A stretch of 64,000 nucleotides of DNA from Thomasclavelia spiroformis DSM 1552. Its GTDB lineage: Bacteria > Bacillota_I > Bacilli_A > Erysipelotrichales > Coprobacillaceae. The stretch's first letter is position 1; every line of letters starts with the position of its first letter. The translations under genes were made by a program, and so were the position numbers. Under the pieces are notes generated by a model. The model was not told the DNA's origin, made no database searches, and saw nothing but the letters and a program-made list of their open reading frames with translations. Where the stretch lies: assembly GCF_025149465.1 (NCBI RefSeq), contig NZ_CP102275.1, positions 434,001-498,000 of the forward strand. The letters run 5' to 3'. Positions 1-64,000 of this stretch are shown here, in pieces.

Positions 1-588
1 TTTAATATTTATAATGTTTTAGCTTTAGTTTGTACTTTAATCGCAATGGGATGTGATGAAAAAATGGTTTTACAGGCAGTAAAGGAAGTAAAGCCGGTAG
101 AAGGAAGAATGGAATTAATTAAAGCTAAACAGAATTTTTCGGTAATTATTGATTATTGTCAGCATATTAATAATTATGAACAAATTTTTGAGTTTGTAGA
201 TAGTGTTAGACAAAATAAAGGACGTTTAATAGCTGTATTAGGGGCACCAGGGAAACGAAATTATAAAATGCGTAGAGAAATAGGTAAAGTTGCAAATAAG
301 TATCTAGATCATGTAATATTAACACAATTAGATGATCGAGGTGAAAATGTTTATGATATTTGTAAAACAATTCAAGCAGAAATAGTTGATATTAGTAGTG
401 TTATTATTCCCTCACGACAAGTTGCCATCGAACAAGCAATCGAAATAGCTTGTAAGGATGATATTATTTTGATTTTGGGTAAAGGACATGAAAAATTTAT
501 TTCACTTGAAGTAGGTCATGTCGATTATCCAGGAGATAGTACAATTGTAAAAGAAGCAATTGAACGTATATATGGAGAAAATGATTAA
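1..588 (+). CDS. MurE-like Mur ligase, C-terminal part (partial)
   Basis: The reading frame is already open at base 1, so the gene begins upstream of the window; about 195 residues remain. The segment NFSVIIDYCQH matches the start of the Mur ligase C-terminal domain, and the late GKGHE motif is the nucleotide-site signature of MurE. Such enzymes add the third amino acid to UDP-MurNAc-dipeptide in the cytoplasm. The position that carries DNPR in meso-DAP-adding enzymes here reads QLDDRGENV, and the usual GxGGDRD loop is GAPGKRNYK. This is therefore a divergent paralogue, and a canonical MurE role is uncertain. The start is outside the window. Confidence 0.8.
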   Translation, partial: FNIYNVLALVCTLIAMGCDEKMVLQAVKEVKPVEGRMELIKAKQNFSVIIDYCQHINNYEQIFEFVDSVRQNKGRLIAVLGAPGKRNYKMRREIGKVANKYLDHVILTQLDDRGENVYDICKTIQAEIVDISSVIIPSRQVAIEQAIEIACKDDIILILGKGHEKFISLEVGHVDYPGDSTIVKEAIERIYGEND

Positions 589-937
589 TAATAAGATCAT
601 ATACTTGGTAAACTCATTAATAATGCAAAAAAATATTGCTTGAATATACATTGATCCGGTATGGGTTAGTTATTATAAAAAGTGTTTGATTCTGATGTTA
701 AGCTATGCATCGTTATTAGCTTTTCGTTAGGTACTAATACTGGTATTGTTAAAGCTTTTTAATAAAAAATGTAATTGATAATAGTATTACAGTTGAAATT
801 GTGACATTAATGAAAAAGATAGCTAGAATAAGTTAAGATAAATGTTTTGGGCAGTATTTATAATATTAATGATTTGAAATTGGTAGTAAGAAAATTAAGA
901 TTATTATTTGTAAGTAAAAGGATATAGTGATTTATAT
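589..937. other. Non-coding or decayed stretch
   Basis: No frame stays open for long and no ribosome binding site leads into one. Short peptide-like runs such as VISFSLGTNTGIVKAF are visible between stops, which suggests a badly decayed gene. I could not assign it to a family. Confidence 0.4.
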
Positions 938-978
938 AAAATAGCACTTAAACTCAAATGAGCATAAGTGCTATTTTT
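938..978 (+). terminator. Hairpin terminator
   Basis: AATAGCACTTA is followed after a short loop by TAAGTGCTATT and then TTT, a perfect stem with a T tract. It would end transcription from the murE-like side or from the decayed region. Confidence 0.7.
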
Positions 979-1309
979 GATATAATTAGATTATATAAAA
1001 TATAAAAATAATGGAACCAAATTAATTGATTAAAAATTCTTATTATAATACATTTTAATAAAAATTTTCACAAGATTTTTTACAGTTGTTCTTATAGATG
1101 ATTCAAGATATCATTCGTAGAAATTATGAAAGGAATTAATACTTCAAAGTATTTTAACTGCCATCATAGAGATAGAGGCTATGGCTTTAATATGATTTAC
1201 AGATTACATTAAAAAGATGAAAAAGAAGGAAATATCAATTTTCTAAAAAGCTAAATAAAAACATGTAAAGTAAAAAAGTTATCTAAATATATTATTTTAG
1301 GTAAAAAAA
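979..1309. other. Decayed region without an intact gene
   Basis: A frame around 1150-1245 reads TAIIEIEAMALI, a TGA stop, then FTDYIKKMKKKEISIF before a TAA. This looks like a relic of coding DNA rather than a gene. No start or ribosome binding site supports it, and I see no other structure. Confidence 0.35.
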
Positions 1310-1353
1310 GGGGTAACGTCTAAAGATTAAAAATCTTTATTCGTTACAGCCCT
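1310..1353 (-). terminator. Terminator of the PRD gene; half of a dispersed hairpin repeat
   Basis: An inner stem TAAAGATT/AATCTTTA sits inside an outer TAACG/CGTTA stem, and on the minus strand it is followed by CCCC and a T run. It lies just past the stop of the minus-strand PRD gene. Bases 1325-1350 recur at 47894-47919 with one mismatch. Confidence 0.7.
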
Positions 1354-1364
1354 TATATTATCAC

Positions 1365-2063
1365 TTATTCTTTTGTTTTATAAAGTTTATTCATTTTATT
1401 ATTAGCTACTACAAAGTGTAATGTGATATATGCTAATTCATCATCATCAAATGATAAGTTTGTTTCTTGTTTTATAATTTTATTTAAAACCTTACTATAA
1501 TTAAATTCTTCTTGATGACGTCTAATAATTTCATCTTTCAAAGGATTCTTAATAGTTTGGACATTTGATAATCTTTCAAGTGCAGGTTCCAAATGTAATC
1601 CAATAGCAACAAATAGTTTATCATCTTTTCTAAAGTCTTTATTATATTCTTTATAAATACAAGTCATTGTTTCATCAATGATTTTATAGATACTATCATC
1701 TAATAAATCATATCCAGAGTTTATTTCTAAATCTAATTTTTGATTTTTAGTTAAATACATCGATACTAGAGATATCTCATCTTCTGGGAATTCGATATTG
1801 AATTGTTTTGAAAGGTGATTACATATTTTTTTTGCACAAGTATAGCTATCTTCTTGTTTATATGAAGCAATTTGTCCATTGCTTAAAGGTATATAACTAT
1901 CAGATTGTAATCTGATAATAGCAATGCTTAAATGAACAGCTAAATTTTTTATTGAATTAGTAGAAAGTGTCAATTTAAGGTCATCTATAGTATTTTTTAT
2001 AATATTTGAAATAATTGTTTGAATTTGTTCAAAATCAATATTTGTATTGGATGTTGAAGTCAT
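1365..2063 (-). CDS. Stand-alone dual PRD regulatory protein
   Basis: 232 residues. Two PTS regulation domains can be seen: the first from about residue 10 to 115 (NLAVHLSIAIIRLQ, then EISLVSMYL), the second from about 120 to 225 (GLHLEPALERL, then DDELAYITLHF), each with its conserved histidine. BglG/LicT antiterminators carry an RNA-binding CAT domain of roughly 55 residues ahead of the PRDs, and LevR/MtlR activators carry a DNA-binding domain. Neither is present here and none is found upstream. A good ribosome binding site (AGGAGG) precedes the ATG, so the short form looks like the real product. It may act by protein contact or be a truncated regulator. It is divergent from pflB. Confidence 0.8.
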   Translation of the reverse strand: MTSTSNTNIDFEQIQTIISNIIKNTIDDLKLTLSTNSIKNLAVHLSIAIIRLQSDSYIPLSNGQIASYKQEDSYTCAKKICNHLSKQFNIEFPEDEISLVSMYLTKNQKLDLEINSGYDLLDDSIYKIIDETMTCIYKEYNKDFRKDDKLFVAIGLHLEPALERLSNVQTIKNPLKDEIIRRHQEEFNYSKVLNKIIKQETNLSFDDDELAYITLHFVVANNKMNKLYKTKE

Positions 2064-2078
2064 TTTTATTCCTCCTGA

Positions 2079-2157
2079 TAACTTAGCTATAACTATATAA
2101 TATTTTTAAAAAAAAATCTACTATTAAATTTATTTATTTTTTTAAAAAGCTAAGTTA
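2079..2157. repeat. 10-bp inverted repeat upstream of the PRD gene
   Basis: TAACTTAGCT at 2079-2088 and AGCTAAGTTA at 2148-2157 are perfect inverted repeats about 59 bp apart, in the 5' region of the PRD gene. They could be paired operator half-sites or the base of an RNA stem. Confidence 0.45.
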
Positions 2158-2289
2158 ATTAGCAATAATATTTAAAATTATGATGCAATAAAATCTTTTT
2201 TGTAAGCGTTAATCAGGTATCGATTTTAATGCTTGTTATGAGGTAAATTAAATTTGTAGAAAATAATTTGTTTTTTTGGTGCAAACTAC

Positions 2290-2319
2290 TTGAATTGTAA
2301 AAACAAAATATAATATAAT
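2290..2319 (+). promoter_or_regulatory. Predicted sigma-A promoter of pflB
   Basis: TTGAAT at 2290-2295 and TATAAT at 2314-2319, spaced by 18 bp. It would give a leader of roughly 180 nt before the pflB start. Confidence 0.6.
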
Positions 2320-2327
2320 GCAAGCGT

Positions 2328-2449
2328 GGATAACAGAGGAAGATATATTTTTCCTATATAGTGTGTGTTATTCTTAAAATATTAATGCTTTGTGACGAGT
2401 GGCAATAATAGTTTAAATGATATCCCTTGCAAAACGATTGACTATTATT
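2328..2449 (+). promoter_or_regulatory. Structured leader of pflB
   Basis: Two hairpins can be drawn in the untranslated leader. The first pairs GGATAACA with TGTTATTC and AGGAA with TTCCT, at about 2328-2375. The second pairs AATAATAGT (2404-2412) with ACTATTATT (2441-2449). Neither is followed by a clear T tract, so they are not obvious terminators. No known riboswitch family was recognised. Confidence 0.4.
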
Positions 2450-2508
2450 TAAAACTTTGTAAAAGCTTAACTAACAGTTATTTAAAATTTCGAGGAGGAA
2501 AAAAAGAC

Positions 2509-4761
2509 ATGTTAAAAAAAGAACAATGGAATGGTTTTAAAGGTAGACTTTGGAAAGAAGAAATCAATGTTCGTGATTTTATCCAAAATAACTATAAACC
2601 ATACTATGGTGATGAATCATTCTTAGCTGGTCCTACAGAAGCTACAAATAAATTATGGGGGAAATTACAAGAACTTCAAAAAGAAGAACGTGCTAAAGGT
2701 GGAGTTCTTGATATGGAAACACATGTTGTTTCTGGGTTAACTTCTTATGGTCCTGGATATATTGATGAAGAACTTAAAGATTTAGAAAAGGTAGTTGGAT
2801 TACAAACTGACAAACCATTAAAAAGAGCATTTATGCCTTTTGGTGGAATCAAAATGGCTGAACAAGCTTGTGAAACATATGGATATACACCAGATCCTGA
2901 ATTACACAAGATTTTTACTGAATATCATAAAACTCATAACCAAGGAGTTTTCGATGTTTATACACCTGAAATTAGATTAGCTCGTCGTAATAAAATTATT
3001 ACTGGTTTACCAGATACTTATGGACGTGGACGTATCGTTGGTGATTATCGTCGTGTTGCTTTATATGGTATTGATGAATTAATCGCATTTAAACAACATG
3101 ATTTAGCTGTTTGTGGTAGTGGTTCAATGACAGAAGATATCATTCGTCGTCGTGAAGAAATCGCTGAACAAATTAGAGCATTAAATGGTATGAAAAAAAT
3201 GGCTGAAATCTATGGCTATGATATTTCTGAACCTGCAAAAAATGCTCATGAAGCAGTTCAATGGTTATATTTTGGTTATTTAGCTGCAATTAAAACTCAA
3301 AATGGTGCGGCTATGTCAGTTGGACGTGTTTCTACTTTCTTAGATATCTATATTGAAAGAGATTTAGAAGCTGGAGTTATTACAGAAGAAGAAGCTCAAG
3401 AATTAATCGATCATTTTGTAATGAAATGTAGAATGGTTAAATTTGCACGTATTCCATCATATAATCAATTATTCTCAGGCGATCCAGTTTGGGCAACATT
3501 GGAAGTAGCTGGTATTGGTTCTGATGGTCGTTCAATGGTAACTAAAAACGATTTCCGTTTCTTACACACATTAGAAAATATGGGACCTTCTCCTGAACCA
3601 AACTTAACAGTATTATATTCTTCTAGATTACCAGAAAACTTTAAGAAATATACTTCAAAAATTTCAATTGATACAAGTTCAGTACAATATGAAAATGACT
3701 GTGTAATGCGTCCAGTATGGGGAGATGATTATTCAATTTGCTGTTGTGTATCTGCAACTCAAACTGGTAAAGAAATGCAATTCTTTGGAGCTCGTGCTAA
3801 CTTAGCTAAATGCTTATTATATGCTATCAATGGTGGTATCGATGAAAAAACTAAGACACAAGTTGCTCCAGAATATCGTCCAATCACTTCTGAATATTTA
3901 GATTATGATGAAGTAATGAGAGCTTATGATCAAATGATGGATTGGTTAGCTGATATTTATGTAAATACACTTAACTTAATTCAATATATGCATGATAAAT
4001 ATTACTATGAAGCAGCTGAAATGGCATTAATTGATACTGATGTAAGACGTACATTTGCTACAGGTATTGCTGGATTCTCTCATGTTGTTGACTCATTAAG
4101 TGCAATTAAATATGCAAAAGTTAAAACAATTCGTGATGAAGATGGCGTTGTAGTTGATTATGAAACTGAAGGAGATTTCCCACGTTATGGTAATGATGAT
4201 GATCGTGCTGATGATATTGCAGTATGGTTATTACAAACATTCTTAGAAAAAATCAAAAAACATCATACTTATCGTAATTCAGAACCAACTACTTCTATCT
4301 TAACAATTACTTCTAACGTTGTTTATGGTAAAGCTACTGGTTCATTACCTGATGGACGTAAAGCTGGTGAACCATTATCACCAGGTGCTAACCCAGCTTA
4401 TGGTGCTGAACAATCTGGTTTATTAGCTTCATTAAACTCTGTTGCTAAATTACCATATGAATGGGCATTAGATGGTATTTCAAATACACAAACAATTAGT
4501 CCTGATACTTTAGGTCATGATGATGAAGAACGTAAAAATACTTTAGCAAGAGTATTAGACGGATACTTTGATCAAGGTGCACATCACTTAAACGTTAACG
4601 TATTTGGAACTGAAAAATTAATCGATGCTATGGAACATCCAGAAAAAGAAGAATATGCAAACTTTACAATTCGTGTATCTGGATATGCTGTTAAATTTAT
4701 CGATTTAACTCGTGAACAACAATTAGATGTTATTTCAAGAACTTGCCATAAATCAATGTAA
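2509..4761 (+). CDS. pflB: Pyruvate formate-lyase (formate C-acetyltransferase)
   Basis: 750 residues, the usual length. The enzyme converts pyruvate and CoA to acetyl-CoA and formate in anaerobic metabolism through a glycyl radical. The active-site cysteines lie in ICCCVS (C411-C413), and the radical glycine is G725 in RVSGYAV near the C-terminus. The frame is open further upstream, but the ATG at 2509 is chosen because AGGAGG (2493-2498) precedes it and the protein then starts like known PFLs ([10 protein letters not shown]). The activase gene follows after a terminator. Confidence 0.97.
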
Positions 4762-4779
4762 TAATTTCTTGAATTAATC

Positions 4780-4810
4780 AAACAGCCTCTTTAATCAAGA
4801 GGCTGTTTTA
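4780..4810 (+). terminator. Terminator between pflB and pflA
   Basis: AACAGCCTCTT / AAGAGGCTGTT stem with a five-base loop and a following TTTA. It should limit read-through from pflB, giving less activase than lyase. Confidence 0.75.
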
Positions 4811-4853
4811 ATGAAAATAAATATTTTATCAAATTATAAAAGGAGTGAAAAAT

Positions 4854-5603
4854 ATGGAAAATAAAGTTGTAGGTGCCATCCACTCAATTGAAAGTTTTGG
4901 ATCGGTAGATGGGCCTGGTGTTCGTTACATTTTATTTTTACATGGTTGTCCATTGCGTTGTAAATATTGCCATAATCCAGATACTTGGGCAAATAGTAAA
5001 GAAACGATGGAAATGACGCCACAAGAAGCATTAGAAAAAGCATTAAAGTATAAGACCTATTGGGGTAATGAAGGTGGAATTACAATTAGTGGTGGAGAAC
5101 CATTATTACAAATTGATTTTCTAATTGAGTTATTTAAATTAGCTAAAAAAGAAGGTGTTAATACTTGTATTGATACTAGTGGTGCTAATTTTACTCGTGA
5201 AGAACCATTTTTTAATAAATTTAATGAATTAATGAAATACACTGATTTGTTATTATTAGATATTAAACATATTGATAGTCAAAAACATAAAGAGTTAACA
5301 GGAAAACCAAATGATAATATCTTAGATATGGCAAAATATCTTTCTGATATAAATAAATCTGTATGGATTCGTCATGTACTTGTTCCAGGAATAAGTGATG
5401 TTGATGAATATTTGATTGAACTTGATAAATTTATTAGTAGTTTAAACAATGTTAAAAAGGTTGAAGTTTTACCATATCATACTTTAGGTACATTTAAATG
5501 GGAGGAGTTAAATATTCCATATCAATTAGAAGGTGTCAATCCACCTTCTCAAGAAAGAGTAGATAACGCAAATAAATTATTACATGTAGATAATTATAAA
5601 TAA
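4854..5603 (+). CDS. pflA: Pyruvate formate-lyase activating enzyme (radical SAM)
   Basis: 249 residues. It installs the glycyl radical on PflB using S-adenosylmethionine and a 4Fe-4S cluster. The cluster ligands are in CPLRCKYC (CxxxCxxC) near residue 35, and GGEPLLQ follows as the SAM-binding motif. A GTG at 4845 overlaps the ribosome binding site AGGAG, so the ATG at 4854 is preferred. The gene directly follows pflB, its substrate. Confidence 0.95.
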   Translation: MENKVVGAIHSIESFGSVDGPGVRYILFLHGCPLRCKYCHNPDTWANSKETMEMTPQEALEKALKYKTYWGNEGGITISGGEPLLQIDFLIELFKLAKKEGVNTCIDTSGANFTREEPFFNKFNELMKYTDLLLLDIKHIDSQKHKELTGKPNDNILDMAKYLSDINKSVWIRHVLVPGISDVDEYLIELDKFISSLNNVKKVEVLPYHTLGTFKWEELNIPYQLEGVNPPSQERVDNANKLLHVDNYK

Positions 5604-5610
5604 TTTGAAT

Positions 5611-5644
5611 AGTTCTTACTTTAATAAAAGTAGGAACTTTTTTA
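5611..5644 (+). terminator. pflA terminator
   Basis: AGTTCTTACTTT pairs imperfectly with AAAGTAGGAACT and is followed by TTTTTT. Confidence 0.75.
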
Positions 5645-5660
5645 TTTAAAAAACTATTGG

Positions 5661-7304
5661 TTATTGAAACCAATAGTCATTATAAGTATATTTAAAAACA
5701 CGATAGAGAAATTTACCTCCAGTTGTTGTAAATTTTTTGATTAATGAACCAGATTTATCGTATTCAAACCATGTCATTGCCATACCACTATCAATAATAA
5801 CATTATTATCTATTTCTTGAACACTACTAACATATCCAGAATATTCAGCTGGAATATCGGCAATAAGCTCAAAAGTTTTAGTATTTTCATCGATTAAATA
5901 TTTATAGTAATGAGAAACACCATCTTTAGAATCATAAGATACATTTGTATAATTAGGATCTTCTTTCCAATTATAGTCGGGTCTTGTTGTACTAACAGCA
6001 ATATTATTATTGTATAAGTATAAATAATATTGACCATCACTTAAAGAACTATCAGTTGCGTAAGTGACACAATGTTGACCTGCTTGGAGTGAAAAATCAT
6101 TAGCATTTGTTAATAGAAGATTATCATATCCACTTTCTTGCCAGAAATTATCTGATCCAATCATATAATCAACAGATGGCTCACTATAAATATCATTAAT
6201 TTTAATAATAGTAGATGTTTCTCTCGAACTAATAATTAAACTATCGTTATTGATTAATTCTAATGAATTAATATGCATCCAATCAAGATTATCAGCAGAT
6301 TTAGGTTTTGATGTTAATTTATAATAATCTGGGAATAAATCAATTAAATTAATTAATTCAGATATTTCGCCACTATCATGATCAATCATGATAATTTTAT
6401 CTTCACTTGTTTCGGTATCTTTCTTTGAAGCTAATACAATTAGATTTTTATTGTCGTCAAAAATATAGTCATGATGCAATTTATAATCACCAGTATCATA
6501 AATAGTAGAGACATAACCAGTTTGATTAATTCCAACAATCTTTGTACTCGAAACACTTATATACATCGTATTATCATCAAAAAGACAACGATGACTACGA
6601 TATGAAATAATTGGAATTTCACTTCGAATAATTCCATAGTTATCATAAAGACGCATGTATGCAAGAGTATCACTATCTTCTGTTACATCATTACCTAATA
6701 CTGTATATAGACCATTTGTAAGAGAAGCATTAGTATCATATGTTTCAGTTTCAACAGTTATATATTCATTACCTCCTAATAAATCAGGTGCTTGATACGA
6801 CCAAGTTAATGTATCAACTTCATTGCCTTGGGTATCATGTAATGTAACAGTAATTATGTTTTTTTCACTAGGAATTGAACCAACTAATAGGTATTCATGT
6901 TCTTTAGTATATCCACTAGATGTATTGGTGTTTAAAGTTTGTGTGAAGTCTTCATAGCCATTGCAACTAATTGTATAAGTTGCTTGATAATCTTTATCGG
7001 TTGTAAAGTACATATATACCCCTGTAGTATTTGTTCCATAAGGGTTTTCGATTAATAATGGTTCTTTGAATGTATAATTATTCTTTTGTTTGGCTCTATC
7101 TATTTGTTGTTGGATTTTATTTTGATATTTTTCGCTATAGATTGTTTTTGGTTCGGTTGTTGTATCGTTCATTTCTAGATAAAGTATACTGTTTTTATCG
7201 TTACTAGAAGCTTTTGTAATCATTCTATTATTATTATTATAAAAATAGATAAGAATTAAACTAATTATTGATAATGTTATAATTAAGTATTTTATTTTTT
7301 TCAT
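5661..7304 (-). CDS. Arylsulfate sulfotransferase (AssT family), membrane-anchored
   Basis: 547 residues. An N-terminal signal or anchor helix (KKIKYLIITLSIISLILIYFY) is followed by an extracytoplasmic body. DWMHINSLELINNDSLIISSR and the later GQHCVTYATD resemble the propeller motifs around the catalytic histidines of AssT enzymes, which move sulfate from one phenolic ester to another phenol without PAPS. Gut Firmicutes are known to carry such enzymes. The ATG at 7304 is chosen because GGAGG lies just upstream; a longer frame to 7349 has no such site. The acceptor cannot be predicted. Confidence 0.8.
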   Translation of the reverse strand: MKKIKYLIITLSIISLILIYFYNNNNRMITKASSNDKNSILYLEMNDTTTEPKTIYSEKYQNKIQQQIDRAKQKNNYTFKEPLLIENPYGTNTTGVYMYFTTDKDYQATYTISCNGYEDFTQTLNTNTSSGYTKEHEYLLVGSIPSEKNIITVTLHDTQGNEVDTLTWSYQAPDLLGGNEYITVETETYDTNASLTNGLYTVLGNDVTEDSDTLAYMRLYDNYGIIRSEIPIISYRSHRCLFDDNTMYISVSSTKIVGINQTGYVSTIYDTGDYKLHHDYIFDDNKNLIVLASKKDTETSEDKIIMIDHDSGEISELINLIDLFPDYYKLTSKPKSADNLDWMHINSLELINNDSLIISSRETSTIIKINDIYSEPSVDYMIGSDNFWQESGYDNLLLTNANDFSLQAGQHCVTYATDSSLSDGQYYLYLYNNNIAVSTTRPDYNWKEDPNYTNVSYDSKDGVSHYYKYLIDENTKTFELIADIPAEYSGYVSSVQEIDNNVIIDSGMAMTWFEYDKSGSLIKKFTTTGGKFLYRVFKYTYNDYWFQ

Positions 7305-7361
7305 ATTTTCCTCCATTTCCGTCCACTTTCGTCGGTAGGACACAAACATGTGATAAAAATT

Positions 7362-7475
7362 TTAATTTATCATTAATCTAAATAATTTTAGGATATTACT
7401 ATTCAATTTGTTTTTTTCACAAGTAATATCTACTATTTCTTTATTTTTTCGATTAATAACAAATTTTATTTTCAC
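7362..7475 (-). CDS. Possible 37-residue protein upstream of the sulfotransferase
   Basis: A GTG at 7475 is preceded by AGGAAAG and opens a lysine-rich frame containing KIKFVINRKNKEIVDITCEK, ending at a TAA about 60 bases before the sulfotransferase start. It is not recognised. It could be a small protein, a leader peptide or the tail of a lost gene. Confidence 0.3.
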   Translation of the reverse strand: MKIKFVINRKNKEIVDITCEKNKLNSNILKLFRLMIN

Positions 7476-7644
7476 ACTTACTTTCCTATAAATAAATTAT
7501 TATATACATTTATGTGAAAATTATTGAATAAATTAAAATAATTAACAAATTCTTATAAAAATATTATTTTTTTTTAAAGAATTAATTTAATGTAGAAATT
7601 TTAGAGTAAAAAGGAGATGTGTTTATTAAATAATTTTATTAATA

Positions 7645-7682
7645 AAAAAAGTAAAATAACTTATAAAAAGCTATTTTACTTT
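7645..7682 (-). terminator. Terminator of pepT and lipid kinase operon
   Basis: Read on the minus strand, AAAGTAAAATA pairs with TATTTTACTTT, and the stem runs into a T tract just after the lipid kinase stop. Confidence 0.7.
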
Positions 7683-7692
7683 AATTGATATT

Positions 7693-8589
7693 TTATGGAA
7701 TTAAAATATTAATTGCTTTATGAATAACTTGAATAGTTACTGGCAATAATGAACCTTCTTCACCATCTATATCAATTATCACATCTTGTTTACTAGAAAT
7801 TTCTATTTTTTTAGCCTGATAATATGAAATAAAAGGGCTGTTAGCATGTTTTTTTAAAATATAATCTTTAGAAAGTGCTACTAGATCAGTGATGGAACAT
7901 TTTTTTATAATAATTAAATCCAATAAACCATCTTGAATATCAGCTAAAGGAATGATATTTTCAAAACCACCTACACGATTAGTGTTTGTAATCATAAACA
8001 TCTTAGCTTCCTCTTTGATTACATTTACATCATCAAGTACAATTTTAAGATTAATATTTGTATTTAATTGATTAGGTAAGTTTGCAAGTCCATTAAGATA
8101 ATATGCTAAAGGACCTAATCTTTTCTTTTCATTTTTACTAACAGTAAAAGAAATATCACTAAACATTCCTCCTGCAGCTACATTCATGAAATAATGATTA
8201 TCAATTTTACCCACATCACAGCATATAGTATTAAAATTATTAATTAAATTACATATATCATCAATATTAGTAGGAAGGTTTAAATAATTTGCAAAATCAT
8301 TAACAGTGCCAGCGGCTAAAATACAAAGTGGAATAGTTTTATTGCTTTCTACCATGCCACTTACAACTTCATTGATAGTTCCATCTCCACCTACTACAGT
8401 GATAAAATCATAATTTGTTTCTTTGCATTTTAAGGCTTTATAATAACCATCATCCTTTTTTGCAGTGAAAAAAACATCAATGTGATTAACTATTTTTTTT
8501 AAGGTTAATTGACCAATTAATTTATCTAAATTATTTTGTATTGATCGTTGACCAGATGATGGATTAATAATAAATAGACAACGTTTCAT
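7693..8589 (-). CDS. Diacylglycerol kinase family lipid kinase
   Basis: 298 residues. VVGGDGTINEVVSGM near residue 60 is the nucleotide-binding GGDGT motif of the DAGK catalytic domain, and LAAGTVNDFANYL follows about 30 residues later. The protein fits the DgkB/YegS group, which phosphorylates membrane lipids such as diacylglycerol at the cytoplasmic face. It starts 4 bases after the pepT stop, so the two are co-transcribed. The exact lipid is not determined from sequence. Confidence 0.9.
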   Translation of the reverse strand: MKRCLFIINPSSGQRSIQNNLDKLIGQLTLKKIVNHIDVFFTAKKDDGYYKALKCKETNYDFITVVGGDGTINEVVSGMVESNKTIPLCILAAGTVNDFANYLNLPTNIDDICNLINNFNTICCDVGKIDNHYFMNVAAGGMFSDISFTVSKNEKKRLGPLAYYLNGLANLPNQLNTNINLKIVLDDVNVIKEEAKMFMITNTNRVGGFENIIPLADIQDGLLDLIIIKKCSITDLVALSKDYILKKHANSPFISYYQAKKIEISSKQDVIIDIDGEEGSLLPVTIQVIHKAINILIP

Positions 8590-8593
8590 ATTT

Positions 8594-9802
8594 TTATTCT
8601 TTAACTAATTCTTTAATAATCTCTACTGCTTGTTTCATCATTGTAAGTGATACAAATTCAAAAGGACCATGATAATTTTCACCACCTGTACCAATATTTG
8701 GACAAGGTAATCCCATAAATGTTAAACGTGCTCCATCGGTTCCGCCTCTAATTGGACTAGCATAGCCGTCTATTCCTACTTTTTTCATTGCTGTTTGTAG
8801 TTTTTCAATGATATAGTAATTTTCTTTGATTATTTCAGCCATATTTAAATATGATTCATTAATGGTTAATTTAATTGCATCATAACCATATTTATCATTT
8901 AAATATGTTTTAATTCTTTCAAAATCTGCAATTTGCTTTTTAGCTAATTGTAAATCATGATTTCTAATAATATATTCTAATTTAGCTTTTTCGCAGTTAC
9001 CTTCTAGATGATGTAAATGATTGAAACCATCATAACCATCAGTATAGTAAGGTTTTTTGTCTTCTGGTAACATATTTTCAAATTCGATTGCTAAATTGAT
9101 TGCACTTACCATTTTATTTTTAGCATTACCAGGATGAATTGATTTACCAGTAATTTCAACATCAGCACTATATGCATTAAAATTTTCATAATTATATTCA
9201 GCTATATCTCCACCATCTACAGTATAGGCGTATTTAGCATTGAATTTTTTTACATTAAAATTATCTGTTCCACGTCCAACTTCTTCATCAGGTGTAAAAG
9301 CGATTTTAATATCGTTATGTTTGATTTCAGGATGATGATATAAGTAATCAGCAAGATCCATAATTATTGCTACACCGGCTTTATCATCAGCACCTAATAA
9401 TGTAGTACCATCAGTTGTTATTAGATCATGTCCAATCATTTTTTTTAAACTTGTAAATTCTTCAGGATTTAATAATAATCCTAATTCTTTATTTAATTCA
9501 ATAATTGAACCATCATAGTTAGTTATTTTTTGTGGTTTGATATCTTTACCGCTAGCATCTGGTGATGTGTCCATATGGGCAATAAATCCAATAATATCAC
9601 CTGTACCTCCATTACCTTTAATAGTTCCATAAACAATACCATATTCATCTAAATGAGCATCATCAATTCCAATTTCTAACATTTCTTTGACTAACGCTTT
9701 TCCTAATTCTAATTGTTTTAATGTTGATGGAGTAGTGTTTGAGTACTCATCAGATTGTGTGTCATAGCTGACATATTTTAAAAATCTTTCTTCAATATTC
9801 AT
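8594..9802 (-). CDS. pepT: Peptidase T (tripeptide aminopeptidase)
   Basis: 402 residues, as usual for PepT. A cytosolic zinc M20 peptidase that removes the N-terminal residue from tripeptides. GFIAHMDTSPD carries the first metal histidine with its aspartate, TTLLGADDKAGVA the bridging aspartate, and FTPDEEVGRGTD the catalytic glutamate pair. The start is supported by AAAGGAGA. It heads a two-gene operon with the lipid kinase and complements the peptide-uptake operon nearby. Confidence 0.95.
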   Translation of the reverse strand: MNIEERFLKYVSYDTQSDEYSNTTPSTLKQLELGKALVKEMLEIGIDDAHLDEYGIVYGTIKGNGGTGDIIGFIAHMDTSPDASGKDIKPQKITNYDGSIIELNKELGLLLNPEEFTSLKKMIGHDLITTDGTTLLGADDKAGVAIIMDLADYLYHHPEIKHNDIKIAFTPDEEVGRGTDNFNVKKFNAKYAYTVDGGDIAEYNYENFNAYSADVEITGKSIHPGNAKNKMVSAINLAIEFENMLPEDKKPYYTDGYDGFNHLHHLEGNCEKAKLEYIIRNHDLQLAKKQIADFERIKTYLNDKYGYDAIKLTINESYLNMAEIIKENYYIIEKLQTAMKKVGIDGYASPIRGGTDGARLTFMGLPCPNIGTGGENYHGPFEFVSLTMMKQAVEIIKELVKE

Positions 9803-10000
9803 ATTTTTTCTCCTTTAACTCTAATACTTTAATTATACTCAATATTATTGATTAAACAACCTTGACTCTTTACTATTTAATTTTTCTAGTTTAAAATAAT
9901 GTATATTTAAAAAAACACTAAATATTTTGATAGTGATATTATAATTATCCTAAAAATTAAGTTTTTTTAAATATTATTAAATAGTGAAATGGAGAATGTA

Positions 10001-10588
10001 ATGGCAAAATTTTATGCGGTAAAAATAGGGAGAAAACCTGGAATTTACAATTCTTGGGATGAATGTAAAATGCAAGTAGATAAGTTTAAAGGGGCTGTTT
10101 ATAAATCATTTAGTAATAAAGAAGATGCTCTTATGTTTATTGAAGAAAAGAAAGTACATTTTAATAATGGATTAATTGCATATGTTGATGGTAGTTATAA
10201 TGTTAAAACTAAAGAATATGGATTTGGTTGTGTGATTATTGAAGGACAACAGGTTATAAAAGAAATGTATGGTAAAGGCAATGATGAAAATTACGTTTCT
10301 ATGCGTAATGTGGCTGGAGAAATTTTAGGAAGCATCTGTGCTATGGAGTATGCTAATAGTAATGGATATAAACAAATTTGCATTTATTATGATTATGAAG
10401 GAATTGAAAAATGGGCTAATGCTACGTGGAAAGCTAATAAAAAAGGAACTCAAGAATATCAAAAAAAAGTTTCTAAATATCGTGAAAATTTAGAAATTAT
10501 CTTTGTCAAAGTACTAGCTCATAGTGGAGATTTTTATAATGAAAAGGCAGATATGTTGGCTAAAAAGGCGGTAGGGATTAATGGTTAA
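10001..10588 (+). CDS. Ribonuclease H with N-terminal viroplasmin-type domain
   Basis: 195 residues. Residues 1-50 (MAKFYAVKIGRKPGIYNSW) form the hybrid-binding caulimovirus-viroplasmin domain, and 55-195 the RNase H fold that cuts RNA in RNA-DNA hybrids. The acidic residues D63 (YVDGSY), E107 (AGEILG), D131 (YYDYEG) and D184 (EKADMLAKKA) are all present. The ATG at 10001 is preferred over 9989 because GGAG lies just upstream. It overlaps the next gene by 8 bases. Confidence 0.92.
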   Translation: MAKFYAVKIGRKPGIYNSWDECKMQVDKFKGAVYKSFSNKEDALMFIEEKKVHFNNGLIAYVDGSYNVKTKEYGFGCVIIEGQQVIKEMYGKGNDENYVSMRNVAGEILGSICAMEYANSNGYKQICIYYDYEGIEKWANATWKANKKGTQEYQKKVSKYRENLEIIFVKVLAHSGDFYNEKADMLAKKAVGING

Positions 10589-11114
10589 AAAAATAAAAAT
10601 GACAAAAGGACAATATCGTAAATTATCTAAATCATGGTTAGGAATAATTGTAATTTTAGGTATTTTAGGTTTTAATTTTTATCAGGAATATAAACCAGTA
10701 TCAGGTTCAGAGCGCTTTGAAGTGACATTGAATCAATGTGTTGATGGAGATACGGCATGGTTTGATATTGATGGAAAAAAAACTAAAGTAAGATTTTTAT
10801 ATATTGACACACCTGAATCAACGAATCAAATTGAACCATATGGAAAGGAAGCAAGTGATTATACAAAAGAACAATTATCTAACGCAAACACGATTGAATT
10901 AGAGTTAAATAACGATGGAGATAGTGAAGATAAATATGGAAGATTATTAGCTTGGGTATTTGTTGATGGTGAATTGTTACAGAAAAAATTGGCTCAAGAA
11001 GGCCTAGCTGAAAAGTTTTATGATTATGGCTATGATTATACTTATAGTGAGCTTATTATTAATGCAGATAAGGAAGCAAGGATGGAGAATAGGGGAATTT
11101 ATAGTGAAAATTAA
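10581..11114 (+). CDS. Membrane-anchored thermonuclease-like (SNase) nuclease
   Basis: 177 residues. A single membrane helix at about 18-35 (SWLGIIVILGILGFNFY) places the rest outside the cell. The SNase domain keeps the catalytic R71 and E79 (VRFLYIDTPES) and R121 (DKYGRLLAWV) and probably uses calcium to cut DNA or RNA. It overlaps the RNase H gene by 8 bases, so the two are translated together, though they act in different compartments. Confidence 0.9.
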   Translation: MVKKIKMTKGQYRKLSKSWLGIIVILGILGFNFYQEYKPVSGSERFEVTLNQCVDGDTAWFDIDGKKTKVRFLYIDTPESTNQIEPYGKEASDYTKEQLSNANTIELELNNDGDSEDKYGRLLAWVFVDGELLQKKLAQEGLAEKFYDYGYDYTYSELIINADKEARMENRGIYSEN

Positions 11115-11216
11115 GTTGCACTTTTTAGTTATAAATTTAGTGTTTTTAAAAAATATTGGATAGTTATAAAGAAAAAAATAAAATTTTTAAAAAATTTTTT
11201 TACTAATAAAATTCTG

Positions 11217-11222
11217 TATAAT
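11217..11222 (+). promoter_or_regulatory. Candidate -10 box before the opp operon
   Basis: TATAAT at 11217-11222 in the 236-bp gap upstream of oppB. No convincing -35 box is seen at the right distance. The remaining leader of about 120 nt is T-rich and shows no recognised riboswitch. Confidence 0.4.
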
Positions 11223-11350
11223 CGTATACAATTAGCGGTTTTTTTGGAATTTTAATCGTTTAATCAGGAAGCTAAATGTAAAAAAATGTTTGAAATTTGG
11301 GCAATTTTAAGGTATTCTTTTAAATATATAGTAAAGGAATAGGTGATTAA

Positions 11351-12268
11351 ATGTTAAGGTATGTTTTAAAAAGGGTGCTAATTGGAATTGTTACTCTGTT
11401 TTTACTTTCATCTGCAACATTTTTCTTGATGAAAGCAACACCAGGGTCGCCAATTAGTGGTGAAAAATTTAAAAACGCTGCACAGCGTGAATTGATGATG
11501 AAAAAGTATAATTTAGATAAGCCATTATTTGAACAGTATAAAATTTATATGACTGATTTAGTACATGGTGATTTGGGTGAAAGTATAGTACGTTCTGGAC
11601 GTGAAGTATCAGATACAATCACACAAAGCTTTCCAGTTACTGCTAAATTAGGTTCTATTGCTTTTGCAACAGCAATAATTGTGGGAATTTCTTTAGGAAC
11701 CGCTGCGGCACTGTCAAAGCAAAAATGGGTTAGTAATGTTTGTATGTTTATTGCAACAATTGGGGTATCTGTACCATCGTTTTTGATAGGAATTTTACTA
11801 ATTATAATTTTGGGGGTCAATTTGAAAGTCCTGCCTTTTGTAGGATTAGATACACCAGCGAATTATGTATTGCCAGTAATGGCACTTGCTTTTTATCCGA
11901 TTTCGATGATTTGTCGTTTAACTCGAAGCAGTATGCTTGAAGTTATGAAACAAGATTACATTATTTTAGCTCGTTCAAAAGGAACACCATATAAAAAGGT
12001 AATAATTAAACATGCACTTAAAAATGCAATGATACCTGTTATTACTTATGCAGGTCCAGCATTTGCATATATGCTTACAGGAAGTTTCGTAATTGAATCA
12101 TTGTTTGCAATTCCAGGAATTGGACGTGAAATGGTTTCTAGTATTCAAACGCGTGATTATCCGATGATTATGGGACTTACTATTTTCTTAGGATTTTTAG
12201 TTATTACATTTAATATTATTACAGATGTGTTATCAGCAATAGTTGATCCACGTATTAAATTGAAATAA
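11351..12268 (+). CDS. oppB: Oligopeptide ABC transporter permease OppB
   Basis: 305 residues, six membrane segments. The first permease of an Opp/Dpp importer. It starts MLRYVLKRVLIGIVTLFLLS, like known OppB/DppB proteins. The EAA loop that contacts the ATPases is around SKGTPYKKVIIKHALKNAMIP. It opens a five-gene transporter operon in order B-C-D-F-A. Confidence 0.93.
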   Translation: MLRYVLKRVLIGIVTLFLLSSATFFLMKATPGSPISGEKFKNAAQRELMMKKYNLDKPLFEQYKIYMTDLVHGDLGESIVRSGREVSDTITQSFPVTAKLGSIAFATAIIVGISLGTAAALSKQKWVSNVCMFIATIGVSVPSFLIGILLIIILGVNLKVLPFVGLDTPANYVLPVMALAFYPISMICRLTRSSMLEVMKQDYIILARSKGTPYKKVIIKHALKNAMIPVITYAGPAFAYMLTGSFVIESLFAIPGIGREMVSSIQTRDYPMIMGLTIFLGFLVITFNIITDVLSAIVDPRIKLK

Positions 12269-12279
12269 GGAGGGGCAAG

Positions 12280-13215
12280 ATGGAAAGAAATAATGTTATG
12301 GACATCGAACTTACTCCTGAAATGTTTGAGAAGTTAGATGATTCAAAAAAGAATAGTGAAAAAATTTCATATGAGAGTAAAACATATTTAGCTGATGCTT
12401 GGAATCGTTTTAAATCAAATAAGTTAGCGTTAGTAGGTTTATGCTTTTTAGCGATTATGGCACTTGCATGTATTTTGATTCCAATGTTTTCTCAATATAC
12501 TTATGATGGACAAGATATGGCAAATACATTTGCTAAACCATCAGCTGAACATTTTTTAGGGACAGATCGCTTTGGCCGTGATGTCTTAGTTAGAATTATG
12601 TATGGTGGTAGAATTTCATTAGCTGTAGGTTTTTCTGCTGCTAGTATTTCATTATTAGTAGGAGTTACTTATGGTGCTATTGCCGGATATTTTGGTGGTA
12701 AAATCGATATGGTAATGATGCGTATTGTTGATGCTTTATATTCAATTCCTGACATGTTGTATTTAATTATGATTACAGTAGTATTAGGTTCAAATTTCCA
12801 ATCAATTATTATTGGAATCTGTATTTCTTCATGGATGGGGATGGCAAGACAGGTACGTGCTCAAGTTATGACTTTAAAAGAACAAGAGTTTTCATTAGCT
12901 GCATTTGTTTTAGGCGCTAGTAAATCACGTATTTTATTAAAACACTTGATTATAAATAGTATGGGACCTATCATTGTATCATTTTCAATGCTAGTGCCTA
13001 GTTCAATTTTCTATGAAGCAACATTAGGTTTCTTAGGAATTGGTCTTTCAGCTCCACAGGCAAGTTGGGGTACGTTGGCTAACGATGCAAGAGCAATGAT
13101 TAGCTCACAACCGTTACAAGTTGTATGGCCAGTTCTTGCAATCTGTTTAACAATGTTAGCGTTGAATTTTATTGGTGATGGTTTAGGGGATGCCCTTGAC
13201 CCTAAAAAGAAGTAG
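12280..13215 (+). CDS. oppC: Oligopeptide ABC transporter permease OppC
   Basis: 311 residues. It has the soluble N-terminal stretch typical of OppC (about 50 residues), then DAWNRFKSNKLALVGL at the first membrane helix and an EAA loop near FVLGASKSRILLKHLI. Strong AGGAGG site; 11 bases after oppB. It pairs with OppB to form the channel. Confidence 0.93.
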   Translation: MERNNVMDIELTPEMFEKLDDSKKNSEKISYESKTYLADAWNRFKSNKLALVGLCFLAIMALACILIPMFSQYTYDGQDMANTFAKPSAEHFLGTDRFGRDVLVRIMYGGRISLAVGFSAASISLLVGVTYGAIAGYFGGKIDMVMMRIVDALYSIPDMLYLIMITVVLGSNFQSIIIGICISSWMGMARQVRAQVMTLKEQEFSLAAFVLGASKSRILLKHLIINSMGPIIVSFSMLVPSSIFYEATLGFLGIGLSAPQASWGTLANDARAMISSQPLQVVWPVLAICLTMLALNFIGDGLGDALDPKKK

Positions 13216-13230
13216 GAGGGTAGTCGTAAA

Positions 13231-14241
13231 ATGAAGATGTTAGAAGTTAATAACCTTACTACTGAATTTAGTACAGAAAACGGAACAGTTAAAGCTGTTC
13301 GTGATGTGTCTTTTTATGTAGACAAAGGTGAAGTTTTAGGAATTGTTGGTGAATCTGGATCAGGTAAATCACAAACAATGTTTTCAGTCATGGGGTTACT
13401 TGCCGCTAATGGTAAAGTAACTAATGGTTCTATTAAAATTGATGGTAAAGAAATTTCGCCATTAAGCTTTGATTCGAATAAAAAATATGAAACTACAATG
13501 GATGATATTCGTGGAAATGATATGGCGATGATTTTTCAAGATCCAATGACTTTCTTAAATCCAACTCTTAAAATTGAAACTCAATTAATTGAACCAATTA
13601 TTAATCATAATCCAGGAATTTCAAAAACAGATGCTCGTAATAAAGCAATTGATTTGATGAAAAAAGTAGGAATTCCTTCTCCAGAAAAACGTATTAGTCA
13701 GTATCCACATCAATTTTCTGGTGGAATGAGACAAAGAATTATTATCGCAATTGCACTTGCTTGTGATCCTAAAATTATTATTGCTGATGAACCTACGACA
13801 GCATTAGACGTAACTATTCAAGCACAAGTGTTAGAATTGATTAGTAGTTTAAAAGATGAAATTGATTCAGGAATTATTATGATTACTCATGATCTTGGTG
13901 TTGTTGCAAGTATTTGTGATCGAATTGCAATTATGTATGGTGGTAAGATTGTAGAAATGGGAACAACAGATGAAATTTTCTATAGTCCAAAACATCCATA
14001 TACAAAAGGTTTATTATCTTGTATTTCAAATCCTGAAGATACGGAAAGAAAAGAATTACATCCAATTCCAGGGTCACCACCTGATTTATTAAATATTTCT
14101 GATGGATGTCCATTTGTAGATCGTTGTGAAGATGCAATGAATATTTGTCCATTAAAAATGGATGAATATCGTGAATATTCAGCTACACATATTTGCTCAT
14201 GTTGGTTAGGAAATCCAATGGCATTAAAGAAAGGGGAATAA
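13231..14241 (+). CDS. oppD: Oligopeptide ABC transporter ATPase OppD
   Basis: 336 residues. Walker A GESGSGKSQ near residue 40, signature SGGMRQR and Walker B IIIADEPTT are all present. The C-terminal cysteine-bearing region (GCPFVDRCEDAMNICP) is the oligopeptide/dipeptide extension found in OppD and OppF. It powers peptide import with OppF. Confidence 0.94.
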   Translation: MKMLEVNNLTTEFSTENGTVKAVRDVSFYVDKGEVLGIVGESGSGKSQTMFSVMGLLAANGKVTNGSIKIDGKEISPLSFDSNKKYETTMDDIRGNDMAMIFQDPMTFLNPTLKIETQLIEPIINHNPGISKTDARNKAIDLMKKVGIPSPEKRISQYPHQFSGGMRQRIIIAIALACDPKIIIADEPTTALDVTIQAQVLELISSLKDEIDSGIIMITHDLGVVASICDRIAIMYGGKIVEMGTTDEIFYSPKHPYTKGLLSCISNPEDTERKELHPIPGSPPDLLNISDGCPFVDRCEDAMNICPLKMDEYREYSATHICSCWLGNPMALKKGE

Positions 14242-14244
14242 AAG

Positions 14245-15219
14245 ATGAGTGAACCAATTTTAAAAGTAAAGGGTCTTAAAGTACATTTCCCAGTTTCAGG
14301 AGGATTTCTTGCTAAAAAACAAATTGTTAAAGCTGTAGATGGCGTTGATTTTGAAATTGCTGAAGGTGAAACATTTGGTTTAGTTGGTGAATCTGGATGT
14401 GGGAAAAGTACTACAGGAAGAGCTTTAGTTAAAATTTATGAGCCAACTGCTGGTAGTATAATCTTTGAAGGTGAAGATATTACTAAAATCAAAGGTGCAA
14501 AATTAAAGAAATTTAGACAAGATATGCAAATGATCTTTCAAGATCCATATGCAAGTTTAAATCCAAGAATGACTGTTGGTGAAATTATTCGTGAACCAAT
14601 GGATATTCATGGTATTTTAAATACTAAAGAAGAACGTGAAGCAAGAGTTCGTGAATTATTGGAAATTGTAGGGTTAAAGCCAGATCATATTCGTCGTTAC
14701 CCTCATGAGTTTTCTGGAGGGCAAAGACAAAGAATTGGAATTGCAAGAACTCTTGCATTAAATCCTAAATTTATTGTTTGTGATGAACCGATTTCAGCTC
14801 TTGATGTTTCGATTCAAGCACAAGTTATTAATCTTCTTGAAAAAATCCAAGAAGAAATGGGAATTGCATATTTGTTCATTGCTCACGATTTAAGTATGGT
14901 TAAACATATTTCAGATCGTATTGGGGTAATGTATTTAGGAAATATTGTTGAAGTTGGGGAAGCTGATGATGTTTATCATGATCCGTTACACCCATATACA
15001 CAAGCGTTGTTATCTTCGGTTCCAATTCCGGATCCTAAAACTGCTCGTGTTAAAGAACGTATCGTACTGGAAGGAGAGCTTCCTAGTCCGATAAATCCGC
15101 CTAGTGGCTGCGTATTCAGGACACGTTGTCCAAAGGCAACTGAGAGATGTGCGAAAGAAAAACCTACATTGAAAAATGTTGGAAATCGTCAAGTTGCATG
15201 TTTCTTATATGATAAATAA
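14245..15219 (+). CDS. oppF: Oligopeptide ABC transporter ATPase OppF
   Basis: 324 residues. Walker A GESGCGKSTTGR, signature FSGGQRQRIGIAR and Walker B FIVCDEPISALD. The C-terminal SGCVFRTRCPKATERCA extension matches OppF. It starts 3 bases after the oppD stop. Confidence 0.95.
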   Translation: MSEPILKVKGLKVHFPVSGGFLAKKQIVKAVDGVDFEIAEGETFGLVGESGCGKSTTGRALVKIYEPTAGSIIFEGEDITKIKGAKLKKFRQDMQMIFQDPYASLNPRMTVGEIIREPMDIHGILNTKEEREARVRELLEIVGLKPDHIRRYPHEFSGGQRQRIGIARTLALNPKFIVCDEPISALDVSIQAQVINLLEKIQEEMGIAYLFIAHDLSMVKHISDRIGVMYLGNIVEVGEADDVYHDPLHPYTQALLSSVPIPDPKTARVKERIVLEGELPSPINPPSGCVFRTRCPKATERCAKEKPTLKNVGNRQVACFLYDK

Positions 15220-15236
15220 TTGAAAGGGGAAAAAAC

Positions 15237-16901
15237 ATGAAAAAATTAATGGCTTATGGTCTTTCTTTCCTTATGGCATTAACTTGTTTAACAGGTTGTG
15301 GCGGGGGAGAACAGGCCGATTTAAGAGTTGCAGTTGGAAAAGACACAGAAAATCTAGATCCTGCTATTGTCGATGACTCTGTAACTGCAAATATTTTAGC
15401 ACAAGTTTATGATGGATTATATAAACTTGATACTGATGGTAATGTTTTACCTAATATAGCTACTGATATGCCTGAAATCAGTGAAGATGGGTTAACTTAC
15501 ACAATTAAAATGCGTGGGGATACAAAATGGAGTGATGGTAAACCTGTAAAAGCTTCTGACTTTGTATATGCTTGGAAACGTGCGATAACTACTGGTGGTT
15601 ATTACACTCAATTTATCTGGCAATATATCACTGGTACTTCTCACATGGTAAAAAATAAGAAAACTGGTGTCGAAGAAGATACACCATTTACTAAAATGAG
15701 TGAATTAAAAGACTTTGGAGCTGTAGCTTTAGACGATACTACTATTCAAATTACTTTAAAAGCTAAATGCTCATATTTCACATCTTTATTAACTAACACA
15801 GTTTTCTATCCAATTAGAGAAGATTACTTAAAAGAAAATGCTAAAGATGGAGATATTACTGATCCTAACTGGGGAAATAATGATGATGTACCTTATAATG
15901 GTCCATTTAAAGTTACTTCTGTAAATACTAAAGACGAAGTATTTATGGTTAAAAATGAAGAATTCTATAATGCAAAAGAAGTGTCATTAAATTCTATTTC
16001 ATTTAAAGTAATGGCTGATATGGATTCTCAAACTAGTGCTTTTGAAAGTGGAGATATCGATTTTGCAACTTCATGTAACATTGATACAATTAATGCAAAA
16101 GCTGATTTAAAGAAACAATCTTGGAAAATTGATCCATTTGTATGTAATTACTATATTTTAGTAAATGCTGGTGATGAAAATACAAATGAAGTATTAAAAG
16201 ATCCTGATATTCGTAATGCAATTGGATTATCAATCAATCGTAAAGATGTATTAAAGGCACTTGGATATGGTGAAAACGCTTATGAATTAAGTGGATTAAT
16301 TCCAAAAGGTATTCCAGGGTCAACTGGAGATTTCCGTGAAGAACAAGATGCAGTTAAAAAATTAGCTGAATATAATTTAGATGAAGCTAAAGCAATTATG
16401 GAATCTAAAGGTTATAGTAAAGATAATATGTTAAATTTAACATATAAATATAACGATAGTATAATGCATAAAAATGTAGCTCAATCTATTCAAGCTTCAA
16501 TGAAAGAAGCATATATCAATCTTGAATTACAAGCTAATGAAGGTGAAGCTTTCTTTGCAGAACGTGATAAAGGTGATTTTGAATTATGCCGTCATGCAAT
16601 GACTGCTGATTTTATTGATCCGATGGCTTATTTATCAATGTATGTTGGTAAAACTACTTTAGGTAATACTGTTGATGATGCTAAATTTGAAGAAATGGTT
16701 GCAGCAGCTAATGCTATTGATGATAAAACTGCTCGTATGAATGCTTTACATGAAGCTGAAAACTATTTAGTAGGTGAACAACATTATATTATTCCATTAT
16801 TTGGATATACTGAACCATATTTATTATCATCTAAAGTAAGTGGTGTTACTCATTCACCAGAAGGTCATTATCAATTGGCATATGCTAAAATTGAAAAATA
16901 A
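15237..16901 (+). CDS. oppA: Oligopeptide-binding lipoprotein OppA
   Basis: 554 residues. The signal peptide ends in the lipobox LTGC with C21 as the lipidated cysteine, so the protein is tethered outside the membrane. The body is a family 5 solute-binding protein (AVGKDTENLDPAIVDD, then YDGLYKLDTDGNVLPNIA). It delivers peptides to OppBC. A terminator follows, which fits more binding protein than downstream enzymes. Confidence 0.94.
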   Translation: MKKLMAYGLSFLMALTCLTGCGGGEQADLRVAVGKDTENLDPAIVDDSVTANILAQVYDGLYKLDTDGNVLPNIATDMPEISEDGLTYTIKMRGDTKWSDGKPVKASDFVYAWKRAITTGGYYTQFIWQYITGTSHMVKNKKTGVEEDTPFTKMSELKDFGAVALDDTTIQITLKAKCSYFTSLLTNTVFYPIREDYLKENAKDGDITDPNWGNNDDVPYNGPFKVTSVNTKDEVFMVKNEEFYNAKEVSLNSISFKVMADMDSQTSAFESGDIDFATSCNIDTINAKADLKKQSWKIDPFVCNYYILVNAGDENTNEVLKDPDIRNAIGLSINRKDVLKALGYGENAYELSGLIPKGIPGSTGDFREEQDAVKKLAEYNLDEAKAIMESKGYSKDNMLNLTYKYNDSIMHKNVAQSIQASMKEAYINLELQANEGEAFFAERDKGDFELCRHAMTADFIDPMAYLSMYVGKTTLGNTVDDAKFEEMVAAANAIDDKTARMNALHEAENYLVGEQHYIIPLFGYTEPYLLSSKVSGVTHSPEGHYQLAYAKIEK

Positions 16902-16910
16902 AATTTAATT

Positions 16911-16943
16911 AATAAGGTACACATTATTAGTGTACCTTATTTT
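16911..16943 (+). terminator. Terminator or attenuator after oppA
   Basis: AATAAGGTACAC / GTGTACCTTATT perfect stem followed by TT. Only 16 bases separate it from the next start, so the peptidase and aminotransferase are probably expressed by read-through. Confidence 0.7.
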
Positions 16944-16958
16944 GATAGGAGGTTTAAT

Positions 16959-18191
16959 ATGAGTAATATTAAGTTGATAAAAGAACAATACGAACTAAAA
17001 GATATTTGTTTAAAAGAACGATTAGAAATGATTTTACCTAGAGTTATGTCTGATAATGATGTTGATATGTGGATTTGTGCTTCTAAAGAGTATAATGAAG
17101 ATCCTCTATTTCATGCAATCACACCTGCAAATTATCCTACTGCAAGAAGAATTTCAATTTTTGTATTTGTAAGAGAAAATGGTAATATTCATCGTTATTC
17201 ATTATGTATGCCAAGTGAGGAACTTGATCCATATTATACTAGTTACTGGATTGATTTTAATCATGAAGATCAAATGGCATGTTTAAATCGTTTATGTTTT
17301 GAATATGACCCTAAAAATATTGCAATTAATGTTTCTGATAATTTTGCATTTAGTGATGGTTTAACTCAGGGGTTATATGAAATGATAACTAGTAAAATGG
17401 ATCAAAGATATACTGATAGAATTATAAGAAATGATTTACTTGCAATTAAATTAATGGAGCTTAGAACACCAACTGAATTAAAATTACATCCTGAAGTTAT
17501 GAAAGTTGCATTTTCTATTATTGAAGATGTTTTTAGTAAAAAGAATATTATACCTGGTAAAACAACTTGTGAAGATTTACAGTGGTTAATGATGCAAAAA
17601 GTAAAAGATTTAGGTTTGGATTATTGGTTTGAGCCAACGGTTGATTTACAAAGACCAGGATTAAATAATCCACGACATTTTGGAGTTATTGAAAAAGGTG
17701 ACTTGCTTCATTGTGATTTTGGAATTAGATATTTAAATATTTGCAGCGATACGCAAAGACTTGCGTATGTTGCAAAAGATGATGAAGACTGCTTACCCGT
17801 TGATTTGATTGAAGGAATGAAGATTAACAACCGTTTTCAAGATATAGTTGCTAGTTGTATGCAAGAAAATAAAAGCGGAAATGATGTTTTAAAGGATTCA
17901 TTGAAAATAGCACGTGATGAAGGGATTGAAGCAATGTTGTATTCACATCCATGTAATTTTTATGGACATGGTCCGGGACCAACAATAGGATTATGGAATA
18001 ATCAGGATAAAGTTTTGATAAAAGGAGATGTTTTAATGTCATATGATACTACATATGCATTAGAATTAAATACCAAGGCAAAAGTTTTTGGATATGATTA
18101 TTATTTCTATACTGAAGAAACAGTTGCTTTTACTAAAGAAGGATTAATATATTTATATCCTGGGCGCGAGCATATATATTTTATTAAATAG
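16959..18191 (+). CDS. M24 family metallopeptidase (Xaa-Pro peptidase-like)
   Basis: 410 residues. The N-terminal half is a creatinase/prolidase domain and the C-terminal half (from about 165) a pita-bread peptidase. The five metal ligands fit D in HCDFGIRY (~250), D in ICSDTQR, H in GHGPGPTIG (~335), E in ALELNTK (~366) and E in YTEETVAF (~384). It is likely a cytosolic aminopeptidase or prolidase acting on imported peptides. AGGAGG supports the start. The next gene starts within 12 bases. Confidence 0.85.
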   Translation: MSNIKLIKEQYELKDICLKERLEMILPRVMSDNDVDMWICASKEYNEDPLFHAITPANYPTARRISIFVFVRENGNIHRYSLCMPSEELDPYYTSYWIDFNHEDQMACLNRLCFEYDPKNIAINVSDNFAFSDGLTQGLYEMITSKMDQRYTDRIIRNDLLAIKLMELRTPTELKLHPEVMKVAFSIIEDVFSKKNIIPGKTTCEDLQWLMMQKVKDLGLDYWFEPTVDLQRPGLNNPRHFGVIEKGDLLHCDFGIRYLNICSDTQRLAYVAKDDEDCLPVDLIEGMKINNRFQDIVASCMQENKSGNDVLKDSLKIARDEGIEAMLYSHPCNFYGHGPGPTIGLWNNQDKVLIKGDVLMSYDTTYALELNTKAKVFGYDYYFYTEETVAFTKEGLIYLYPGREHIYFIK

Positions 18192-18203
18192 GTGGATAAA
18201 TAT

Positions 18204-19418
18204 ATGAAAAATAGAATGAAAAAAGAATTTATTAATTTTGAAGGTGGCTTATTTAGCCAAGTTGAAAAAGCTGATGTAGGTGATAGCTATACTATGATGC
18301 AAGAATCAGGATTTTCTTTGATGGGCTGGGCTGATCCATTTATGCCTGATTTTTCGATTCCTAGCCATGTTTTAGAAAAGACGATAGAAACTATTAGTAC
18401 ACCTATTTCTAGCCATTATACTGCGCCTACAGGCAATATGGAGCTAAGAGAAATTATTTGTCGTCGTATTAATGATCGATATAAGATGAATTTAGATTTC
18501 CGTCGCAATATTATTATCACACCTGGGAGTGATAGTGCATTATTTTTTGCAATGTTTCCATTTCTAGAAAAAGATGATGAAGTAATTATTCCATGCCCAA
18601 GTTATCCTAATAATATGCAGAATATTAAAATGATGCAAGCAACACCAATAATATTACAATTAGATAGCAAAAAAAATTATCAGATAGATTTAGATGATTT
18701 AGAAAATCTAATTACAGATAAAACCAAAATGATTATTTTAACGCATCCTAATAATCCAACAACCACAGTATTTAACCGTAAAAGTTTAGAAGCAATTAAA
18801 ACGATTGTTTTAAAATATAATTTAGTATTAGTTTGTGATCAAGCATTTGAAGATTTTACATATGAAAATGAATTTATAGCTCCTATGGCTATGGATGAAA
18901 TGTTTGAACATACTATAACGGTTTGTTCAATATCCAAAGGAATGGGATTAAGTGGATATCGAGTTGGATATATTATTGCAGATGATAAGATTATGGATAT
19001 ATTATACGGATGTGCAGTAAGTGTGATAGGTGCAACTAATACAGTTAGTCAAGTAGCCGCAATTGAAGCATTTAAACATCCAGAATTTATGAAAGAATTT
19101 GAAGAAGCATATGATTTTCGTCGTCATAAAGCATATGAAATAATTAATGCTGTACCTGGGGTTAAAATGAAATTACCAGAATCTGGTTTTTTAGGATGGA
19201 TTGATGTCAGTAAGTTAGGCGATAGTTCATCGATATGCAAAAGATTAAAAGAGGATGCAAAGGTAGTAGTTAATGATGGGATTAATTATGGACCAGGCGG
19301 AGAAGGTCATTTAAGAATTGTTTTAGGGGTATATCGTGATAATCAAATAGTAGTTGATGCTTTAAATAGAATTGCTAAAGTATTAAAACAAATTGGATTA
19401 GAAAAAGAAATAAAATAA
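18204..19418 (+). CDS. Class I/II PLP-dependent aminotransferase
   Basis: 404 residues. Aspartate aminotransferase fold: ITPGSDSALFFAMF, THPNNPTTTVF, and the PLP lysine in SISKGMGLSGYRVGY. The donor amino acid is not predictable. The ATG at 18204 follows GGTGG at a normal distance; a GTG at 18192 touches the upstream stop. Its place after opp genes and a peptidase suggests it breaks down amino acids released from imported peptides. Confidence 0.85.
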   Translation: MKNRMKKEFINFEGGLFSQVEKADVGDSYTMMQESGFSLMGWADPFMPDFSIPSHVLEKTIETISTPISSHYTAPTGNMELREIICRRINDRYKMNLDFRRNIIITPGSDSALFFAMFPFLEKDDEVIIPCPSYPNNMQNIKMMQATPIILQLDSKKNYQIDLDDLENLITDKTKMIILTHPNNPTTTVFNRKSLEAIKTIVLKYNLVLVCDQAFEDFTYENEFIAPMAMDEMFEHTITVCSISKGMGLSGYRVGYIIADDKIMDILYGCAVSVIGATNTVSQVAAIEAFKHPEFMKEFEEAYDFRRHKAYEIINAVPGVKMKLPESGFLGWIDVSKLGDSSSICKRLKEDAKVVVNDGINYGPGGEGHLRIVLGVYRDNQIVVDALNRIAKVLKQIGLEKEIK

Positions 19419-19450
19419 AAACATGAATTATATAATTCATGTTTTTATTT
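19416..19450. terminator. Bidirectional terminator
   Basis: AAAAACATGAATTATATAATTCATGTTTTT is a near-perfect palindrome with T runs on both strands. It serves the converging aminotransferase and the small minus-strand gene. Confidence 0.8.
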
Positions 19451-19732
19451 TGCTTTTTTAGATTTTTTGTTGCAGATGTATGCAATAGCAATTGTTATTA
19501 TTGCAATAATTGGTAATGCACATAGAAAATATGTTCTAATTAAAGCAGGATCCCCTGACCAAATTGAAGTCCATTCACCAATTTTTTTGATTAAAATAGC
19601 AATTGCATATGAAGTAGTAATTATTTGAACTGCTCCAACTAACAATTTAATCCATTTAGGAAAAACTTCAGTAAATAGGATTAAAGAAGCTATACATACT
19701 GCACTAATAAAACAATTTATTACAAAATACAT
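19445..19732 (-). CDS. Small three-helix membrane protein, unknown
   Basis: 95 residues with three hydrophobic segments (FVINCFISAVCIASLILF, LLVGAVQIITTSYAIAILI, LCALPIIAIITIAIAYI) and a lysine-rich tail. The ATG at 19732 is preceded by GGAG; the longer frame to 19771 lacks a site. Not recognised. Confidence 0.6.
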   Translation of the reverse strand: MYFVINCFISAVCIASLILFTEVFPKWIKLLVGAVQIITTSYAIAILIKKIGEWTSIWSGDPALIRTYFLCALPIIAIITIAIAYICNKKSKKAK

Positions 19733-19912
19733 AGCCAATCTCCTTTTATGTTTACCATAATAAAATAACATAAATTTATATTAATTGCAATATTATCTAT
19801 ATTTAGAAGCAAATAAATTATTTATAATTGTATACAAATAATATATATTCATCATAATATTTACGTTAATCCTAAATTATATATATAAAATTAGCTTATT
19901 TCAATATAAGTA

Positions 19913-19940
19913 TTGACAATTTAATAAAATTATATATAAT
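19913..19940 (+). promoter_or_regulatory. Strong sigma-A promoter of an orphan transcript
   Basis: TTGACA at 19913-19918 and TATAAT at 19935-19940, spacing 16. A perfect -35 box with a consensus -10, driving the short RNA that follows. Confidence 0.75.
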
Positions 19941-19946
19941 TATGTT

Positions 19947-20048
19947 CATAAATCATTTTTATGGTTTATAAGGGGAAGAGTGGTACACATTATATGTATC
20001 AATATATAATAAACAGAACTCAATGGGGAAGAGTTCTGTTTATTTTTA
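19947..20048 (+). ncRNA. Orphan short structured RNA of about 100 nt
   Basis: From the predicted start to the terminator there is no open frame with a ribosome binding site. Three hairpins can be drawn: ATAAA/TTTAT near 19947-19968, GGTACA/TGTATC at 19982-20000, and the terminator AACAGAACTC/GAGTTCTGTT ending in TATTTTTA. The decamer GGGGAAGAGT occurs twice (19972-19981 and 20025-20034). cysE downstream has its own promoter, so this reads as an independent small RNA. No known family was recognised. Confidence 0.5.
20011..20048 (+). terminator. Terminator used as group II intron target
   Basis: AACAGAACTC pairs with GAGTTCTGTT, followed by TATTTTTA, after which the intron begins directly. Confidence 0.8.
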
Positions 20049-21947
20049 GTGTGCCACGCATGACATAAGACTAGGTGGTGAAAGTCCACTGTGGGGGTTT
20101 CGTACTACCAACCACTAGCCGAAGACAAGGTATCCATCGTAAGGTGTGAACGGGAGGAAGTTGGAGGCAAAGTCCTGACCCAAGGAATACGAACTATTTT
20201 AGGCAGAAGCTTATCGGATGAGATTGCTAAACAAATCGAAGTCCAATAGTACGACGGAATAAGCAGTGTAAAGATAGTGGGTACATAGGATGAAAGTGTT
20301 ATGTCTTACCGTGGGAGGTCCTAGGAACATGATGAAAATGTAATCATGGTGGAAACGTTTGTCCTAGGAAGTCAGCCGAGGTCATAGTAGTGATGATGAT
20401 AACTGTAATGGTTATCTAGCGAAGGACCGAACATAAGGAGGTGAACTGGAAATGAAAGATACTCAAGATAAAATAGGATACTGTCAACTATCATTAGGCT
20501 TACTCTATGAAGATAGTACGGAATACGACAATAGTGGAGAAGTGTATCCTACATCAAAACAAGAGATATCACATACGAAGAACACCAATAGATTTGTAGT
20601 ACATGAGAAGTTACTTGAAACAATTATGGAGGATGCCAATATAGAAAAGGCAATCCAAAGGGTTATGAGTAATAAGGGAAGTGGTGGTGTAGATAAAATG
20701 CAAGTCGCAGAAGTTCGTACGCATTTCGCACAACACTGGTCTTATCTAAAGAAACTTATCATGGAGGGACATTATAGTCCACAAGCCGTTAAAAGAGTAG
20801 AAATACCAAAAGATAACGGAAAGAAAAGAGAGTTAGGAATTCCAACAGTGACGGATAGGGTCATACAACAGGCGATAGTACAGGTACTGACACCAATATT
20901 TGAACCCCAATTCAGTGACAATAGTTATGGGTTCCGACCAAGAAGAAATGCCCATCAAGCAGTAAGAAAAGTAGTCGAATACGCCAATGAAGGATATCGA
21001 TATACAGTAGACCTAGATTTAGAGAAGTACTTTGATACAGTCAACCATTCAAGACTTATACAGATATTGTCACAAACTATTAAAGACGGAAGAGTTATAT
21101 CACTCATACATAAATATCTCAATGCAGGAGTCATAGTAAAACATAAGTTTGAAGAAACTACAAAAGGAGTACCCCAAGGTGGGCCACTCAGCCCATTATT
21201 ATCAAATATATATCTTAATGAATTTGATAAAGAAATGGAAAGAAGAGGAAATCGATTTGTAAGGTACGCAGATGACTGTGTCATACTATTCAAAAGTAAA
21301 AGAAGTGCAATGAGAGTCAAAGAAACAGTGACAAGATATTTAGAAGAGAAATTATTTGTAAAAGTGAACCAAGAGAAGACAAAGGTAGCCTATATTACTG
21401 ATATAAAATTCTTGGGCTTTGGATTTTATATAGAGAAGAGTGGTAATGTACGAATCACTGTTCACAAGAAATCTAAAGAAAAGATGAAAAAGAGAATAAA
21501 GGAAATCACCAAAAGGAACCGACCAATATCAAGTAAGGAATTAGCTAAAGAGTTAAAAGAATACATTACAGGTTGGGTGAATTACTATAGGATAGCGAAT
21601 ATGAGTAAACATCTAAGGGAAATAGACTCATGGATGAGAAGAAGAATACGAATGATATATTGGAAAAGATGGAAGTTAGTAAGAACAAGGTATAGAAATT
21701 TACAAAAACTAGGTATTAATAAAAGTAAGGCATGGGAATGGGCAAACACAAGAAAAAGCTACTGGCACATCGCCAATAGCTTCATACTAAAAAGGACACT
21801 TACAAATGAAGTATTAAAAATATACGGATTTATAAGTGCACTAGATTATTACAACTCTATAAACTTATGAAACGCCGTGTAGGGAACCCTACGCACGGTG
21901 TTGTGAAAGGGGCGAAAGATTTTAATTCTTAGCCCCTATTCAATTAT
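20049..21947 (+). mobile_element. Complete group II intron, IIC-type
   Basis: The 5' end GTGTG at 20049 fits the GUGYG consensus and follows a terminator hairpin, the preferred target of class C introns. A highly structured 400-nt RNA part precedes the reverse transcriptase gene. Domain V is the hairpin at 21872-21902 (CCGTGTAGGG / CCCTACGCACGG), and domain VI the GGGGC/GCCCC stem after it with a bulged A. The 3' end is uncertain by a few bases (21944-21947). Its first 440 bases are repeated on the minus strand at 30696-31135. Confidence 0.88.
20452..21870 (+). CDS. ltrA: Group II intron reverse transcriptase/maturase
   Basis: 472 residues. The RT domain runs from about 45 to 330, with GVPQGGPLSPLLSNIYL and the catalytic RYADD box; the maturase X domain follows (YITGWVNYYRIANMSKHL). 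No HNH endonuclease motif is seen at the C-terminus, as expected for class C introns. It is translated from AGGAGGTGAAC within the intron and assists splicing and retrotransposition. Codon usage and base composition are less AT-rich than neighbours, in keeping with transfer. Confidence 0.95.
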   Translation: MKDTQDKIGYCQLSLGLLYEDSTEYDNSGEVYPTSKQEISHTKNTNRFVVHEKLLETIMEDANIEKAIQRVMSNKGSGGVDKMQVAEVRTHFAQHWSYLKKLIMEGHYSPQAVKRVEIPKDNGKKRELGIPTVTDRVIQQAIVQVLTPIFEPQFSDNSYGFRPRRNAHQAVRKVVEYANEGYRYTVDLDLEKYFDTVNHSRLIQILSQTIKDGRVISLIHKYLNAGVIVKHKFEETTKGVPQGGPLSPLLSNIYLNEFDKEMERRGNRFVRYADDCVILFKSKRSAMRVKETVTRYLEEKLFVKVNQEKTKVAYITDIKFLGFGFYIEKSGNVRITVHKKSKEKMKKRIKEITKRNRPISSKELAKELKEYITGWVNYYRIANMSKHLREIDSWMRRRIRMIYWKRWKLVRTRYRNLQKLGINKSKAWEWANTRKSYWHIANSFILKRTLTNEVLKIYGFISALDYYNSINL

Positions 21948-22005
21948 CTAATTGACTACTTTTGTAACAAAAAGGTGATTAAATCATAAAATATTAATAT
22001 ATTAG

Positions 22006-22034
22006 TTGCATTATTTTAAAATAATCGCTATATT
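22006..22034 (+). promoter_or_regulatory. Predicted promoter of cysE
   Basis: TTGCAT at 22006-22011 and TATATT at 22029-22034, spacing 17, between the intron and cysE. Confidence 0.55.
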
Positions 22035-22057
22035 TACTAGAAAGGATGGGGATAAGT

Positions 22058-22600
22058 ATGAAAGAAAAAAGCTTAATCAAAAAAGTATTAGAAACAGACC
22101 CTGCTGCTAGATATGCTTTAAATGTTATTATTAATTATCCTGGTGTGCATGCAATGTTTTGTTATCGAATTAATAATTTTCTATGGAAAAAATTGCATTT
22201 AAAATTTTTAGCACGTTTATTAAGTCAAATTGCGAGATTTTTCACTGGTATTGAAATTCATCCTGGTGCAACGATTGGTAAAAGACTATTTATTGATCAT
22301 GGTATGGGAGTTGTAATTGGTGAAACAACAATTATAGGTGACGATTGTGTATTGTATCAAGGAGTAACTTTAGGAGGAGTAGGGACAGGAGAACATAAAG
22401 TAAAACGTCATCCTACATTATTGAATAATGTAATGATTTCTGCAGGAGCAAAGGTTATAGGAGATGTAACGATTGGTAATAATAGTATTGTAGGGGCACA
22501 AACGGTTGTTTTAGCAAATGTTCCTGATAATTGTACTGTAGTTGGTGTACCAGCGTTTATTGTAAAAGAAAATGGTGTTAGAGTTAATAAAGAATTATAA
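22058..22600 (+). CDS. cysE: Serine O-acetyltransferase
   Basis: 180 residues, the short Gram-positive form. It acetylates L-serine with acetyl-CoA, the first step of cysteine synthesis. The left-handed beta helix of hexapeptide repeats runs from about residue 60 ([39 protein letters not shown]). The ATG at 22058 follows GGATGGGG at a better distance than 22046. It overlaps the PAP2 gene by 29 bases; no cysK is adjacent. Confidence 0.93.
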
Positions 22601-23174
22601 GAAATGGTTATTTTTAATCCCTTTAGGTTTATTTATTCTTGATTATATATTGATTGAAACAGGGTTAATTGCAGTTATTGATTTATATGTATATCAATTT
22701 TTACATTATTTTAAATCTCCGTTTATGACAAATATGTTTACAACGATAACTCATTTAGGTGGTTTTATTGGAATTACGGCTGTTATTATATTAATTTTTC
22801 TGTTTAATCGTAGATTTGCTTTAAGTTGTTTATCTTTATCTGTTTTACAACAAATATTAAATAACATATTGAAAATTATTTTTAAAAGACCAAGACCTAG
22901 TGTAGAGCATTTAGTAGAAGTAAGTAATTATAGTTTTCCAAGTGGCCATGCAATGGCTATTACTTGTTTATATGCATTAATTATATGTTATATATATCGT
23001 AGTAAGCCTAATTATAGAAATGTTTTAATTATATTATGTGTTTTAGTAATTATTTTGGTTAATTTAAGTCGTGTTTATCTTGGGGTACATTATTTTAGTG
23101 ATGTATTTGCAGGAAGTATGTTGTCTCTTAGCTTAGTTTTATATGTTAGTAATAAAACTTTCTTTATTTGTTAA
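22572..23174 (+). CDS. PAP2 superfamily membrane phosphatase
   Basis: 200 residues with about six membrane segments. The three phosphatase motifs are intact: [10 protein letters not shown] (~101), FPSGHAM (~123) and [12 protein letters not shown] (~168). Such enzymes dephosphorylate lipids like undecaprenyl pyrophosphate or phosphatidic acid at the outer face of the membrane. The start inside the end of cysE lacks a strong ribosome binding site, suggesting translational coupling. Substrate is not known. Confidence 0.88.
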
Positions 23175-23371
23175 AATATTTAGGAATTATATTATAAATA
23201 ACCGGAATGTCACTAATAATTTTTATTGTAAAAATAGAGTTATGAAATAAGCATGATATTAAAAGCCCTTTTTATATATGAACTATTATAGTTAGATAAA
23301 TTTATTTTCATGAATTTAAGTTAAGGAAATATAATATTAAATCAAAGAAACAATAAATTATGTTAATCATT

Positions 23372-23413
23372 AAAAAAGGTTTAATTTCTATTATAAGAAT
23401 TAAACCTTTTTTA
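23372..23413. terminator. Bidirectional terminator
   Basis: AAAAAAGGTTTAATTT pairs with the AATTAAACCTTTTTT arm, leaving T runs on both strands, between the PAP2 gene and the converging aminotransferase. Confidence 0.75.
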
Positions 23414-23416
23414 ATA

Positions 23417-24682
23417 TTAATTTTTATTTAATAAGCATTCAATAGCAGCTATTTGTACACAAACACATAATAATTTGGCAGCTTTAGATAATTCATCAAT
23501 TGATGGATATGATGGTGCAATTCTAATATTAGAATCTTGAGGATCTTTTCCATAAGGGAAAGTAGCTCCAATAGTTGTTAAAACAACTCCAGCTTCTTTA
23601 CATAGCATACCAACTCTTTTAGCACATCCTGGCATCACATCTAAACTAATAAAATATCCACCTTTAGGATTATGCCATGAGGCAATATCTTTGCTTTTTA
23701 ATTCATTATCTAAAATATCAAGTACACAATTAAATTTCGGTTTTAATATTGCAGCATGTTTTTTCATATGTTGTTTAATTCCATTTACATCATTAAAAAA
23801 CTTAAAATGACGTAACTGATTCATTTTATCTTTTGAGATAGATTGAACAGATAAACGTTTTTTAATATCGTTAATGTTATTATCACTGGCAACAATACAA
23901 GAAACACCACCACCAGCAAAAGTAATTTTTGAAGTTGAAGCAACCATAATAATTAAATCATCATTATTATATTTTGGTAACTCGTCAAAAATATTTAAAA
24001 GTATATCGCCATTATCGCATAAATCATGAACACAATATGCGTTATCATAAATAATTCTAAAATCACTAGCAGCTGGCTTTAATGCAGCCAATGCCTTAAC
24101 AGTATTGTCACTATATGTTATTCCTTGAGGGTTAGAATATTTAGGAACACAGAACATTCCTTTTACACTATCATCTTGAATTAGTTCATTTATTAAATCA
24201 AGATCAGGTCCTTCATCATTCATTGGAATATTAATCATTTCAATACCAAAATGTTCACAAATAGTAAAATGACGATCATAACCAGGTACTGGACATAAAA
24301 ATTTAACTTTATCTAATTTAGACCATGGCTTACTTCCACAAACACCAAATAACATTGCTTGGGCAAGGTAGTCATACATTAATGTAAGACTAGATGTTCC
24401 ACCAATAATAATATTTTTTTCATTAACTTCTAATAACTGGGCAAATAGTTTACGGATTGATGGTAAACCTTCTAAAACACCATAATTACGACAGTCAATA
24501 TTATCAATTGAGTATTGTTTTATATCTAGAATAGACATTGATAAGTCTAATTGTTCACTACATGGTTTACCACGAGACATGTCAAGTTTTAATTTTTGTT
24601 TTTTAAATTCCTGATATTGTAAATCTAATGTATTTTTTATTTCTAACAATTCTTTTTTGTTTAATTTAGTGAATGGTTTCAT
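23417..24682 (-). CDS. PLP-dependent aminotransferase (PF12897-type)
   Basis: 421 residues. DMSRGKPCSEQLDLS, then GTSSLTLMYDYLAQAM, PVPGYDRHF, VPKYSNPQGITY and the PLP lysine in ASTSKITFAGGG match the aspartate-aminotransferase-like family sometimes annotated as class I putative. The substrate is probably an acidic or aromatic amino acid but cannot be fixed. Monocistronic, with a terminator on its 3' side. Confidence 0.8.
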   Translation of the reverse strand: MKPFTKLNKKELLEIKNTLDLQYQEFKKQKLKLDMSRGKPCSEQLDLSMSILDIKQYSIDNIDCRNYGVLEGLPSIRKLFAQLLEVNEKNIIIGGTSSLTLMYDYLAQAMLFGVCGSKPWSKLDKVKFLCPVPGYDRHFTICEHFGIEMINIPMNDEGPDLDLINELIQDDSVKGMFCVPKYSNPQGITYSDNTVKALAALKPAASDFRIIYDNAYCVHDLCDNGDILLNIFDELPKYNNDDLIIMVASTSKITFAGGGVSCIVASDNNINDIKKRLSVQSISKDKMNQLRHFKFFNDVNGIKQHMKKHAAILKPKFNCVLDILDNELKSKDIASWHNPKGGYFISLDVMPGCAKRVGMLCKEAGVVLTTIGATFPYGKDPQDSNIRIAPSYPSIDELSKAAKLLCVCVQIAAIECLLNKN

Positions 24683-24893
24683 TGCTTTTCCCCCTATGGT
24701 TATTTTGACGAATGTATTTTACCACTATATATTATTTTTTCAAGTTAATTTCGATAAATTTGTCAAGATATGTAAGGTTTTGAAAAAATAATGAAGCTTT
24801 AAACAAATTATCAATAAGTTTGATTAAAAGATAATAAAATTGATGTTTAAAATTACTTATAATATAATTACTATAACAAGGAGTGATATTACA

Positions 24894-25163
24894 ATGATTA
24901 GAAGACATTATTTGTTTTATGGTCGAGTACAAGAAGTTGGTTTTCGCTTTACAACATATCATCTTGCTAAAAAGTTAGGTTTAACAGGGTGGGTTTGTAA
25001 TTTATCAAATGGTGCAGTTGAGGCTTGTTTTCAAGGAGAAGAGAAAGTAATTGATTATTTAATTAATGAGTTAAAGCATACCCAATTTATTAATATTAAT
25101 AAAATTGAATGTGAAAATTTAAAAGTTTTAAAATATGAAAATGATTTTGGAATAAAATATTAG
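24894..25163 (+). CDS. acyP: Acylphosphatase
   Basis: 89 residues, normal length. It hydrolyses acyl phosphates such as carbamoyl or 1,3-bisphosphoglycerate in the cytosol. The catalytic arginine is in VQEVGFRF and the asparagine in VCNLSNG. The ATG at 24894 follows AGGAGTG; the longer frame to 24840 is not supported. A hairpin terminator follows. Confidence 0.93.
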   Translation: MIRRHYLFYGRVQEVGFRFTTYHLAKKLGLTGWVCNLSNGAVEACFQGEEKVIDYLINELKHTQFININKIECENLKVLKYENDFGIKY

Positions 25164-25165
25164 TT

Positions 25166-25199
25166 AAAGAAGACAATATTTTTATTTTGTCTTCTTTAT
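25166..25199 (+). terminator. acyP terminator
   Basis: AAAGAAGACAA pairs with TTGTCTTCTTT; the loop is TATTTTTATT. Confidence 0.75.
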
Positions 25200-25312
25200 T
25201 ATAAATGAAATAAATAGAATACTAGATAAAATAAAAATATTGTGGTATGATTATAAATCGAATATTGATATTTAAAGGTATAAAAAATTATTGTAATCAA
25301 AGGGGGATGTCA

Positions 25313-26113
25313 ATGAGAAGATTAAGAGCTTCAAAAGAGGCAATAAAAAAAGAAATTAGAGAACATAGATCTTCATTTTTCGTATATATATTTTTAAGAA
25401 CATTAGTATTGATTACTATGGTTTTACAAATCTTTAATCAAAATTATGAAAATGCATTTTTATGTATACTTACATTATTTTTAATGATAATACCAAGCTT
25501 TATTCAAGTAGAATTCAAAATAGAATTGCCATCGACATTAGAAATAATTATTTTATTATTTATATTTAGTGCAGAAATTCTTGGTGAAATTCAATCTTTT
25601 TATATTAAATTTCCAATGTGGGATACAATTTTGCACACTTTAAATGGTTTTTTAGCTGCAGCTATTGGTTTTTCACTTGTTGATTTAATGAATAAAGATA
25701 CGAGAATTAAGTTTCAATTGTCTCCGTTATTTATGGCTATTGTAGCCTTTTGTTTTTCGATGACTATTGGAGTGATTTGGGAATTTTTTGAATTTGCGAT
25801 GGATACTTTTGCTGGATTAGATATGCAAAAAGATACTATTATTAACCACATTACATCGGTGACACTTGATCCCACTAAAACAAATGTACCAATAACTATT
25901 GATGGAATTAAAGAAGTTATTATTAACGGAAAAGCGTTAGGAGTTGGGGGATATATAGATATAGGTTTAATTGATACGATGTATGATTTGTTTGTTAATT
26001 TTATTGGAGCAATAGTATTTTCTGTTTTTGGTTATTTTTATGTAGTGAATCGTGGGAAAGGAAATTTTGTAAGTAGATTTATACCAAGATTAAAAGATAG
26101 AGAGCATCATTAA
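25313..26113 (+). CDS. DUF2238/YjdF-like membrane protein
   Basis: 266 residues with about six membrane segments. The conserved polar residues of the family sit at the membrane edge: MWDTILHTLNGFLAA, VIWEFFEFAMD and GLIDTMYDLFVNFIGA. Function is unknown. The ATG at 25313 follows GGGGG; the longer frame to 25247 is less likely. A shorter relative lies at 35139-35771. Confidence 0.75.
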   Translation: MRRLRASKEAIKKEIREHRSSFFVYIFLRTLVLITMVLQIFNQNYENAFLCILTLFLMIIPSFIQVEFKIELPSTLEIIILLFIFSAEILGEIQSFYIKFPMWDTILHTLNGFLAAAIGFSLVDLMNKDTRIKFQLSPLFMAIVAFCFSMTIGVIWEFFEFAMDTFAGLDMQKDTIINHITSVTLDPTKTNVPITIDGIKEVIINGKALGVGGYIDIGLIDTMYDLFVNFIGAIVFSVFGYFYVVNRGKGNFVSRFIPRLKDREHH

Positions 26114-26260
26114 AAGCTGGATAAATTACTTTTTATATGGGTAATTTGTCCTGTTTTTATATATATTATTAATTACTAATTAAATACATGTAATCATGAT
26201 AAGTTTAAAAATTATTAGAAAATTGAATCAAAAGAATGTTTTTTTCATATATTAAAGTAG

Positions 26261-26289
26261 TTGCATTTTTATTTTTATTTGTATATAAT
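26261..26289 (+). promoter_or_regulatory. Promoter of glmS
   Basis: TTGCAT at 26261-26266, TATAAT at 26284-26289, spacing 17. The transcript would start just ahead of the ribozyme cleavage site. Confidence 0.7.
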
Positions 26290-26324
26290 GGCAACAAGTT
26301 ATTGTGGAGATTGATTTATAAAAT

Positions 26325-26466
26325 AGCGCCAGGACTAATTTATTAGTTGACGAGGACTAGACTTTTCGAAATATTCGGCGGGTGGTCTAGAGGTATGATA
26401 CTACCTAAACGATGAACAAAAATAATGAGTGATCATTAAACAAATTCATTTGGTATCCTCCATTAA
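26325..26466 (+). ncRNA. glmS ribozyme: glmS ribozyme-riboswitch
   Basis: The sequence AGCGCCAGGACTAA, followed by TTAGTTGACGAGG and ATTCGGCGGGTGGTCT, matches the conserved core of glmS ribozymes, including the double pseudoknot bases GCGCC and GGCGGGTG. The predicted cut is between A26325 and G26326. Binding of glucosamine-6-phosphate triggers self-cleavage and decay of the glmS message. The 3' border is approximate. It lies between the promoter and the glmS start. Confidence 0.93.
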
Positions 26467-26506
26467 TAACATAATAGAAAATTGAATATATTATGGAGGA
26501 ATTTTT

Positions 26507-28324
26507 ATGTGCGGAATTACTGCGTTTTCTGGTAAAGAAGAAGCTTTACCATTTTTACTTCAAGGGCTTTCTAGGCTTGAATATCGAGGATATGATTCAG
26601 CAGGAGTTACACTTGTAGATAAAGATAAACTTTTTACTATTAAAACAAAAGGAAGATTGCAAAACCTAATTGAGCGTCTTGATCAGGCTAAACCAAGAGG
26701 GTGCGTTGGAATTGGGCATACTCGTTGGGCAACTCATGGAATCCCATCCAATCTTAATTCACATCCTCATACGAATAATGATAATACAATTTCTTTGGTT
26801 CATAATGGAATTATTGAAAATTATCGAGATTTAAAAAAGGAACTAATAGATAATGGTTATTTTTTTCATAGTGAAACTGATAGTGAAGTTGTAGTGCATT
26901 TACTTGATTTTTATTATGATGGTAATATGATTGAGTCATTAAAAAAAGTAATTAAACGAATTCAAGGAAGTTATGCATTATGCATTGTTTCAACTTTAGA
27001 ACCTGATTGTATTTATGTTACAAAAAAAGATAGTCCACTTGTTTTAGGAAAAAATAATCATGCTAGTTTTGGAGCTAGTGATATTCCCGCTTTGCTTGAT
27101 TATACTAAAGATGTTTATTTTATTGAAGATTATGAAATAGTTAAATTGTGTAAGAATAATCTTACTTTTTATAATCAAGAGGGAATAGAAATTAGTAAAA
27201 AACCTACTCATATTCCTTATGATAATGAGTCTGCTAAAAAAGGTGGTTATGATACTTTTATGTTAAAAGAAATTCATGAACAGCCTTATGTAATTAGTGA
27301 AACATTACGCGGACGAATAAAAGATAATGATTGTATTGTTTTACCTGAACTTGATCAATTGAAAGAAAAATTTAAAACTTTTAATAGGGTATACTTTGTT
27401 GCTTGTGGTACAGCGTATCATGCATGTTTATCAGGTGCAAATGTTATGGAAAGATTAACAAAGCTTCCAACATTTATTCAAGTAGCATCTGAATTTAGGT
27501 ATAGTAATCCAATTATTGATGATAAAACTTTATGTATTTTTGTTTCTCAATCAGGGGAAACTGCTGATACTTTAGCTGCATTACGTTTAGCAAAAGCTAA
27601 AGGGTGTACAACAATAGCAATTGCAAATGTTTTAGGGTCAACTATTTCTCGTGAAGCAGCGGCTACAATTTATACGTGTGCAGGACCTGAAATTGCTGTT
27701 GCTAGTACCAAAGCTTATACAACACAAATCATTGTTCTTTTATTATTGGCAATGTATATAGCACAATCTTTGGGTAAAGAAGATGAAGATTATCGTGAAC
27801 TTATTGCAGGAATTAGTGACTTGCCAAAGCAAATTGAAATGATCTTAAAAGATGAAAAATTATTTGAAAAATATGCTAAATATTTACAAAATCAACATGA
27901 TGCATATTTTATTGGACGTAATTTAGATTATGCAATTGTTTTAGAGGGAGCATTAAAACTAAAAGAAGTTTCATATATTCATGGAGATGCCTATATTGCT
28001 GGTGAATTAAAACATGGACCAATTGCATTGATTGAAGAAGGTAGTATTGTTATTGCAGTGGCTACTCAGCCAGATATTGCTTGTAAAACGATTAGTAATA
28101 TTCAAGAGACAATTGCAAGAGGGGCTAAAGTAATTTTATTTACTTTACATGGTCAAAAAGTAAATAATGTCGATGAAATATATTATATGCCTGATGTAAA
28201 TCCAATTTTGCAAACAATTCTTGTTGCTATTCCTTTGCAATTAATTAGCTATTATGCTGCTAAGATAAAAGGTTGTGACGTTGATAAACCACGTAATTTA
28301 GCTAAATCAGTAACAGTAGAATAA
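26507..28324 (+). CDS. glmS: Glutamine-fructose-6-phosphate aminotransferase
   Basis: 605 residues, full length. It makes glucosamine-6-phosphate from fructose-6-phosphate and glutamine, feeding peptidoglycan synthesis. Cys2 of MCGITAF is the glutaminase nucleophile; HTRWATHG and the 60-residue-on NSHPH follow. Two SIS sugar domains cover about 290-420 and 460-600, ending in DKPRNLAKSVTVE. AGGAGG precedes the ATG and the upstream ribozyme gives feedback control. Confidence 0.97.
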   Translation: MCGITAFSGKEEALPFLLQGLSRLEYRGYDSAGVTLVDKDKLFTIKTKGRLQNLIERLDQAKPRGCVGIGHTRWATHGIPSNLNSHPHTNNDNTISLVHNGIIENYRDLKKELIDNGYFFHSETDSEVVVHLLDFYYDGNMIESLKKVIKRIQGSYALCIVSTLEPDCIYVTKKDSPLVLGKNNHASFGASDIPALLDYTKDVYFIEDYEIVKLCKNNLTFYNQEGIEISKKPTHIPYDNESAKKGGYDTFMLKEIHEQPYVISETLRGRIKDNDCIVLPELDQLKEKFKTFNRVYFVACGTAYHACLSGANVMERLTKLPTFIQVASEFRYSNPIIDDKTLCIFVSQSGETADTLAALRLAKAKGCTTIAIANVLGSTISREAAATIYTCAGPEIAVASTKAYTTQIIVLLLLAMYIAQSLGKEDEDYRELIAGISDLPKQIEMILKDEKLFEKYAKYLQNQHDAYFIGRNLDYAIVLEGALKLKEVSYIHGDAYIAGELKHGPIALIEEGSIVIAVATQPDIACKTISNIQETIARGAKVILFTLHGQKVNNVDEIYYMPDVNPILQTILVAIPLQLISYYAAKIKGCDVDKPRNLAKSVTVE

Positions 28325-28448
28325 AATTAAATAGTATTTAATAATTGAGAGAGTGTAAATAATTTTGTGTAAACTAATCCACCAATGGTAGAATTAAATG
28401 GCAATCTAAAATAACCTGGGGTTCTGGGGTTTTAGATACTAAATCATA

Positions 28449-28477
28449 ACGGGGAAAAGTTGTTCCCCGTTTTTTTG
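28449..28477 (+). terminator. Hairpin near the left IS end
   Basis: ACGGGGAA / TTCCCCGT stem followed by seven T on the plus strand. It would stop glmS read-through before the antisense of the transposase. Confidence 0.75.
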
Positions 28478-28502
28478 TATCTTTCTATGAGAAAATGTAC
28501 TT

Positions 28503-29906
28503 TTATTTGATATCTGTATTTTTGATTGGATACATGTGATATGTGGCATCATCATTGAGGCAGTACATGACCCTGTTTTTAAATCTATGCCAGTTAAGAT
28601 ATCCATTTGAACTATGTTTGAGTAATTTTATTGATTTATTTCTATTTTCAATGATTCCATTGGAAATGCGTTTCCCATCTGCTCTTATAAATGAATTGAC
28701 GATTTCCCGTTTCCATTTAGTAAGTGTATTTGCAAAATCTTTCATTTCTTTAATAGGACTGCTTTTAAATAGGGTAATCAGTTCGTCGATATTTTTTTTG
28801 GCACTGTCATAAGAAGAATCCCTGTAAAAAACATCCAGCTGATATTTAAGGTCATAAGCTAAATCTAATTCCCGATCATCCCTGATCATATAGTCAAAAA
28901 TATCATAGTAGTTGAAATATCCCTGAAGTACTTTATTATATTTCTTTTCTACATTGGGATCGTATATGCACTTGTTGTTATTGGAGAAGAGCATCCAGTG
29001 GAATTTTTTCAAAACATAATAATGTCTGGATACTTCTGATAATTCATTTTTTTCAGCTTCGGTAAGGTTTTCTTTTTTGTTAAGGTAATTTTTTCTGGAG
29101 TAATAGCGATTCATGGAATTGATTCTTACTTTATCCAGTTTTCTGTGAAATTCCTGCTTGACATGATAGTGATCAACAGCACATAAGGCATCAGGAAACA
29201 TAATTTTAGAAACAACACGATATGATTCCCACATGTCGAATGATACAACTTTAACTTTTTTTCTTTCTGATAAAGGAATATTAAAGAAATAATCCATCAG
29301 TACCTGTTTTCTTCTTGATGGAAGTACATCAACGATATTTTGTGACTGAAAATCAAGAAGAACACAGATGTATCTGCTTTTTTCGGATTTAAAAGCATAA
29401 ACTTCATCAATGCACAGATATTGAGGAAGCTGCCTTCTTGACATGCAGACAAATGAATCAAAAATATGAGCGGCAGTTGTCTGTGAAATATGATAACGCT
29501 GAGCTACATCTTTAAATGTTGCAGCAGGATGCTTCAAATCTCTAAGGATATTATATACAGTCGCTAAGGAGATTCGTGAACCGGCAACAGAAAAAGGATT
29601 AAGTTCATAGAATGTTTTATTGCATTTTTTGCATCTGTATCTTCTGGCTCGATAATCAATCACACATCTATGACTGGTCAAAACAGAATGAGTGATGGTT
29701 TTTGTGGAGTAATCTTTAACTTGGTCAGTCATATTGAGGCATACAGGACACCGATGCGGTTTTCTGGCAAGAGTTACAGCTATATGAAGGTCGTCCTTTT
29801 GATGAGAGATGGCGAATGATTCAATATCCTTATTTTCAAGATTGAAGAACTGAAGGAAATCATTCTGGCTAATAACGTTTTTAGGCACAGTAGAAGTATC
29901 ACACAT
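28503..29906 (-). CDS. ISL3 family transposase
   Basis: 467 residues, intact. An N-terminal zinc-finger domain (HRCPVCLN, then YRCKKCNKTFY) is followed by a helix-turn-helix near 130 and a DDE core with IDEVYAFK, VVSFDMWESYR and, near the C-terminus, the glutamate region ISNGIIENRNKSIKLL. It catalyses cut-and-paste movement of the element. Confidence 0.92.
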   Translation of the reverse strand: MCDTSTVPKNVISQNDFLQFFNLENKDIESFAISHQKDDLHIAVTLARKPHRCPVCLNMTDQVKDYSTKTITHSVLTSHRCVIDYRARRYRCKKCNKTFYELNPFSVAGSRISLATVYNILRDLKHPAATFKDVAQRYHISQTTAAHIFDSFVCMSRRQLPQYLCIDEVYAFKSEKSRYICVLLDFQSQNIVDVLPSRRKQVLMDYFFNIPLSERKKVKVVSFDMWESYRVVSKIMFPDALCAVDHYHVKQEFHRKLDKVRINSMNRYYSRKNYLNKKENLTEAEKNELSEVSRHYYVLKKFHWMLFSNNNKCIYDPNVEKKYNKVLQGYFNYYDIFDYMIRDDRELDLAYDLKYQLDVFYRDSSYDSAKKNIDELITLFKSSPIKEMKDFANTLTKWKREIVNSFIRADGKRISNGIIENRNKSIKLLKHSSNGYLNWHRFKNRVMYCLNDDATYHMYPIKNTDIK

Positions 29907-30020
29907 GAAGCATCACCGCCATATCATAAAAAAATAAACATAATTTCATAAATAAATATACACTCCTTTCTTTGTTTACAGGTAAATAATAGAACCAAAA
30001 AAGGAAAGAAGATATAAAAG

Positions 30021-30470
30021 TTATGTGGTTATAAAAATAACGGGGAGATTTCTGGAATTAAATTTACATAAAACAAAATAATCATCGATAAAACAGGAAA
30101 ATTTATGCTTAAGGTAATAAAAGTGAGATGAGTTGAGGATAGGGAGGGCAGTAATGACGATCTTATAAAGATCATGAAAAGTCAAGGAAATAAAAGGGAT
30201 CATATCTTCAGCCAGGATAGCATGTGTTTTACCGCAGGATTTGCACATGATGCGAGTGATTCTGATTCTAATTTTTTGATTGAAAATAAAGATAGTACGA
30301 AAGTAGTAGGCATGTCTGATCCATAAAGAACCATGACAGTTAGGACATAGAATATTATCAAAATTTAAAGAATTAACGGAATCGTTATATGACTTGGATA
30401 TTAAAGCTTCTAATTTATTCAGGTCAGGAAGAATAGTATTGATTTTTTTATTAAAATGGGTTATTATCAT
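30021..30470 (-). CDS. DUF6431-like zinc-binding protein, IS passenger
   Basis: 149 residues. Two CxxC pairs (CPNCHGSLWIRH and IMCKSCGKTHA) suggest a zinc ribbon, and the C-terminal half looks like a transposase DNA-binding region. It lies upstream of and in line with the transposase, so it probably belongs to the element. The family name is from memory; function unknown. Confidence 0.6.
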   Translation of the reverse strand: MIITHFNKKINTILPDLNKLEALISKSYNDSVNSLNFDNILCPNCHGSLWIRHAYYFRTIFIFNQKIRIRITRIMCKSCGKTHAILAEDMIPFISLTFHDLYKIVITALPILNSSHFYYLKHKFSCFIDDYFVLCKFNSRNLPVIFITT

Positions 30471-30486
30471 ATTGTTCTTATGGAAA

Positions 30487-30523
30487 GGATGTATACAGAC
30501 TGTGGTAGGAAAGTATGCATCCT
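30487..30523 (+). terminator. Hairpin at the right side of the IS
   Basis: GGATGTATAC pairs with GTATGCATCC and is followed by TTTTTT on the plus strand. Confidence 0.55.
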
Positions 30524-30609
30524 TTTTTCTTTCTCAAAATTTCAGATAAACTGATAAAATAATTTTATCAAAAACCCCGTGAATATGGAAAGAATATAAA
30601 TAATTATAA

Positions 30610-30640
30610 TAAAAGAGCACCCCTATATATTTGAGTGCTC
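30610..30640 (-). terminator. Hairpin blocking read-through into the IS from the right
   Basis: GAGCACcc ... GAGTGCTC stem; on the minus strand the stem is followed by TTTTATTAT. It lies between the intron fragment and the passenger gene. Confidence 0.6.
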
Positions 30641-30694
30641 ATTAAAACCCCGTAAAAGATTAGATAGTCAATTAAATTAACTGCCAAAGGACCA

Positions 30695-31135
30695 AGTTGA
30701 CAGTATCCTATTTTATCTTGAGTATCTTTCATTTCCAGTTCACCTCCTTATGTTCGGTCCTTCGCTAGATAACCATTACAGTTATCATCATCACTACTAT
30801 GACCTCGGCTGACTTCCTAGGACAAACGTTTCCACCATGATTACATTTTCATCATGTTCCTAGGACCTCCCACGGTAAGACATAACACTTTCATCCTATG
30901 TACCCACTATCTTTACACTGCTTATTCCGTCGTACTATTGGACTTCGATTTGTTTAGCAATCTCATCCGATAAGCTTCTGCCTAAAATAGTTCGTATTCC
31001 TTGGGTCAGGACTTTGCCTCCAACTTCCTCCCGTTCACACCTTACGATGGATACCTTGTCTTCGGCTAGTGGTTGGTAGTACGAAACCCCCACAGTGGAC
31101 TTTCACCACCTAGTCTTATGTCATGCGTGGCACAC
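30695..31135 (-). mobile_element. Truncated second copy of the group II intron (5' part)
   Basis: Read on the minus strand, bases 31135 down to about 30695 match 20049-20489 with no difference that I could see by eye, from GTGTG to the thirteenth codon of the maturase. It then stops at the IS end. The rest of the maturase, domain V and domain VI are missing, so this copy cannot splice. Like the full copy it follows a terminator and the sequence ATTTTTA. Confidence 0.9.
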
Positions 31136-31137
31136 TA

Positions 31138-31168
31138 AAAATATCCGTAGTATTAATCTACGGATATT
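31138..31168. terminator. Terminator hairpin, target of the second intron copy
   Basis: ATATCCGTAG pairs with CTACGGATAT, with T runs on both sides; on the minus strand it directly precedes the intron 5' end. Confidence 0.75.
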
Positions 31169-31186
31169 TTATTTTGTTGATAAATA

Positions 31187-31221
31187 GGCAATTTTCTCTT
31201 TTAAATAAAGAGAAATTACCT
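31187..31221 (-). terminator. Terminator of the small membrane protein genes
   Basis: TAATTTCTCTTT on the minus strand pairs with AAAGAGAAAATTG just after the stop at 31222. Confidence 0.6.
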
Positions 31222-31560
31222 TTAAACAAGAGGAGCTATAATATATATAGATATGATTGAAATAATTAAAATTTGTAAAAAAATTTTTATAATATTAATT
31301 GATTTTATAGAAAGAAAAGATTTTTTTAATTGTTTTGTAAAAGGAATATCATAATTAAAAGTGAGTAATAAATTAATAATAACTCCAAAAGATAAAATAT
31401 AAACAAGAAATATCTTATTACCATAAGAAAAATCCCCAAATAACCCACTATGAATTATGACATTAGAATCAATTTCATGCCATCTTACTATTAATAATAA
31501 ACCTAATATTAAGATAATAAACCAAGATAAAACATCGACTATTTTTTTAATCTTAATCAT
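31222..31560 (-). CDS. DUF1648-like small membrane protein
   Basis: 112 residues with three hydrophobic segments. DSNVIIHSGLFGDFSYGNK after the first helix resembles the DUF1648 pattern (a loop ending in G.K before the second helix) seen in SdpI-type proteins. The ATG at 31560 follows GGGAG; the frame to 31581 lacks a site. Function unknown. Confidence 0.55.
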   Translation of the reverse strand: MIKIKKIVDVLSWFIILILGLLLIVRWHEIDSNVIIHSGLFGDFSYGNKIFLVYILSFGVIINLLLTFNYDIPFTKQLKKSFLSIKSINIIKIFLQILIISIISIYIIAPLV

Positions 31561-31587
31561 AAAATTTTCTCCCTTATACATATTAAA

Positions 31588-31776
31588 TTATTTCTTTGAT
31601 TTAAGAAGTTTATTAATTTTATTTACACCGGTAATGATCCAAAAAATTGATAATATGATCCACAGACATTTTAACCAGATTTCAGCATCTACAAAAATAT
31701 AAAATATGCCAATAAATGCCCATAGTAAAATAAGAATTCCTTGAAAAATAATTTGCATTTTAATATTTTTATCCAT
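31588..31776 (-). CDS. Small two-helix membrane protein, unknown
   Basis: 62 residues: two hydrophobic segments (IIFQGILILLWAFIGIFYIF and CLWIILSIFWIITGV) and a lysine-rich end. A ribosome binding site AGGAAA supports it. It sits between the lyase and the DUF1648-like gene on the same strand, likely one operon. Not recognised. Confidence 0.55.
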   Translation of the reverse strand: MDKNIKMQIIFQGILILLWAFIGIFYIFVDAEIWLKCLWIILSIFWIITGVNKINKLLKSKK

Positions 31777-31805
31777 AAAATTTTTCCTTTGATAAATTTT
31801 ATTTA

Positions 31806-32972
31806 TTAAATAAATTCATTCTTTAATCGTTCAAGTGCTTCTATTAAAGTTTTTGTAGGGCAAGCAATATTTATTCTTTCAAATCCTTTTCCATCATCAC
31901 CAAAAATATATCCTTCATCAAAATACAAATCAGCATTATGCATTTTTGCTTCTAACTCTTTATAATTATAATCATACGCTCTAAAATCAAGCCATGCTAA
32001 ATAAGTACCTTGCAATGGTGAAATTTTAACTAATGGTAAATTTTTAGCTAAATAATCTTTTAATAAGTTATAGTTTTTATAAATTAGATTAATAAATTCT
32101 AATAACCATTCTTCAGCTTCATTATATGCTAAAATAGTTGCTTTATATGCAATAGTATTTAAACTATGAAAACATCTTTTTTCTTGTTGTAAAATAAATT
32201 TTTTTCTTAAATCAGGATTTTTAATGAAAATATTAGATCCTTGTAATCCTGCTAAATTAAAACTTTTACTAGGAGCGCTACAAGTAATAGTAATATTTTC
32301 AATTTTTTTACTAATAGTAGCAATAGGGCAGTGTTTAAGTCCTGGCATAATTAAATCACCATGTATTTCATCACTTACAATGATTATATTATTATCTAAA
32401 CAAATTTGTGCAATTTTTTCTAATTCTTGTTTACTCCAAACTCTTGAAATTGGATTATGTGGGTTACATAGTAATAGTAATTTATTTTTAGAATCTTTTG
32501 CAAGTTGTTCAAATTTATCGAAATCAATAGTATAATTTGTATCCGTATTTATTAATGGACATTTTACAAGTTTACGATCATTTATTTCAATAGCTTGATA
32601 AAATGGATAATATATCGGTGTAAAAGTTATAACACCATCGTTTTTATTTGTATATGCTAATATGGCATCGTATAAAGCAGGCACTATGCCATTAGACAAG
32701 ACAACCATTTCTTTATCTATTTTATAGTTATGACGACGTGCCATCCAATTTATAACCGCCTGATAATATTCATCATTAGGATTAGTATATCCTAATACAG
32801 CATCATTTTCTAAAAATTTAATTAAGCCATTTTTTATTTCAGGTGCTAATGGCATATCGACATCAGCTACTGAAAATGGAGCTATATTTTCTGGTGTTCC
32901 AGGTTTCATTAAATTCCATTTACTTGAACCTTGTTTACTACGATTAATTAATGTTTCAAAATTATATTTCAT
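31806..32972 (-). CDS. PatB/MalY-type PLP enzyme (C-S lyase or aminotransferase)
   Basis: 388 residues. The opening region (WNLMKPGTPENIAPFSVADVDMPLAPEI) is typical of the MalY/PatB group, the PLP lysine lies in CSAPSKSFNLAGLQGS, and LLCNPHNPISRVW is conserved. These enzymes split cystathionine or related thioethers to give homocysteine, pyruvate and ammonia. The start after GAGGGA is preferred to a GTG at 32984. It is 20 bases from the ABC1 kinase gene. Confidence 0.85.
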   Translation of the reverse strand: MKYNFETLINRSKQGSSKWNLMKPGTPENIAPFSVADVDMPLAPEIKNGLIKFLENDAVLGYTNPNDEYYQAVINWMARRHNYKIDKEMVVLSNGIVPALYDAILAYTNKNDGVITFTPIYYPFYQAIEINDRKLVKCPLINTDTNYTIDFDKFEQLAKDSKNKLLLLCNPHNPISRVWSKQELEKIAQICLDNNIIIVSDEIHGDLIMPGLKHCPIATISKKIENITITCSAPSKSFNLAGLQGSNIFIKNPDLRKKFILQQEKRCFHSLNTIAYKATILAYNEAEEWLLEFINLIYKNYNLLKDYLAKNLPLVKISPLQGTYLAWLDFRAYDYNYKELEAKMHNADLYFDEGYIFGDDGKGFERINIACPTKTLIEALERLKNEFI

Positions 32973-32992
32973 ATCTTCCCTCACAAAAAAAT

Positions 32993-34594
32993 TTATTTAT
33001 TACGTTTTTTTTCTTTAATAACAGTAAAAAGCAACCATATTCCTAAACCTACTGCTGTAATATAACCAATAAAACCTAACGCTGGTATTCCAAATACCTT
33101 TGGTGTCATATCAGTAGTACAAAGTAAGCTACTTGCCATTAATAAACCAGCACTTACAATTCCTACAGTTAACTTATTAACCATATGATTAATCGATTTT
33201 AATGGAACGCTTGATTCCATAATATCTAAATTAACTTTTAAACGACCTTTCATTACCATTTTAATCATTTCCGATAATTGTATAGGAAGTTCAATTACAT
33301 TTTTAAAAGCCTCATATGTTTTTTTGCCGGTTGTTGATAATTCTTTTTTCAAATCAAAATGAGTAAATAATTGTTTTGTTACATGATTAGCAGCGATTTC
33401 AATGATACTTATATTTGGATCAACTAACATTACAGTACTTTCAATTGTCACCAATCCTCTAGCAAGCATACTTACACCTTTAGGCATTGAAATACGATGA
33501 CGATGTGCAATTGAAAATATTTCTTGAATAACATCACTTAAATTAATATCTTTTAAGTTAGCACTGACGTAATGATGCATAAAAGTTTCGATATCATTAT
33601 AAAACAAAGTATAGTCAATACGATTATCATGATTTCCTAGAGTCAAAATAACATCAACAAGTTTTTGAGTATCATTATTACCAATTGCAATAACAGCATT
33701 TTTCATCAATGATTTATCTTCCTTGTTTAAAATACCCATCATTCCAAAATCAATCCAAATAATTTTTCCATCTTTTATTCTAAGATTACCAGGATGGGGA
33801 TCAGCATGAAAGAAACCATCATCCACTATTTGTTTTATATAATTTTCTGCAAGTTTAGCAGCTATTTCTTTACAGTCGTAACCATTTTTTATAAGTAAGT
33901 CTATTTGATCGATTTGTAGACCGTCGATATATTCCATTACTAAGATTTTACTTGTTGTAAAGTCTGTTTCAATAAATGGTGTAGCAATACAATTTATATT
34001 ACTATTTAAATGAGCAAAGTCTCTTGCATATTTTGCTTCATTTAAAAAATCCATTTCTTCTTTAGCGGTATGCCAAAATTCATCTAAAACAATATTTAAA
34101 TCAACAACACTACCTAATGCTTCATTAATTTTAAGTAATTTTACAGCTCTTCTAATTAATGAAATATCTTGTTCCATAGTTTCATATATATTAGGTCTTT
34201 GTACTTTTACAACAATATCTTTACCATTTTTTAAAGTAGCTCGGTGTACTTGAGCAATTGAAGCACTTCCTAAAGGAACAGGATTAAAATAAGAAAAAAT
34301 CTCATTTAAATTACAACCATATTCATTTTCAATTACATTATAAACTGTTTCAATGTCAAGCGGAGCAACATTATCACGAAGTTTTATTAATTCTTTGCAA
34401 TAACGTTGTGAAAACATATCTTGACGTGAGGACATAATTTGTCCAATTTTAACGAAGGTAGGTCCTAAATCTTCTAAGATTACTCTAAATTTTACAGGAT
34501 CGATTCCTTTAGTCAAGTGGTGTTTTTTTAAGATACTGATGATTTGTAGAAGTCGCTTTTTACTGCTTAATGTATTTTTGTTATTCTGTTTCAT
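32993..34594 (-). CDS. ABC1/UbiB (AarF) family protein kinase-like protein
   Basis: 533 residues. The KxGQ motif (TFVKIGQIMSSR), VKVQRP, FHADPHPGN and IDFGMMG define the atypical ABC1 kinase fold, and two membrane helices end the protein. Relatives support ubiquinone synthesis in respirers, but this looks like a fermenter, so the role here is open. It overlaps the phasin-like gene by 14 bases, a pairing often seen in Firmicutes. Confidence 0.9.
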   Translation of the reverse strand: MKQNNKNTLSSKKRLLQIISILKKHHLTKGIDPVKFRVILEDLGPTFVKIGQIMSSRQDMFSQRYCKELIKLRDNVAPLDIETVYNVIENEYGCNLNEIFSYFNPVPLGSASIAQVHRATLKNGKDIVVKVQRPNIYETMEQDISLIRRAVKLLKINEALGSVVDLNIVLDEFWHTAKEEMDFLNEAKYARDFAHLNSNINCIATPFIETDFTTSKILVMEYIDGLQIDQIDLLIKNGYDCKEIAAKLAENYIKQIVDDGFFHADPHPGNLRIKDGKIIWIDFGMMGILNKEDKSLMKNAVIAIGNNDTQKLVDVILTLGNHDNRIDYTLFYNDIETFMHHYVSANLKDINLSDVIQEIFSIAHRHRISMPKGVSMLARGLVTIESTVMLVDPNISIIEIAANHVTKQLFTHFDLKKELSTTGKKTYEAFKNVIELPIQLSEMIKMVMKGRLKVNLDIMESSVPLKSINHMVNKLTVGIVSAGLLMASSLLCTTDMTPKVFGIPALGFIGYITAVGLGIWLLFTVIKEKKRNK

Positions 34595-34871
34595 GTTTAT
34601 TGTTTTGTAATTCTGTAATTTTTTGTTTTAAAATTTCTAAGTCTTCAGGACTTATATTTTCTAAGTCTTTTGAAATTTGATCTACTGATTTTTCTGTTTT
34701 CTTAGTAAAATTATGTTTTAACTCTTCATTTAAAGCTTTACCTTGTTCAACTGTTAATTCACCTTTTTTTACTAATTCATCAACAACATCTTTAGATTTT
34801 TCTATTGTAGTAGCTACAGCTCCAATTCCAGCTAATAATACTTTTTTTAGATCTTCACTAAAATTATTCAT
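34581..34871 (-). CDS. Phasin-like coiled-coil protein
   Basis: 96 residues, helical, opening DLKKVLLAGIGAVATTIEKSK, followed by ELVKKGELTVEQGKALNEEL and a charged helical tail. It matches the short phasin-like proteins commonly found beside ABC1 kinases. There is no sign of polyhydroxyalkanoate genes. AAGGAG precedes the start. Confidence 0.75.
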   Translation of the reverse strand: MNNFSEDLKKVLLAGIGAVATTIEKSKDVVDELVKKGELTVEQGKALNEELKHNFTKKTEKSVDQISKDLENISPEDLEILKQKITELQNNKHETE

Positions 34872-34953
34872 AATAATTCTCCTTTCTTCATTATCTAACT
34901 TTATTTTATCACTTTTTAGATTAATTCTTAATTAATTTTTATTAAAAATAATA

Positions 34954-34983
34954 TTATAACAAGATAAAATTATCTTGTTATAA
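34954..34983. repeat. 14-bp palindrome overlapping the promoter
   Basis: TTATAACAAGATAA, AA, then TTATCTTGTTATAA: a perfect inverted repeat. Its core is repeated at 35065-35085. It could be an operator or a terminator hairpin. Confidence 0.55.
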
Positions 34984-35170
34984 TATATCTAAATTAAAAT
35001 TATATAGGATATATTTAATATAGGTGGTTAATATGAAAAAAATTTTATTAAAAATAATGTTTTTACAAGATAAAATTATCTTGTTATAATATATCTAAAT
35101 TAAAATTATATAGGGTATATTTAGTATAGGTGGTTAATATGAAAAAAATTTTATTAAAAGTATGTATATT
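34959..35170 (+). repeat. Tandem 106-bp duplication of promoter, RBS and start codon
   Basis: Unit 1 begins at 34959 and unit 2 at 35065. Both carry ACAAGAT, a -10 TATAAT, GGTGG and ATGAAAAAAATTTTATTAAAA. They differ by a few bases only. The first copy encodes an 18-residue peptide starting at 35033 (MKKILLKIMFLQDKIILL) that ends in the second unit; the second copy starts the real gene. Confidence 0.85.
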
Positions 35171-35771
35171 TATATATATTGCAACATTGATTATTGGATT
35201 ATATGTTAATTACGTAAATGGTAATATCAATGATTTTTTTATGACATTAGTAGCAGTATTTACACCATTGATTATTCCTGCTTTATTTTATTTGTTAAAA
35301 TTGAAAATAACTGAAGAGATAATGATTATTAATTTAATTTTTGTATATTTTGCTTCATTAATTGGTAGTGGTTTTAATGGGTATCAAATTCCCTTTTTTG
35401 ATAAAGTGTTACATTTTACAAGTGGGATATTTATTTCTATGTTAGCAATTATTATTTATTGGATTATAAAAAAGGATAGAAGAATAAGTGATGAAAAAGA
35501 ACATAGAATTTTTATGCTATTTGTTTTAAATACTAATCTTGCAATTGCAATGTTATGGGAATTATATGAATATATGATGTTAGTGTTATTTAATAATGAT
35601 TGTATAAATCATTATACAACGGGTGTACATGATTCTATGACGGATATGATTTGTGCATTAACAGCAGGACTGATTGTTCTTTATGCAGTAAATAGATATT
35701 ATAAACACAAAAAAAATAATTGTTTAGTTAATGTTTGTATAAATTTTTATGATAAAAATTTTAGTGAATAA
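35139..35771 (+). CDS. Short DUF2238-like membrane protein
   Basis: 210 residues with about six membrane segments. PFFDKVLHFTSGIFIS, AMLWELYEYMM and HDSMTDMICALTAG mirror the conserved sites of the protein at 25313-26113, so the two are distant paralogues. The ATG at 35139 follows GGTGG; a GTG at 35130 lies inside that site. Function unknown. Confidence 0.7.
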   Translation: MKKILLKVCIFIYIATLIIGLYVNYVNGNINDFFMTLVAVFTPLIIPALFYLLKLKITEEIMIINLIFVYFASLIGSGFNGYQIPFFDKVLHFTSGIFISMLAIIIYWIIKKDRRISDEKEHRIFMLFVLNTNLAIAMLWELYEYMMLVLFNNDCINHYTTGVHDSMTDMICALTAGLIVLYAVNRYYKHKKNNCLVNVCINFYDKNFSE

Positions 35772-35839
35772 AAAGATTAGGGTAAAAGTTATTAAGTAAA
35801 TAATTGTATTTTTACTTAAAACTACGCCTAATCTTTTTT
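35770..35839. terminator. Bidirectional terminator with nested hairpin
   Basis: AAAAGATTAGG pairs with CCTAATCTTTT around an inner AAGTAAA/TTTACTT stem, between two converging genes. Confidence 0.65.
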
Positions 35840-35847
35840 ATTGGATT

Positions 35848-37716
35848 TTATATGTTTTTTACATTTAGAGCTCTAATTGCATTTAAAACAGCTATAACCA
35901 TAACACCAACATCTGCAAAAATTGCTAACCACATATTGGCAATACCGATTGCACCTAATATTAAACAAATTACCTTAATACCAATTGCAAAATAAATATT
36001 TTCATAAACGATTTTCAAACATTTTTTAGAAATTTTAATTGCTTTAGCAATTTTTAATGGATCATCATCCATTAAAACAATATCAGCAGCTTCAATAGCA
36101 GCATCGCTTCCTAATGCTCCCATAGCAATACCAATATCAGCTCTTGAAAGAACAGGAGCATCATTAATACCATCACCGACAAAGGCTAATTTTTCTTTAT
36201 TACTTTTTTGATTTAATAATTCTTCAACTTTAGTAACTTTATCTTCAGGTAATAATCCACTATATACCTGATCAATATTTAAATCAGTAGCTACTTTATT
36301 AGCAACTTTACTTATATCACCTGTTAACATAATAGTTTTTTTAATACCAATATTTTTTAATTCTTGAATTGCTTGTTTAGCAGTAGGTTTGATTAAATCT
36401 GAAATTAATATATGTCCAGCATATTTATTATCAATTGCAATATGAACAATTGTACCGATACTATGACAATCAACATAAGATATATTGAATTTTTTCATTA
36501 ATTTATCATTTCCTGCCATAACTGTAATATTATCAATTTTTGCAATTACACCATGACCACTAATTTCTTTGACATCTTTAATTCGTGTTTTATCGACTGG
36601 TTTACCATATGCTTTTTGTAAACTTTTAGAAATTGGATGAGTAGAATAACTTTCAGCAAGTGTTGCATATTCTAATAATTGATCATTTTCAATTGTTGAA
36701 TGATGAATACCACTAACTTCAAAGACTCCTTGAGTCATTGTTCCTGTTTTATCAAAAACAACATATTTAGTTGTAGCTAAAGCTTCAAGATAATTTGATC
36801 CTTTTACTAAAACGCCACTGTTACTAGCACCACCGATTCCTGCAAAAAAACTAAGCGGGATACTAATAACTAAAGCACAAGGACAACTAATAACAAGGAA
36901 AGTTAAAGCACGATAAACCCAAACTGACCATGAAGCTTCATTACCCATTAATAAATTAATGATTGGTGGTACTAAAGCTAATGCTAGGGCACTATAACAT
37001 ACAGCCGGAGTATAATAACGGGCGAACTTTGAAATGAAGTTTTCAGATTTTGATTTTTTAGAGCTTGCATTTTCTACCATATCTAATATTTTTGATACTG
37101 TCGATTCACCGAATTCCTTAGTAGTTTTAATTTTTAATAAACCAGTTATATTAATACAACCACTAATGACTTCATTGTTTGTAGTTACTTCTTGTGGTAA
37201 ACTTTCTCCAGTTAATGCACTTGTATTTAATGATGATGTTCCTTCGATGATTTTTCCATCAATAGGAATTTTTTCACCAGGTTTTACAATAATAATAGAA
37301 CCAATTTCTACTTCATCAGGATCAACTTGAACTATGTTACCAGAATCATCTTCGATATTAGCATAATCAGGACGAATATCCATTAATTCACTAATATTTC
37401 TTCGGCTTTTTCCAACAGCATAGCTTTGAAACCATTCACCAATTTGATAAAAAAGCATTACAGCTGTTCCTTCGCTATATTCTCCTAAAGCAATTGCTCC
37501 AACTGTAGCTATTGCCATTAAGAAATTTTCATCAAAAACTTGACGATTTAAGATGCCTTTAATAGCTTTTTTTAAAATATCATAACCTATAATAAAATAA
37601 GTTATTAAAAATAAAATAGTTTCATAAAAATTATTTAAAGATAAAATTCTTAAAGCAATAAATAAAATAAAGGAAATTATAATACGTATTAGCATCTTTT
37701 TTTGTTTTTTATTCAT
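35848..37716 (-). CDS. Heavy-metal P1B-type ATPase (Zn/Cd-type)
   Basis: 622 residues. SCPCALVIS (~278) is the metal-binding membrane CPC, DKTGTMTQG (~325) the phosphorylation site, HPISKSL the family HP motif, and GDGINDAPVL (~515) the hinge. It exports Zn2+, Cd2+ or Pb2+. The usual N-terminal metal-binding domain is absent and supplied by the separate 72-residue protein upstream. GGGTGG precedes the start. Confidence 0.92.
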   Translation of the reverse strand: MNKKQKKMLIRIIISFILFIALRILSLNNFYETILFLITYFIIGYDILKKAIKGILNRQVFDENFLMAIATVGAIALGEYSEGTAVMLFYQIGEWFQSYAVGKSRRNISELMDIRPDYANIEDDSGNIVQVDPDEVEIGSIIIVKPGEKIPIDGKIIEGTSSLNTSALTGESLPQEVTTNNEVISGCINITGLLKIKTTKEFGESTVSKILDMVENASSKKSKSENFISKFARYYTPAVCYSALALALVPPIINLLMGNEASWSVWVYRALTFLVISCPCALVISIPLSFFAGIGGASNSGVLVKGSNYLEALATTKYVVFDKTGTMTQGVFEVSGIHHSTIENDQLLEYATLAESYSTHPISKSLQKAYGKPVDKTRIKDVKEISGHGVIAKIDNITVMAGNDKLMKKFNISYVDCHSIGTIVHIAIDNKYAGHILISDLIKPTAKQAIQELKNIGIKKTIMLTGDISKVANKVATDLNIDQVYSGLLPEDKVTKVEELLNQKSNKEKLAFVGDGINDAPVLSRADIGIAMGALGSDAAIEAADIVLMDDDPLKIAKAIKISKKCLKIVYENIYFAIGIKVICLILGAIGIANMWLAIFADVGVMVIAVLNAIRALNVKNI

Positions 37717-37730
37717 TTTTTATTCCACCC

Positions 37731-37949
37731 TTAAAGAAAAATTTCACAATCATCTTCAACTTTTTTACAATTTTTTAGGACTTCTTGCATAATTTCTTTT
37801 GGATTAACTCCTTCTTCAAATTCTACTGTCATTTTTAATGTCATGAAATTAACGACTGCATTTTTAACTCCTTCAGTAGCTTTTGTAGCATATTCCATTT
37901 TATTTGCGCAATTTGCACAATCTACATCAATTTTAAAAGTTTTTTTCAT
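37731..37949 (-). CDS. Free-standing heavy-metal-associated (HMA) protein
   Basis: 72 residues, ferredoxin-like HMA fold. The metal site is in VDCANCANKM (CxxC). It probably passes metal to the ATPase 14 bases downstream. The ATG at 37949 follows GGAGG; the longer frame to 37994 runs into the operator. Confidence 0.9.
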   Translation of the reverse strand: MKKTFKIDVDCANCANKMEYATKATEGVKNAVVNFMTLKMTVEFEEGVNPKEIMQEVLKNCKKVEDDCEIFL

Positions 37950-37978
37950 TTTTTTAACCTCCATGATAATTTGAATAA

Positions 37979-37994
37979 TTGAATATATGTTCAA
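37979..37994. promoter_or_regulatory. Candidate ArsR/CadC operator
   Basis: TTGAATATATGTTCAA, a 5-6-5 inverted repeat of the TGAA-N6-TTCA type used by metal-sensing ArsR repressors. A second, tighter repeat GTTGTTCAAC lies at 38020-38029 between the -35 and -10 boxes. Confidence 0.6.
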
Positions 37995-38005
37995 CTTACA
38001 ATTTA

Positions 38006-38035
38006 ATTATAGTTTATTAGTTGTTCAACTGTCAA
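38006..38035 (-). promoter_or_regulatory. Promoter of the HMA-ATPase operon
   Basis: On the minus strand, TTGACA (38035-38030) and TATAAT (38011-38006), spacing 18. Overlaps an inverted repeat that is a likely repressor site. Confidence 0.7.
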
Positions 38036-38059
38036 GTTATTTTTAGATATTATGTATAT

Positions 38060-38089
38060 TTGACAATAGTTTGATTTTTCAATTATAAT
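38060..38089 (+). promoter_or_regulatory. Promoter of the ArsR gene
   Basis: TTGACA at 38060-38065, TATAAT at 38084-38089, spacing 18. Confidence 0.7.
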
Positions 38090-38122
38090 ATAAGCATTAT
38101 AATACACTTGAAAGGAGAGTCT

Positions 38123-38476
38123 ATGTTAGAAAATCATTGTGATTGTAAACCTAAAAATATTGAACTTGTTCAACAAGTTAAAGATAATATGCCAGCATTT
38201 GATGACATTATGGATTTATCCGACTTTTTTAAAATAATGGGGGATAGTACTAGATTACAGCTATTAATGTCATTGCAACAAAGTGAGATGTGTGTTTCTG
38301 ATTTAGCAAATGTATTAAATATGACTAAATCAGCTGTTTCGCATCAATTAAAAACACTTAGAGTATCTAAATTAATAAAATCAAGAAAAGAAGGAAAAAC
38401 GGTTATTTATTCATTAGATGATGCACACGTTCATGAAGTACTCGCTAAATCAATTGAACATATTAAAGAAAAGTAA
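38123..38476 (+). CDS. ArsR/CadC-type metal-responsive repressor
   Basis: 117 residues. The N-terminal CDCKP and the CVSDLANVLNMTKSAVSHQLKTLR winged helix match CadC-like repressors; the alpha-3 region has MCVSDL. The C-terminal DDAHVHEVLAKSIEH resembles the alpha-5 zinc site of SmtB/CzrA. It likely represses the divergent ATPase operon until metal binds. ATG 38123 follows AAAGGAG. Confidence 0.9.
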   Translation: MLENHCDCKPKNIELVQQVKDNMPAFDDIMDLSDFFKIMGDSTRLQLLMSLQQSEMCVSDLANVLNMTKSAVSHQLKTLRVSKLIKSRKEGKTVIYSLDDAHVHEVLAKSIEHIKEK

Positions 38477-38479
38477 CAA

Positions 38480-38541
38480 TAAAAAGAGTTATTAATATAT
38501 GATATATTGATATTGTCATTTTATGCATGACTCTTTTTTTA
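38480..38541 (+). terminator. Terminator-like hairpin after the ArsR gene
   Basis: AAAAAGAGT pairs at a distance with ACTCTTTTT and is followed by a T run. The inside is AT-rich and less ordered. Confidence 0.45.
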
Positions 38542-38666
38542 TACTTTGGTTAAACTATATAAGAGAAGATATTAAAAATATGCAATATTATGAATATTAC
38601 TTGTTAAATTAATTTAAATCAGATTTTTGTTTAATGATGAAAATAAAGATGCTAATGGAGAAAGTT

Positions 38667-38954
38667 ATGAATAATAAGATATATAAATTTAATGCTATAA
38701 TTGAAGCAGTGCCTGATGTAAATGGAGCTTATGTGCGTTTTCCTTATGATATAAAAAAAGAATTTGGTAAAGGACGAGTAAAAGTACATGCAACGTTTGA
38801 TGGCATAGCTTATGATGGTAGTATTGTAAATATGGGAATTAAAAATGATGATGGTTCAGTTTGTTATATTATTGGTGTGCGTAAAGATATACGTAAAAAA
38901 TTGAATAAGGAATGTGGAGATTCAATATTTGTAACAATTCAAGAACGTTGTTAA
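38667..38954 (+). CDS. DUF1905 family protein
   Basis: 95 residues. YKFNAIIEAVPDVNGAYVRF, GRVKVHATFDGIAYDGSI and the GVRKDIRKKL..CGD..FVTIQ end match DUF1905, a small beta-barrel of unknown function often fused to or near YdeI-type proteins. The ATG at 38667 follows GGAGAAAG. Single gene. Confidence 0.82.
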   Translation: MNNKIYKFNAIIEAVPDVNGAYVRFPYDIKKEFGKGRVKVHATFDGIAYDGSIVNMGIKNDDGSVCYIIGVRKDIRKKLNKECGDSIFVTIQERC

Positions 38955-39112
38955 AATGTATTATGTTTAAGATAATAGTTTAGAAATATTTAAGAATATA
39001 TTATAGAATTTTCTAGATTTTATTTTTTATAATGATAATAGAAAAATCACAAAATAAACTTATTTTGTTGAAAGGGAATATAACGTAACTAATATTAATG
39101 AGGTGTAAGATT

Positions 39113-41458
39113 ATGAAAGGATTGACAAATCAGGAAGTTCTAAAACGAATTCAAGAAGGACAAGTTAATACATTACCCAAACCTTTGGTTAAAAGTTATA
39201 AACAGATAATTTGTGAACATGTTTTTAATTTATTCAATATTTATAATTTTATTATTGCTTGTGCATTAGCATTAGTAAAAGCTTGGACAAGTATGTTTTT
39301 TATTGTTTTGGTAACTTCTAATGTTGTTATTAGAATATCTCAAGAGATTAAATCTAGAAATATGGTTGCGAAACTAAATTTAATTATTTCTCCCAAGACA
39401 AAAGTATTACGAGATGGTGTTGTTTTATCGATTGATAATGAAGAGATTGTTTTAGGAGATTATATTTATTTAGAAACAGGGAATCAAATACCGGCAGATT
39501 GTGTTGTTTTAGATAACGATGTAGAAGTAGATGAATCGCTTTTAACTGGTGAGGCTGATCCTGTATTAAAAAAAGCAGGTGATCATTTGTTATCAGGAAG
39601 TTTTATTATTTCTGGTGCATGTTATGGTGAAGTTGAGCATATTGGTGTTGATAATTATGCAGCTAAAATTGCAAATGAAGCAAGAAAACGTGAACCTGTG
39701 CAATCGGATTTGATTAAATTTTTTACGAAAGTAACAAAGATGACTAGCTTTTTGGTTGTGCCTTTAAGTATTATTTTACTTTTTCAGTCGTATGTTATTC
39801 GTCAAGAGGATTTATATACAGTAATAGTAAATAATTCAACTGCTCTACTTGGGATGTTACCAGTAGGCTTAGTTTTACTTACAAGTATAGCATTGATGGC
39901 TAGTGTTGTAAGATTAGGACAGCAAAAAGTGCTTGTACAAGAAATGTTTAGTATTGAAACATTATCGCATGTTTATGTTCTTTGTTTGGATAAAACAGGA
40001 ACATTGACACAAGGAAAAATGAAGGTAAAAGATGTTTATTCTTTTGATTATAATTTACCTTATCAAATAGATGAAATTATGGCTTCTTTTGTAGAAGGTA
40101 GTTTAGATAATAATGCTACATCACAAACATTATCTCAATATTTTAAAGGTAAGAGTAAATATAAAACATTGAGAAGAATTTCGTTTTCTTCAGCAAGAAA
40201 ATGGAGTGCATTGGAATTAGAAGATATTGGAACGATTATTGTTGGAGCTGGCGAATTTATTATTCCAGAACTTAAATTGCCACCTCAAGCAGAATTAGCT
40301 AAAAAGGGTGGGGCAAGAGTATTATTAGTTGCTCATTATCATGATTTTGATACATTTCAAGATAATTTACAATTAGCTACTCCTCTTGGATGTATTGTAA
40401 TAGAAGATCCTTTAAGAGATGATGCTTATGAAACAATTCAATTTTTCAAAAATAATGATGTAGAAGTAAAAGTCATTTCTGGAGATAATCCAGTAACAGT
40501 TAGTGCTCTTTCTAAACAAGCAGGAATTGAAACAAGTGATTGTTATATAGATGCAACTAAATTAGAAACAGATAAACAATTAGAAGAGGCAATATTAAAT
40601 TATAACGTAATTGGAAGGGCAACGCCTTATCAAAAACATAAGATGATTAAGATTTTAAAGCAACATGGTCAAAAAGTAGCAATGACTGGTGATGGTGTAA
40701 ATGATGTATTAGCATTAAAAGATGCTGATGTATCGATTGCTATGGGATCAGGATCTGATGCTGCAAAACAAATTGCTCAATTTGTAATGATTGATGGAAG
40801 GTTAAAAACATTAATCGATGTTGTAAGAGAAGGAAGATTAGATATAAATAATGTCACTAGATCAGCTTCTATGTATTATTTAAAAACGATTTATACTATT
40901 TTGATTTCTATTTCGATTATTATTTTAAATATTCCATATCCTTTTATTCCCTTTCAAATGACTTTGATGGATAATTTTGTATCTGGTTTTCCATCTTTTA
41001 TGATTTTATTTGAAAAGAATATTGATAAACAAAAAGAATCAATTGGTAGATATGTTTTAAGGTATTCTTTACCTAATGCATTAGCAATTGTTTTAAGTGT
41101 CATCGGATTGAAGTTATTAGCGGATCAATTGTCGTTAAATTTATCTGAGGTATTTACTGTTTTATATTTTTCAGCATCATTTTTATCTATTCATATGATT
41201 TATCGCATTTATTCACCATTGAATTTATATCGAGCTATTGTTTTGGTTTTAGATGTGACTGGTTTTATTATTGCAACTATGATATTCTGGAATTGGTTAG
41301 AGTTGGCACCATTAACTTTAAAGTTGTTTAAATATGTGTGCATAAATGTGGTTATTGGTATTGTTGTTGTAATGATAATTTCTAAAATTGTAAATTATTA
41401 TTTAAATAAAAAAAATAATTATTGTATTAATGACGTTAAGTGTAGTGAAATAGATTAA
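39113..41458 (+). CDS. CtpE-like cation P-type ATPase
   Basis: 781 residues. ESLLTGE (~142), DKTGTLTQG (~292) and MTGDGVNDVLALKDADVSIAM (~523) are the actuator, phosphorylation and hinge motifs. No CPC motif and no HMA domain, so it is not a heavy-metal pump; the overall pattern resembles CtpE-type ATPases (calcium in mycobacteria). About ten membrane segments. The ATG at 39113 follows GAGGTG. Ion is inferred only. Confidence 0.82.
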   Translation: MKGLTNQEVLKRIQEGQVNTLPKPLVKSYKQIICEHVFNLFNIYNFIIACALALVKAWTSMFFIVLVTSNVVIRISQEIKSRNMVAKLNLIISPKTKVLRDGVVLSIDNEEIVLGDYIYLETGNQIPADCVVLDNDVEVDESLLTGEADPVLKKAGDHLLSGSFIISGACYGEVEHIGVDNYAAKIANEARKREPVQSDLIKFFTKVTKMTSFLVVPLSIILLFQSYVIRQEDLYTVIVNNSTALLGMLPVGLVLLTSIALMASVVRLGQQKVLVQEMFSIETLSHVYVLCLDKTGTLTQGKMKVKDVYSFDYNLPYQIDEIMASFVEGSLDNNATSQTLSQYFKGKSKYKTLRRISFSSARKWSALELEDIGTIIVGAGEFIIPELKLPPQAELAKKGGARVLLVAHYHDFDTFQDNLQLATPLGCIVIEDPLRDDAYETIQFFKNNDVEVKVISGDNPVTVSALSKQAGIETSDCYIDATKLETDKQLEEAILNYNVIGRATPYQKHKMIKILKQHGQKVAMTGDGVNDVLALKDADVSIAMGSGSDAAKQIAQFVMIDGRLKTLIDVVREGRLDINNVTRSASMYYLKTIYTILISISIIILNIPYPFIPFQMTLMDNFVSGFPSFMILFEKNIDKQKESIGRYVLRYSLPNALAIVLSVIGLKLLADQLSLNLSEVFTVLYFSASFLSIHMIYRIYSPLNLYRAIVLVLDVTGFIIATMIFWNWLELAPLTLKLFKYVCINVVIGIVVVMIISKIVNYYLNKKNNYCINDVKCSEID

Positions 41459-41471
41459 GTAGGAATTATTG

Positions 41472-41499
41472 AAAAGGCAATGAACTCATTGTCTTTTTA
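41472..41499 (+). terminator. Terminator after the P-type ATPase
   Basis: AAAAGGCAATGA / TCATTGTCTTTT stem, three-base loop, followed by T. Confidence 0.75.
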
Positions 41500-41529
41500 T
41501 ATTTAAATATTATCTATATTAAAGAATTC

Positions 41530-41596
41530 TTGAGATTTTTTTTATTTTAGCTTATGATAAATATATGAAAATTATATTCATGAAATAAGAATTTAT
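41530..41596 (+). promoter_or_regulatory. Promoter and operator-like repeats of the rpiR gene
   Basis: TTGAGA at 41530-41535 and TATGAT at 41553-41558, spacing 17. Just downstream, ATGAA...TTCAT (41565-41582) and TGAAATAAGAATTTA (41582-41596) resemble the TGAAAT-N3-ATTTCA sites before fruK, suggesting autoregulation. Confidence 0.5.
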
Positions 41597-41625
41597 AAAA
41601 TTATTATTTATAGGAGTGTATGTGT

Positions 41626-42474
41626 ATGAAAAAAACAGTTATGGATAAAATTTGTTCATCTTTTGATAGTTTTTTTGATTCAGAAAAAAAGATAGCTAAA
41701 TATATTATTAATAATTATGATAAAGTTGTAGAAATGACAGTAGGGCAGTTAGCAAGTGCAAGTGGTTCAAGTGAAGCTTCAGTTTCACGTTTTTGTAAAA
41801 AGATTGGAGTTAAAGGATTTCATCATTTAAAAATTTCTCTTGCTAAAGAGATGGTTGAGTCGAATTTAAGTAATGATGAGGTTTCTAATCGTATATCAAT
41901 TGATGATATTGAACAATCGCTACAAAATATTTTAGCAAATAAAGTTGAAGAGTTAAAACAAACGATTTCAATGCTTAATATTGAAAATTTTAAAAAAATC
42001 TTAGAAATTATTGCTAAAGCAAGAAGTGTTGTTTTTGTTGCTGTGGGCAATACGATACCGGTAGCCATTGATGGAGCATTTAAATTTAATCAGATTGGAA
42101 AATTAGCATTATCATCAACAATTTGGGAAACACAAATTGGATATGTTTGTAATTTAACTAGAGATGATGTAGTTATTGCAATTTCTAATTCAGGAGAATC
42201 ATCTAGTGTTGTAATATCTTTAGAAACTGCTAAAGAACAAGGAGCAACGACGATTTCAATTACTAATAATGAAGAATCGACAGTTGCTAGTGTTAGCGAT
42301 TATCACATTACTACGGCAACTCGTGAAAAATTATTTCTTGATGGATATTGTTTTTCTAGAGTTACAGCAACTGCTGTGATTGAAATTCTTTATTTATTTT
42401 TAACTTCAATGAATGAACAGGCATATGTTAATATTGCAAAACATGAAAATAAGATAGCAGGCGATAAACTTTAA
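41626..42474 (+). CDS. RpiR/MurR family transcriptional regulator
   Basis: 282 residues. The N-terminal helix-turn-helix (about 35-65, VGQLASASGSSEASVSRFCKKIG) is followed by a SIS sugar-phosphate domain (about 115-250, VFVAVGNTIPVAIDGAFKF, VIAISNSGESSSVV). It probably senses a phosphosugar and controls the downstream fructose operon. ATG 41626 gives a 9-base spacing to AGGAG. Confidence 0.9.
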   Translation: MKKTVMDKICSSFDSFFDSEKKIAKYIINNYDKVVEMTVGQLASASGSSEASVSRFCKKIGVKGFHHLKISLAKEMVESNLSNDEVSNRISIDDIEQSLQNILANKVEELKQTISMLNIENFKKILEIIAKARSVVFVAVGNTIPVAIDGAFKFNQIGKLALSSTIWETQIGYVCNLTRDDVVIAISNSGESSSVVISLETAKEQGATTISITNNEESTVASVSDYHITTATREKLFLDGYCFSRVTATAVIEILYLFLTSMNEQAYVNIAKHENKIAGDKL

Positions 42475-42501
42475 TTTTTAAAGTTTATTTTTTTAAATTT
42501 A

Positions 42502-42518
42502 ATGAAATAAAATTTCAT
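42502..42518. promoter_or_regulatory. Candidate RpiR operator 1
   Basis: ATGAAATAAAATTTCAT, a perfect 7-3-7 palindrome directly ahead of the -35 box of fruK. Confidence 0.6.
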
Positions 42519-42527
42519 ATAAATATA

Positions 42528-42556
42528 TTGACGAAAATAATGTATCATGATATATT
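42528..42556 (+). promoter_or_regulatory. Promoter of the fruK operon
   Basis: TTGACG at 42528-42533 and TATATT at 42551-42556, spacing 17. Confidence 0.7.
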
Positions 42557-42563
42557 ATTCTTG

Positions 42564-42579
42564 TGAAAATAAATTTCAT
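42564..42579. promoter_or_regulatory. Candidate RpiR operator 2
   Basis: TGAAAATAAATTTCAT repeats the half sites of operator 1 just after the -10 box, near the start of transcription. Bound protein would block initiation. Confidence 0.55.
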
Positions 42580-42598
42580 AAAAAAGGAAGGCGTGAAG

Positions 42599-43504
42599 AT
42601 GATATACACGATGACAATGAATCCAGCATTAGATTATGTTGTTGATTTAACGTTATTTAAATTAGGGCGAGTTAATCGAACTGAAGATGAACATATTTTT
42701 TATGGCGGTAAAGGAATCAATGTTTCGGTAATTTTAAAGGAATTAGGTTTTGAAAGTACATGCTTAGGTTTTATAGCAGGCTTTACAGGCGACAAATTGC
42801 AGCGGGGAGTAAAAGAAGATTTAAAATTGAATACAAATTTTATTTGTGTTGAAAAAGGGATGACAAGGATTAATGTAAAGATACATAGTGATCAAGAAAC
42901 AGAATTGAATGGAATGGGACCAGTAATTGAACAAAGTGATATTGTAAGATTATTTGAAAGTTTAAACCAATTACAATCAGGCGATATTTTAATATTATCA
43001 GGTAGTGTTCCTACAACAGTATCTAAGACAATATATTGTGATATTTTAGAAAAATTAAAGGATAAACAAGTAAAAACAGTTGTTGATGCAACTGGTGAAT
43101 TATTAATGAAGACTTTAAAATATCAGCCATTTTTAATTAAACCTAATAATCATGAATTAGCAGAAATTTTTAATGTTGAACTTAAATCAATTGAAGATAT
43201 TGAATATTATGCTAGAAAACTTCAAAGTATGGGAGCAAAAAATGTATTGATTTCGATGGCAAAAGATGGCTCATTGTTAATTGATGAAACAGGTAAGAAA
43301 CATCGTTTAGGTGTATGTCAGGGAATAGTTAAAAATTCAGTAGGAGCTGGAGATTCAATGGTTGCTGGATTTGTTGCTGGATGTCTTTTAGATATGGATT
43401 ATTCTCAAATTTTAAAATTAGCAACTGCTTCAGGGGGAGCAACTGCATTTAGTCATGGTTTAGCAACTAAAGAAAAAATAGATGAATTAATTAAACAATT
43501 ATAA
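42599..43504 (+). CDS. fruK: 1-phosphofructokinase (PfkB family)
   Basis: 301 residues. TMTMNPALDYVVDL at the start and FYGGKGINVSVILKELG near 40 match FruK; the anion-hole GAGDSMVAGFVAG lies near 250. It phosphorylates fructose-1-phosphate from the PTS to the 1,6-bisphosphate. A tagatose-6-phosphate kinase role cannot be excluded. ATG 42599 follows GGAAGG; fruA is 13 bases downstream. Confidence 0.9.
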   Translation: MIYTMTMNPALDYVVDLTLFKLGRVNRTEDEHIFYGGKGINVSVILKELGFESTCLGFIAGFTGDKLQRGVKEDLKLNTNFICVEKGMTRINVKIHSDQETELNGMGPVIEQSDIVRLFESLNQLQSGDILILSGSVPTTVSKTIYCDILEKLKDKQVKTVVDATGELLMKTLKYQPFLIKPNNHELAEIFNVELKSIEDIEYYARKLQSMGAKNVLISMAKDGSLLIDETGKKHRLGVCQGIVKNSVGAGDSMVAGFVAGCLLDMDYSQILKLATASGGATAFSHGLATKEKIDELIKQL

Positions 43505-43517
43505 GGAGAAGGGAAAA

Positions 43518-45407
43518 ATGAAGATTACAGAGTTGTTAGATGTAAAAAGTATTGCTTTAAATGTTAATGTTTCTTCTAAGGATGAAACTATTGATAAGTT
43601 AATTGATCTAATGTATGAATCTGGAAAAATTAGTAATAAATCTGAATATAAAAAAGGAATTTTAGCACGTGAAGCTTTAAGTACAACTGGAATTGGTGAT
43701 GGAATTGCAATTCCTCATGCCCAAGTTGCTACTGTAAAAAAAGCAGGTTTAGCGGCAATGACTATTCAAAATGGTGTTGATTATGATTCGCTTGATGGAA
43801 AGCCAGTATATTTATGTTTTATGATTGCTGCTCCACAAGACGGTGGAAGTATTCATTTACAAGCTTTAGCTAAATTATCGACATTACTTATGAATGAAGA
43901 TTTTAGAAATGAATTGATGAATGCTAAGAGTGCTGAGCAATTTATTGAAATAATTAATCAAGAAGAAGCTAAAAAAGATGCTCAAGAAAAAAATGTATCT
44001 AAAAAAGAAGAATATCGTGTTTTAGCAGTTACAGCTTGTCCTACAGGAATTGCCCATACATTTATGGCAGCAGAAAATCTTACTAAAGCAGGTAAGGAAA
44101 TGGGTTATCCATTAAAGGCAGAAACTAATGGTGCTGATGGTGCAAAAAATGTATTAACAGCTAAAGAAATTGAAAATTGTGAGGGAATTATTATTGCAGC
44201 TGATAAAAATGTAGAAATGGCTCGTTTTGATGGTAAACCAGTCTTATCAGTTAGTGTTACTCAAGGAATTCAAAAACCTGAGGAATTGATTCAAAAAGTT
44301 ATCGATCATCAAGTACCAGTATATCATCATGATGGTTCAACTGTAGAAACAATAGAAAATAGTGAAGGTGTAGGACGTTCTATTTATAAACATTTAATGA
44401 ATGGTGTTAGTCATATGTTGCCATTTGTTATTGGTGGTGGGATTTTAATTGCACTTGCTTTCTTATTTGATGATTATTCTATTGATCCTGCTAATTTTGG
44501 AAAAAATACACCACTTGCAGCCTATTTAAAAACAATTGGTGAACAAGCATTTGGTTTAATGTTACCAGTTTTAGCCGGTTATATTTCTTATAGTATTGCT
44601 GATCGTCCTGGTCTCGCTGTAGGATTTATCGGGGGAATGGTTGCCAAGATGGGATGTACATTTACTAATCCCGCTGGAGGCGATGTTAATGCTGGATTTT
44701 TAGGAGCGTTACTTGCAGGTTTTGTAGGTGGTTGTTTGGTTATTGGCTTAAAGAAAGTGTTTTCTAAATTGCCTCAGGCTTTAGAGGGAATTAAACCAAT
44801 TTTATTGTATCCGGTTATTGGAATTTTATTAGTTTCAGTTATAACAACATTTATTAATCCGTTTGTTGGAGCAATTAATGATGCATTAAATGGATTTTTA
44901 AATGGAATGGGTGGTACAAGTAAGGTATTATTAGGAATGATTGTTGCTGGAATGCAATCAACAGATATGGGTGGACCTATTAATAAAGCATCTTATGTGT
45001 TTGCAACATCACAGCTTGCAGAAGGAAATTTTGAAATAATGGCGGCTGTTATGGCAGGTGGAATGATTCCTCCTCTAGCAATTGCCTTGAGTACAACATT
45101 CTTTAAAAATAGATGGACAAAAGATGAACGCAATTCAGGATTAGTTAATTATGTAATGGGATTAGCATTTATTTCTGAAGGCGCAATTCCTTTTGCTGCT
45201 AAAGATCCTTTAAGAGTTATTCCTTCATGTATTGTAGGAAGTGCAGTAGCAGGCGCTTTATCAATGTTTTTGGGATGTACATTAAGAGCACCTCATGGTG
45301 GTATCTTTGTTTTACCTACAATCGGTAATCCATTAATGTATGCTCTTGCTATCTTAATTGGAGCTATCGCTGGATGTTTAGTTCTTTCTATTTTAAAAAA
45401 ACATTGA
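43518..45407 (+). CDS. fruA: Fructose PTS transporter, EIIABC fused
   Basis: 629 residues. EIIA at about 1-150 with the phosphohistidine in IPHAQ (~67), EIIB at about 170-270 with the cysteine in TACPTGIAHTF (~172), and the EIIC membrane domain from about 290. It imports and phosphorylates fructose, or a related ketose, at C1. AGGAG precedes the start. Confidence 0.94.
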   Translation: MKITELLDVKSIALNVNVSSKDETIDKLIDLMYESGKISNKSEYKKGILAREALSTTGIGDGIAIPHAQVATVKKAGLAAMTIQNGVDYDSLDGKPVYLCFMIAAPQDGGSIHLQALAKLSTLLMNEDFRNELMNAKSAEQFIEIINQEEAKKDAQEKNVSKKEEYRVLAVTACPTGIAHTFMAAENLTKAGKEMGYPLKAETNGADGAKNVLTAKEIENCEGIIIAADKNVEMARFDGKPVLSVSVTQGIQKPEELIQKVIDHQVPVYHHDGSTVETIENSEGVGRSIYKHLMNGVSHMLPFVIGGGILIALAFLFDDYSIDPANFGKNTPLAAYLKTIGEQAFGLMLPVLAGYISYSIADRPGLAVGFIGGMVAKMGCTFTNPAGGDVNAGFLGALLAGFVGGCLVIGLKKVFSKLPQALEGIKPILLYPVIGILLVSVITTFINPFVGAINDALNGFLNGMGGTSKVLLGMIVAGMQSTDMGGPINKASYVFATSQLAEGNFEIMAAVMAGGMIPPLAIALSTTFFKNRWTKDERNSGLVNYVMGLAFISEGAIPFAAKDPLRVIPSCIVGSAVAGALSMFLGCTLRAPHGGIFVLPTIGNPLMYALAILIGAIAGCLVLSILKKH

Positions 45408-45425
45408 AAGGAAATTAAAAAAATA

Positions 45426-46091
45426 ATGAATAATTTAAAAGAAAAATGTGCTTTAGAAGCATTGAAATATATTAAAGATCAAAGTATTGTTGGTTTAGGT
45501 GGTGGTAGCACAATTGCTTATTTAGTAGAATTTTTAGCTAAAAAAAATTTAGATATAAAGATTGTAACACCATCTTATCAAACAGCAATGTTATGTTTAA
45601 AACACCAACTTTGTGTTGTACCTACATGGTCAGTTGACCATGTAGATATTGCCTTTGATGGTTGTGATGAGGTTGATTTAAAATTAAATGCATTAAAATC
45701 AGGTGGGGCAATTCATACAAAAGAAAAAATTATTGCTTCAATGGCTGATGATTATGTGTTATTAGTAGATGAATCAAAGGTATTTGAAAAATTGCCTTTT
45801 GATCATGCTATAACAATTGAAATAATTCCTGAAAGTATAAAATATGTACAAAAGAGATTAGAAAAATTAGGAGCTATTGTTTCTATGCGTCAAAGTAAAG
45901 CTAAAGATGGTTATACTATAAGTGACCATGGAATGTTTATTATGGAAGCTAAATTTAAAAATGTTGAAGATATTCAAGAATTAGATAATAATTTAAAAAA
46001 GATTACAGGAATTGTTGATACATCATTATTTGTAGGTAAAGTGAATTTTGTTTTATCAATTGATGATGATGGTTATATTCGTAAGTTTTAA
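45426..46091 (+). CDS. Divergent ribose-5-phosphate isomerase A-like protein
   Basis: 221 residues, RpiA fold throughout. The signature loops differ from typical RpiA: GLGGGSTIAY where GLGTGST is usual, DGCDEVD for DGADEVD, and LKSGGAIHTKEK for the KGGGGAL.REK region. It might isomerise ribose-5-phosphate or another phosphosugar handled by the operon. It lies 18 bases after fruA. Confidence 0.82.
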   Translation: MNNLKEKCALEALKYIKDQSIVGLGGGSTIAYLVEFLAKKNLDIKIVTPSYQTAMLCLKHQLCVVPTWSVDHVDIAFDGCDEVDLKLNALKSGGAIHTKEKIIASMADDYVLLVDESKVFEKLPFDHAITIEIIPESIKYVQKRLEKLGAIVSMRQSKAKDGYTISDHGMFIMEAKFKNVEDIQELDNNLKKITGIVDTSLFVGKVNFVLSIDDDGYIRKF

Positions 46092-46102
46092 AAGGAGATG
46101 AT

Positions 46103-47077
46103 ATGATGAAAAAATTAAATTGGGGTATTTTAGGAACTGGTTGGATTGCAACAGAAATGGCAGAAGCTTTAAATCGTGTTAATGGTGAAATATATGCTGT
46201 ATGTGATACGACTTTAGAAGCAGCTAAAAAATATGCAAAACGTTTTGGAGTACAAAAAGCTTATGGTAGTGCAGATGAAATGATTGATGATGAAAATGTG
46301 GATATTGTTTATATTGCTACACCACATAATTTACATTATCGTTTCTTGGTACAGTCATTAAAGGCAGGGAAACATGTTTTTTGTGAAAAGGCTATTACTG
46401 TAAATGATTCGCAGTTAGAAGAAGCGGTTGCTATTGCAAAAGAAAAGAATTTAGTAATTTGTGATGGGGTTACTTTATTCCATATGCCATTATTTAAGAA
46501 ATTGAAAGAGATTGTTGATAGTGGTGTAATTGGTGAAGTAAAAATGGTTCAAGTTAATTTTGGAAGTTGTAAAGAATATGATGTTACGAATCGGTTCTTT
46601 TCTAAAGAATTAGCTGGAGGAGCGTTATTAGATATTGGAGTTTATGCAACGAGTTTTGCTAGATATTTTATGAAAAGTAAACCTAATACAGTTTTAACAA
46701 CAGCTAATTATTTTGAAACAGGTGTTGATGAAACGTCAGGAATCATTTTACGAAATCCAGAAGGACAAATGGCAGTTATGGCATTAACAATGAGAGCAAA
46801 ACAACCAAAACGTGGAGTTGTAGCTGGTGAATTAGGGTATATTGAGGTAAATAATTATCCTCGTGGTGATGTAGCTACAATTACGTATACAAGTGATGGA
46901 CATGTAGAAACAATTGAACTTGGAGAAACTGCAAAAGCATTAGATTATGAAGTTTTAGATATGCAAGATTATATTTTAAATAACGGTGGACAAGAAAATC
47001 TTCAATATATCCGCGATGTTATGGCAACATTAACTGAAATTAGAAAACAATGGGGTATGATTTACCCATTTGAATAA
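46103..47077 (+). CDS. Gfo/Idh/MocA family oxidoreductase
   Basis: 324 residues. The Rossmann nucleotide loop GILGTGWIA opens the protein, then DIVYIATPHNLH and GKHVFCEKAITVN, the family EKP-type motif with A for P. It oxidises or reduces a sugar or polyol with NAD(P). Alternative ATG at 46106. Substrate unknown; context suggests a sugar from the same operon. Confidence 0.87.
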   Translation: MMKKLNWGILGTGWIATEMAEALNRVNGEIYAVCDTTLEAAKKYAKRFGVQKAYGSADEMIDDENVDIVYIATPHNLHYRFLVQSLKAGKHVFCEKAITVNDSQLEEAVAIAKEKNLVICDGVTLFHMPLFKKLKEIVDSGVIGEVKMVQVNFGSCKEYDVTNRFFSKELAGGALLDIGVYATSFARYFMKSKPNTVLTTANYFETGVDETSGIILRNPEGQMAVMALTMRAKQPKRGVVAGELGYIEVNNYPRGDVATITYTSDGHVETIELGETAKALDYEVLDMQDYILNNGGQENLQYIRDVMATLTEIRKQWGMIYPFE

Positions 47078-47078
47078 T

Positions 47079-47852
47079 ATGAATAAAAAATATTTCTTTT
47101 TTGATATTGATGGAACATTGACAGATAAAAAAACAAACAAAGTTGTTCCTTCAGCTTTAAAAGCATTAAAAAAACTTCAAGATAATGGACATTTTGTGGC
47201 AATTGCCACTGGTAGAGCTCATTATAAAGCTATTAATTTTATGCGTGAAATTGGTTTAAAAAATATGGTATGCAATGGTGGACATGGCCTTGTTGTTAAT
47301 GAACGGCTTGTTAAAAATGCGCCATTGGATTTTCAAAAATGTTTAGCTGTGATTGAACAAGCAAATCAACTTGGTTATGGAGTACTTGTTGCACCATATG
47401 ATAATAATGAAGTGTATGGAAAAGATTTTCTTTTTTTGAAACAAGCAGGTTTTAGAAAAGAACCATCAACATATTATTTTGATTCTAATTATGATTTTTC
47501 AAAGTTTAATGATATTTATAAAATGTATATTTCTATTCCTCAAAATCAAGAATATCTTTTAACTTTAAAAGATACAGTAGGCCATTTAAGGTTTGAAAAA
47601 GAATATTTAATGTTTCAACCTGATGAAAAAAGAAAAGGAATTAAAGGTATGATTGATTATCTTCAAGGTGAAATTAAAGATGTAGTTGTTTTTGGTGATG
47701 ATTACAATGATATTGACATGTTTCAAGGGGATTGGTATTCTATTGCAATGGGTAATGCTTGTAATGAATTGAAAAAGATTGCTAGTGAAGTTACTGATAG
47801 TAATGTTAATGATGGAATATATAATGTTTGTATGAAACATAATTGGATATAA
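47079..47852 (+). CDS. HAD superfamily Cof-type phosphatase
   Basis: 257 residues. FFDIDGTLTD holds the nucleophilic aspartate, IATGRAH the second motif, and VVFGDDYNDIDMF the metal-binding motif near the end. Probably dephosphorylates sugar phosphates. The ATG at 47079 comes 1 base after the upstream stop with no clear binding site, so it seems translationally coupled. Last gene of the operon. Confidence 0.88.
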   Translation: MNKKYFFFDIDGTLTDKKTNKVVPSALKALKKLQDNGHFVAIATGRAHYKAINFMREIGLKNMVCNGGHGLVVNERLVKNAPLDFQKCLAVIEQANQLGYGVLVAPYDNNEVYGKDFLFLKQAGFRKEPSTYYFDSNYDFSKFNDIYKMYISIPQNQEYLLTLKDTVGHLRFEKEYLMFQPDEKRKGIKGMIDYLQGEIKDVVVFGDDYNDIDMFQGDWYSIAMGNACNELKKIASEVTDSNVNDGIYNVCMKHNWI

Positions 47853-47875
47853 AGAAAAGTAATGGGTATAAAGTA

Positions 47876-47922
47876 GGAGCTGTAATACTTAGAGATTAAA
47901 AATCTTTATTTGTTACAGCTCT
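47876..47922 (+). terminator. Operon terminator; second copy of the dispersed hairpin
   Basis: GAGCTGTAA / TTACAGCTC outer stem around AGATT/AATCT, followed by a T-rich stretch. Bases 47894-47919 match 1325-1350 with one mismatch. Confidence 0.8.
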
Positions 47923-48298
47923 ATTGTTTTTATATTTAACAGGTTTATGTATCCTGATGATTTATAAATTTGAATAGTTCTTGTTTTAATTTATTTAAAT
48001 TTTTTATTACATGTAAATTATGTTTTTATAGAAAGGTTTGATTATAACATAAATTTATTTGATTAAATATTTAATCAAGATATATCATATAACTAAGTAA
48101 ATGGTAAAAACAATAAAATAAGTATTGATATAAATTTATTGATAAGTTGTATAATTATATGTGTTCAACAATTTAAAAGACTATTGATTATTTTGTTATA
48201 GACAATATGAAATGACGAAAAGGGTAAAAAAGTAATCATTCAAAATTGTACATTTTTAAGTTGATATTTAACATTTATATATACTACTATGAGATTTA
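47923..48298. other. AT-rich gap, no gene seen
   Basis: No supported reading frame, RNA or strong promoter was found. The palindrome GATTAAATATTTAATC near 48061 is the only regular element. Confidence 0.4.
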
Positions 48299-49372
48299 AG
48301 TTTTATAAAAGAACTGAGTTAGATGAACAAAGTAATCCATATGGAAAGAGATTAAGAAATTCCAGTTTACAAAGGAAATATATTTTATGAATAATATAAA
48401 GTTTTACAAATTTATAGAAAAAAATCAGCCAAATATATGTTAGATTGTTGCGTATAAAAGTAACAAAAAAGTATATTCTGATTGTTGAAACGATTATAAA
48501 GAAGGTGATTGCGTTCATATTATGTCTGCAACAAAAAGTACAATGGCTTTACTTATGGTATTGCAATAGATAAAGGGCAAATAAAAAATGTTGATGATAA
48601 AGTATTAAGTTACTTTTCTGATTATAAGGTCAAAAGAGGAGAAGAAACAATCTATGATGTTACTATCAAACATTTATTAACAATGTGAGCACCTTATAAA
48701 AGCAAAAGAGATCCATGGACGAAAATATGTTCAAGTGATAATTGGATATATTCTTTCCTTGATTTTTTAGGAGATAGAAAAGGATTAACAGATGAATTTC
48801 AAGATTGAACTGTCTGCCTTCATATACCTTCTGGAATATTATATAAAGCAACTAATCAAAAAACAGTGGATTATACAAATCAATATTTATTTTGACTATT
48901 AGGAATAAAATAACATATTAATTATTTTGCAGAAACTGCACAAGAACATAAAGTATTTACGATTGGCAAGACTCCAAAAGAAAATATATGGTTTTGTGAT
49001 ACTGAAGGACTAAGTACTCCAGGATATGGATTATGTATGTCAGCAAAAGACATGGCTAAAATAGGTTTGTCATGTTTGAATAATGGTTATTATGAAGGAA
49101 ATCAAATTGTACCATTAAAATGGAGAAGAGAAATGACAACATTCAGAGAAGTAAATAGTGGAAATTTTAGTAGAATACTCTATGGATATTTATGATGGGG
49201 TATTGATCCTAAAAAGAATATCTATGCAGCTATTGGAAATTGTGGTAATGTTATTTATATTAACCCAGAAAAAATATTGTCATCGCACTAGCGTCATATT
49301 TTAAACCAACTATATTTGATAGAGTTGGTTATTCAAAATTATATTGAATTTTTTATCGATGAACAATAAGCA
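48299..49372 (+). pseudogene. Decayed serine hydrolase (class C beta-lactamase-like)
   Basis: In pieces the frames spell SATKSTMALL, then after a one-base loss YGIAIDKGQIKNVDDKVLSYF, VTIKHLLTM, SKRDPWTK, EGLSTPGYGLCMSAKDMAK and YAAIGNCGNVIYINPEK. SxxK and the surrounding pattern fit PF00144 serine hydrolases. The frameshift is near 48551 (a T missing from TTT) and in-frame stops include TGA at about 48687 and 49194 and a TAA near 48912. Not functional. Borders are approximate. Confidence 0.75.
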
Positions 49373-49398
49373 AAATTTGAATTGAATGAGGTATAAAA

Positions 49399-49866
49399 AT
49401 GTGTAAAGAATGTTATATTGATAAAAAAAGGATGACACCATTATTGAATCCAATTTATTGTTTACAAAATCATACTCAATATATTTGTGGAACTTGTGGA
49501 CGATGCATTTGTATTGAACATGATTCAAAAAGAGGCTTACAAAGGTGGAATTTTCCTTTTAAATCACTAGAAATAGCTAAAATGTATTTACGTACTGCTG
49601 ATTATAGTATGAAAAAAGCTTGCGGTATTTATGAGATTGTAAACAATAAAGGTAAAGTATCCTATAAAATATTTGTTGATCATAATGATTTGCAGGAATA
49701 TCTTAAAAAGAACAAAAATAAAACTTGTAAAGATATGAAACCTGTTTATATTATTAATGAATATAAAGAATATCCAAATACTCAAATTAGAAAATTATCA
49801 TTAGAAGAAATACAAAAATATATGATAGAACAGGAGGCAAATAGAAATGATAGATATTCAAAATAA
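49399..49866 (+). CDS. Cysteine-rich protein of unknown function
   Basis: 155 residues. Six cysteines in the first 40 residues (MCKECYIDKK, then YICGTCGRCICIEHD) suggest a zinc site, followed by a mixed alpha/beta part (KKACGIYEIVNNKGKVSYKIF). GAGGT precedes the ATG. It overlaps the DUF3788 gene by 20 bases. Not recognised. Confidence 0.7.
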   Translation: MCKECYIDKKRMTPLLNPIYCLQNHTQYICGTCGRCICIEHDSKRGLQRWNFPFKSLEIAKMYLRTADYSMKKACGIYEIVNNKGKVSYKIFVDHNDLQEYLKKNKNKTCKDMKPVYIINEYKEYPNTQIRKLSLEEIQKYMIEQEANRNDRYSK

Positions 49867-50263
49867 AAATTCTTCTCCTTCACTAGATGAAATAGTTGAA
49901 TATATTCGTAATCCAGTATTCTTGGAGTTTTGCGAGGATGTTAAAATAAAATTCAATGCAAAAGAACAATTGGATTTTAGTTCTTGTAGTTGGGAATATG
50001 GTTGGAATGTTAAATTTAAAAAGTCCGGAAAAAATCTTTGCACGATTTATCCTAGAGAAGAATATTTTACCGTATTGATTGTTGTTGGCAAAAAACAAAA
50101 AGAAGCTGTAGAAGATATTTTAAGTGATTGTTCAGATAGGATAAAGGATGTATATCATCAAACAAAAGAAGGGAATGGACAAAAATGGTTGATGATTGAT
50201 TTAGAAGATAAAGACAAAACATATGAAGATGTATTGCGTTTAATAAACATACGCAAGAATTAA
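49847..50263 (+). CDS. DUF3788 family protein
   Basis: 138 residues. CSWEYGWNVKFKKSGKNLCTIYPREEYFTVLIVVGKKQKEAV is the family core, and GQKWLMIDLEDKDKTYEDVLRLI the end. Function unknown. AGGAGG inside the upstream gene gives its own ribosome binding site. Confidence 0.8.
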   Translation: MIDIQNKNSSPSLDEIVEYIRNPVFLEFCEDVKIKFNAKEQLDFSSCSWEYGWNVKFKKSGKNLCTIYPREEYFTVLIVVGKKQKEAVEDILSDCSDRIKDVYHQTKEGNGQKWLMIDLEDKDKTYEDVLRLINIRKN

Positions 50264-50320
50264 CAGCTATCTATCAGTGTTTTATTCTAAAGATATAACT
50301 TATTTGATGGAATATTAGTA

Positions 50321-50467
50321 TTGATAAAAATATTATGTGGAATAAATTGTAATGGATCCAACATAAAAGAATTATGTAAAGGTTGTAAAGAAATGAATGG
50401 ATGGCTGTTCGGTGGAGCGTGTATGTTTGTAGAACGCAACAAAAAAGTTGGAGAAACATATTTTTAA
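50321..50467 (+). CDS. Possible short cysteine-rich protein or gene fragment
   Basis: From a TTG at 50321, 48 residues read LCGINCNGSNIKELCKGCK, then EMNGWLFGGACMFVE and a TAA. The cysteine pattern recalls the opening of DUF3795-type proteins, which are longer. No good binding site, so a fragment is more likely. Confidence 0.3.
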   Translation: MIKILCGINCNGSNIKELCKGCKEMNGWLFGGACMFVERNKKVGETYF

Positions 50468-50668
50468 CATATAAGATTATTATGAAAGATAAAAGTATTT
50501 TAATTAGTGTGTGACTTATTATTTATATCGTTATGTCTGGAATTGATAGATTTGTTTATCACATATTCAATATTGTTTATATTCTAGTAACAATTTTGTA
50601 TTGTCTTGATTTCGATTGTTTTTCAAGAATAAATCAAAATAATTAAATTCGAATTTGTAGATATGAAC

Positions 50669-50714
50669 AAACCCTATGTATAATCTATGTGATTATACAT
50701 AGGGATATTTTTAT
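50669..50714. terminator. Long hairpin terminator
   Basis: CCCTATGTATAATC pairs with GATTATACATAGGG; T-rich after it on the plus strand. No intact gene now uses it. Confidence 0.65.
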
Positions 50715-50884
50715 TAAATATGAACTTTTTTCTCTTTAAGTTTAATAATTTAATGAGAAGGTTATCAACTGCATTAGTATAACGCTCCTTGTTGTATAAG
50801 AGTATTTTTTAAATTTATTATACTTTTAATAATAAAAGTATATTCTTCACCATTTAATTGATATCGATATTTCTTTTCAAACAT
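50715..50884 (-). pseudogene. Frameshifted small gene, unknown
   Basis: From an ATG at 50884 (GGGAG nine bases upstream) one frame reads MFEKKYRYQLNGEEYTFI and IKSIINLKNTLIQQGALY before a stop. The next frame continues YTNAVDNLLIKLLNLKRKK, as if a base had been lost near 50778. Together they would give a protein of about 60 residues, plausibly from a mobile element. Confidence 0.4.
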
Positions 50885-50899
50885 ATTGATCATCTCCCA

Positions 50900-51186
50900 A
50901 TACAACTTTATCTTAAACTATTCCAATAAATAATAAAATTATGCGTTAGATAGTGAGTTGTTTTGAAAGCGTAATTTTTTTCAAATTAGCAAAAAAGGCT
51001 ATTCTCATTAGCAAAACATTAAAAAGCTTGCGAATTTTTATTAGCGATGTTTCTATATAAGATGGGAAAAAGTGAAGTGTTATTGTATAACATTGTTTCC
51101 TATATTTTTGATAATTTGTCAAAATTGGCAAAAAATATAAAAACCGAAAAGCTCCAAATAAATAAAGGCTTTTCGGTGATTTCCAA
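50900..51186. other. Gap without a supported gene
   Basis: Both strands lack a credible frame. A short stem AAAAGC...GCTTTT lies just before the tRNA 3' end at 51149-51174 (CCGAAAAGCT / AGGCTTTTCGG), which could be the tRNA terminator on the minus strand. Confidence 0.4.
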
Positions 51187-51261
51187 TGGCCTCCCTAGTA
51201 GGAATCGAACCTACAACTAGTCCTTAGGAGGGACTTGTTATATCCATTTAACTATAGAGAG
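51187..51261 (-). tRNA. tRNA-Arg (anticodon CCT)
   Basis: A complete cloverleaf on the minus strand: acceptor CTCTCTA/TAGGGAG (one T-G pair), D stem GTTA/TAAC, anticodon stem AGTCC/GGACT around loop CTCCTAA (anticodon CCT), T arm GTAGG TTCGATT CCTAC, discriminator G and encoded CCA. It reads AGG arginine codons. Confidence 0.93.
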
Positions 51262-51334
51262 ATAAGTATGAAAGATGGGCAAAGATAGCGCTAAATTAAC
51301 ATCAAACGTCAAAAAGGACGAGTGCACCTGTCGT

Positions 51335-51371
51335 TTAGGAGGGTTCTGTTATCCATTTAACTAACGAGGAA
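51335..51371 (-). repeat. Displaced tRNA-Arg 5' half, copy 1
   Basis: On the minus strand TTCCTCG (acceptor), GTTA...TAAC (D stem), GAACC and CTCCTAA (anticodon loop) follow in correct order; then homology ends and the 3' half is absent. Confidence 0.8.
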
Positions 51372-51431
51372 TAATGTTTATTTGTTGTTATAGGTGGTTA
51401 AATAACACTATCTATAACACATTTTAACAGA

Positions 51432-51554
51432 TTGTAGCGTAAATTTCCATCTCTTAGGAGGTGACTGCATCTTTAATTATGCTGCGAGGACCTATTTGAT
51501 TTTAAAACTTTTATCTATAGAAATGTTTTAACTTAAAAGAAGTTTACGCTACAA
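51432..51554. repeat. 12-bp inverted repeat flanking half-tRNA copy 2
   Basis: TTGTAGCGTAAA (51432-51443) and TTTACGCTACAA (51543-51554) are perfect inverted repeats placed either side of the half-tRNA at 51454-51491. Confidence 0.6.
51454..51491 (-). repeat. Displaced tRNA-Arg 5' half, copy 2
   Basis: GTCCTCG acceptor, GCAT...ATGC D stem, GTCAC and CTCCTAA, then unrelated sequence. Same break point as copy 1. Confidence 0.78.
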
Positions 51555-51653
51555 GATAAATAAATATTTACATATTTTAATTATTAAGCTAGAATAATGC
51601 TTTAAAGTGTAAATAAATTTTAACATTTGTATAGATAAAAAGCAATTTAAAAG

Positions 51654-51662
51654 TGCTATAAT
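51654..51662 (+). promoter_or_regulatory. Extended -10 promoter of cutC
   Basis: TGCTATAAT: an extended -10 with TATAAT at 51657-51662. No good -35 box. Confidence 0.45.
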
Positions 51663-51682
51663 AAAAACAAGGAGTTGATATT

Positions 51683-52420
51683 ATGAAAAAAGTTGTAGAA
51701 GTGTGCTGTGGAGGTTATTATGATGCTTTACAAGCTAGTCATGGAGGAGCATCACGAATTGAATTAAATAGTGCTTTACATATGGGTGGACTTACACCAT
51801 CATTAGCTACTTTATTAAAAGTTAAAGAAGAAACAGATTTAGAAGTTATTTGTATGGTTAGACCTCGTGGTGCAGGTTTTTGTTATAGCGATGAAGATTT
51901 TGAGGTTATGAAGTTAGATGCTGAAATATTGTTAGATAATGGTGCTGATGGTATTGCTTTTGGATGTTTGGATGAAGAAGGCGATATTAATATTATTCAA
52001 ACTAGAGAAATGGTTAATATTATTAAATCATATCATAAAACAGCTGTTTTTCACCGAGCTATAGATTGTGTTAATGATATTGATGAATCAATGAATATTT
52101 TAATTACTATTGGGATTGATCGTATTTTAACTAGTGGTTTACAAGCTAAAGCATCATATGGAAAAGAGATGATCAAATATTTACAAGAAGCTTATGGTAA
52201 TAGTATTGAAATATTAGCAGGTAGTGGAATTAATGCTTTAAATGCAAAAAGATTAATGGACTATACAGGTATTAGTCAAGTTCATAGTTCTTGTAAAGAT
52301 TGGTTACTAGATAGTACTACTAGTAGAGATGAAGTTGATTTTAGTTATCATGGTGATGAATATGATGTTGTTAGCTATGAACTTGTAGAAAATCTAGTTG
52401 ATATAGTTGAAGATGAATAA
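51683..52420 (+). CDS. cutC: CutC family protein
   Basis: 245 residues, TIM barrel. VVEVCCGGYYDALQASHGGASRIELN at the start, CMVRPRGAGFCYSD and AVFHRAIDCVND match CutC, once linked to copper handling; its catalytic role is not settled. AAGGAG leads in. It starts a run of closely packed plus-strand genes. Confidence 0.93.
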   Translation: MKKVVEVCCGGYYDALQASHGGASRIELNSALHMGGLTPSLATLLKVKEETDLEVICMVRPRGAGFCYSDEDFEVMKLDAEILLDNGADGIAFGCLDEEGDINIIQTREMVNIIKSYHKTAVFHRAIDCVNDIDESMNILITIGIDRILTSGLQAKASYGKEMIKYLQEAYGNSIEILAGSGINALNAKRLMDYTGISQVHSSCKDWLLDSTTSRDEVDFSYHGDEYDVVSYELVENLVDIVEDE

Positions 52421-52436
52421 TTTCAGGAGAGATATG

Positions 52437-53626
52437 ATGTTTAATTTTATTGATAGTGATTTAAAAAAACGAATAAAACCGGGGATAATTATTGCATCTT
52501 TTACAGTATTATTGATTTATTTTTTGATTAATTTAAATAATATATTTAATTTTGTTTCAATAGTTTTAGGAGCATTGAAATATTTATTTTATGGTATTGC
52601 AATTGCCTATGTGTTAAATCATCCAATGAAATTTATTGAAGAACTGATTATTAAAAAATGTAAAAAAGATAGTTTTTTATATAAAAAGAAACGAGGAGCA
52701 TCAATTTTTTAACGATAATTTTAATGATATCATTGTTGGGTTTGATTGTTAGTATTATTATTCCTAATTTAGTTGAAAGTTTAATTTCATTGGTTAGTAA
52801 TATTTCGTCATTTTTAGTTAATATTATTGATAATATTGATGAAATATTTAAATATTTAAATATAGATTTTAGGATGGAAGATATTGGTAGTATAAAGGAT
52901 TTAATTAATATGCCTTGGCAAGAAACTTTTTCACACATACTTAATATACTTACAAAAAGCGCTGGTGGTATAATGGCAAATGCAACTAATTTTTTAGCCA
53001 AATTTGGTGCTATTTTTTCTGGTTTTACATTTTCATTATATTTACTTGGAGATAAAGAAAAATTTATATTACAGTTACGCAAAATAATTGGAGCAATTTT
53101 TGGCTATCAAATAACAAAAATAATTTTTAATTATGGTCATCGGACTAATCAGATTTTTTCAGATTTTATTGGTGGTCAACTTACAGAAGCATGTATTTTA
53201 TGGATCTTGTATTATACAACAATGCGCTTGTTTGGGTTTCCTTATCCAGAACTAATTGCAACAATTATTGCATTATTTTGTTTTGTACCTTTTTTTGGAC
53301 CAATTGCTTCAATGTTTGTAGGTGCCTTTTTAATTTTATCAAAAGATTCATTAATGGCAATTTGGTTTATCATTTATTTTCAAATATTGTCACAAATAGA
53401 GGATAATTTTATTTATCCTAAAGTAGTTGGAAATTCAGTTGGATTACCGGGTATTTGGGTATTGCTTTCTATTTTTGCTTTTGGGGATTTATTTGGAATT
53501 TTTGGGATGGTAATTGCAGTACCAAGTGCAGCTTGTCTATATGCTCTAATTAGAGGATTAGTAAACAAGGCATTAAAAAAACGTAAATTAAAAATCACTG
53601 AAACAGAAATTGAGCAAGTAAAATGA
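52437..53626 (+). pseudogene. AI-2E family transporter, frameshifted
   Basis: Two frames join to one typical AI-2E-type exporter of about 395 residues. The first ends at ASIF-stop at 52712; the next continues LTIILMISLLGLIVS in another frame. The break falls in AATTTTTTAACG, and one more T would restore it. Conserved parts (GGQLTEACILWILYYTTMRLFGFPYP, VGNSVGLPGIWVLLSIFAFG) are intact, so it is a recent mutation, a sequencing slip or a slippery site. Start chosen by AGGAG seven bases ahead. Confidence 0.75.
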
Positions 53627-54534
53627 TAGAAAAGTTAAAAATTAATTCAATTCATGATGGATTGCCATTAGATATTCTTATTGCTACTTGTAATAATCCT
53701 AAAGCAATTGTACAAATTGTTCATGGTATGTGTGAATATAAGGAACGATATTTAGATTTTATTAATTTTTTAAATAAGAATGGATATATAGTTATTATTC
53801 ATGATTTACGAGGTCATGGAAAAAGTATTTTAACTAAAGATGATTTAGGATATTTTTATCAAGATGGTGCTAGAGCCATGGTTGAAGATGTTTATATGTT
53901 AAGTAAGTATATTAAAAATAAATATCCTAATTTATCTTTATATTTATTTGGACATTCAATGGGGTCTTTGATAGTTAGAAATTATATTATTAAATATGAT
54001 AGTTATCTTGATGGTTTAATAGTTTGTGGTAGTCCTAGTTATAATCGTTTAGTAGGGGTAGGGAAATTAGTTTGTAAGTTTTTAATCTTAATTAAAGGTC
54101 AAAGATATCGTAGCATGTTAATGAATAAATTAATGTTTGGACACTTTAATAAAGGGTTTATTAAAAAGAATGCTTGGATATGCAGTGATAAAAGTGTTGT
54201 TGATAAATATAATCAAGATAGTTTATGTTCATTTATTTTTACATTAAATGGTTTTTATCATTTATGTACATTAATGCAACGAACGTATAAAAAAGATATT
54301 TATGCTTGTAATCATGATTTACCAATTTTATTTATATCTGGAAAGAAAGATCGTTGTATGATTAACCAAAAAGCATTTGATGATAGTATCAAAAGACTTA
54401 AGAATAGAGGCTATCGTAATATTGAAAGCAAGTTATTTGATAATATGTTTCATGAGATATTAAATGAAAAGAATAATCAAATTGTATATAATACAATTAT
54501 TAATTTTTTAAAAGGAGATAAATATGAGCAATAA
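53623..54534 (+). CDS. Alpha/beta hydrolase (monoacylglycerol lipase-like)
   Basis: 303 residues. VHGMCEYKERYLDFINFL, HDLRGHGKS and the nucleophile elbow FGHSMGS (~110) are typical of lysophospholipase/monoglyceride lipases; ISGKKDRCM and the histidine in NMFHEI complete the triad. ATGA overlap with the transporter stop. Confidence 0.87.
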   Translation: MIEKLKINSIHDGLPLDILIATCNNPKAIVQIVHGMCEYKERYLDFINFLNKNGYIVIIHDLRGHGKSILTKDDLGYFYQDGARAMVEDVYMLSKYIKNKYPNLSLYLFGHSMGSLIVRNYIIKYDSYLDGLIVCGSPSYNRLVGVGKLVCKFLILIKGQRYRSMLMNKLMFGHFNKGFIKKNAWICSDKSVVDKYNQDSLCSFIFTLNGFYHLCTLMQRTYKKDIYACNHDLPILFISGKKDRCMINQKAFDDSIKRLKNRGYRNIESKLFDNMFHEILNEKNNQIVYNTIINFLKGDKYEQ

Positions 54535-54955
54535 ATCAGAATATCAATTTAATTATGGTAAGACAGATTTTAGTGATGCTAAAAAATTACGACAACTAAT
54601 TTTTGTAGAAGAACAGGGATTTGAAAATGAATTTGATGAAATCGATGAGCGTGCATATCATGTAGTTGTTTATCAAGATAAATGTGCAATTGCAACTGGT
54701 AGAATGTATTTTGAAGATGAAAAGACAATGATTTTAGGAAGAATTGCAGTAATAAAAGAATATCGTGGAACAGGCCTTGGAAATAAAGTAGTTAAAAGTC
54801 TAGAAAATAAAGCAAAGGAATTAAATTGTACGACGGTAAAATTATCTGCTCAACAAAGAGCGCAAATGTTTTATGAAAAATTAGGCTATCAGCCTATAGG
54901 TGAAGTTTATTATGATGAGTGGTGTCCGCATATTACAATGTCAAAAAATATTTGA
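54524..54955 (+). CDS. GNAT family N-acetyltransferase
   Basis: 143 residues. RQLIFVEEQGF at the start and RIAVIKEYRGTGLGNKVVKSLENKAKE, the acetyl-CoA loop, then KLSAQQRAQMFYEKLGYQPIGE. ElaA/YjcF-like. Substrate unknown. AAAGGAG; overlaps the hydrolase by 11 bases. Confidence 0.9.
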   Translation: MSNKSEYQFNYGKTDFSDAKKLRQLIFVEEQGFENEFDEIDERAYHVVVYQDKCAIATGRMYFEDEKTMILGRIAVIKEYRGTGLGNKVVKSLENKAKELNCTTVKLSAQQRAQMFYEKLGYQPIGEVYYDEWCPHITMSKNI

Positions 54956-54987
54956 TTAAAAATTAAATAAGGGAGACATTGAGTATT

Positions 54988-55572
54988 ATGAAAAATAAAA
55001 AAGTTTTATTTAATATACCTAATTGCTTATGTTTTTTTAGAATTTTGTTAATTCCTTTATTTTTATATGTATATTTTGTGGCCGATTTTAAAAATCGATA
55101 TATAGTTGCTGCTTTTGTATTAGTAATATCAGGTATTAGTGATTTTTTAGATGGTTTTATTGCTCGTAAATTTAATATGGTCACTGATTTTGGAAAATTT
55201 ATTGATCCAGTTGCTGATAAGTTAACGCAATTTGTGCTGGCGATAACATTATTGTTTAGTTATCCTCTAGCATGGATTTTGTTGATCATTATTATTTTAA
55301 AAGACTTAATGTTAGCGATTGTGGGTCTTTATTTATATGATTATGGCTTAAAAATTACCGGTGCATCTTGGTGGGGGAAAATAGCTACTGCATACTTTTA
55401 TATAATTGTAATTGTTTTAATTGGTTTGCATATTCCAAATACTGTTATTAGTTTTGTGCTGATTATAACAGGAAGTGTTTTGATGTTGTTATCATTTATA
55501 TTATATGCTAAAGAACTACGGTATATGGTTAAGGAAAAGGATAAGTTGTTGAATGAACAGAAGAATGGTTAA
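54988..55572 (+). CDS. CDP-alcohol phosphatidyltransferase (PgsA-like)
   Basis: 194 residues with about five membrane helices. The catalytic motif DFLDGFIARKFNMVTDFGKF then IDPVADK fits D-x2-DG-x2-AR-x8-G-x3-D-x3-D. It probably makes phosphatidylglycerophosphate or cardiolipin. The start is uncertain: TTG 54979 lies too close to GGGAG, ATG 54988 rather far. Confidence 0.87.
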   Translation: MKNKKVLFNIPNCLCFFRILLIPLFLYVYFVADFKNRYIVAAFVLVISGISDFLDGFIARKFNMVTDFGKFIDPVADKLTQFVLAITLLFSYPLAWILLIIIILKDLMLAIVGLYLYDYGLKITGASWWGKIATAYFYIIVIVLIGLHIPNTVISFVLIITGSVLMLLSFILYAKELRYMVKEKDKLLNEQKNG

Positions 55573-55930
55573 GCAGGAATGTTATTTAGGCATGCTTGAA
55601 GAAGCGATAAATAGTGTAGAATCGGTATTGAATTATATTGATAGAATTAAGGATAAAGTTGGTGTTTTTAATGATGATATTCTTCAAAAGGATGCTGTTA
55701 GGGCACAGTTTGATTTGGAATTAGCTTTGGCTAGTCTTAGTATTTTGCTAAGAAAAATGGCTGAAAATAATTTTATTGAAATTGATAGTGAAACAAGAAG
55801 GGATATTAATAGTATTATTCACTCTAATAAATTTGAAGTTGAAGATGGTAAAGTAATTGTTTATTCTCAAAAAGGTGAAGAGTTAGTTAATATTGATAAT
55901 TTATTATCCTTTGCTCGTTCAATTCTTTAA
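55553..55930 (+). CDS. Helical protein of unknown function
   Basis: 125 residues, mostly amphipathic helix (LEEAINSVESVLNYIDRI, RAQFDLELALASLSILLRKM) with a short beta end. Overlaps the phosphatidyltransferase by 20 bases. A second ATG at 55565 is possible. Not recognised. Confidence 0.6.
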   Translation: MNRRMVKQECYLGMLEEAINSVESVLNYIDRIKDKVGVFNDDILQKDAVRAQFDLELALASLSILLRKMAENNFIEIDSETRRDINSIIHSNKFEVEDGKVIVYSQKGEELVNIDNLLSFARSIL

Positions 55931-55979
55931 TCGACAAATATGTTTTATCATTCTTGTTATAATAATAAGGGTGATGAAA

Positions 55980-56165
55980 ATGGATTTTAGAAAAAATGCG
56001 GGAATTGTTTTAGTTTTTTTAGGAATGATTTTAACAATGGATCGTACTAAAGATTTTGAGGGAATTGTTGCAACAATAGCATATTATATTAAAGGATATT
56101 GGCCACTGATTTTATGTTTTATTGGAATGTATATAATTACGACTCCAAAAAAGAAGAAAAAATAG
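55980..56165 (+). CDS. Small two-helix membrane protein
   Basis: 61 residues: NAGIVLVFLGMILTM, then GYWPLILCFIGMYII and a KKKKK tail. It resembles the short membrane module of LiaI/LiaF-type proteins but that is weak. ATG 55980 follows AAGG nine bases upstream. Confidence 0.55.
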   Translation: MDFRKNAGIVLVFLGMILTMDRTKDFEGIVATIAYYIKGYWPLILCFIGMYIITTPKKKKK

Positions 56166-56196
56166 AAATTAGTATTGAAAAGTACTAATTTTTTTA
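56164..56196 (+). terminator. Terminator before gpmI
   Basis: AATTAGTA pairs with TACTAATT followed by TTTTTT. Confidence 0.75.
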
Positions 56197-56201
56197 TTGT
56201 T

Positions 56202-56235
56202 CTTGTTTGATTATTGTATCCAAACAAGTTATAAT
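56202..56235 (+). promoter_or_regulatory. gpmI promoter with embedded inverted repeat
   Basis: TTGATT (56207-56212) and TATAAT (56230-56235), spacing 17. CTTGTTTG (56202-56209) and CAAACAAG (56221-56228) form an inverted repeat across the -35 and spacer, a likely operator. Confidence 0.6.
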
Positions 56236-56262
56236 GGTTCATGAAAATGGAGGATTAAAACA

Positions 56263-57780
56263 ATGAAAAAAAGACCAATTGTATTATGTATCTTAGATGG
56301 ATATGGATTAAGTGAACGAGTTGATGGTAATGCAGTTAAACTTGCAAATACACCAAATATAGATGATTTAATGATGATTTATCCAACAACTAGAATTAAA
56401 GCTTCAGGTATGCCTGTAGGATTACCTGATGGACAAATGGGTAATAGTGAAGTTGGACATTTAAATATTGGAGCTGGTAGAACAGTTTATCAATCTTTAA
56501 CTTTAATTAATAAAGCAGTTGAAGATGGAAGTTTTTATAAAAATGAAGAATTTTTAAAAGCAATCAATAATGTAAAAGAAAATAACTCTAAATTACATAT
56601 TTGGGGATTATTATCAAATGGTGGAGTCCATTCATCAAATGAACATATTTATGCTTTATTGAAATTAGCAAAACAAGAAGGATTAGAAAAAGTATATGTA
56701 CACGCATTTTTAGATGGTCGTGATGTTGCTCCTGATAGTGGTGTTGATTTTGTAAAAGAATTAGCCGATAAAATTGAAGAAATTGGGGTAGGTGAAATTG
56801 CTACTATTTCAGGTAGATATTATGCAATGGATCGTGATAAGAGATTTGATCGTATTGAGTTAGCTTTTGATGCAATCGTAAATCATAAAGGTGAAAGCTT
56901 TGAATGTCCTGTTCAATATGTAAAAGATTCTTACGCTAAAGAAACATATGATGAATTTGTAATTCCTGGATATAATAAAAATGTAGATGGTCAAGTATGT
57001 GACAATGATTCAATTATTTTTGCAAATTTCAGACCAGATAGAGCTATCCAATTATCAACTGTAATTACTAATGATGGATTCTATGATCATACATTTAATA
57101 ATGTACCAAATAATTTAACATTTGTATGTATGATGAAATATGCTGATAGTGTCAATGGTTCAATTGCTTTTGCTTTACCTGAATTAACAAATACTTTAGG
57201 AGATTATTTATCAGCTAAAGGATTAAAACAACTAAGAATTGCAGAAACTGAAAAATATGCACATGTTACTTTCTTCTTTGATGGTGGAATTGATAAAGAA
57301 ATCGAAGGAGCGACACGTGTATTAGTAAATTCACCAAAAGTAGCTACATATGATTTACAACCAGAAATGTCTGCTTATGAAGTAAAAGATAAATTAATCG
57401 AAGAATTAGATAAGGATATTCATGATGTAGTAATTGTTAACTTTGCAAACTGTGATATGGTTGGACATACAGGAGTTATTCCAGCAGCAATTAAAGCAGT
57501 AAGTGTTGTCGATGAATGTGTTGGTGCTGTATATGATAAAGTTCTTGAATTAGGAGGAACAATGTTAATCACAGCTGATCATGGTAATAGTGAAATGTTA
57601 TTAGATGAAGATAACAATCCATTTACTGCTCATACAACTAATGAAGTACCTTTAATTTTAACAAATTCTCATTTAGAATTAAGAGAAGGTGGTAAGTTAG
57701 GTGATTTAGCTCCTACTATTCTACAATTATTAGGATTAGAAATTCCTGCAGAAATGGATGGTCAATCATTAATTAAATAA
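56263..57780 (+). CDS. gpmI: Phosphoglycerate mutase, cofactor-independent
   Basis: 505 residues. It interconverts 3- and 2-phosphoglycerate in glycolysis with two manganese ions. D12 in LDGYG, S62 in GQMGNSEVGH, HAFLDGRDVAPDSG, and TADHGNSE near the end are all present. AGGAG-type site. The following lipoprotein overlaps its stop by one base. Confidence 0.96.
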   Translation: MKKRPIVLCILDGYGLSERVDGNAVKLANTPNIDDLMMIYPTTRIKASGMPVGLPDGQMGNSEVGHLNIGAGRTVYQSLTLINKAVEDGSFYKNEEFLKAINNVKENNSKLHIWGLLSNGGVHSSNEHIYALLKLAKQEGLEKVYVHAFLDGRDVAPDSGVDFVKELADKIEEIGVGEIATISGRYYAMDRDKRFDRIELAFDAIVNHKGESFECPVQYVKDSYAKETYDEFVIPGYNKNVDGQVCDNDSIIFANFRPDRAIQLSTVITNDGFYDHTFNNVPNNLTFVCMMKYADSVNGSIAFALPELTNTLGDYLSAKGLKQLRIAETEKYAHVTFFFDGGIDKEIEGATRVLVNSPKVATYDLQPEMSAYEVKDKLIEELDKDIHDVVIVNFANCDMVGHTGVIPAAIKAVSVVDECVGAVYDKVLELGGTMLITADHGNSEMLLDEDNNPFTAHTTNEVPLILTNSHLELREGGKLGDLAPTILQLLGLEIPAEMDGQSLIK

Positions 57781-58295
57781 TGAAAAAAATATTAAGTTTA
57801 ATTTTATGTGTATTTTTAATTAGTGGGTGCTCTAAAGCATCCACTAATCATATAAAGAAAGATTCGTCACTTTCAGGAATTAATGAAATAACATATGAAC
57901 AGTTGCAAGATAAATTAGATAGTGACGAATTATTTGTTTTATATATTGGAAGACCGGACTGTGGGGATTGTAGAGAATTTGAACCAATTTTAAATTCATA
58001 TTTAGAAGAGAATGAAGGTACATATCTTTATTATTTTAATATTAAAGAAATTCGCGATGCATCTAAAAAAGAAGATGCAACTAAAGAAGAAAAAAAGTTA
58101 TATGAAAATATTAGTAAAGAATTAGATATTAAATGGACACCGGTTTTAAAACTAGTTAATAAAGGTGAAACAATTAGTGAGTATACTTATTTAAGTGAAG
58201 AATATTATGAAATTAAAGGTAGTAAGAAAAAAGAACAGGCAAAAGAAAAATATATTGATGATTTTAAGGATTGGATGTCAAATATTTATGAGTAG
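57780..58295 (+). CDS. Thioredoxin-fold lipoprotein
   Basis: 171 residues. Lipobox LISGC, C17 lipidated, so exported and tethered. The thioredoxin-like site is RPDCGDC (C61, C64), with KWTPVLKLV carrying the cis-proline. It probably handles thiols outside the cell; bacteriocin-accessory thioredoxin-like proteins are similar. Confidence 0.8.
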   Translation: MKKILSLILCVFLISGCSKASTNHIKKDSSLSGINEITYEQLQDKLDSDELFVLYIGRPDCGDCREFEPILNSYLEENEGTYLYYFNIKEIRDASKKEDATKEEKKLYENISKELDIKWTPVLKLVNKGETISEYTYLSEEYYEIKGSKKKEQAKEKYIDDFKDWMSNIYE

Positions 58296-58303
58296 GTGAT
58301 TAA

Positions 58304-59170
58304 ATGAAACAATGTCCTTATTGTAAAAAAAATATTCCTGATAGTGCTAAAGTATGTCCACATTGTGGTAAACCTTTAGAAAAAGGTTATAAACCAATGA
58401 AAAGAACAAATTATTATTCTAATACAATGTATATTATTTTAGCTTTATTTTTAATTTTCTCACCAATGTTATCAACATTTTTATTTGGAAGTTTATTAAA
58501 TGAACAAGTAAGTGAAACAGTTATTACTTCACCTAAAGAAGCAATTACGCTTGGAACATTAAATAAGGCAAACATTAGTCAAGAAAAAATAGAATATTAT
58601 TTTGGTTCGTTGAGTGATTTTGATAAATTAATTACTAATAGTGATAAGTATGTAGAAAAAATTAATAAGTTTGAAAAAGATTTAGAAGCTATTGTTAATA
58701 AATATAGTGATGTTAAATTAAAAAAAGATTATAATTTTTATGTTACTGATCAAAATAATATTTATAATGAATTAATATATACATTAACATCAGATAATAA
58801 TGAAATAATACTAGAACTTAATTATGATTTATCTGGTAAATCAAATAACGTTACTGTTAATCAAAATACTACTGGTTTAGCAGATTTTGAAGCGATGAAG
58901 ATAAAAGAGGATAGTTATCCATTATTTAAAGAACTTGTTTTATTAGTTAGTAGTAATCAAGAGTATAAAAGTTTTGATGAAGCTAGTAAAAAATTTAATG
59001 ATCTTGAAAAAAGTTTTAATGAGCGTAGTGATAGTTTGGGTAATTATGGTTTAGGTGTTAGTGATAGTGATGATGATTCTAAAACATCAATGCGAATATT
59101 AGCAGGTAATGAAGGTTATCGTTTTAGACTTACTTGTAAAACAGAATTAGATTTAGATAAATTTGTTTAA
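58304..59170 (+). CDS. Zinc-ribbon membrane protein, unknown
   Basis: 288 residues. An N-terminal zinc ribbon CPYCKKNIPDSAKVCPHCGKPL, one membrane helix (TMYIILALFLIFSPMLSTFLF) and an extracellular lysine- and glutamate-rich domain. The pattern is common in Firmicutes without a known role. GTAGGTG leads in. Confidence 0.7.
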   Translation: MKQCPYCKKNIPDSAKVCPHCGKPLEKGYKPMKRTNYYSNTMYIILALFLIFSPMLSTFLFGSLLNEQVSETVITSPKEAITLGTLNKANISQEKIEYYFGSLSDFDKLITNSDKYVEKINKFEKDLEAIVNKYSDVKLKKDYNFYVTDQNNIYNELIYTLTSDNNEIILELNYDLSGKSNNVTVNQNTTGLADFEAMKIKEDSYPLFKELVLLVSSNQEYKSFDEASKKFNDLEKSFNERSDSLGNYGLGVSDSDDDSKTSMRILAGNEGYRFRLTCKTELDLDKFV

Positions 59171-59174
59171 TTAT

Positions 59175-59213
59175 TGGAGATAGGATTCAATGATGAATTC
59201 TGTCTTTTTTTGT
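59175..59213 (+). terminator. Terminator after the zinc-ribbon gene
   Basis: AGATAGGATTC pairs with GAATTCTGTCT and is followed by TTTTTT. Confidence 0.7.
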
Positions 59214-59320
59214 GGTAATTATTAGGGGGTAAAAATTTTGGAAAATTTTTTTCCTCTTTTTTTATCTGTTAAATAAATTCGACTACTGATAAAATATATA
59301 ATGTAATATTTTTGTTGAAA

Positions 59321-59360
59321 AGCTATAGTTTAAAGAAAGGAGGGCTGTTTTTTATAGCAA
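59321..59360 (+). promoter_or_regulatory. Leader hairpin with buried Shine-Dalgarno-like run
   Basis: GCTATA (59321-59326) pairs with TATAGC (about 59353-59358) and places AAAGGAGGG in the loop. The actual start at 59384 uses a second AAAGGGGA site. TATAAT near 59297 may be the -10 box. Confidence 0.35.
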
Positions 59361-59383
59361 TCGACAAAAGGAAAGGGGAAAAT

Positions 59384-62300
59384 ATGAGAAAAGGAAAATT
59401 TGGGAAAACATTATTGGCTCTATCTATGGTAGCTACTCTTGCTGCACCTTTATATCCAGTAAAAGCTACTGAAGGTGGAACTGATTTTACTGAAATGATG
59501 AACTATGCATTAGATGGAACAGCAAGTGCATCAGCTTCACCCATTTCGTATTGGGGTCCTGATAAATTAATCGATGGTATTATCAACCGTGATGCATCTA
59601 AACCTGATCAATCGCGTTGGTCTAGTGAAGTAGGGGCTCCAGGATGGGCAAAAATTGATTTAAATGAAGAAAAAACATTTAAACAATTATTACTTGCATT
59701 TGAAAATGATAAGGTAAGATCTTTTCATATTGAAGCATCAAATGATGACAATGAATATACAACTATTTATACATCAGAAGATAAAACAGATGGACATGAT
59801 CAAGATACTACTGTAACTTTAGAAGAACCAGTAACTGCAAGATATGTTAAAGTTACAATTGATTCATTGATTTCTGGAGCATATCCAAGTGTTTCAATGT
59901 ATGAAATAAGTATTTATGGTGAAGAAGAATATCTTAACTTTGCCGATGAAGCAACTGCTGAAGCTAGCGATAGTGAAATAGCTTCTTTTAGTGGTGCAAA
60001 CACAAACGACAATGATTTAGAAACTCGTTGGGCAAGTAACTATGAACATGGTGATAAAACATTAACTTATACTTTTGAAGAAGCAAAAGAATTAAAATCA
60101 ATGATTTTACGTTGGGAAAGATGTAATGCTAAAGCTTTCCAAATTCAAGTAGATGATAATGGAGAATGGAAAACAGTTTATACTGGTACTCAACCAACTT
60201 CATTTGTACAAAAAATTAACTTAACTGAAAGTTATACTACAACAAAAGTTAGATTAGTAATTAATGACTTCTTTGATGATTCACCTTTAGAAGATGGAAC
60301 ACCTATGAATTATCCTACTGTTTCATTATATGAAGTACAAATGTATGATAAAGAACTAGTTATTGAACCAGAAGATGTAGTTACTGTAGATGATATCGCT
60401 GCTAATATTACATCAGCTGAATTAAGTGAAGACGGAAGTAAATTAATTATGCCAACAGTTCCTACTGGTTATGAAATTAGTTTTGTAGGTGCTGATTATG
60501 AACAAATCTTAGCTCGTGATATGACAGTTTCAAAACCACTTACAACACAAGATGTTGAATTGAATTTTGAGGTAACAGAAACTAAAACTGGAGAAAAAGC
60601 TATATCACCTGCAATTAATGTAACTATTCCAGGTATTTATGATGAAGAAACTTCACAAAATGCTAAACCTAAAGTAATTCCAGAATTACAACAATGGTAT
60701 GGGGAAACTGGAGTATTTGAAATTAATGATAACAGTAGAATCGTTGTTGATCCAGCTGTTAGTCAATATGAAGGTACAGCAAATAAATTTGCAGCTGATT
60801 ACTTAGATATTTTAGATAAAAATATTCCTGTAGTAATTGGAACAGATCCAAAAGCTGGTGACTTCTACTTTACTACAAGTGAAGAAACATTAGATAAAGA
60901 AACATATGTTTTAGACATTGATAACTATGTAACTATTAAATCTACTGAAAATACAGGAGCATATTGGGCTACTAGAACAATCTTACAAGTATTAAAACAA
61001 ACAGGAAATCAAATTCCAAAAGGTATTACTAAAGACTATCCAAAATATGAAGTTAGAGGTTTCATGTTAGATGTTGCTAGAAAATCATTCCAAATGGATT
61101 TCTTAGAAGAATTGGTAAAAACTATGTCATGGTATAAATTAAATAACTTCCATGTACATTTAAATGATAATTGCTTTGGTAAATTAGAAGATGGAAAAAC
61201 ACCTGATTATTCAGCATTCCGTCTAGAATCAGATATACCAAATCTTACAAATACAGATTTATATTATACAAAAGATGAATTTAGAAGCTTTATTCTTAAC
61301 TCTAGAGAAGTAGGTGTTGATATTGTTCCTGAATTCGATAGTCCAGGTCATTCTGGAGCATTTGTTAGAGCTAGACCAGATTTAGCACGTGCTGATAGTA
61401 ATGAGTATTTAGACGTAGAAAATCCTGAAGCACTTGAATTTATTAAGAGTGTTTTTGCGGAATATACAAGTGGAGATAATCCAGTATTCCCTAAAGGAAC
61501 TGTAATTCAAATTGGTACAGATGAATATAAACGTGGAAATAAAGAAGCGTTTAGAAAGTATCAAGATGAACTTTTAAAATTCATTAGAGATGAACAAGGA
61601 TACACACCACGTGTATGGGGAAGCCAAACTGAAAATGAAGGTACAACTCCAATTACTGTAGATGGTGTACAAATGAACTTATGGTATGTAGGATATGCAA
61701 ATCCTCGTGAAATGTATGAAAAAGGATATAAATGTATTAATTCAAATGATGGTGATTTATACATTGTACCAGGTGCTGGATATTATTATGATTATTTAAA
61801 TCAAAGTCATATTCATTCAACTTGGCAACCTAACAAGATTGGAAACTTCACTATTCCAGTTGGTGATGATCAAATGTTAGGATCAACATTCCATGTATGG
61901 AATGATAAAACTGGTCCATCTAATGATAATGGTACTAGTGATGTAGAAGTATTTGATCGTATCTTCCATATTTTACCAACATTCTCAGCAAAATTATGGG
62001 GAGATATTGAAGATTACTCAGTAAATGATTTAAATACATTAACTGAAAAGATTAAATATGCACCAAATTCTAATCCAACATATGAAATTGAAACTGAAGG
62101 AAATAAAGTATTAGACTATAACTTCAATAATGATAGAGGATTAGATAAATCAGGTAATGAATTCAATATGGTAGCGCAAGAAAATATTAGCTATGAAGAA
62201 GGTAAAAACCGTAATGCATTGTCATTAAAAGGTGGAGCTAGTTATGTTGAAACACCTCTAGAAGATTTAGGATTAAATTCTTATCTTGAATTTTGGGTAA

Positions 62301-64000
62301 AACGTGATAGTAATTCTGGTAATGATGAACAAATATTATTTGAATCGGAAAATGGTGCTATTAAGGCAGTTCAAAAAGATACTGGTAAACTTGGATTCTC
62401 AAGAGAAGGTCATGATTATTCATTTAATTATGAATTACCAAAAGATGAATGGGTAAAAATAAAATTAGAAACTAAATTTACAAGAACATTATTATATGTT
62501 AATGATGAATTTGTAGATGAATTATCTATTAGTGGTACAGGTGGAAAATGGGCAACATTGATTATTCCACTAGAACGTATCGGAAGTAAAACCAATGCAT
62601 TTATTGGAGAAATCGATGATGTACAAGTTTCAAAAGAAGAAATAACTACAAAAGCTTATGCTACTTCTGAACAATCACAAGATAAAGCAAGTAATGCAAT
62701 CGATGGTAATCCAGATACAATGTGGCATACTAAATGGGATGGTTCAGATAAATTACCACAAAGTATTACTTTAGAATTAGCTAAAGCACGTGAAATTAAA
62801 GGTTATAACTATTTACCAAGACAAAGTGGAACAAATGGATATATCACTAAATACAAAATTGAAGTAAGTACAGACGGTGAAGAATTCACTGAAGTTGCTA
62901 CAGGTGATTGGGCAAGAGATGCTGAATTAAAAACTGTTGAATTTGATTCTGTAAATGCTAAATATATTCGTTTAACAGCTCTTGAAGGTGTTGGAGGATT
63001 TGCAAGTGCTGCAGAAGTTTCTCCAATTTATACAACAGAAGAAGTTATTTTAAATACTAGAGCATTATCAGAATCTATGGAAGTTGCTGAAATCATCTTA
63101 GAAGATAGTTCTAGCTATACTCCTGAATCAGTTGCTGCGTTAAAAGAAGCATTAGAAGAAGCTCGTGAAGTATTAATTTTGGCTACTGATCAAGGAACAG
63201 TTGATGAAATGACTGCTAAACTTGATGCTGCTATTGAAGCAATGGAAGAAGTAGAAGTTGTTGAAGCAGATAAAACAGCATTAAAGATTGCAGTAGATCT
63301 AGCTAATGCAGTTACTGATAACGATTTAGAAAAAGTACTCCCAGTAGTTGCAAATGAATTCAAAGCAGCAAGAGATGAAGCTAATGCAGTATACAATGAT
63401 GTTAGTGCTTCACAAATTGAAGTAAATAATGCATTTGACAGACTTGCAAGTGCAATGCATATGTTAGACTTTGTAAAAGGAGATAAAACAGCATTAAAAG
63501 CATTCATCGATAAAGTAAGCGGATTAGAAGCTGCTAAATATACAGAAGCTACATGGACAGCATTTGAAACAGAATTAAATGGATCTATAGCAGTATATGA
63601 TGATGAAAATGCAATGCAAGAAGAAGTAAACAATGCATACAGTGAATTAGTAACAGCATTCTTGAATTTAAGATTAATTCCAGATAAGAGCTTATTAGAA
63701 GACTTAATCAATCAAGCAAATCGATTAAACAAAGCAAACTATACAAAAGCATCATTTGATGGCTTAACAAAAGCATTAGATGAAGCAAAAGTAGTATTTG
63801 AAAATCCAGATGCAACTCAAGAAGAAGTAGATAATGCAAAAGATGTTTTAGCAAAAGCTCTTGCCGGATTACAAGCAAGTACACCATCAAATGTAGATAA
63901 CACAGTAAGTACACCAGTAAATAATGGTGATACAACTGCAAGTGTAAAAACAGGAGATGAAAGCTTAGCAGGAATGTTTACAACAATAGCATTATTAAGT
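59384..64000 (+). CDS. Surface GH20 glycosidase with three discoidin, LamG and FIVAR domains (partial)
   Basis: 1,539 residues are present and the frame is still open at the window edge. Signal peptide 1 to about 28 (LAAPLYPVKA). F5/8-type domains at about 38-182, 184-330 and 1087-1217; GH20b from about 425; catalytic GH20 about 556-890, with the acid/base pair D713-E714 in IGTDE and HVHLNDN; a LamG-like domain about 909-1082; then FIVAR repeats about 1223-1503. S1520-VKTG begins a probable wall-sorting signal. It likely removes N-acetylhexosamine or lacto-N-biose from mucin or host glycans. AAAGGGGA precedes the ATG. Confidence 0.9.
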   Translation, partial: MRKGKFGKTLLALSMVATLAAPLYPVKATEGGTDFTEMMNYALDGTASASASPISYWGPDKLIDGIINRDASKPDQSRWSSEVGAPGWAKIDLNEEKTFKQLLLAFENDKVRSFHIEASNDDNEYTTIYTSEDKTDGHDQDTTVTLEEPVTARYVKVTIDSLISGAYPSVSMYEISIYGEEEYLNFADEATAEASDSEIASFSGANTNDNDLETRWASNYEHGDKTLTYTFEEAKELKSMILRWERCNAKAFQIQVDDNGEWKTVYTGTQPTSFVQKINLTESYTTTKVRLVINDFFDDSPLEDGTPMNYPTVSLYEVQMYDKELVIEPEDVVTVDDIAANITSAELSEDGSKLIMPTVPTGYEISFVGADYEQILARDMTVSKPLTTQDVELNFEVTETKTGEKAISPAINVTIPGIYDEETSQNAKPKVIPELQQWYGETGVFEINDNSRIVVDPAVSQYEGTANKFAADYLDILDKNIPVVIGTDPKAGDFYFTTSEETLDKETYVLDIDNYVTIKSTENTGAYWATRTILQVLKQTGNQIPKGITKDYPKYEVRGFMLDVARKSFQMDFLEELVKTMSWYKLNNFHVHLNDNCFGKLEDGKTPDYSAFRLESDIPNLTNTDLYYTKDEFRSFILNSREVGVDIVPEFDSPGHSGAFVRARPDLARADSNEYLDVENPEALEFIKSVFAEYTSGDNPVFPKGTVIQIGTDEYKRGNKEAFRKYQDELLKFIRDEQGYTPRVWGSQTENEGTTPITVDGVQMNLWYVGYANPREMYEKGYKCINSNDGDLYIVPGAGYYYDYLNQSHIHSTWQPNKIGNFTIPVGDDQMLGSTFHVWNDKTGPSNDNGTSDVEVFDRIFHILPTFSAKLWGDIEDYSVNDLNTLTEKIKYAPNSNPTYEIETEGNKVLDYNFNNDRGLDKSGNEFNMVAQENISYEEGKNRNALSLKGGASYVETPLEDLGLNSYLEFWVKRDSNSGNDEQILFESENGAIKAVQKDTGKLGFSREGHDYSFNYELPKDEWVKIKLETKFTRTLLYVNDEFVDELSISGTGGKWATLIIPLERIGSKTNAFIGEIDDVQVSKEEITTKAYATSEQSQDKASNAIDGNPDTMWHTKWDGSDKLPQSITLELAKAREIKGYNYLPRQSGTNGYITKYKIEVSTDGEEFTEVATGDWARDAELKTVEFDSVNAKYIRLTALEGVGGFASAAEVSPIYTTEEVILNTRALSESMEVAEIILEDSSSYTPESVAALKEALEEAREVLILATDQGTVDEMTAKLDAAIEAMEEVEVVEADKTALKIAVDLANAVTDNDLEKVLPVVANEFKAARDEANAVYNDVSASQIEVNNAFDRLASAMHMLDFVKGDKTALKAFIDKVSGLEAAKYTEATWTAFETELNGSIAVYDDENAMQEEVNNAYSELVTAFLNLRLIPDKSLLEDLINQANRLNKANYTKASFDGLTKALDEAKVVFENPDATQEEVDNAKDVLAKALAGLQASTPSNVDNTVSTPVNNGDTTASVKTGDESLAGMFTTIALLS

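Follow-up and report, generated by a model that had tools for sequence, protein, structure and literature searches.

The window analysed here, a stretch of 64,000 nucleotides from Thomasclavelia spiroformis DSM 1552, corresponds to positions 434001-498000 of the 2.53 Mb single-contig genome of this bacterium. Read along the minus strand, it contains a displaced 5' half of a tRNA-Arg gene (half 1), 82 nt of spacer, a second displaced 5' half (half 2), a further 73 nt and an intact tRNA-Arg(CCT) gene, with the start of a CutC-like gene just beyond half 1. The features of the locus, in window coordinates, are as follows.

51683 to 52420, plus strand: CutC-like gene (open reading frame), a conserved neighbor that anchors the locus and lies outside the element; homologues occupy the same place in G002, G003, G006 and G007.
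51454 to 51491, minus strand: displaced tRNA-Arg 5' half 1, GTCCTCG...CTCCTAA, the putative oldest scar (direct reading and alignment to a half from another genome).
51372 to 51453, minus strand: 82-nt spacer from half 1 to half 2, by its position and by analogy the candidate left-end arm of a first element.
51335 to 51371, minus strand: displaced tRNA-Arg 5' half 2, TTCCTCG...CTCCTAA (profile match, E = 3.4e-4).
51262 to 51334, minus strand: 73-nt putative left-end arm of a second element (42-nt ungapped match to an arm in G007).
51187 to 51261, minus strand: intact tRNA-Arg(CCT) gene (ARAGORN and Rfam), probably brought complete by the second element.
51138 to 51178, minus strand: terminator-like hairpin ACCGAAAAGC...GCTTTTCGGT and a run of T after the tRNA (direct reading).
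50980 to 51048, minus strand: three copies of GCTAAT, probably left over from arm-type sites of an integrase, the sole such cluster in the window.

ARAGORN identified the intact gene (51261-51187) as tRNA-Arg(CCT), and Rfam scored it as a tRNA at 63.4 bits, with no second tRNA detected beside it in the Rfam scan of the locus. A profile built from 68 tRNA-Arg 5' halves of other loci recovered the intact gene at E = 1.3e-9, along with half 2, as its sole significant matches in the window; the rest of the 64 kb scored no better than E = 16, and the best match in the reversed sequence had an E of 3.4. Half 1, which is more decayed and is without GGATA, was missed by this profile. When it was aligned to a real half from another genome, GTCCTCGTAGCATAGCTGGATAATGCAATCGC, a reference that was added by hand after half 1 had been inspected, none of 2,000 shuffles scored as well. 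CTCCTAA occurs 14 times in the window, and the three copies at the locus have the most tRNA-like 5' sides (scores of 13, 17 and 30, with the others at 9 or below). Direct reading, ARAGORN, Rfam and the profile thus confirm what a sequence-only reading of this DNA had proposed, namely two tRNA-Arg(CCT) 5' halves that end at CTCCTAA and stand 5' of one intact tRNA-Arg(CCT). The figure of about 110 bp between copies given in that reading is correct as the distance from core to core; the gaps themselves measure 82 nt behind half 1 and 73 nt behind half 2.

No CCT copy other than the intact gene was found among the tRNA-Arg genes of this genome. The genome also has two tRNA-Arg(TCT) genes, and this pair may be able to read AGG as well. 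A 12-base inverted repeat on the minus strand (TTGTAGCGTAAA at 51554-51543 and TTTACGCTACAA at 51443-51432) surrounds half 1. Between 48400 and 49250, on the minus strand and 3' of the tRNA, lies a decayed-looking gene with many stops, which by eye is possibly similar to a serine hydrolase or a beta-lactamase.

The same locus was then compared in related genomes. Two of them (G003 and G006) have one intact tRNA-Arg(CCT) beside cutC. In a third (G007), cutC is followed by an old half, an arm, CTCTCTATAGTTAAATGGATATAACAAGTCCCTCCTAA, 65 nt, a different complete tRNA-Arg(CCT) and a gene for a 481-aa tyrosine integrase. The sequence CTCTCTATAGTTAAATGGATATAACAAGTCCCTCCTAA is the 5' half of the intact tRNA of the window and stands there in front of a new complete tRNA and int, so G007 retains as a scar the type of tRNA that the window has intact. 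The window tRNA sequence is also found in G011 and G013 with no halves, arm or int, so a resident gene of this sequence exists. The window's own two halves were found as intact genes in none of the genomes compared. Elsewhere in the genus the cutC locus has a tyrosine-integrase element at exactly this place, and the same is true of this site in unrelated gut Firmicutes. This comparison of empty and occupied sites, which the sequence-only reading had suggested as a check, supports integration scars. The relatives likewise bear out, as the best reading, that a tyrosine recombinase made the crossover at the seven bases CTCCTAA in the anticodon loop. We also observed in G006 (L029/L032, contig C39) a displaced 3' half that starts with CTCCTAAGG beside repeats of TGGCAGTAAAATGGCAGTAA; TGGCAGTAAAATGGCAGTAA also occurs after the intact tRNA of this genome, a sign of another element type at the same tRNA.

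The integrase of these elements (Int) was detected in eight of the 43 genomes of the family (E below 1e-60) and at 21 loci of named genomes; in the living relatives it contains PF00589 and PF14659. Seventeen of the 21 loci display the same arrangement: a host tRNA-Arg 5' half, CTCCTAA, an arm of 33-76 nt, a complete tRNA-Arg(CCT) and int. The four exceptions are a locus with a decayed sequence instead of the half (L073, in G004), a locus at which the contig ends just before the core (L055) and two loci at which the element's tRNA is split (L066 and L075). ARAGORN recognized a tRNA-Arg(CCT) carried by the element at 19 of the 21, and TTGCTAACA repeats were present between the tRNA and int at all seven loci inspected. 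At six loci (in Absicoccus porci, Clostridium porci, C. cuniculi, Erysipelotrichaceae MTC7, G007 and a contig of a 'Spirochaetia' MAG) 1,981 bases are identical from CTCCTAA onward, the whole tRNA included, and the 5' halves in front of them are all different at the five with readable upstream sequence. Because identical DNA stands behind different halves, the junction can be placed exactly and the complete tRNA is the element's own. The 'Spirochaetia' copy (L055) is on a short contig and may be due to a binning error rather than to transfer across phyla.

Among phages and plasmids, every relative of Int was below 60% in identity, the best being four unannotated human-gut 'Bacteriophage sp.' records (39-46%) and two plasmid records (43-45%). 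Close relatives were not found among phages, and a scan of viral contigs with Int returned one weak partial relative.

What became of the rest of the split host gene is evident at the other end of the element, where, or on another contig, matching host 3' halves were found. When the host 5' and 3' halves are joined through CTCCTAA in four genomes (G044, G046, G047 and G051), the result is a tRNA-Arg(CCT) with six or seven of seven acceptor pairs and five of five pairs in the anticodon stem; for G044, the ARAGORN joining used another half of the stack and the stem pairing used the half that adjoins the element. Neither junction alone gives a tRNA in any of the four. The attB and attP sites have 8-10 bp in common, and right-end DNA is common to hosts with different 3' halves (G044 and G051; G048 and G049).

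These results bear on an account, favored in the sequence-only reading, in which the sole tRNA part contributed by each incoming element is a new 5' half, which becomes joined to the resident 3' half, with the displaced 5' half left beyond an element that is later deleted. Such an account fits the window taken alone, and it has a precedent in 159 of the 3,919 islands in Islander, which leave behind a fragment from the 5' side of a tRNA (PMC4383910). In every living example, however, the incoming tRNA is whole, and each of its halves pairs fully with the other (7/7 and 5/5) and not with the host 3' half, which is far away, and the 1,981 bases that are identical across hosts include the whole tRNA. 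For the living relatives the account is already refuted, and as an explanation of the window we consider it highly unlikely. The elements of the relatives instead bring a whole tRNA-Arg 33-76 bp inside their end and split the host gene in two. Nor need elements have been lost from between the copies, as had been supposed, with the remaining element DNA all lying 3' of the newest tRNA. The sequence-only reading had also named an outcome that would count against integration, in which the halves would prove to be decayed full tRNA genes; the relatives instead show the 3' half of the displaced gene at the far end of the element.

A further genome, G049, was considered as a fifth good host pair on the basis of ARAGORN alone and was rejected. 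Its outer halves pair poorly in the stem check, and so its history is more complex. In Sporofaciens musculi (L048 to L106; G048:C2:308694-334659) we observed a host 5' half, a complete restored tRNA, some 2.6 kb of DNA and the 3' half of a tRNA-replacing element, in that order; a small element that seems to restore the tRNA in the classical manner lies in front of a replaced one. Blautia sp. Marseille-P3087 (G050; L079 and L074) differs from the other hosts in that its element is flanked by a host tRNA-Arg(CCT) that is intact and, about 25 kb away, by a displaced 5' half whose sequence near the core is the same.

The element of G047 lies on one contig, with 25.5 kb between the host halves, and encodes a MobT relaxase, a TcpF ATPase, a CD3337/EF1877 protein, NlpC/P60-like and FtsK-like proteins and Int. 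The element of G049 has the same gene set together with TcpC and ArdA. Elements of the ConjTn916 type are defined by Int, a MobT relaxase, a coupling protein and a VirB4-type ATPase between the att sites, and all four are found in G047, where the coupling protein is assigned by FtsK-like similarity that falls below curated cut-offs. By gene content, the elements of G047 and G049 are conjugative elements of this type (Tn916/ICEBs1-like) and, given these conjugation genes, not temperate phages.

Traces of the same left-end organization are found in the window. The 42-nt ungapped match between its second arm and the old arm of G007 was equaled by none of 2,000 shuffles and by 15 of 2,000 AT-rich background pieces, and the displaced halves upstream of the two arms differ. 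The G007 arm also matches an arm of G291, a member of another family. The second arm matches the arms of the best-known elements weakly, and the first (82 nt) has no significant match to any known arm. The hairpin ACCGAAAAGC...GCTTTTCGGT is similar in position and form to CGCTGAAAGCC...GGTTTTCAGC of the living elements; a consensus scan did not name the window hairpin (51138 to 51178) as a terminator. A search for three or more copies of GCTAAY within 70 nt on both strands yielded a single cluster in the 64 kb, with the repeats at offsets of 153, 186 and 208; the spacing is almost that of G289 (156, 189, 210 and 242), and the offsets fall where living elements have their arm-type sites (74-231). 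Searches of the window and its surroundings turned up no integrase remnants, no right end and no 3' halves. We infer that both elements lost what lay 3' of the tRNA by deletion or decay, because precise excision would have restored the older gene and erased the scar, and that the left end was kept as the holder of the only good copy of the tRNA.

Stacks of halves are also present elsewhere. In G242, identity to a known element extends over 112 nt and ends at the CTCCTAA of the element's own tRNA, beyond which are a different arm and another intact tRNA, an arrangement that shows a stack in the making. In C. porci the element tRNA is preceded by three halves, one of which keeps part of a 3' half; G228 has two halves with int, and G147 has two. 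The closest parallel to the window is G223, with three halves and an intact tRNA and with no integrase found in the flank examined. Within the order, 20 of 315 genomes, from 13 of 80 genera, contain a two-core pattern, CTCCTAA-N52..82-GGATA-N8..11-CTCCTAA. Of 392 genomes in a phylum-wide draw, five contain it, all of them members of the order. The pattern is so strict that the window itself does not match it, and the counts include matches at which an integrase was not demonstrated. The reversed pattern was absent from both sets.

The distribution of this pattern is difficult to reconcile with the view that tandem or duplicated tRNA-Arg genes simply decayed in place and lost their 3' halves by chance. 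The halves of the window are indeed decayed, half 1 strongly so, and no element is left beside them. Yet both halves break at the same seven bases, their acceptor strands differ, unlike those of recent duplicates, the second arm recurs in G007 behind a different half, and the pattern is found in 13 of 80 genera with its reversed control at zero. Decay in place is therefore, in our estimation, very improbable. We attach even less probability to the idea that the halves were retained for a role, such as giving rise to half-tRNA transcripts or providing additional attachment sites. The core sequence is kept in the halves, and the attL-like half of Sporofaciens musculi would seem to have been reused by the small element; against this, Rfam detected no family besides tRNA at the locus, except for one below-threshold antisense match over the intact tRNA, and the halves vary between genomes and decay, as in half 1 and its counterpart in G289.

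Rather than decay or retention for a role, we propose the following series of events. An element with a tyrosine integrase would recombine its attP with the 7-bp CTCCTAA in the anticodon loop of the resident tRNA-Arg(CCT) gene and thereby split the gene. The element would supply its own complete tRNA-Arg(CCT), a few dozen base pairs inside its left end, with a terminator, arm-type sites and int beyond it. The former 5' half would remain just 5' of the new tRNA, and the former 3' half would be carried to the far end of the element. Since the new tRNA offers the same target, a second element could repeat the process, and by cutting the new tRNA it would leave the 5' half of that gene one arm's length from the previous half and push the other DNA to the right. 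Because the element tRNA is at the left edge and all else is 3' of it, the halves would stack closely with no need for a deletion between them. At the window, both elements would later have been lost apart from the left end with its tRNA. The site thus very probably represents the stacked left-end scars of two integrations, one after the other, that each replaced the tRNA. The relatives show the anatomy of this process, and the halves of the window presumably have the same origin.

We also lean, with less assurance, toward a broader view in which the tRNA-Arg(CCU) gene, rather than being simply inherited, has been replaced repeatedly in this order of gut Firmicutes by complete copies from conjugative elements. 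The number of stacked 5' halves would then count the replacements that were never undone, and a left end that held the only good copy would be kept after its element died, such that the element's tRNA became the host gene.

The nearest precedent is the tRNA-dependent lysogeny of actinobacteriophages, which has been shown experimentally (Guerrero-Bustamante and Hatfull 2024; PMC10865867). As in those phages, in the living relatives a tyrosine integrase is encoded next to attP, attB lies inside a tRNA gene, neither junction rebuilds a tRNA, a complete tRNA of the matching isotype is part of the element, and the core is short (8-17 bp in the phages, 8-10 bp here). Unlike the phages, the present elements are conjugative elements of Firmicutes that target tRNA-Arg(CCT), and their replacement gene is at the very edge, next to attP, and is itself a target, such that hits stack. 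The Lactobacillus johnsonii prophage Lj965 is cited in PMC10865867 as not rebuilding its tRNA and as carrying a cognate tRNA; the likeness is that of the description given there, and Lj965, unlike the present elements, is a phage.

Classical tRNA-targeted islands (Islander; PMC4383910) likewise have a tyrosine integrase and a tRNA target, and about half of them cross over at the anticodon loop, but their attP carries a piece of tRNA that restores the target, and when examined for this the attP of the present elements did not. Island-mapping tools expect one tRNA and one fragment of the same tRNA; a search of this kind, with a minimum length of 2 kb, would probably miss the present class. With the ConjTn916 superfamily (Tn916, ICESt3; PMC4701971) the elements have in common the MobT relaxase, TcpF ATPase, FtsK-like protein, TcpC, NlpC/P60 and ArdA. 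The streptococcal members insert at tRNA 3' ends, at the ends of housekeeping genes or, for Tn916, at sites of low specificity, and the portion of PMC4701971 consulted mentions no replacement tRNA.

No conjugative element with a replacement tRNA was found in a literature search that covered few subscription papers and is no proof of absence. As far as the literature searched shows, conjugative elements of Firmicutes at tRNA-Arg(CCT), with the replacement gene at the very edge and with stacks of 5' halves that record the repeats, are new. They would extend to conjugative elements of gut Firmicutes a principle shown experimentally only in actinophages. From the stacked halves, the succession of integrations at a single site can be read, and the swapping of a housekeeping tRNA gene by mobile DNA complicates its treatment as a vertically inherited gene.

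Finally, we note that integrases of 40-46% identity are encoded at three loci (L040, L041 and L042, in G005, G025 and G021, respectively) beside displaced 3' halves that start with CTCCTAA, with no intact tRNA nearby. These loci are perhaps a related type of element with int at the other end.
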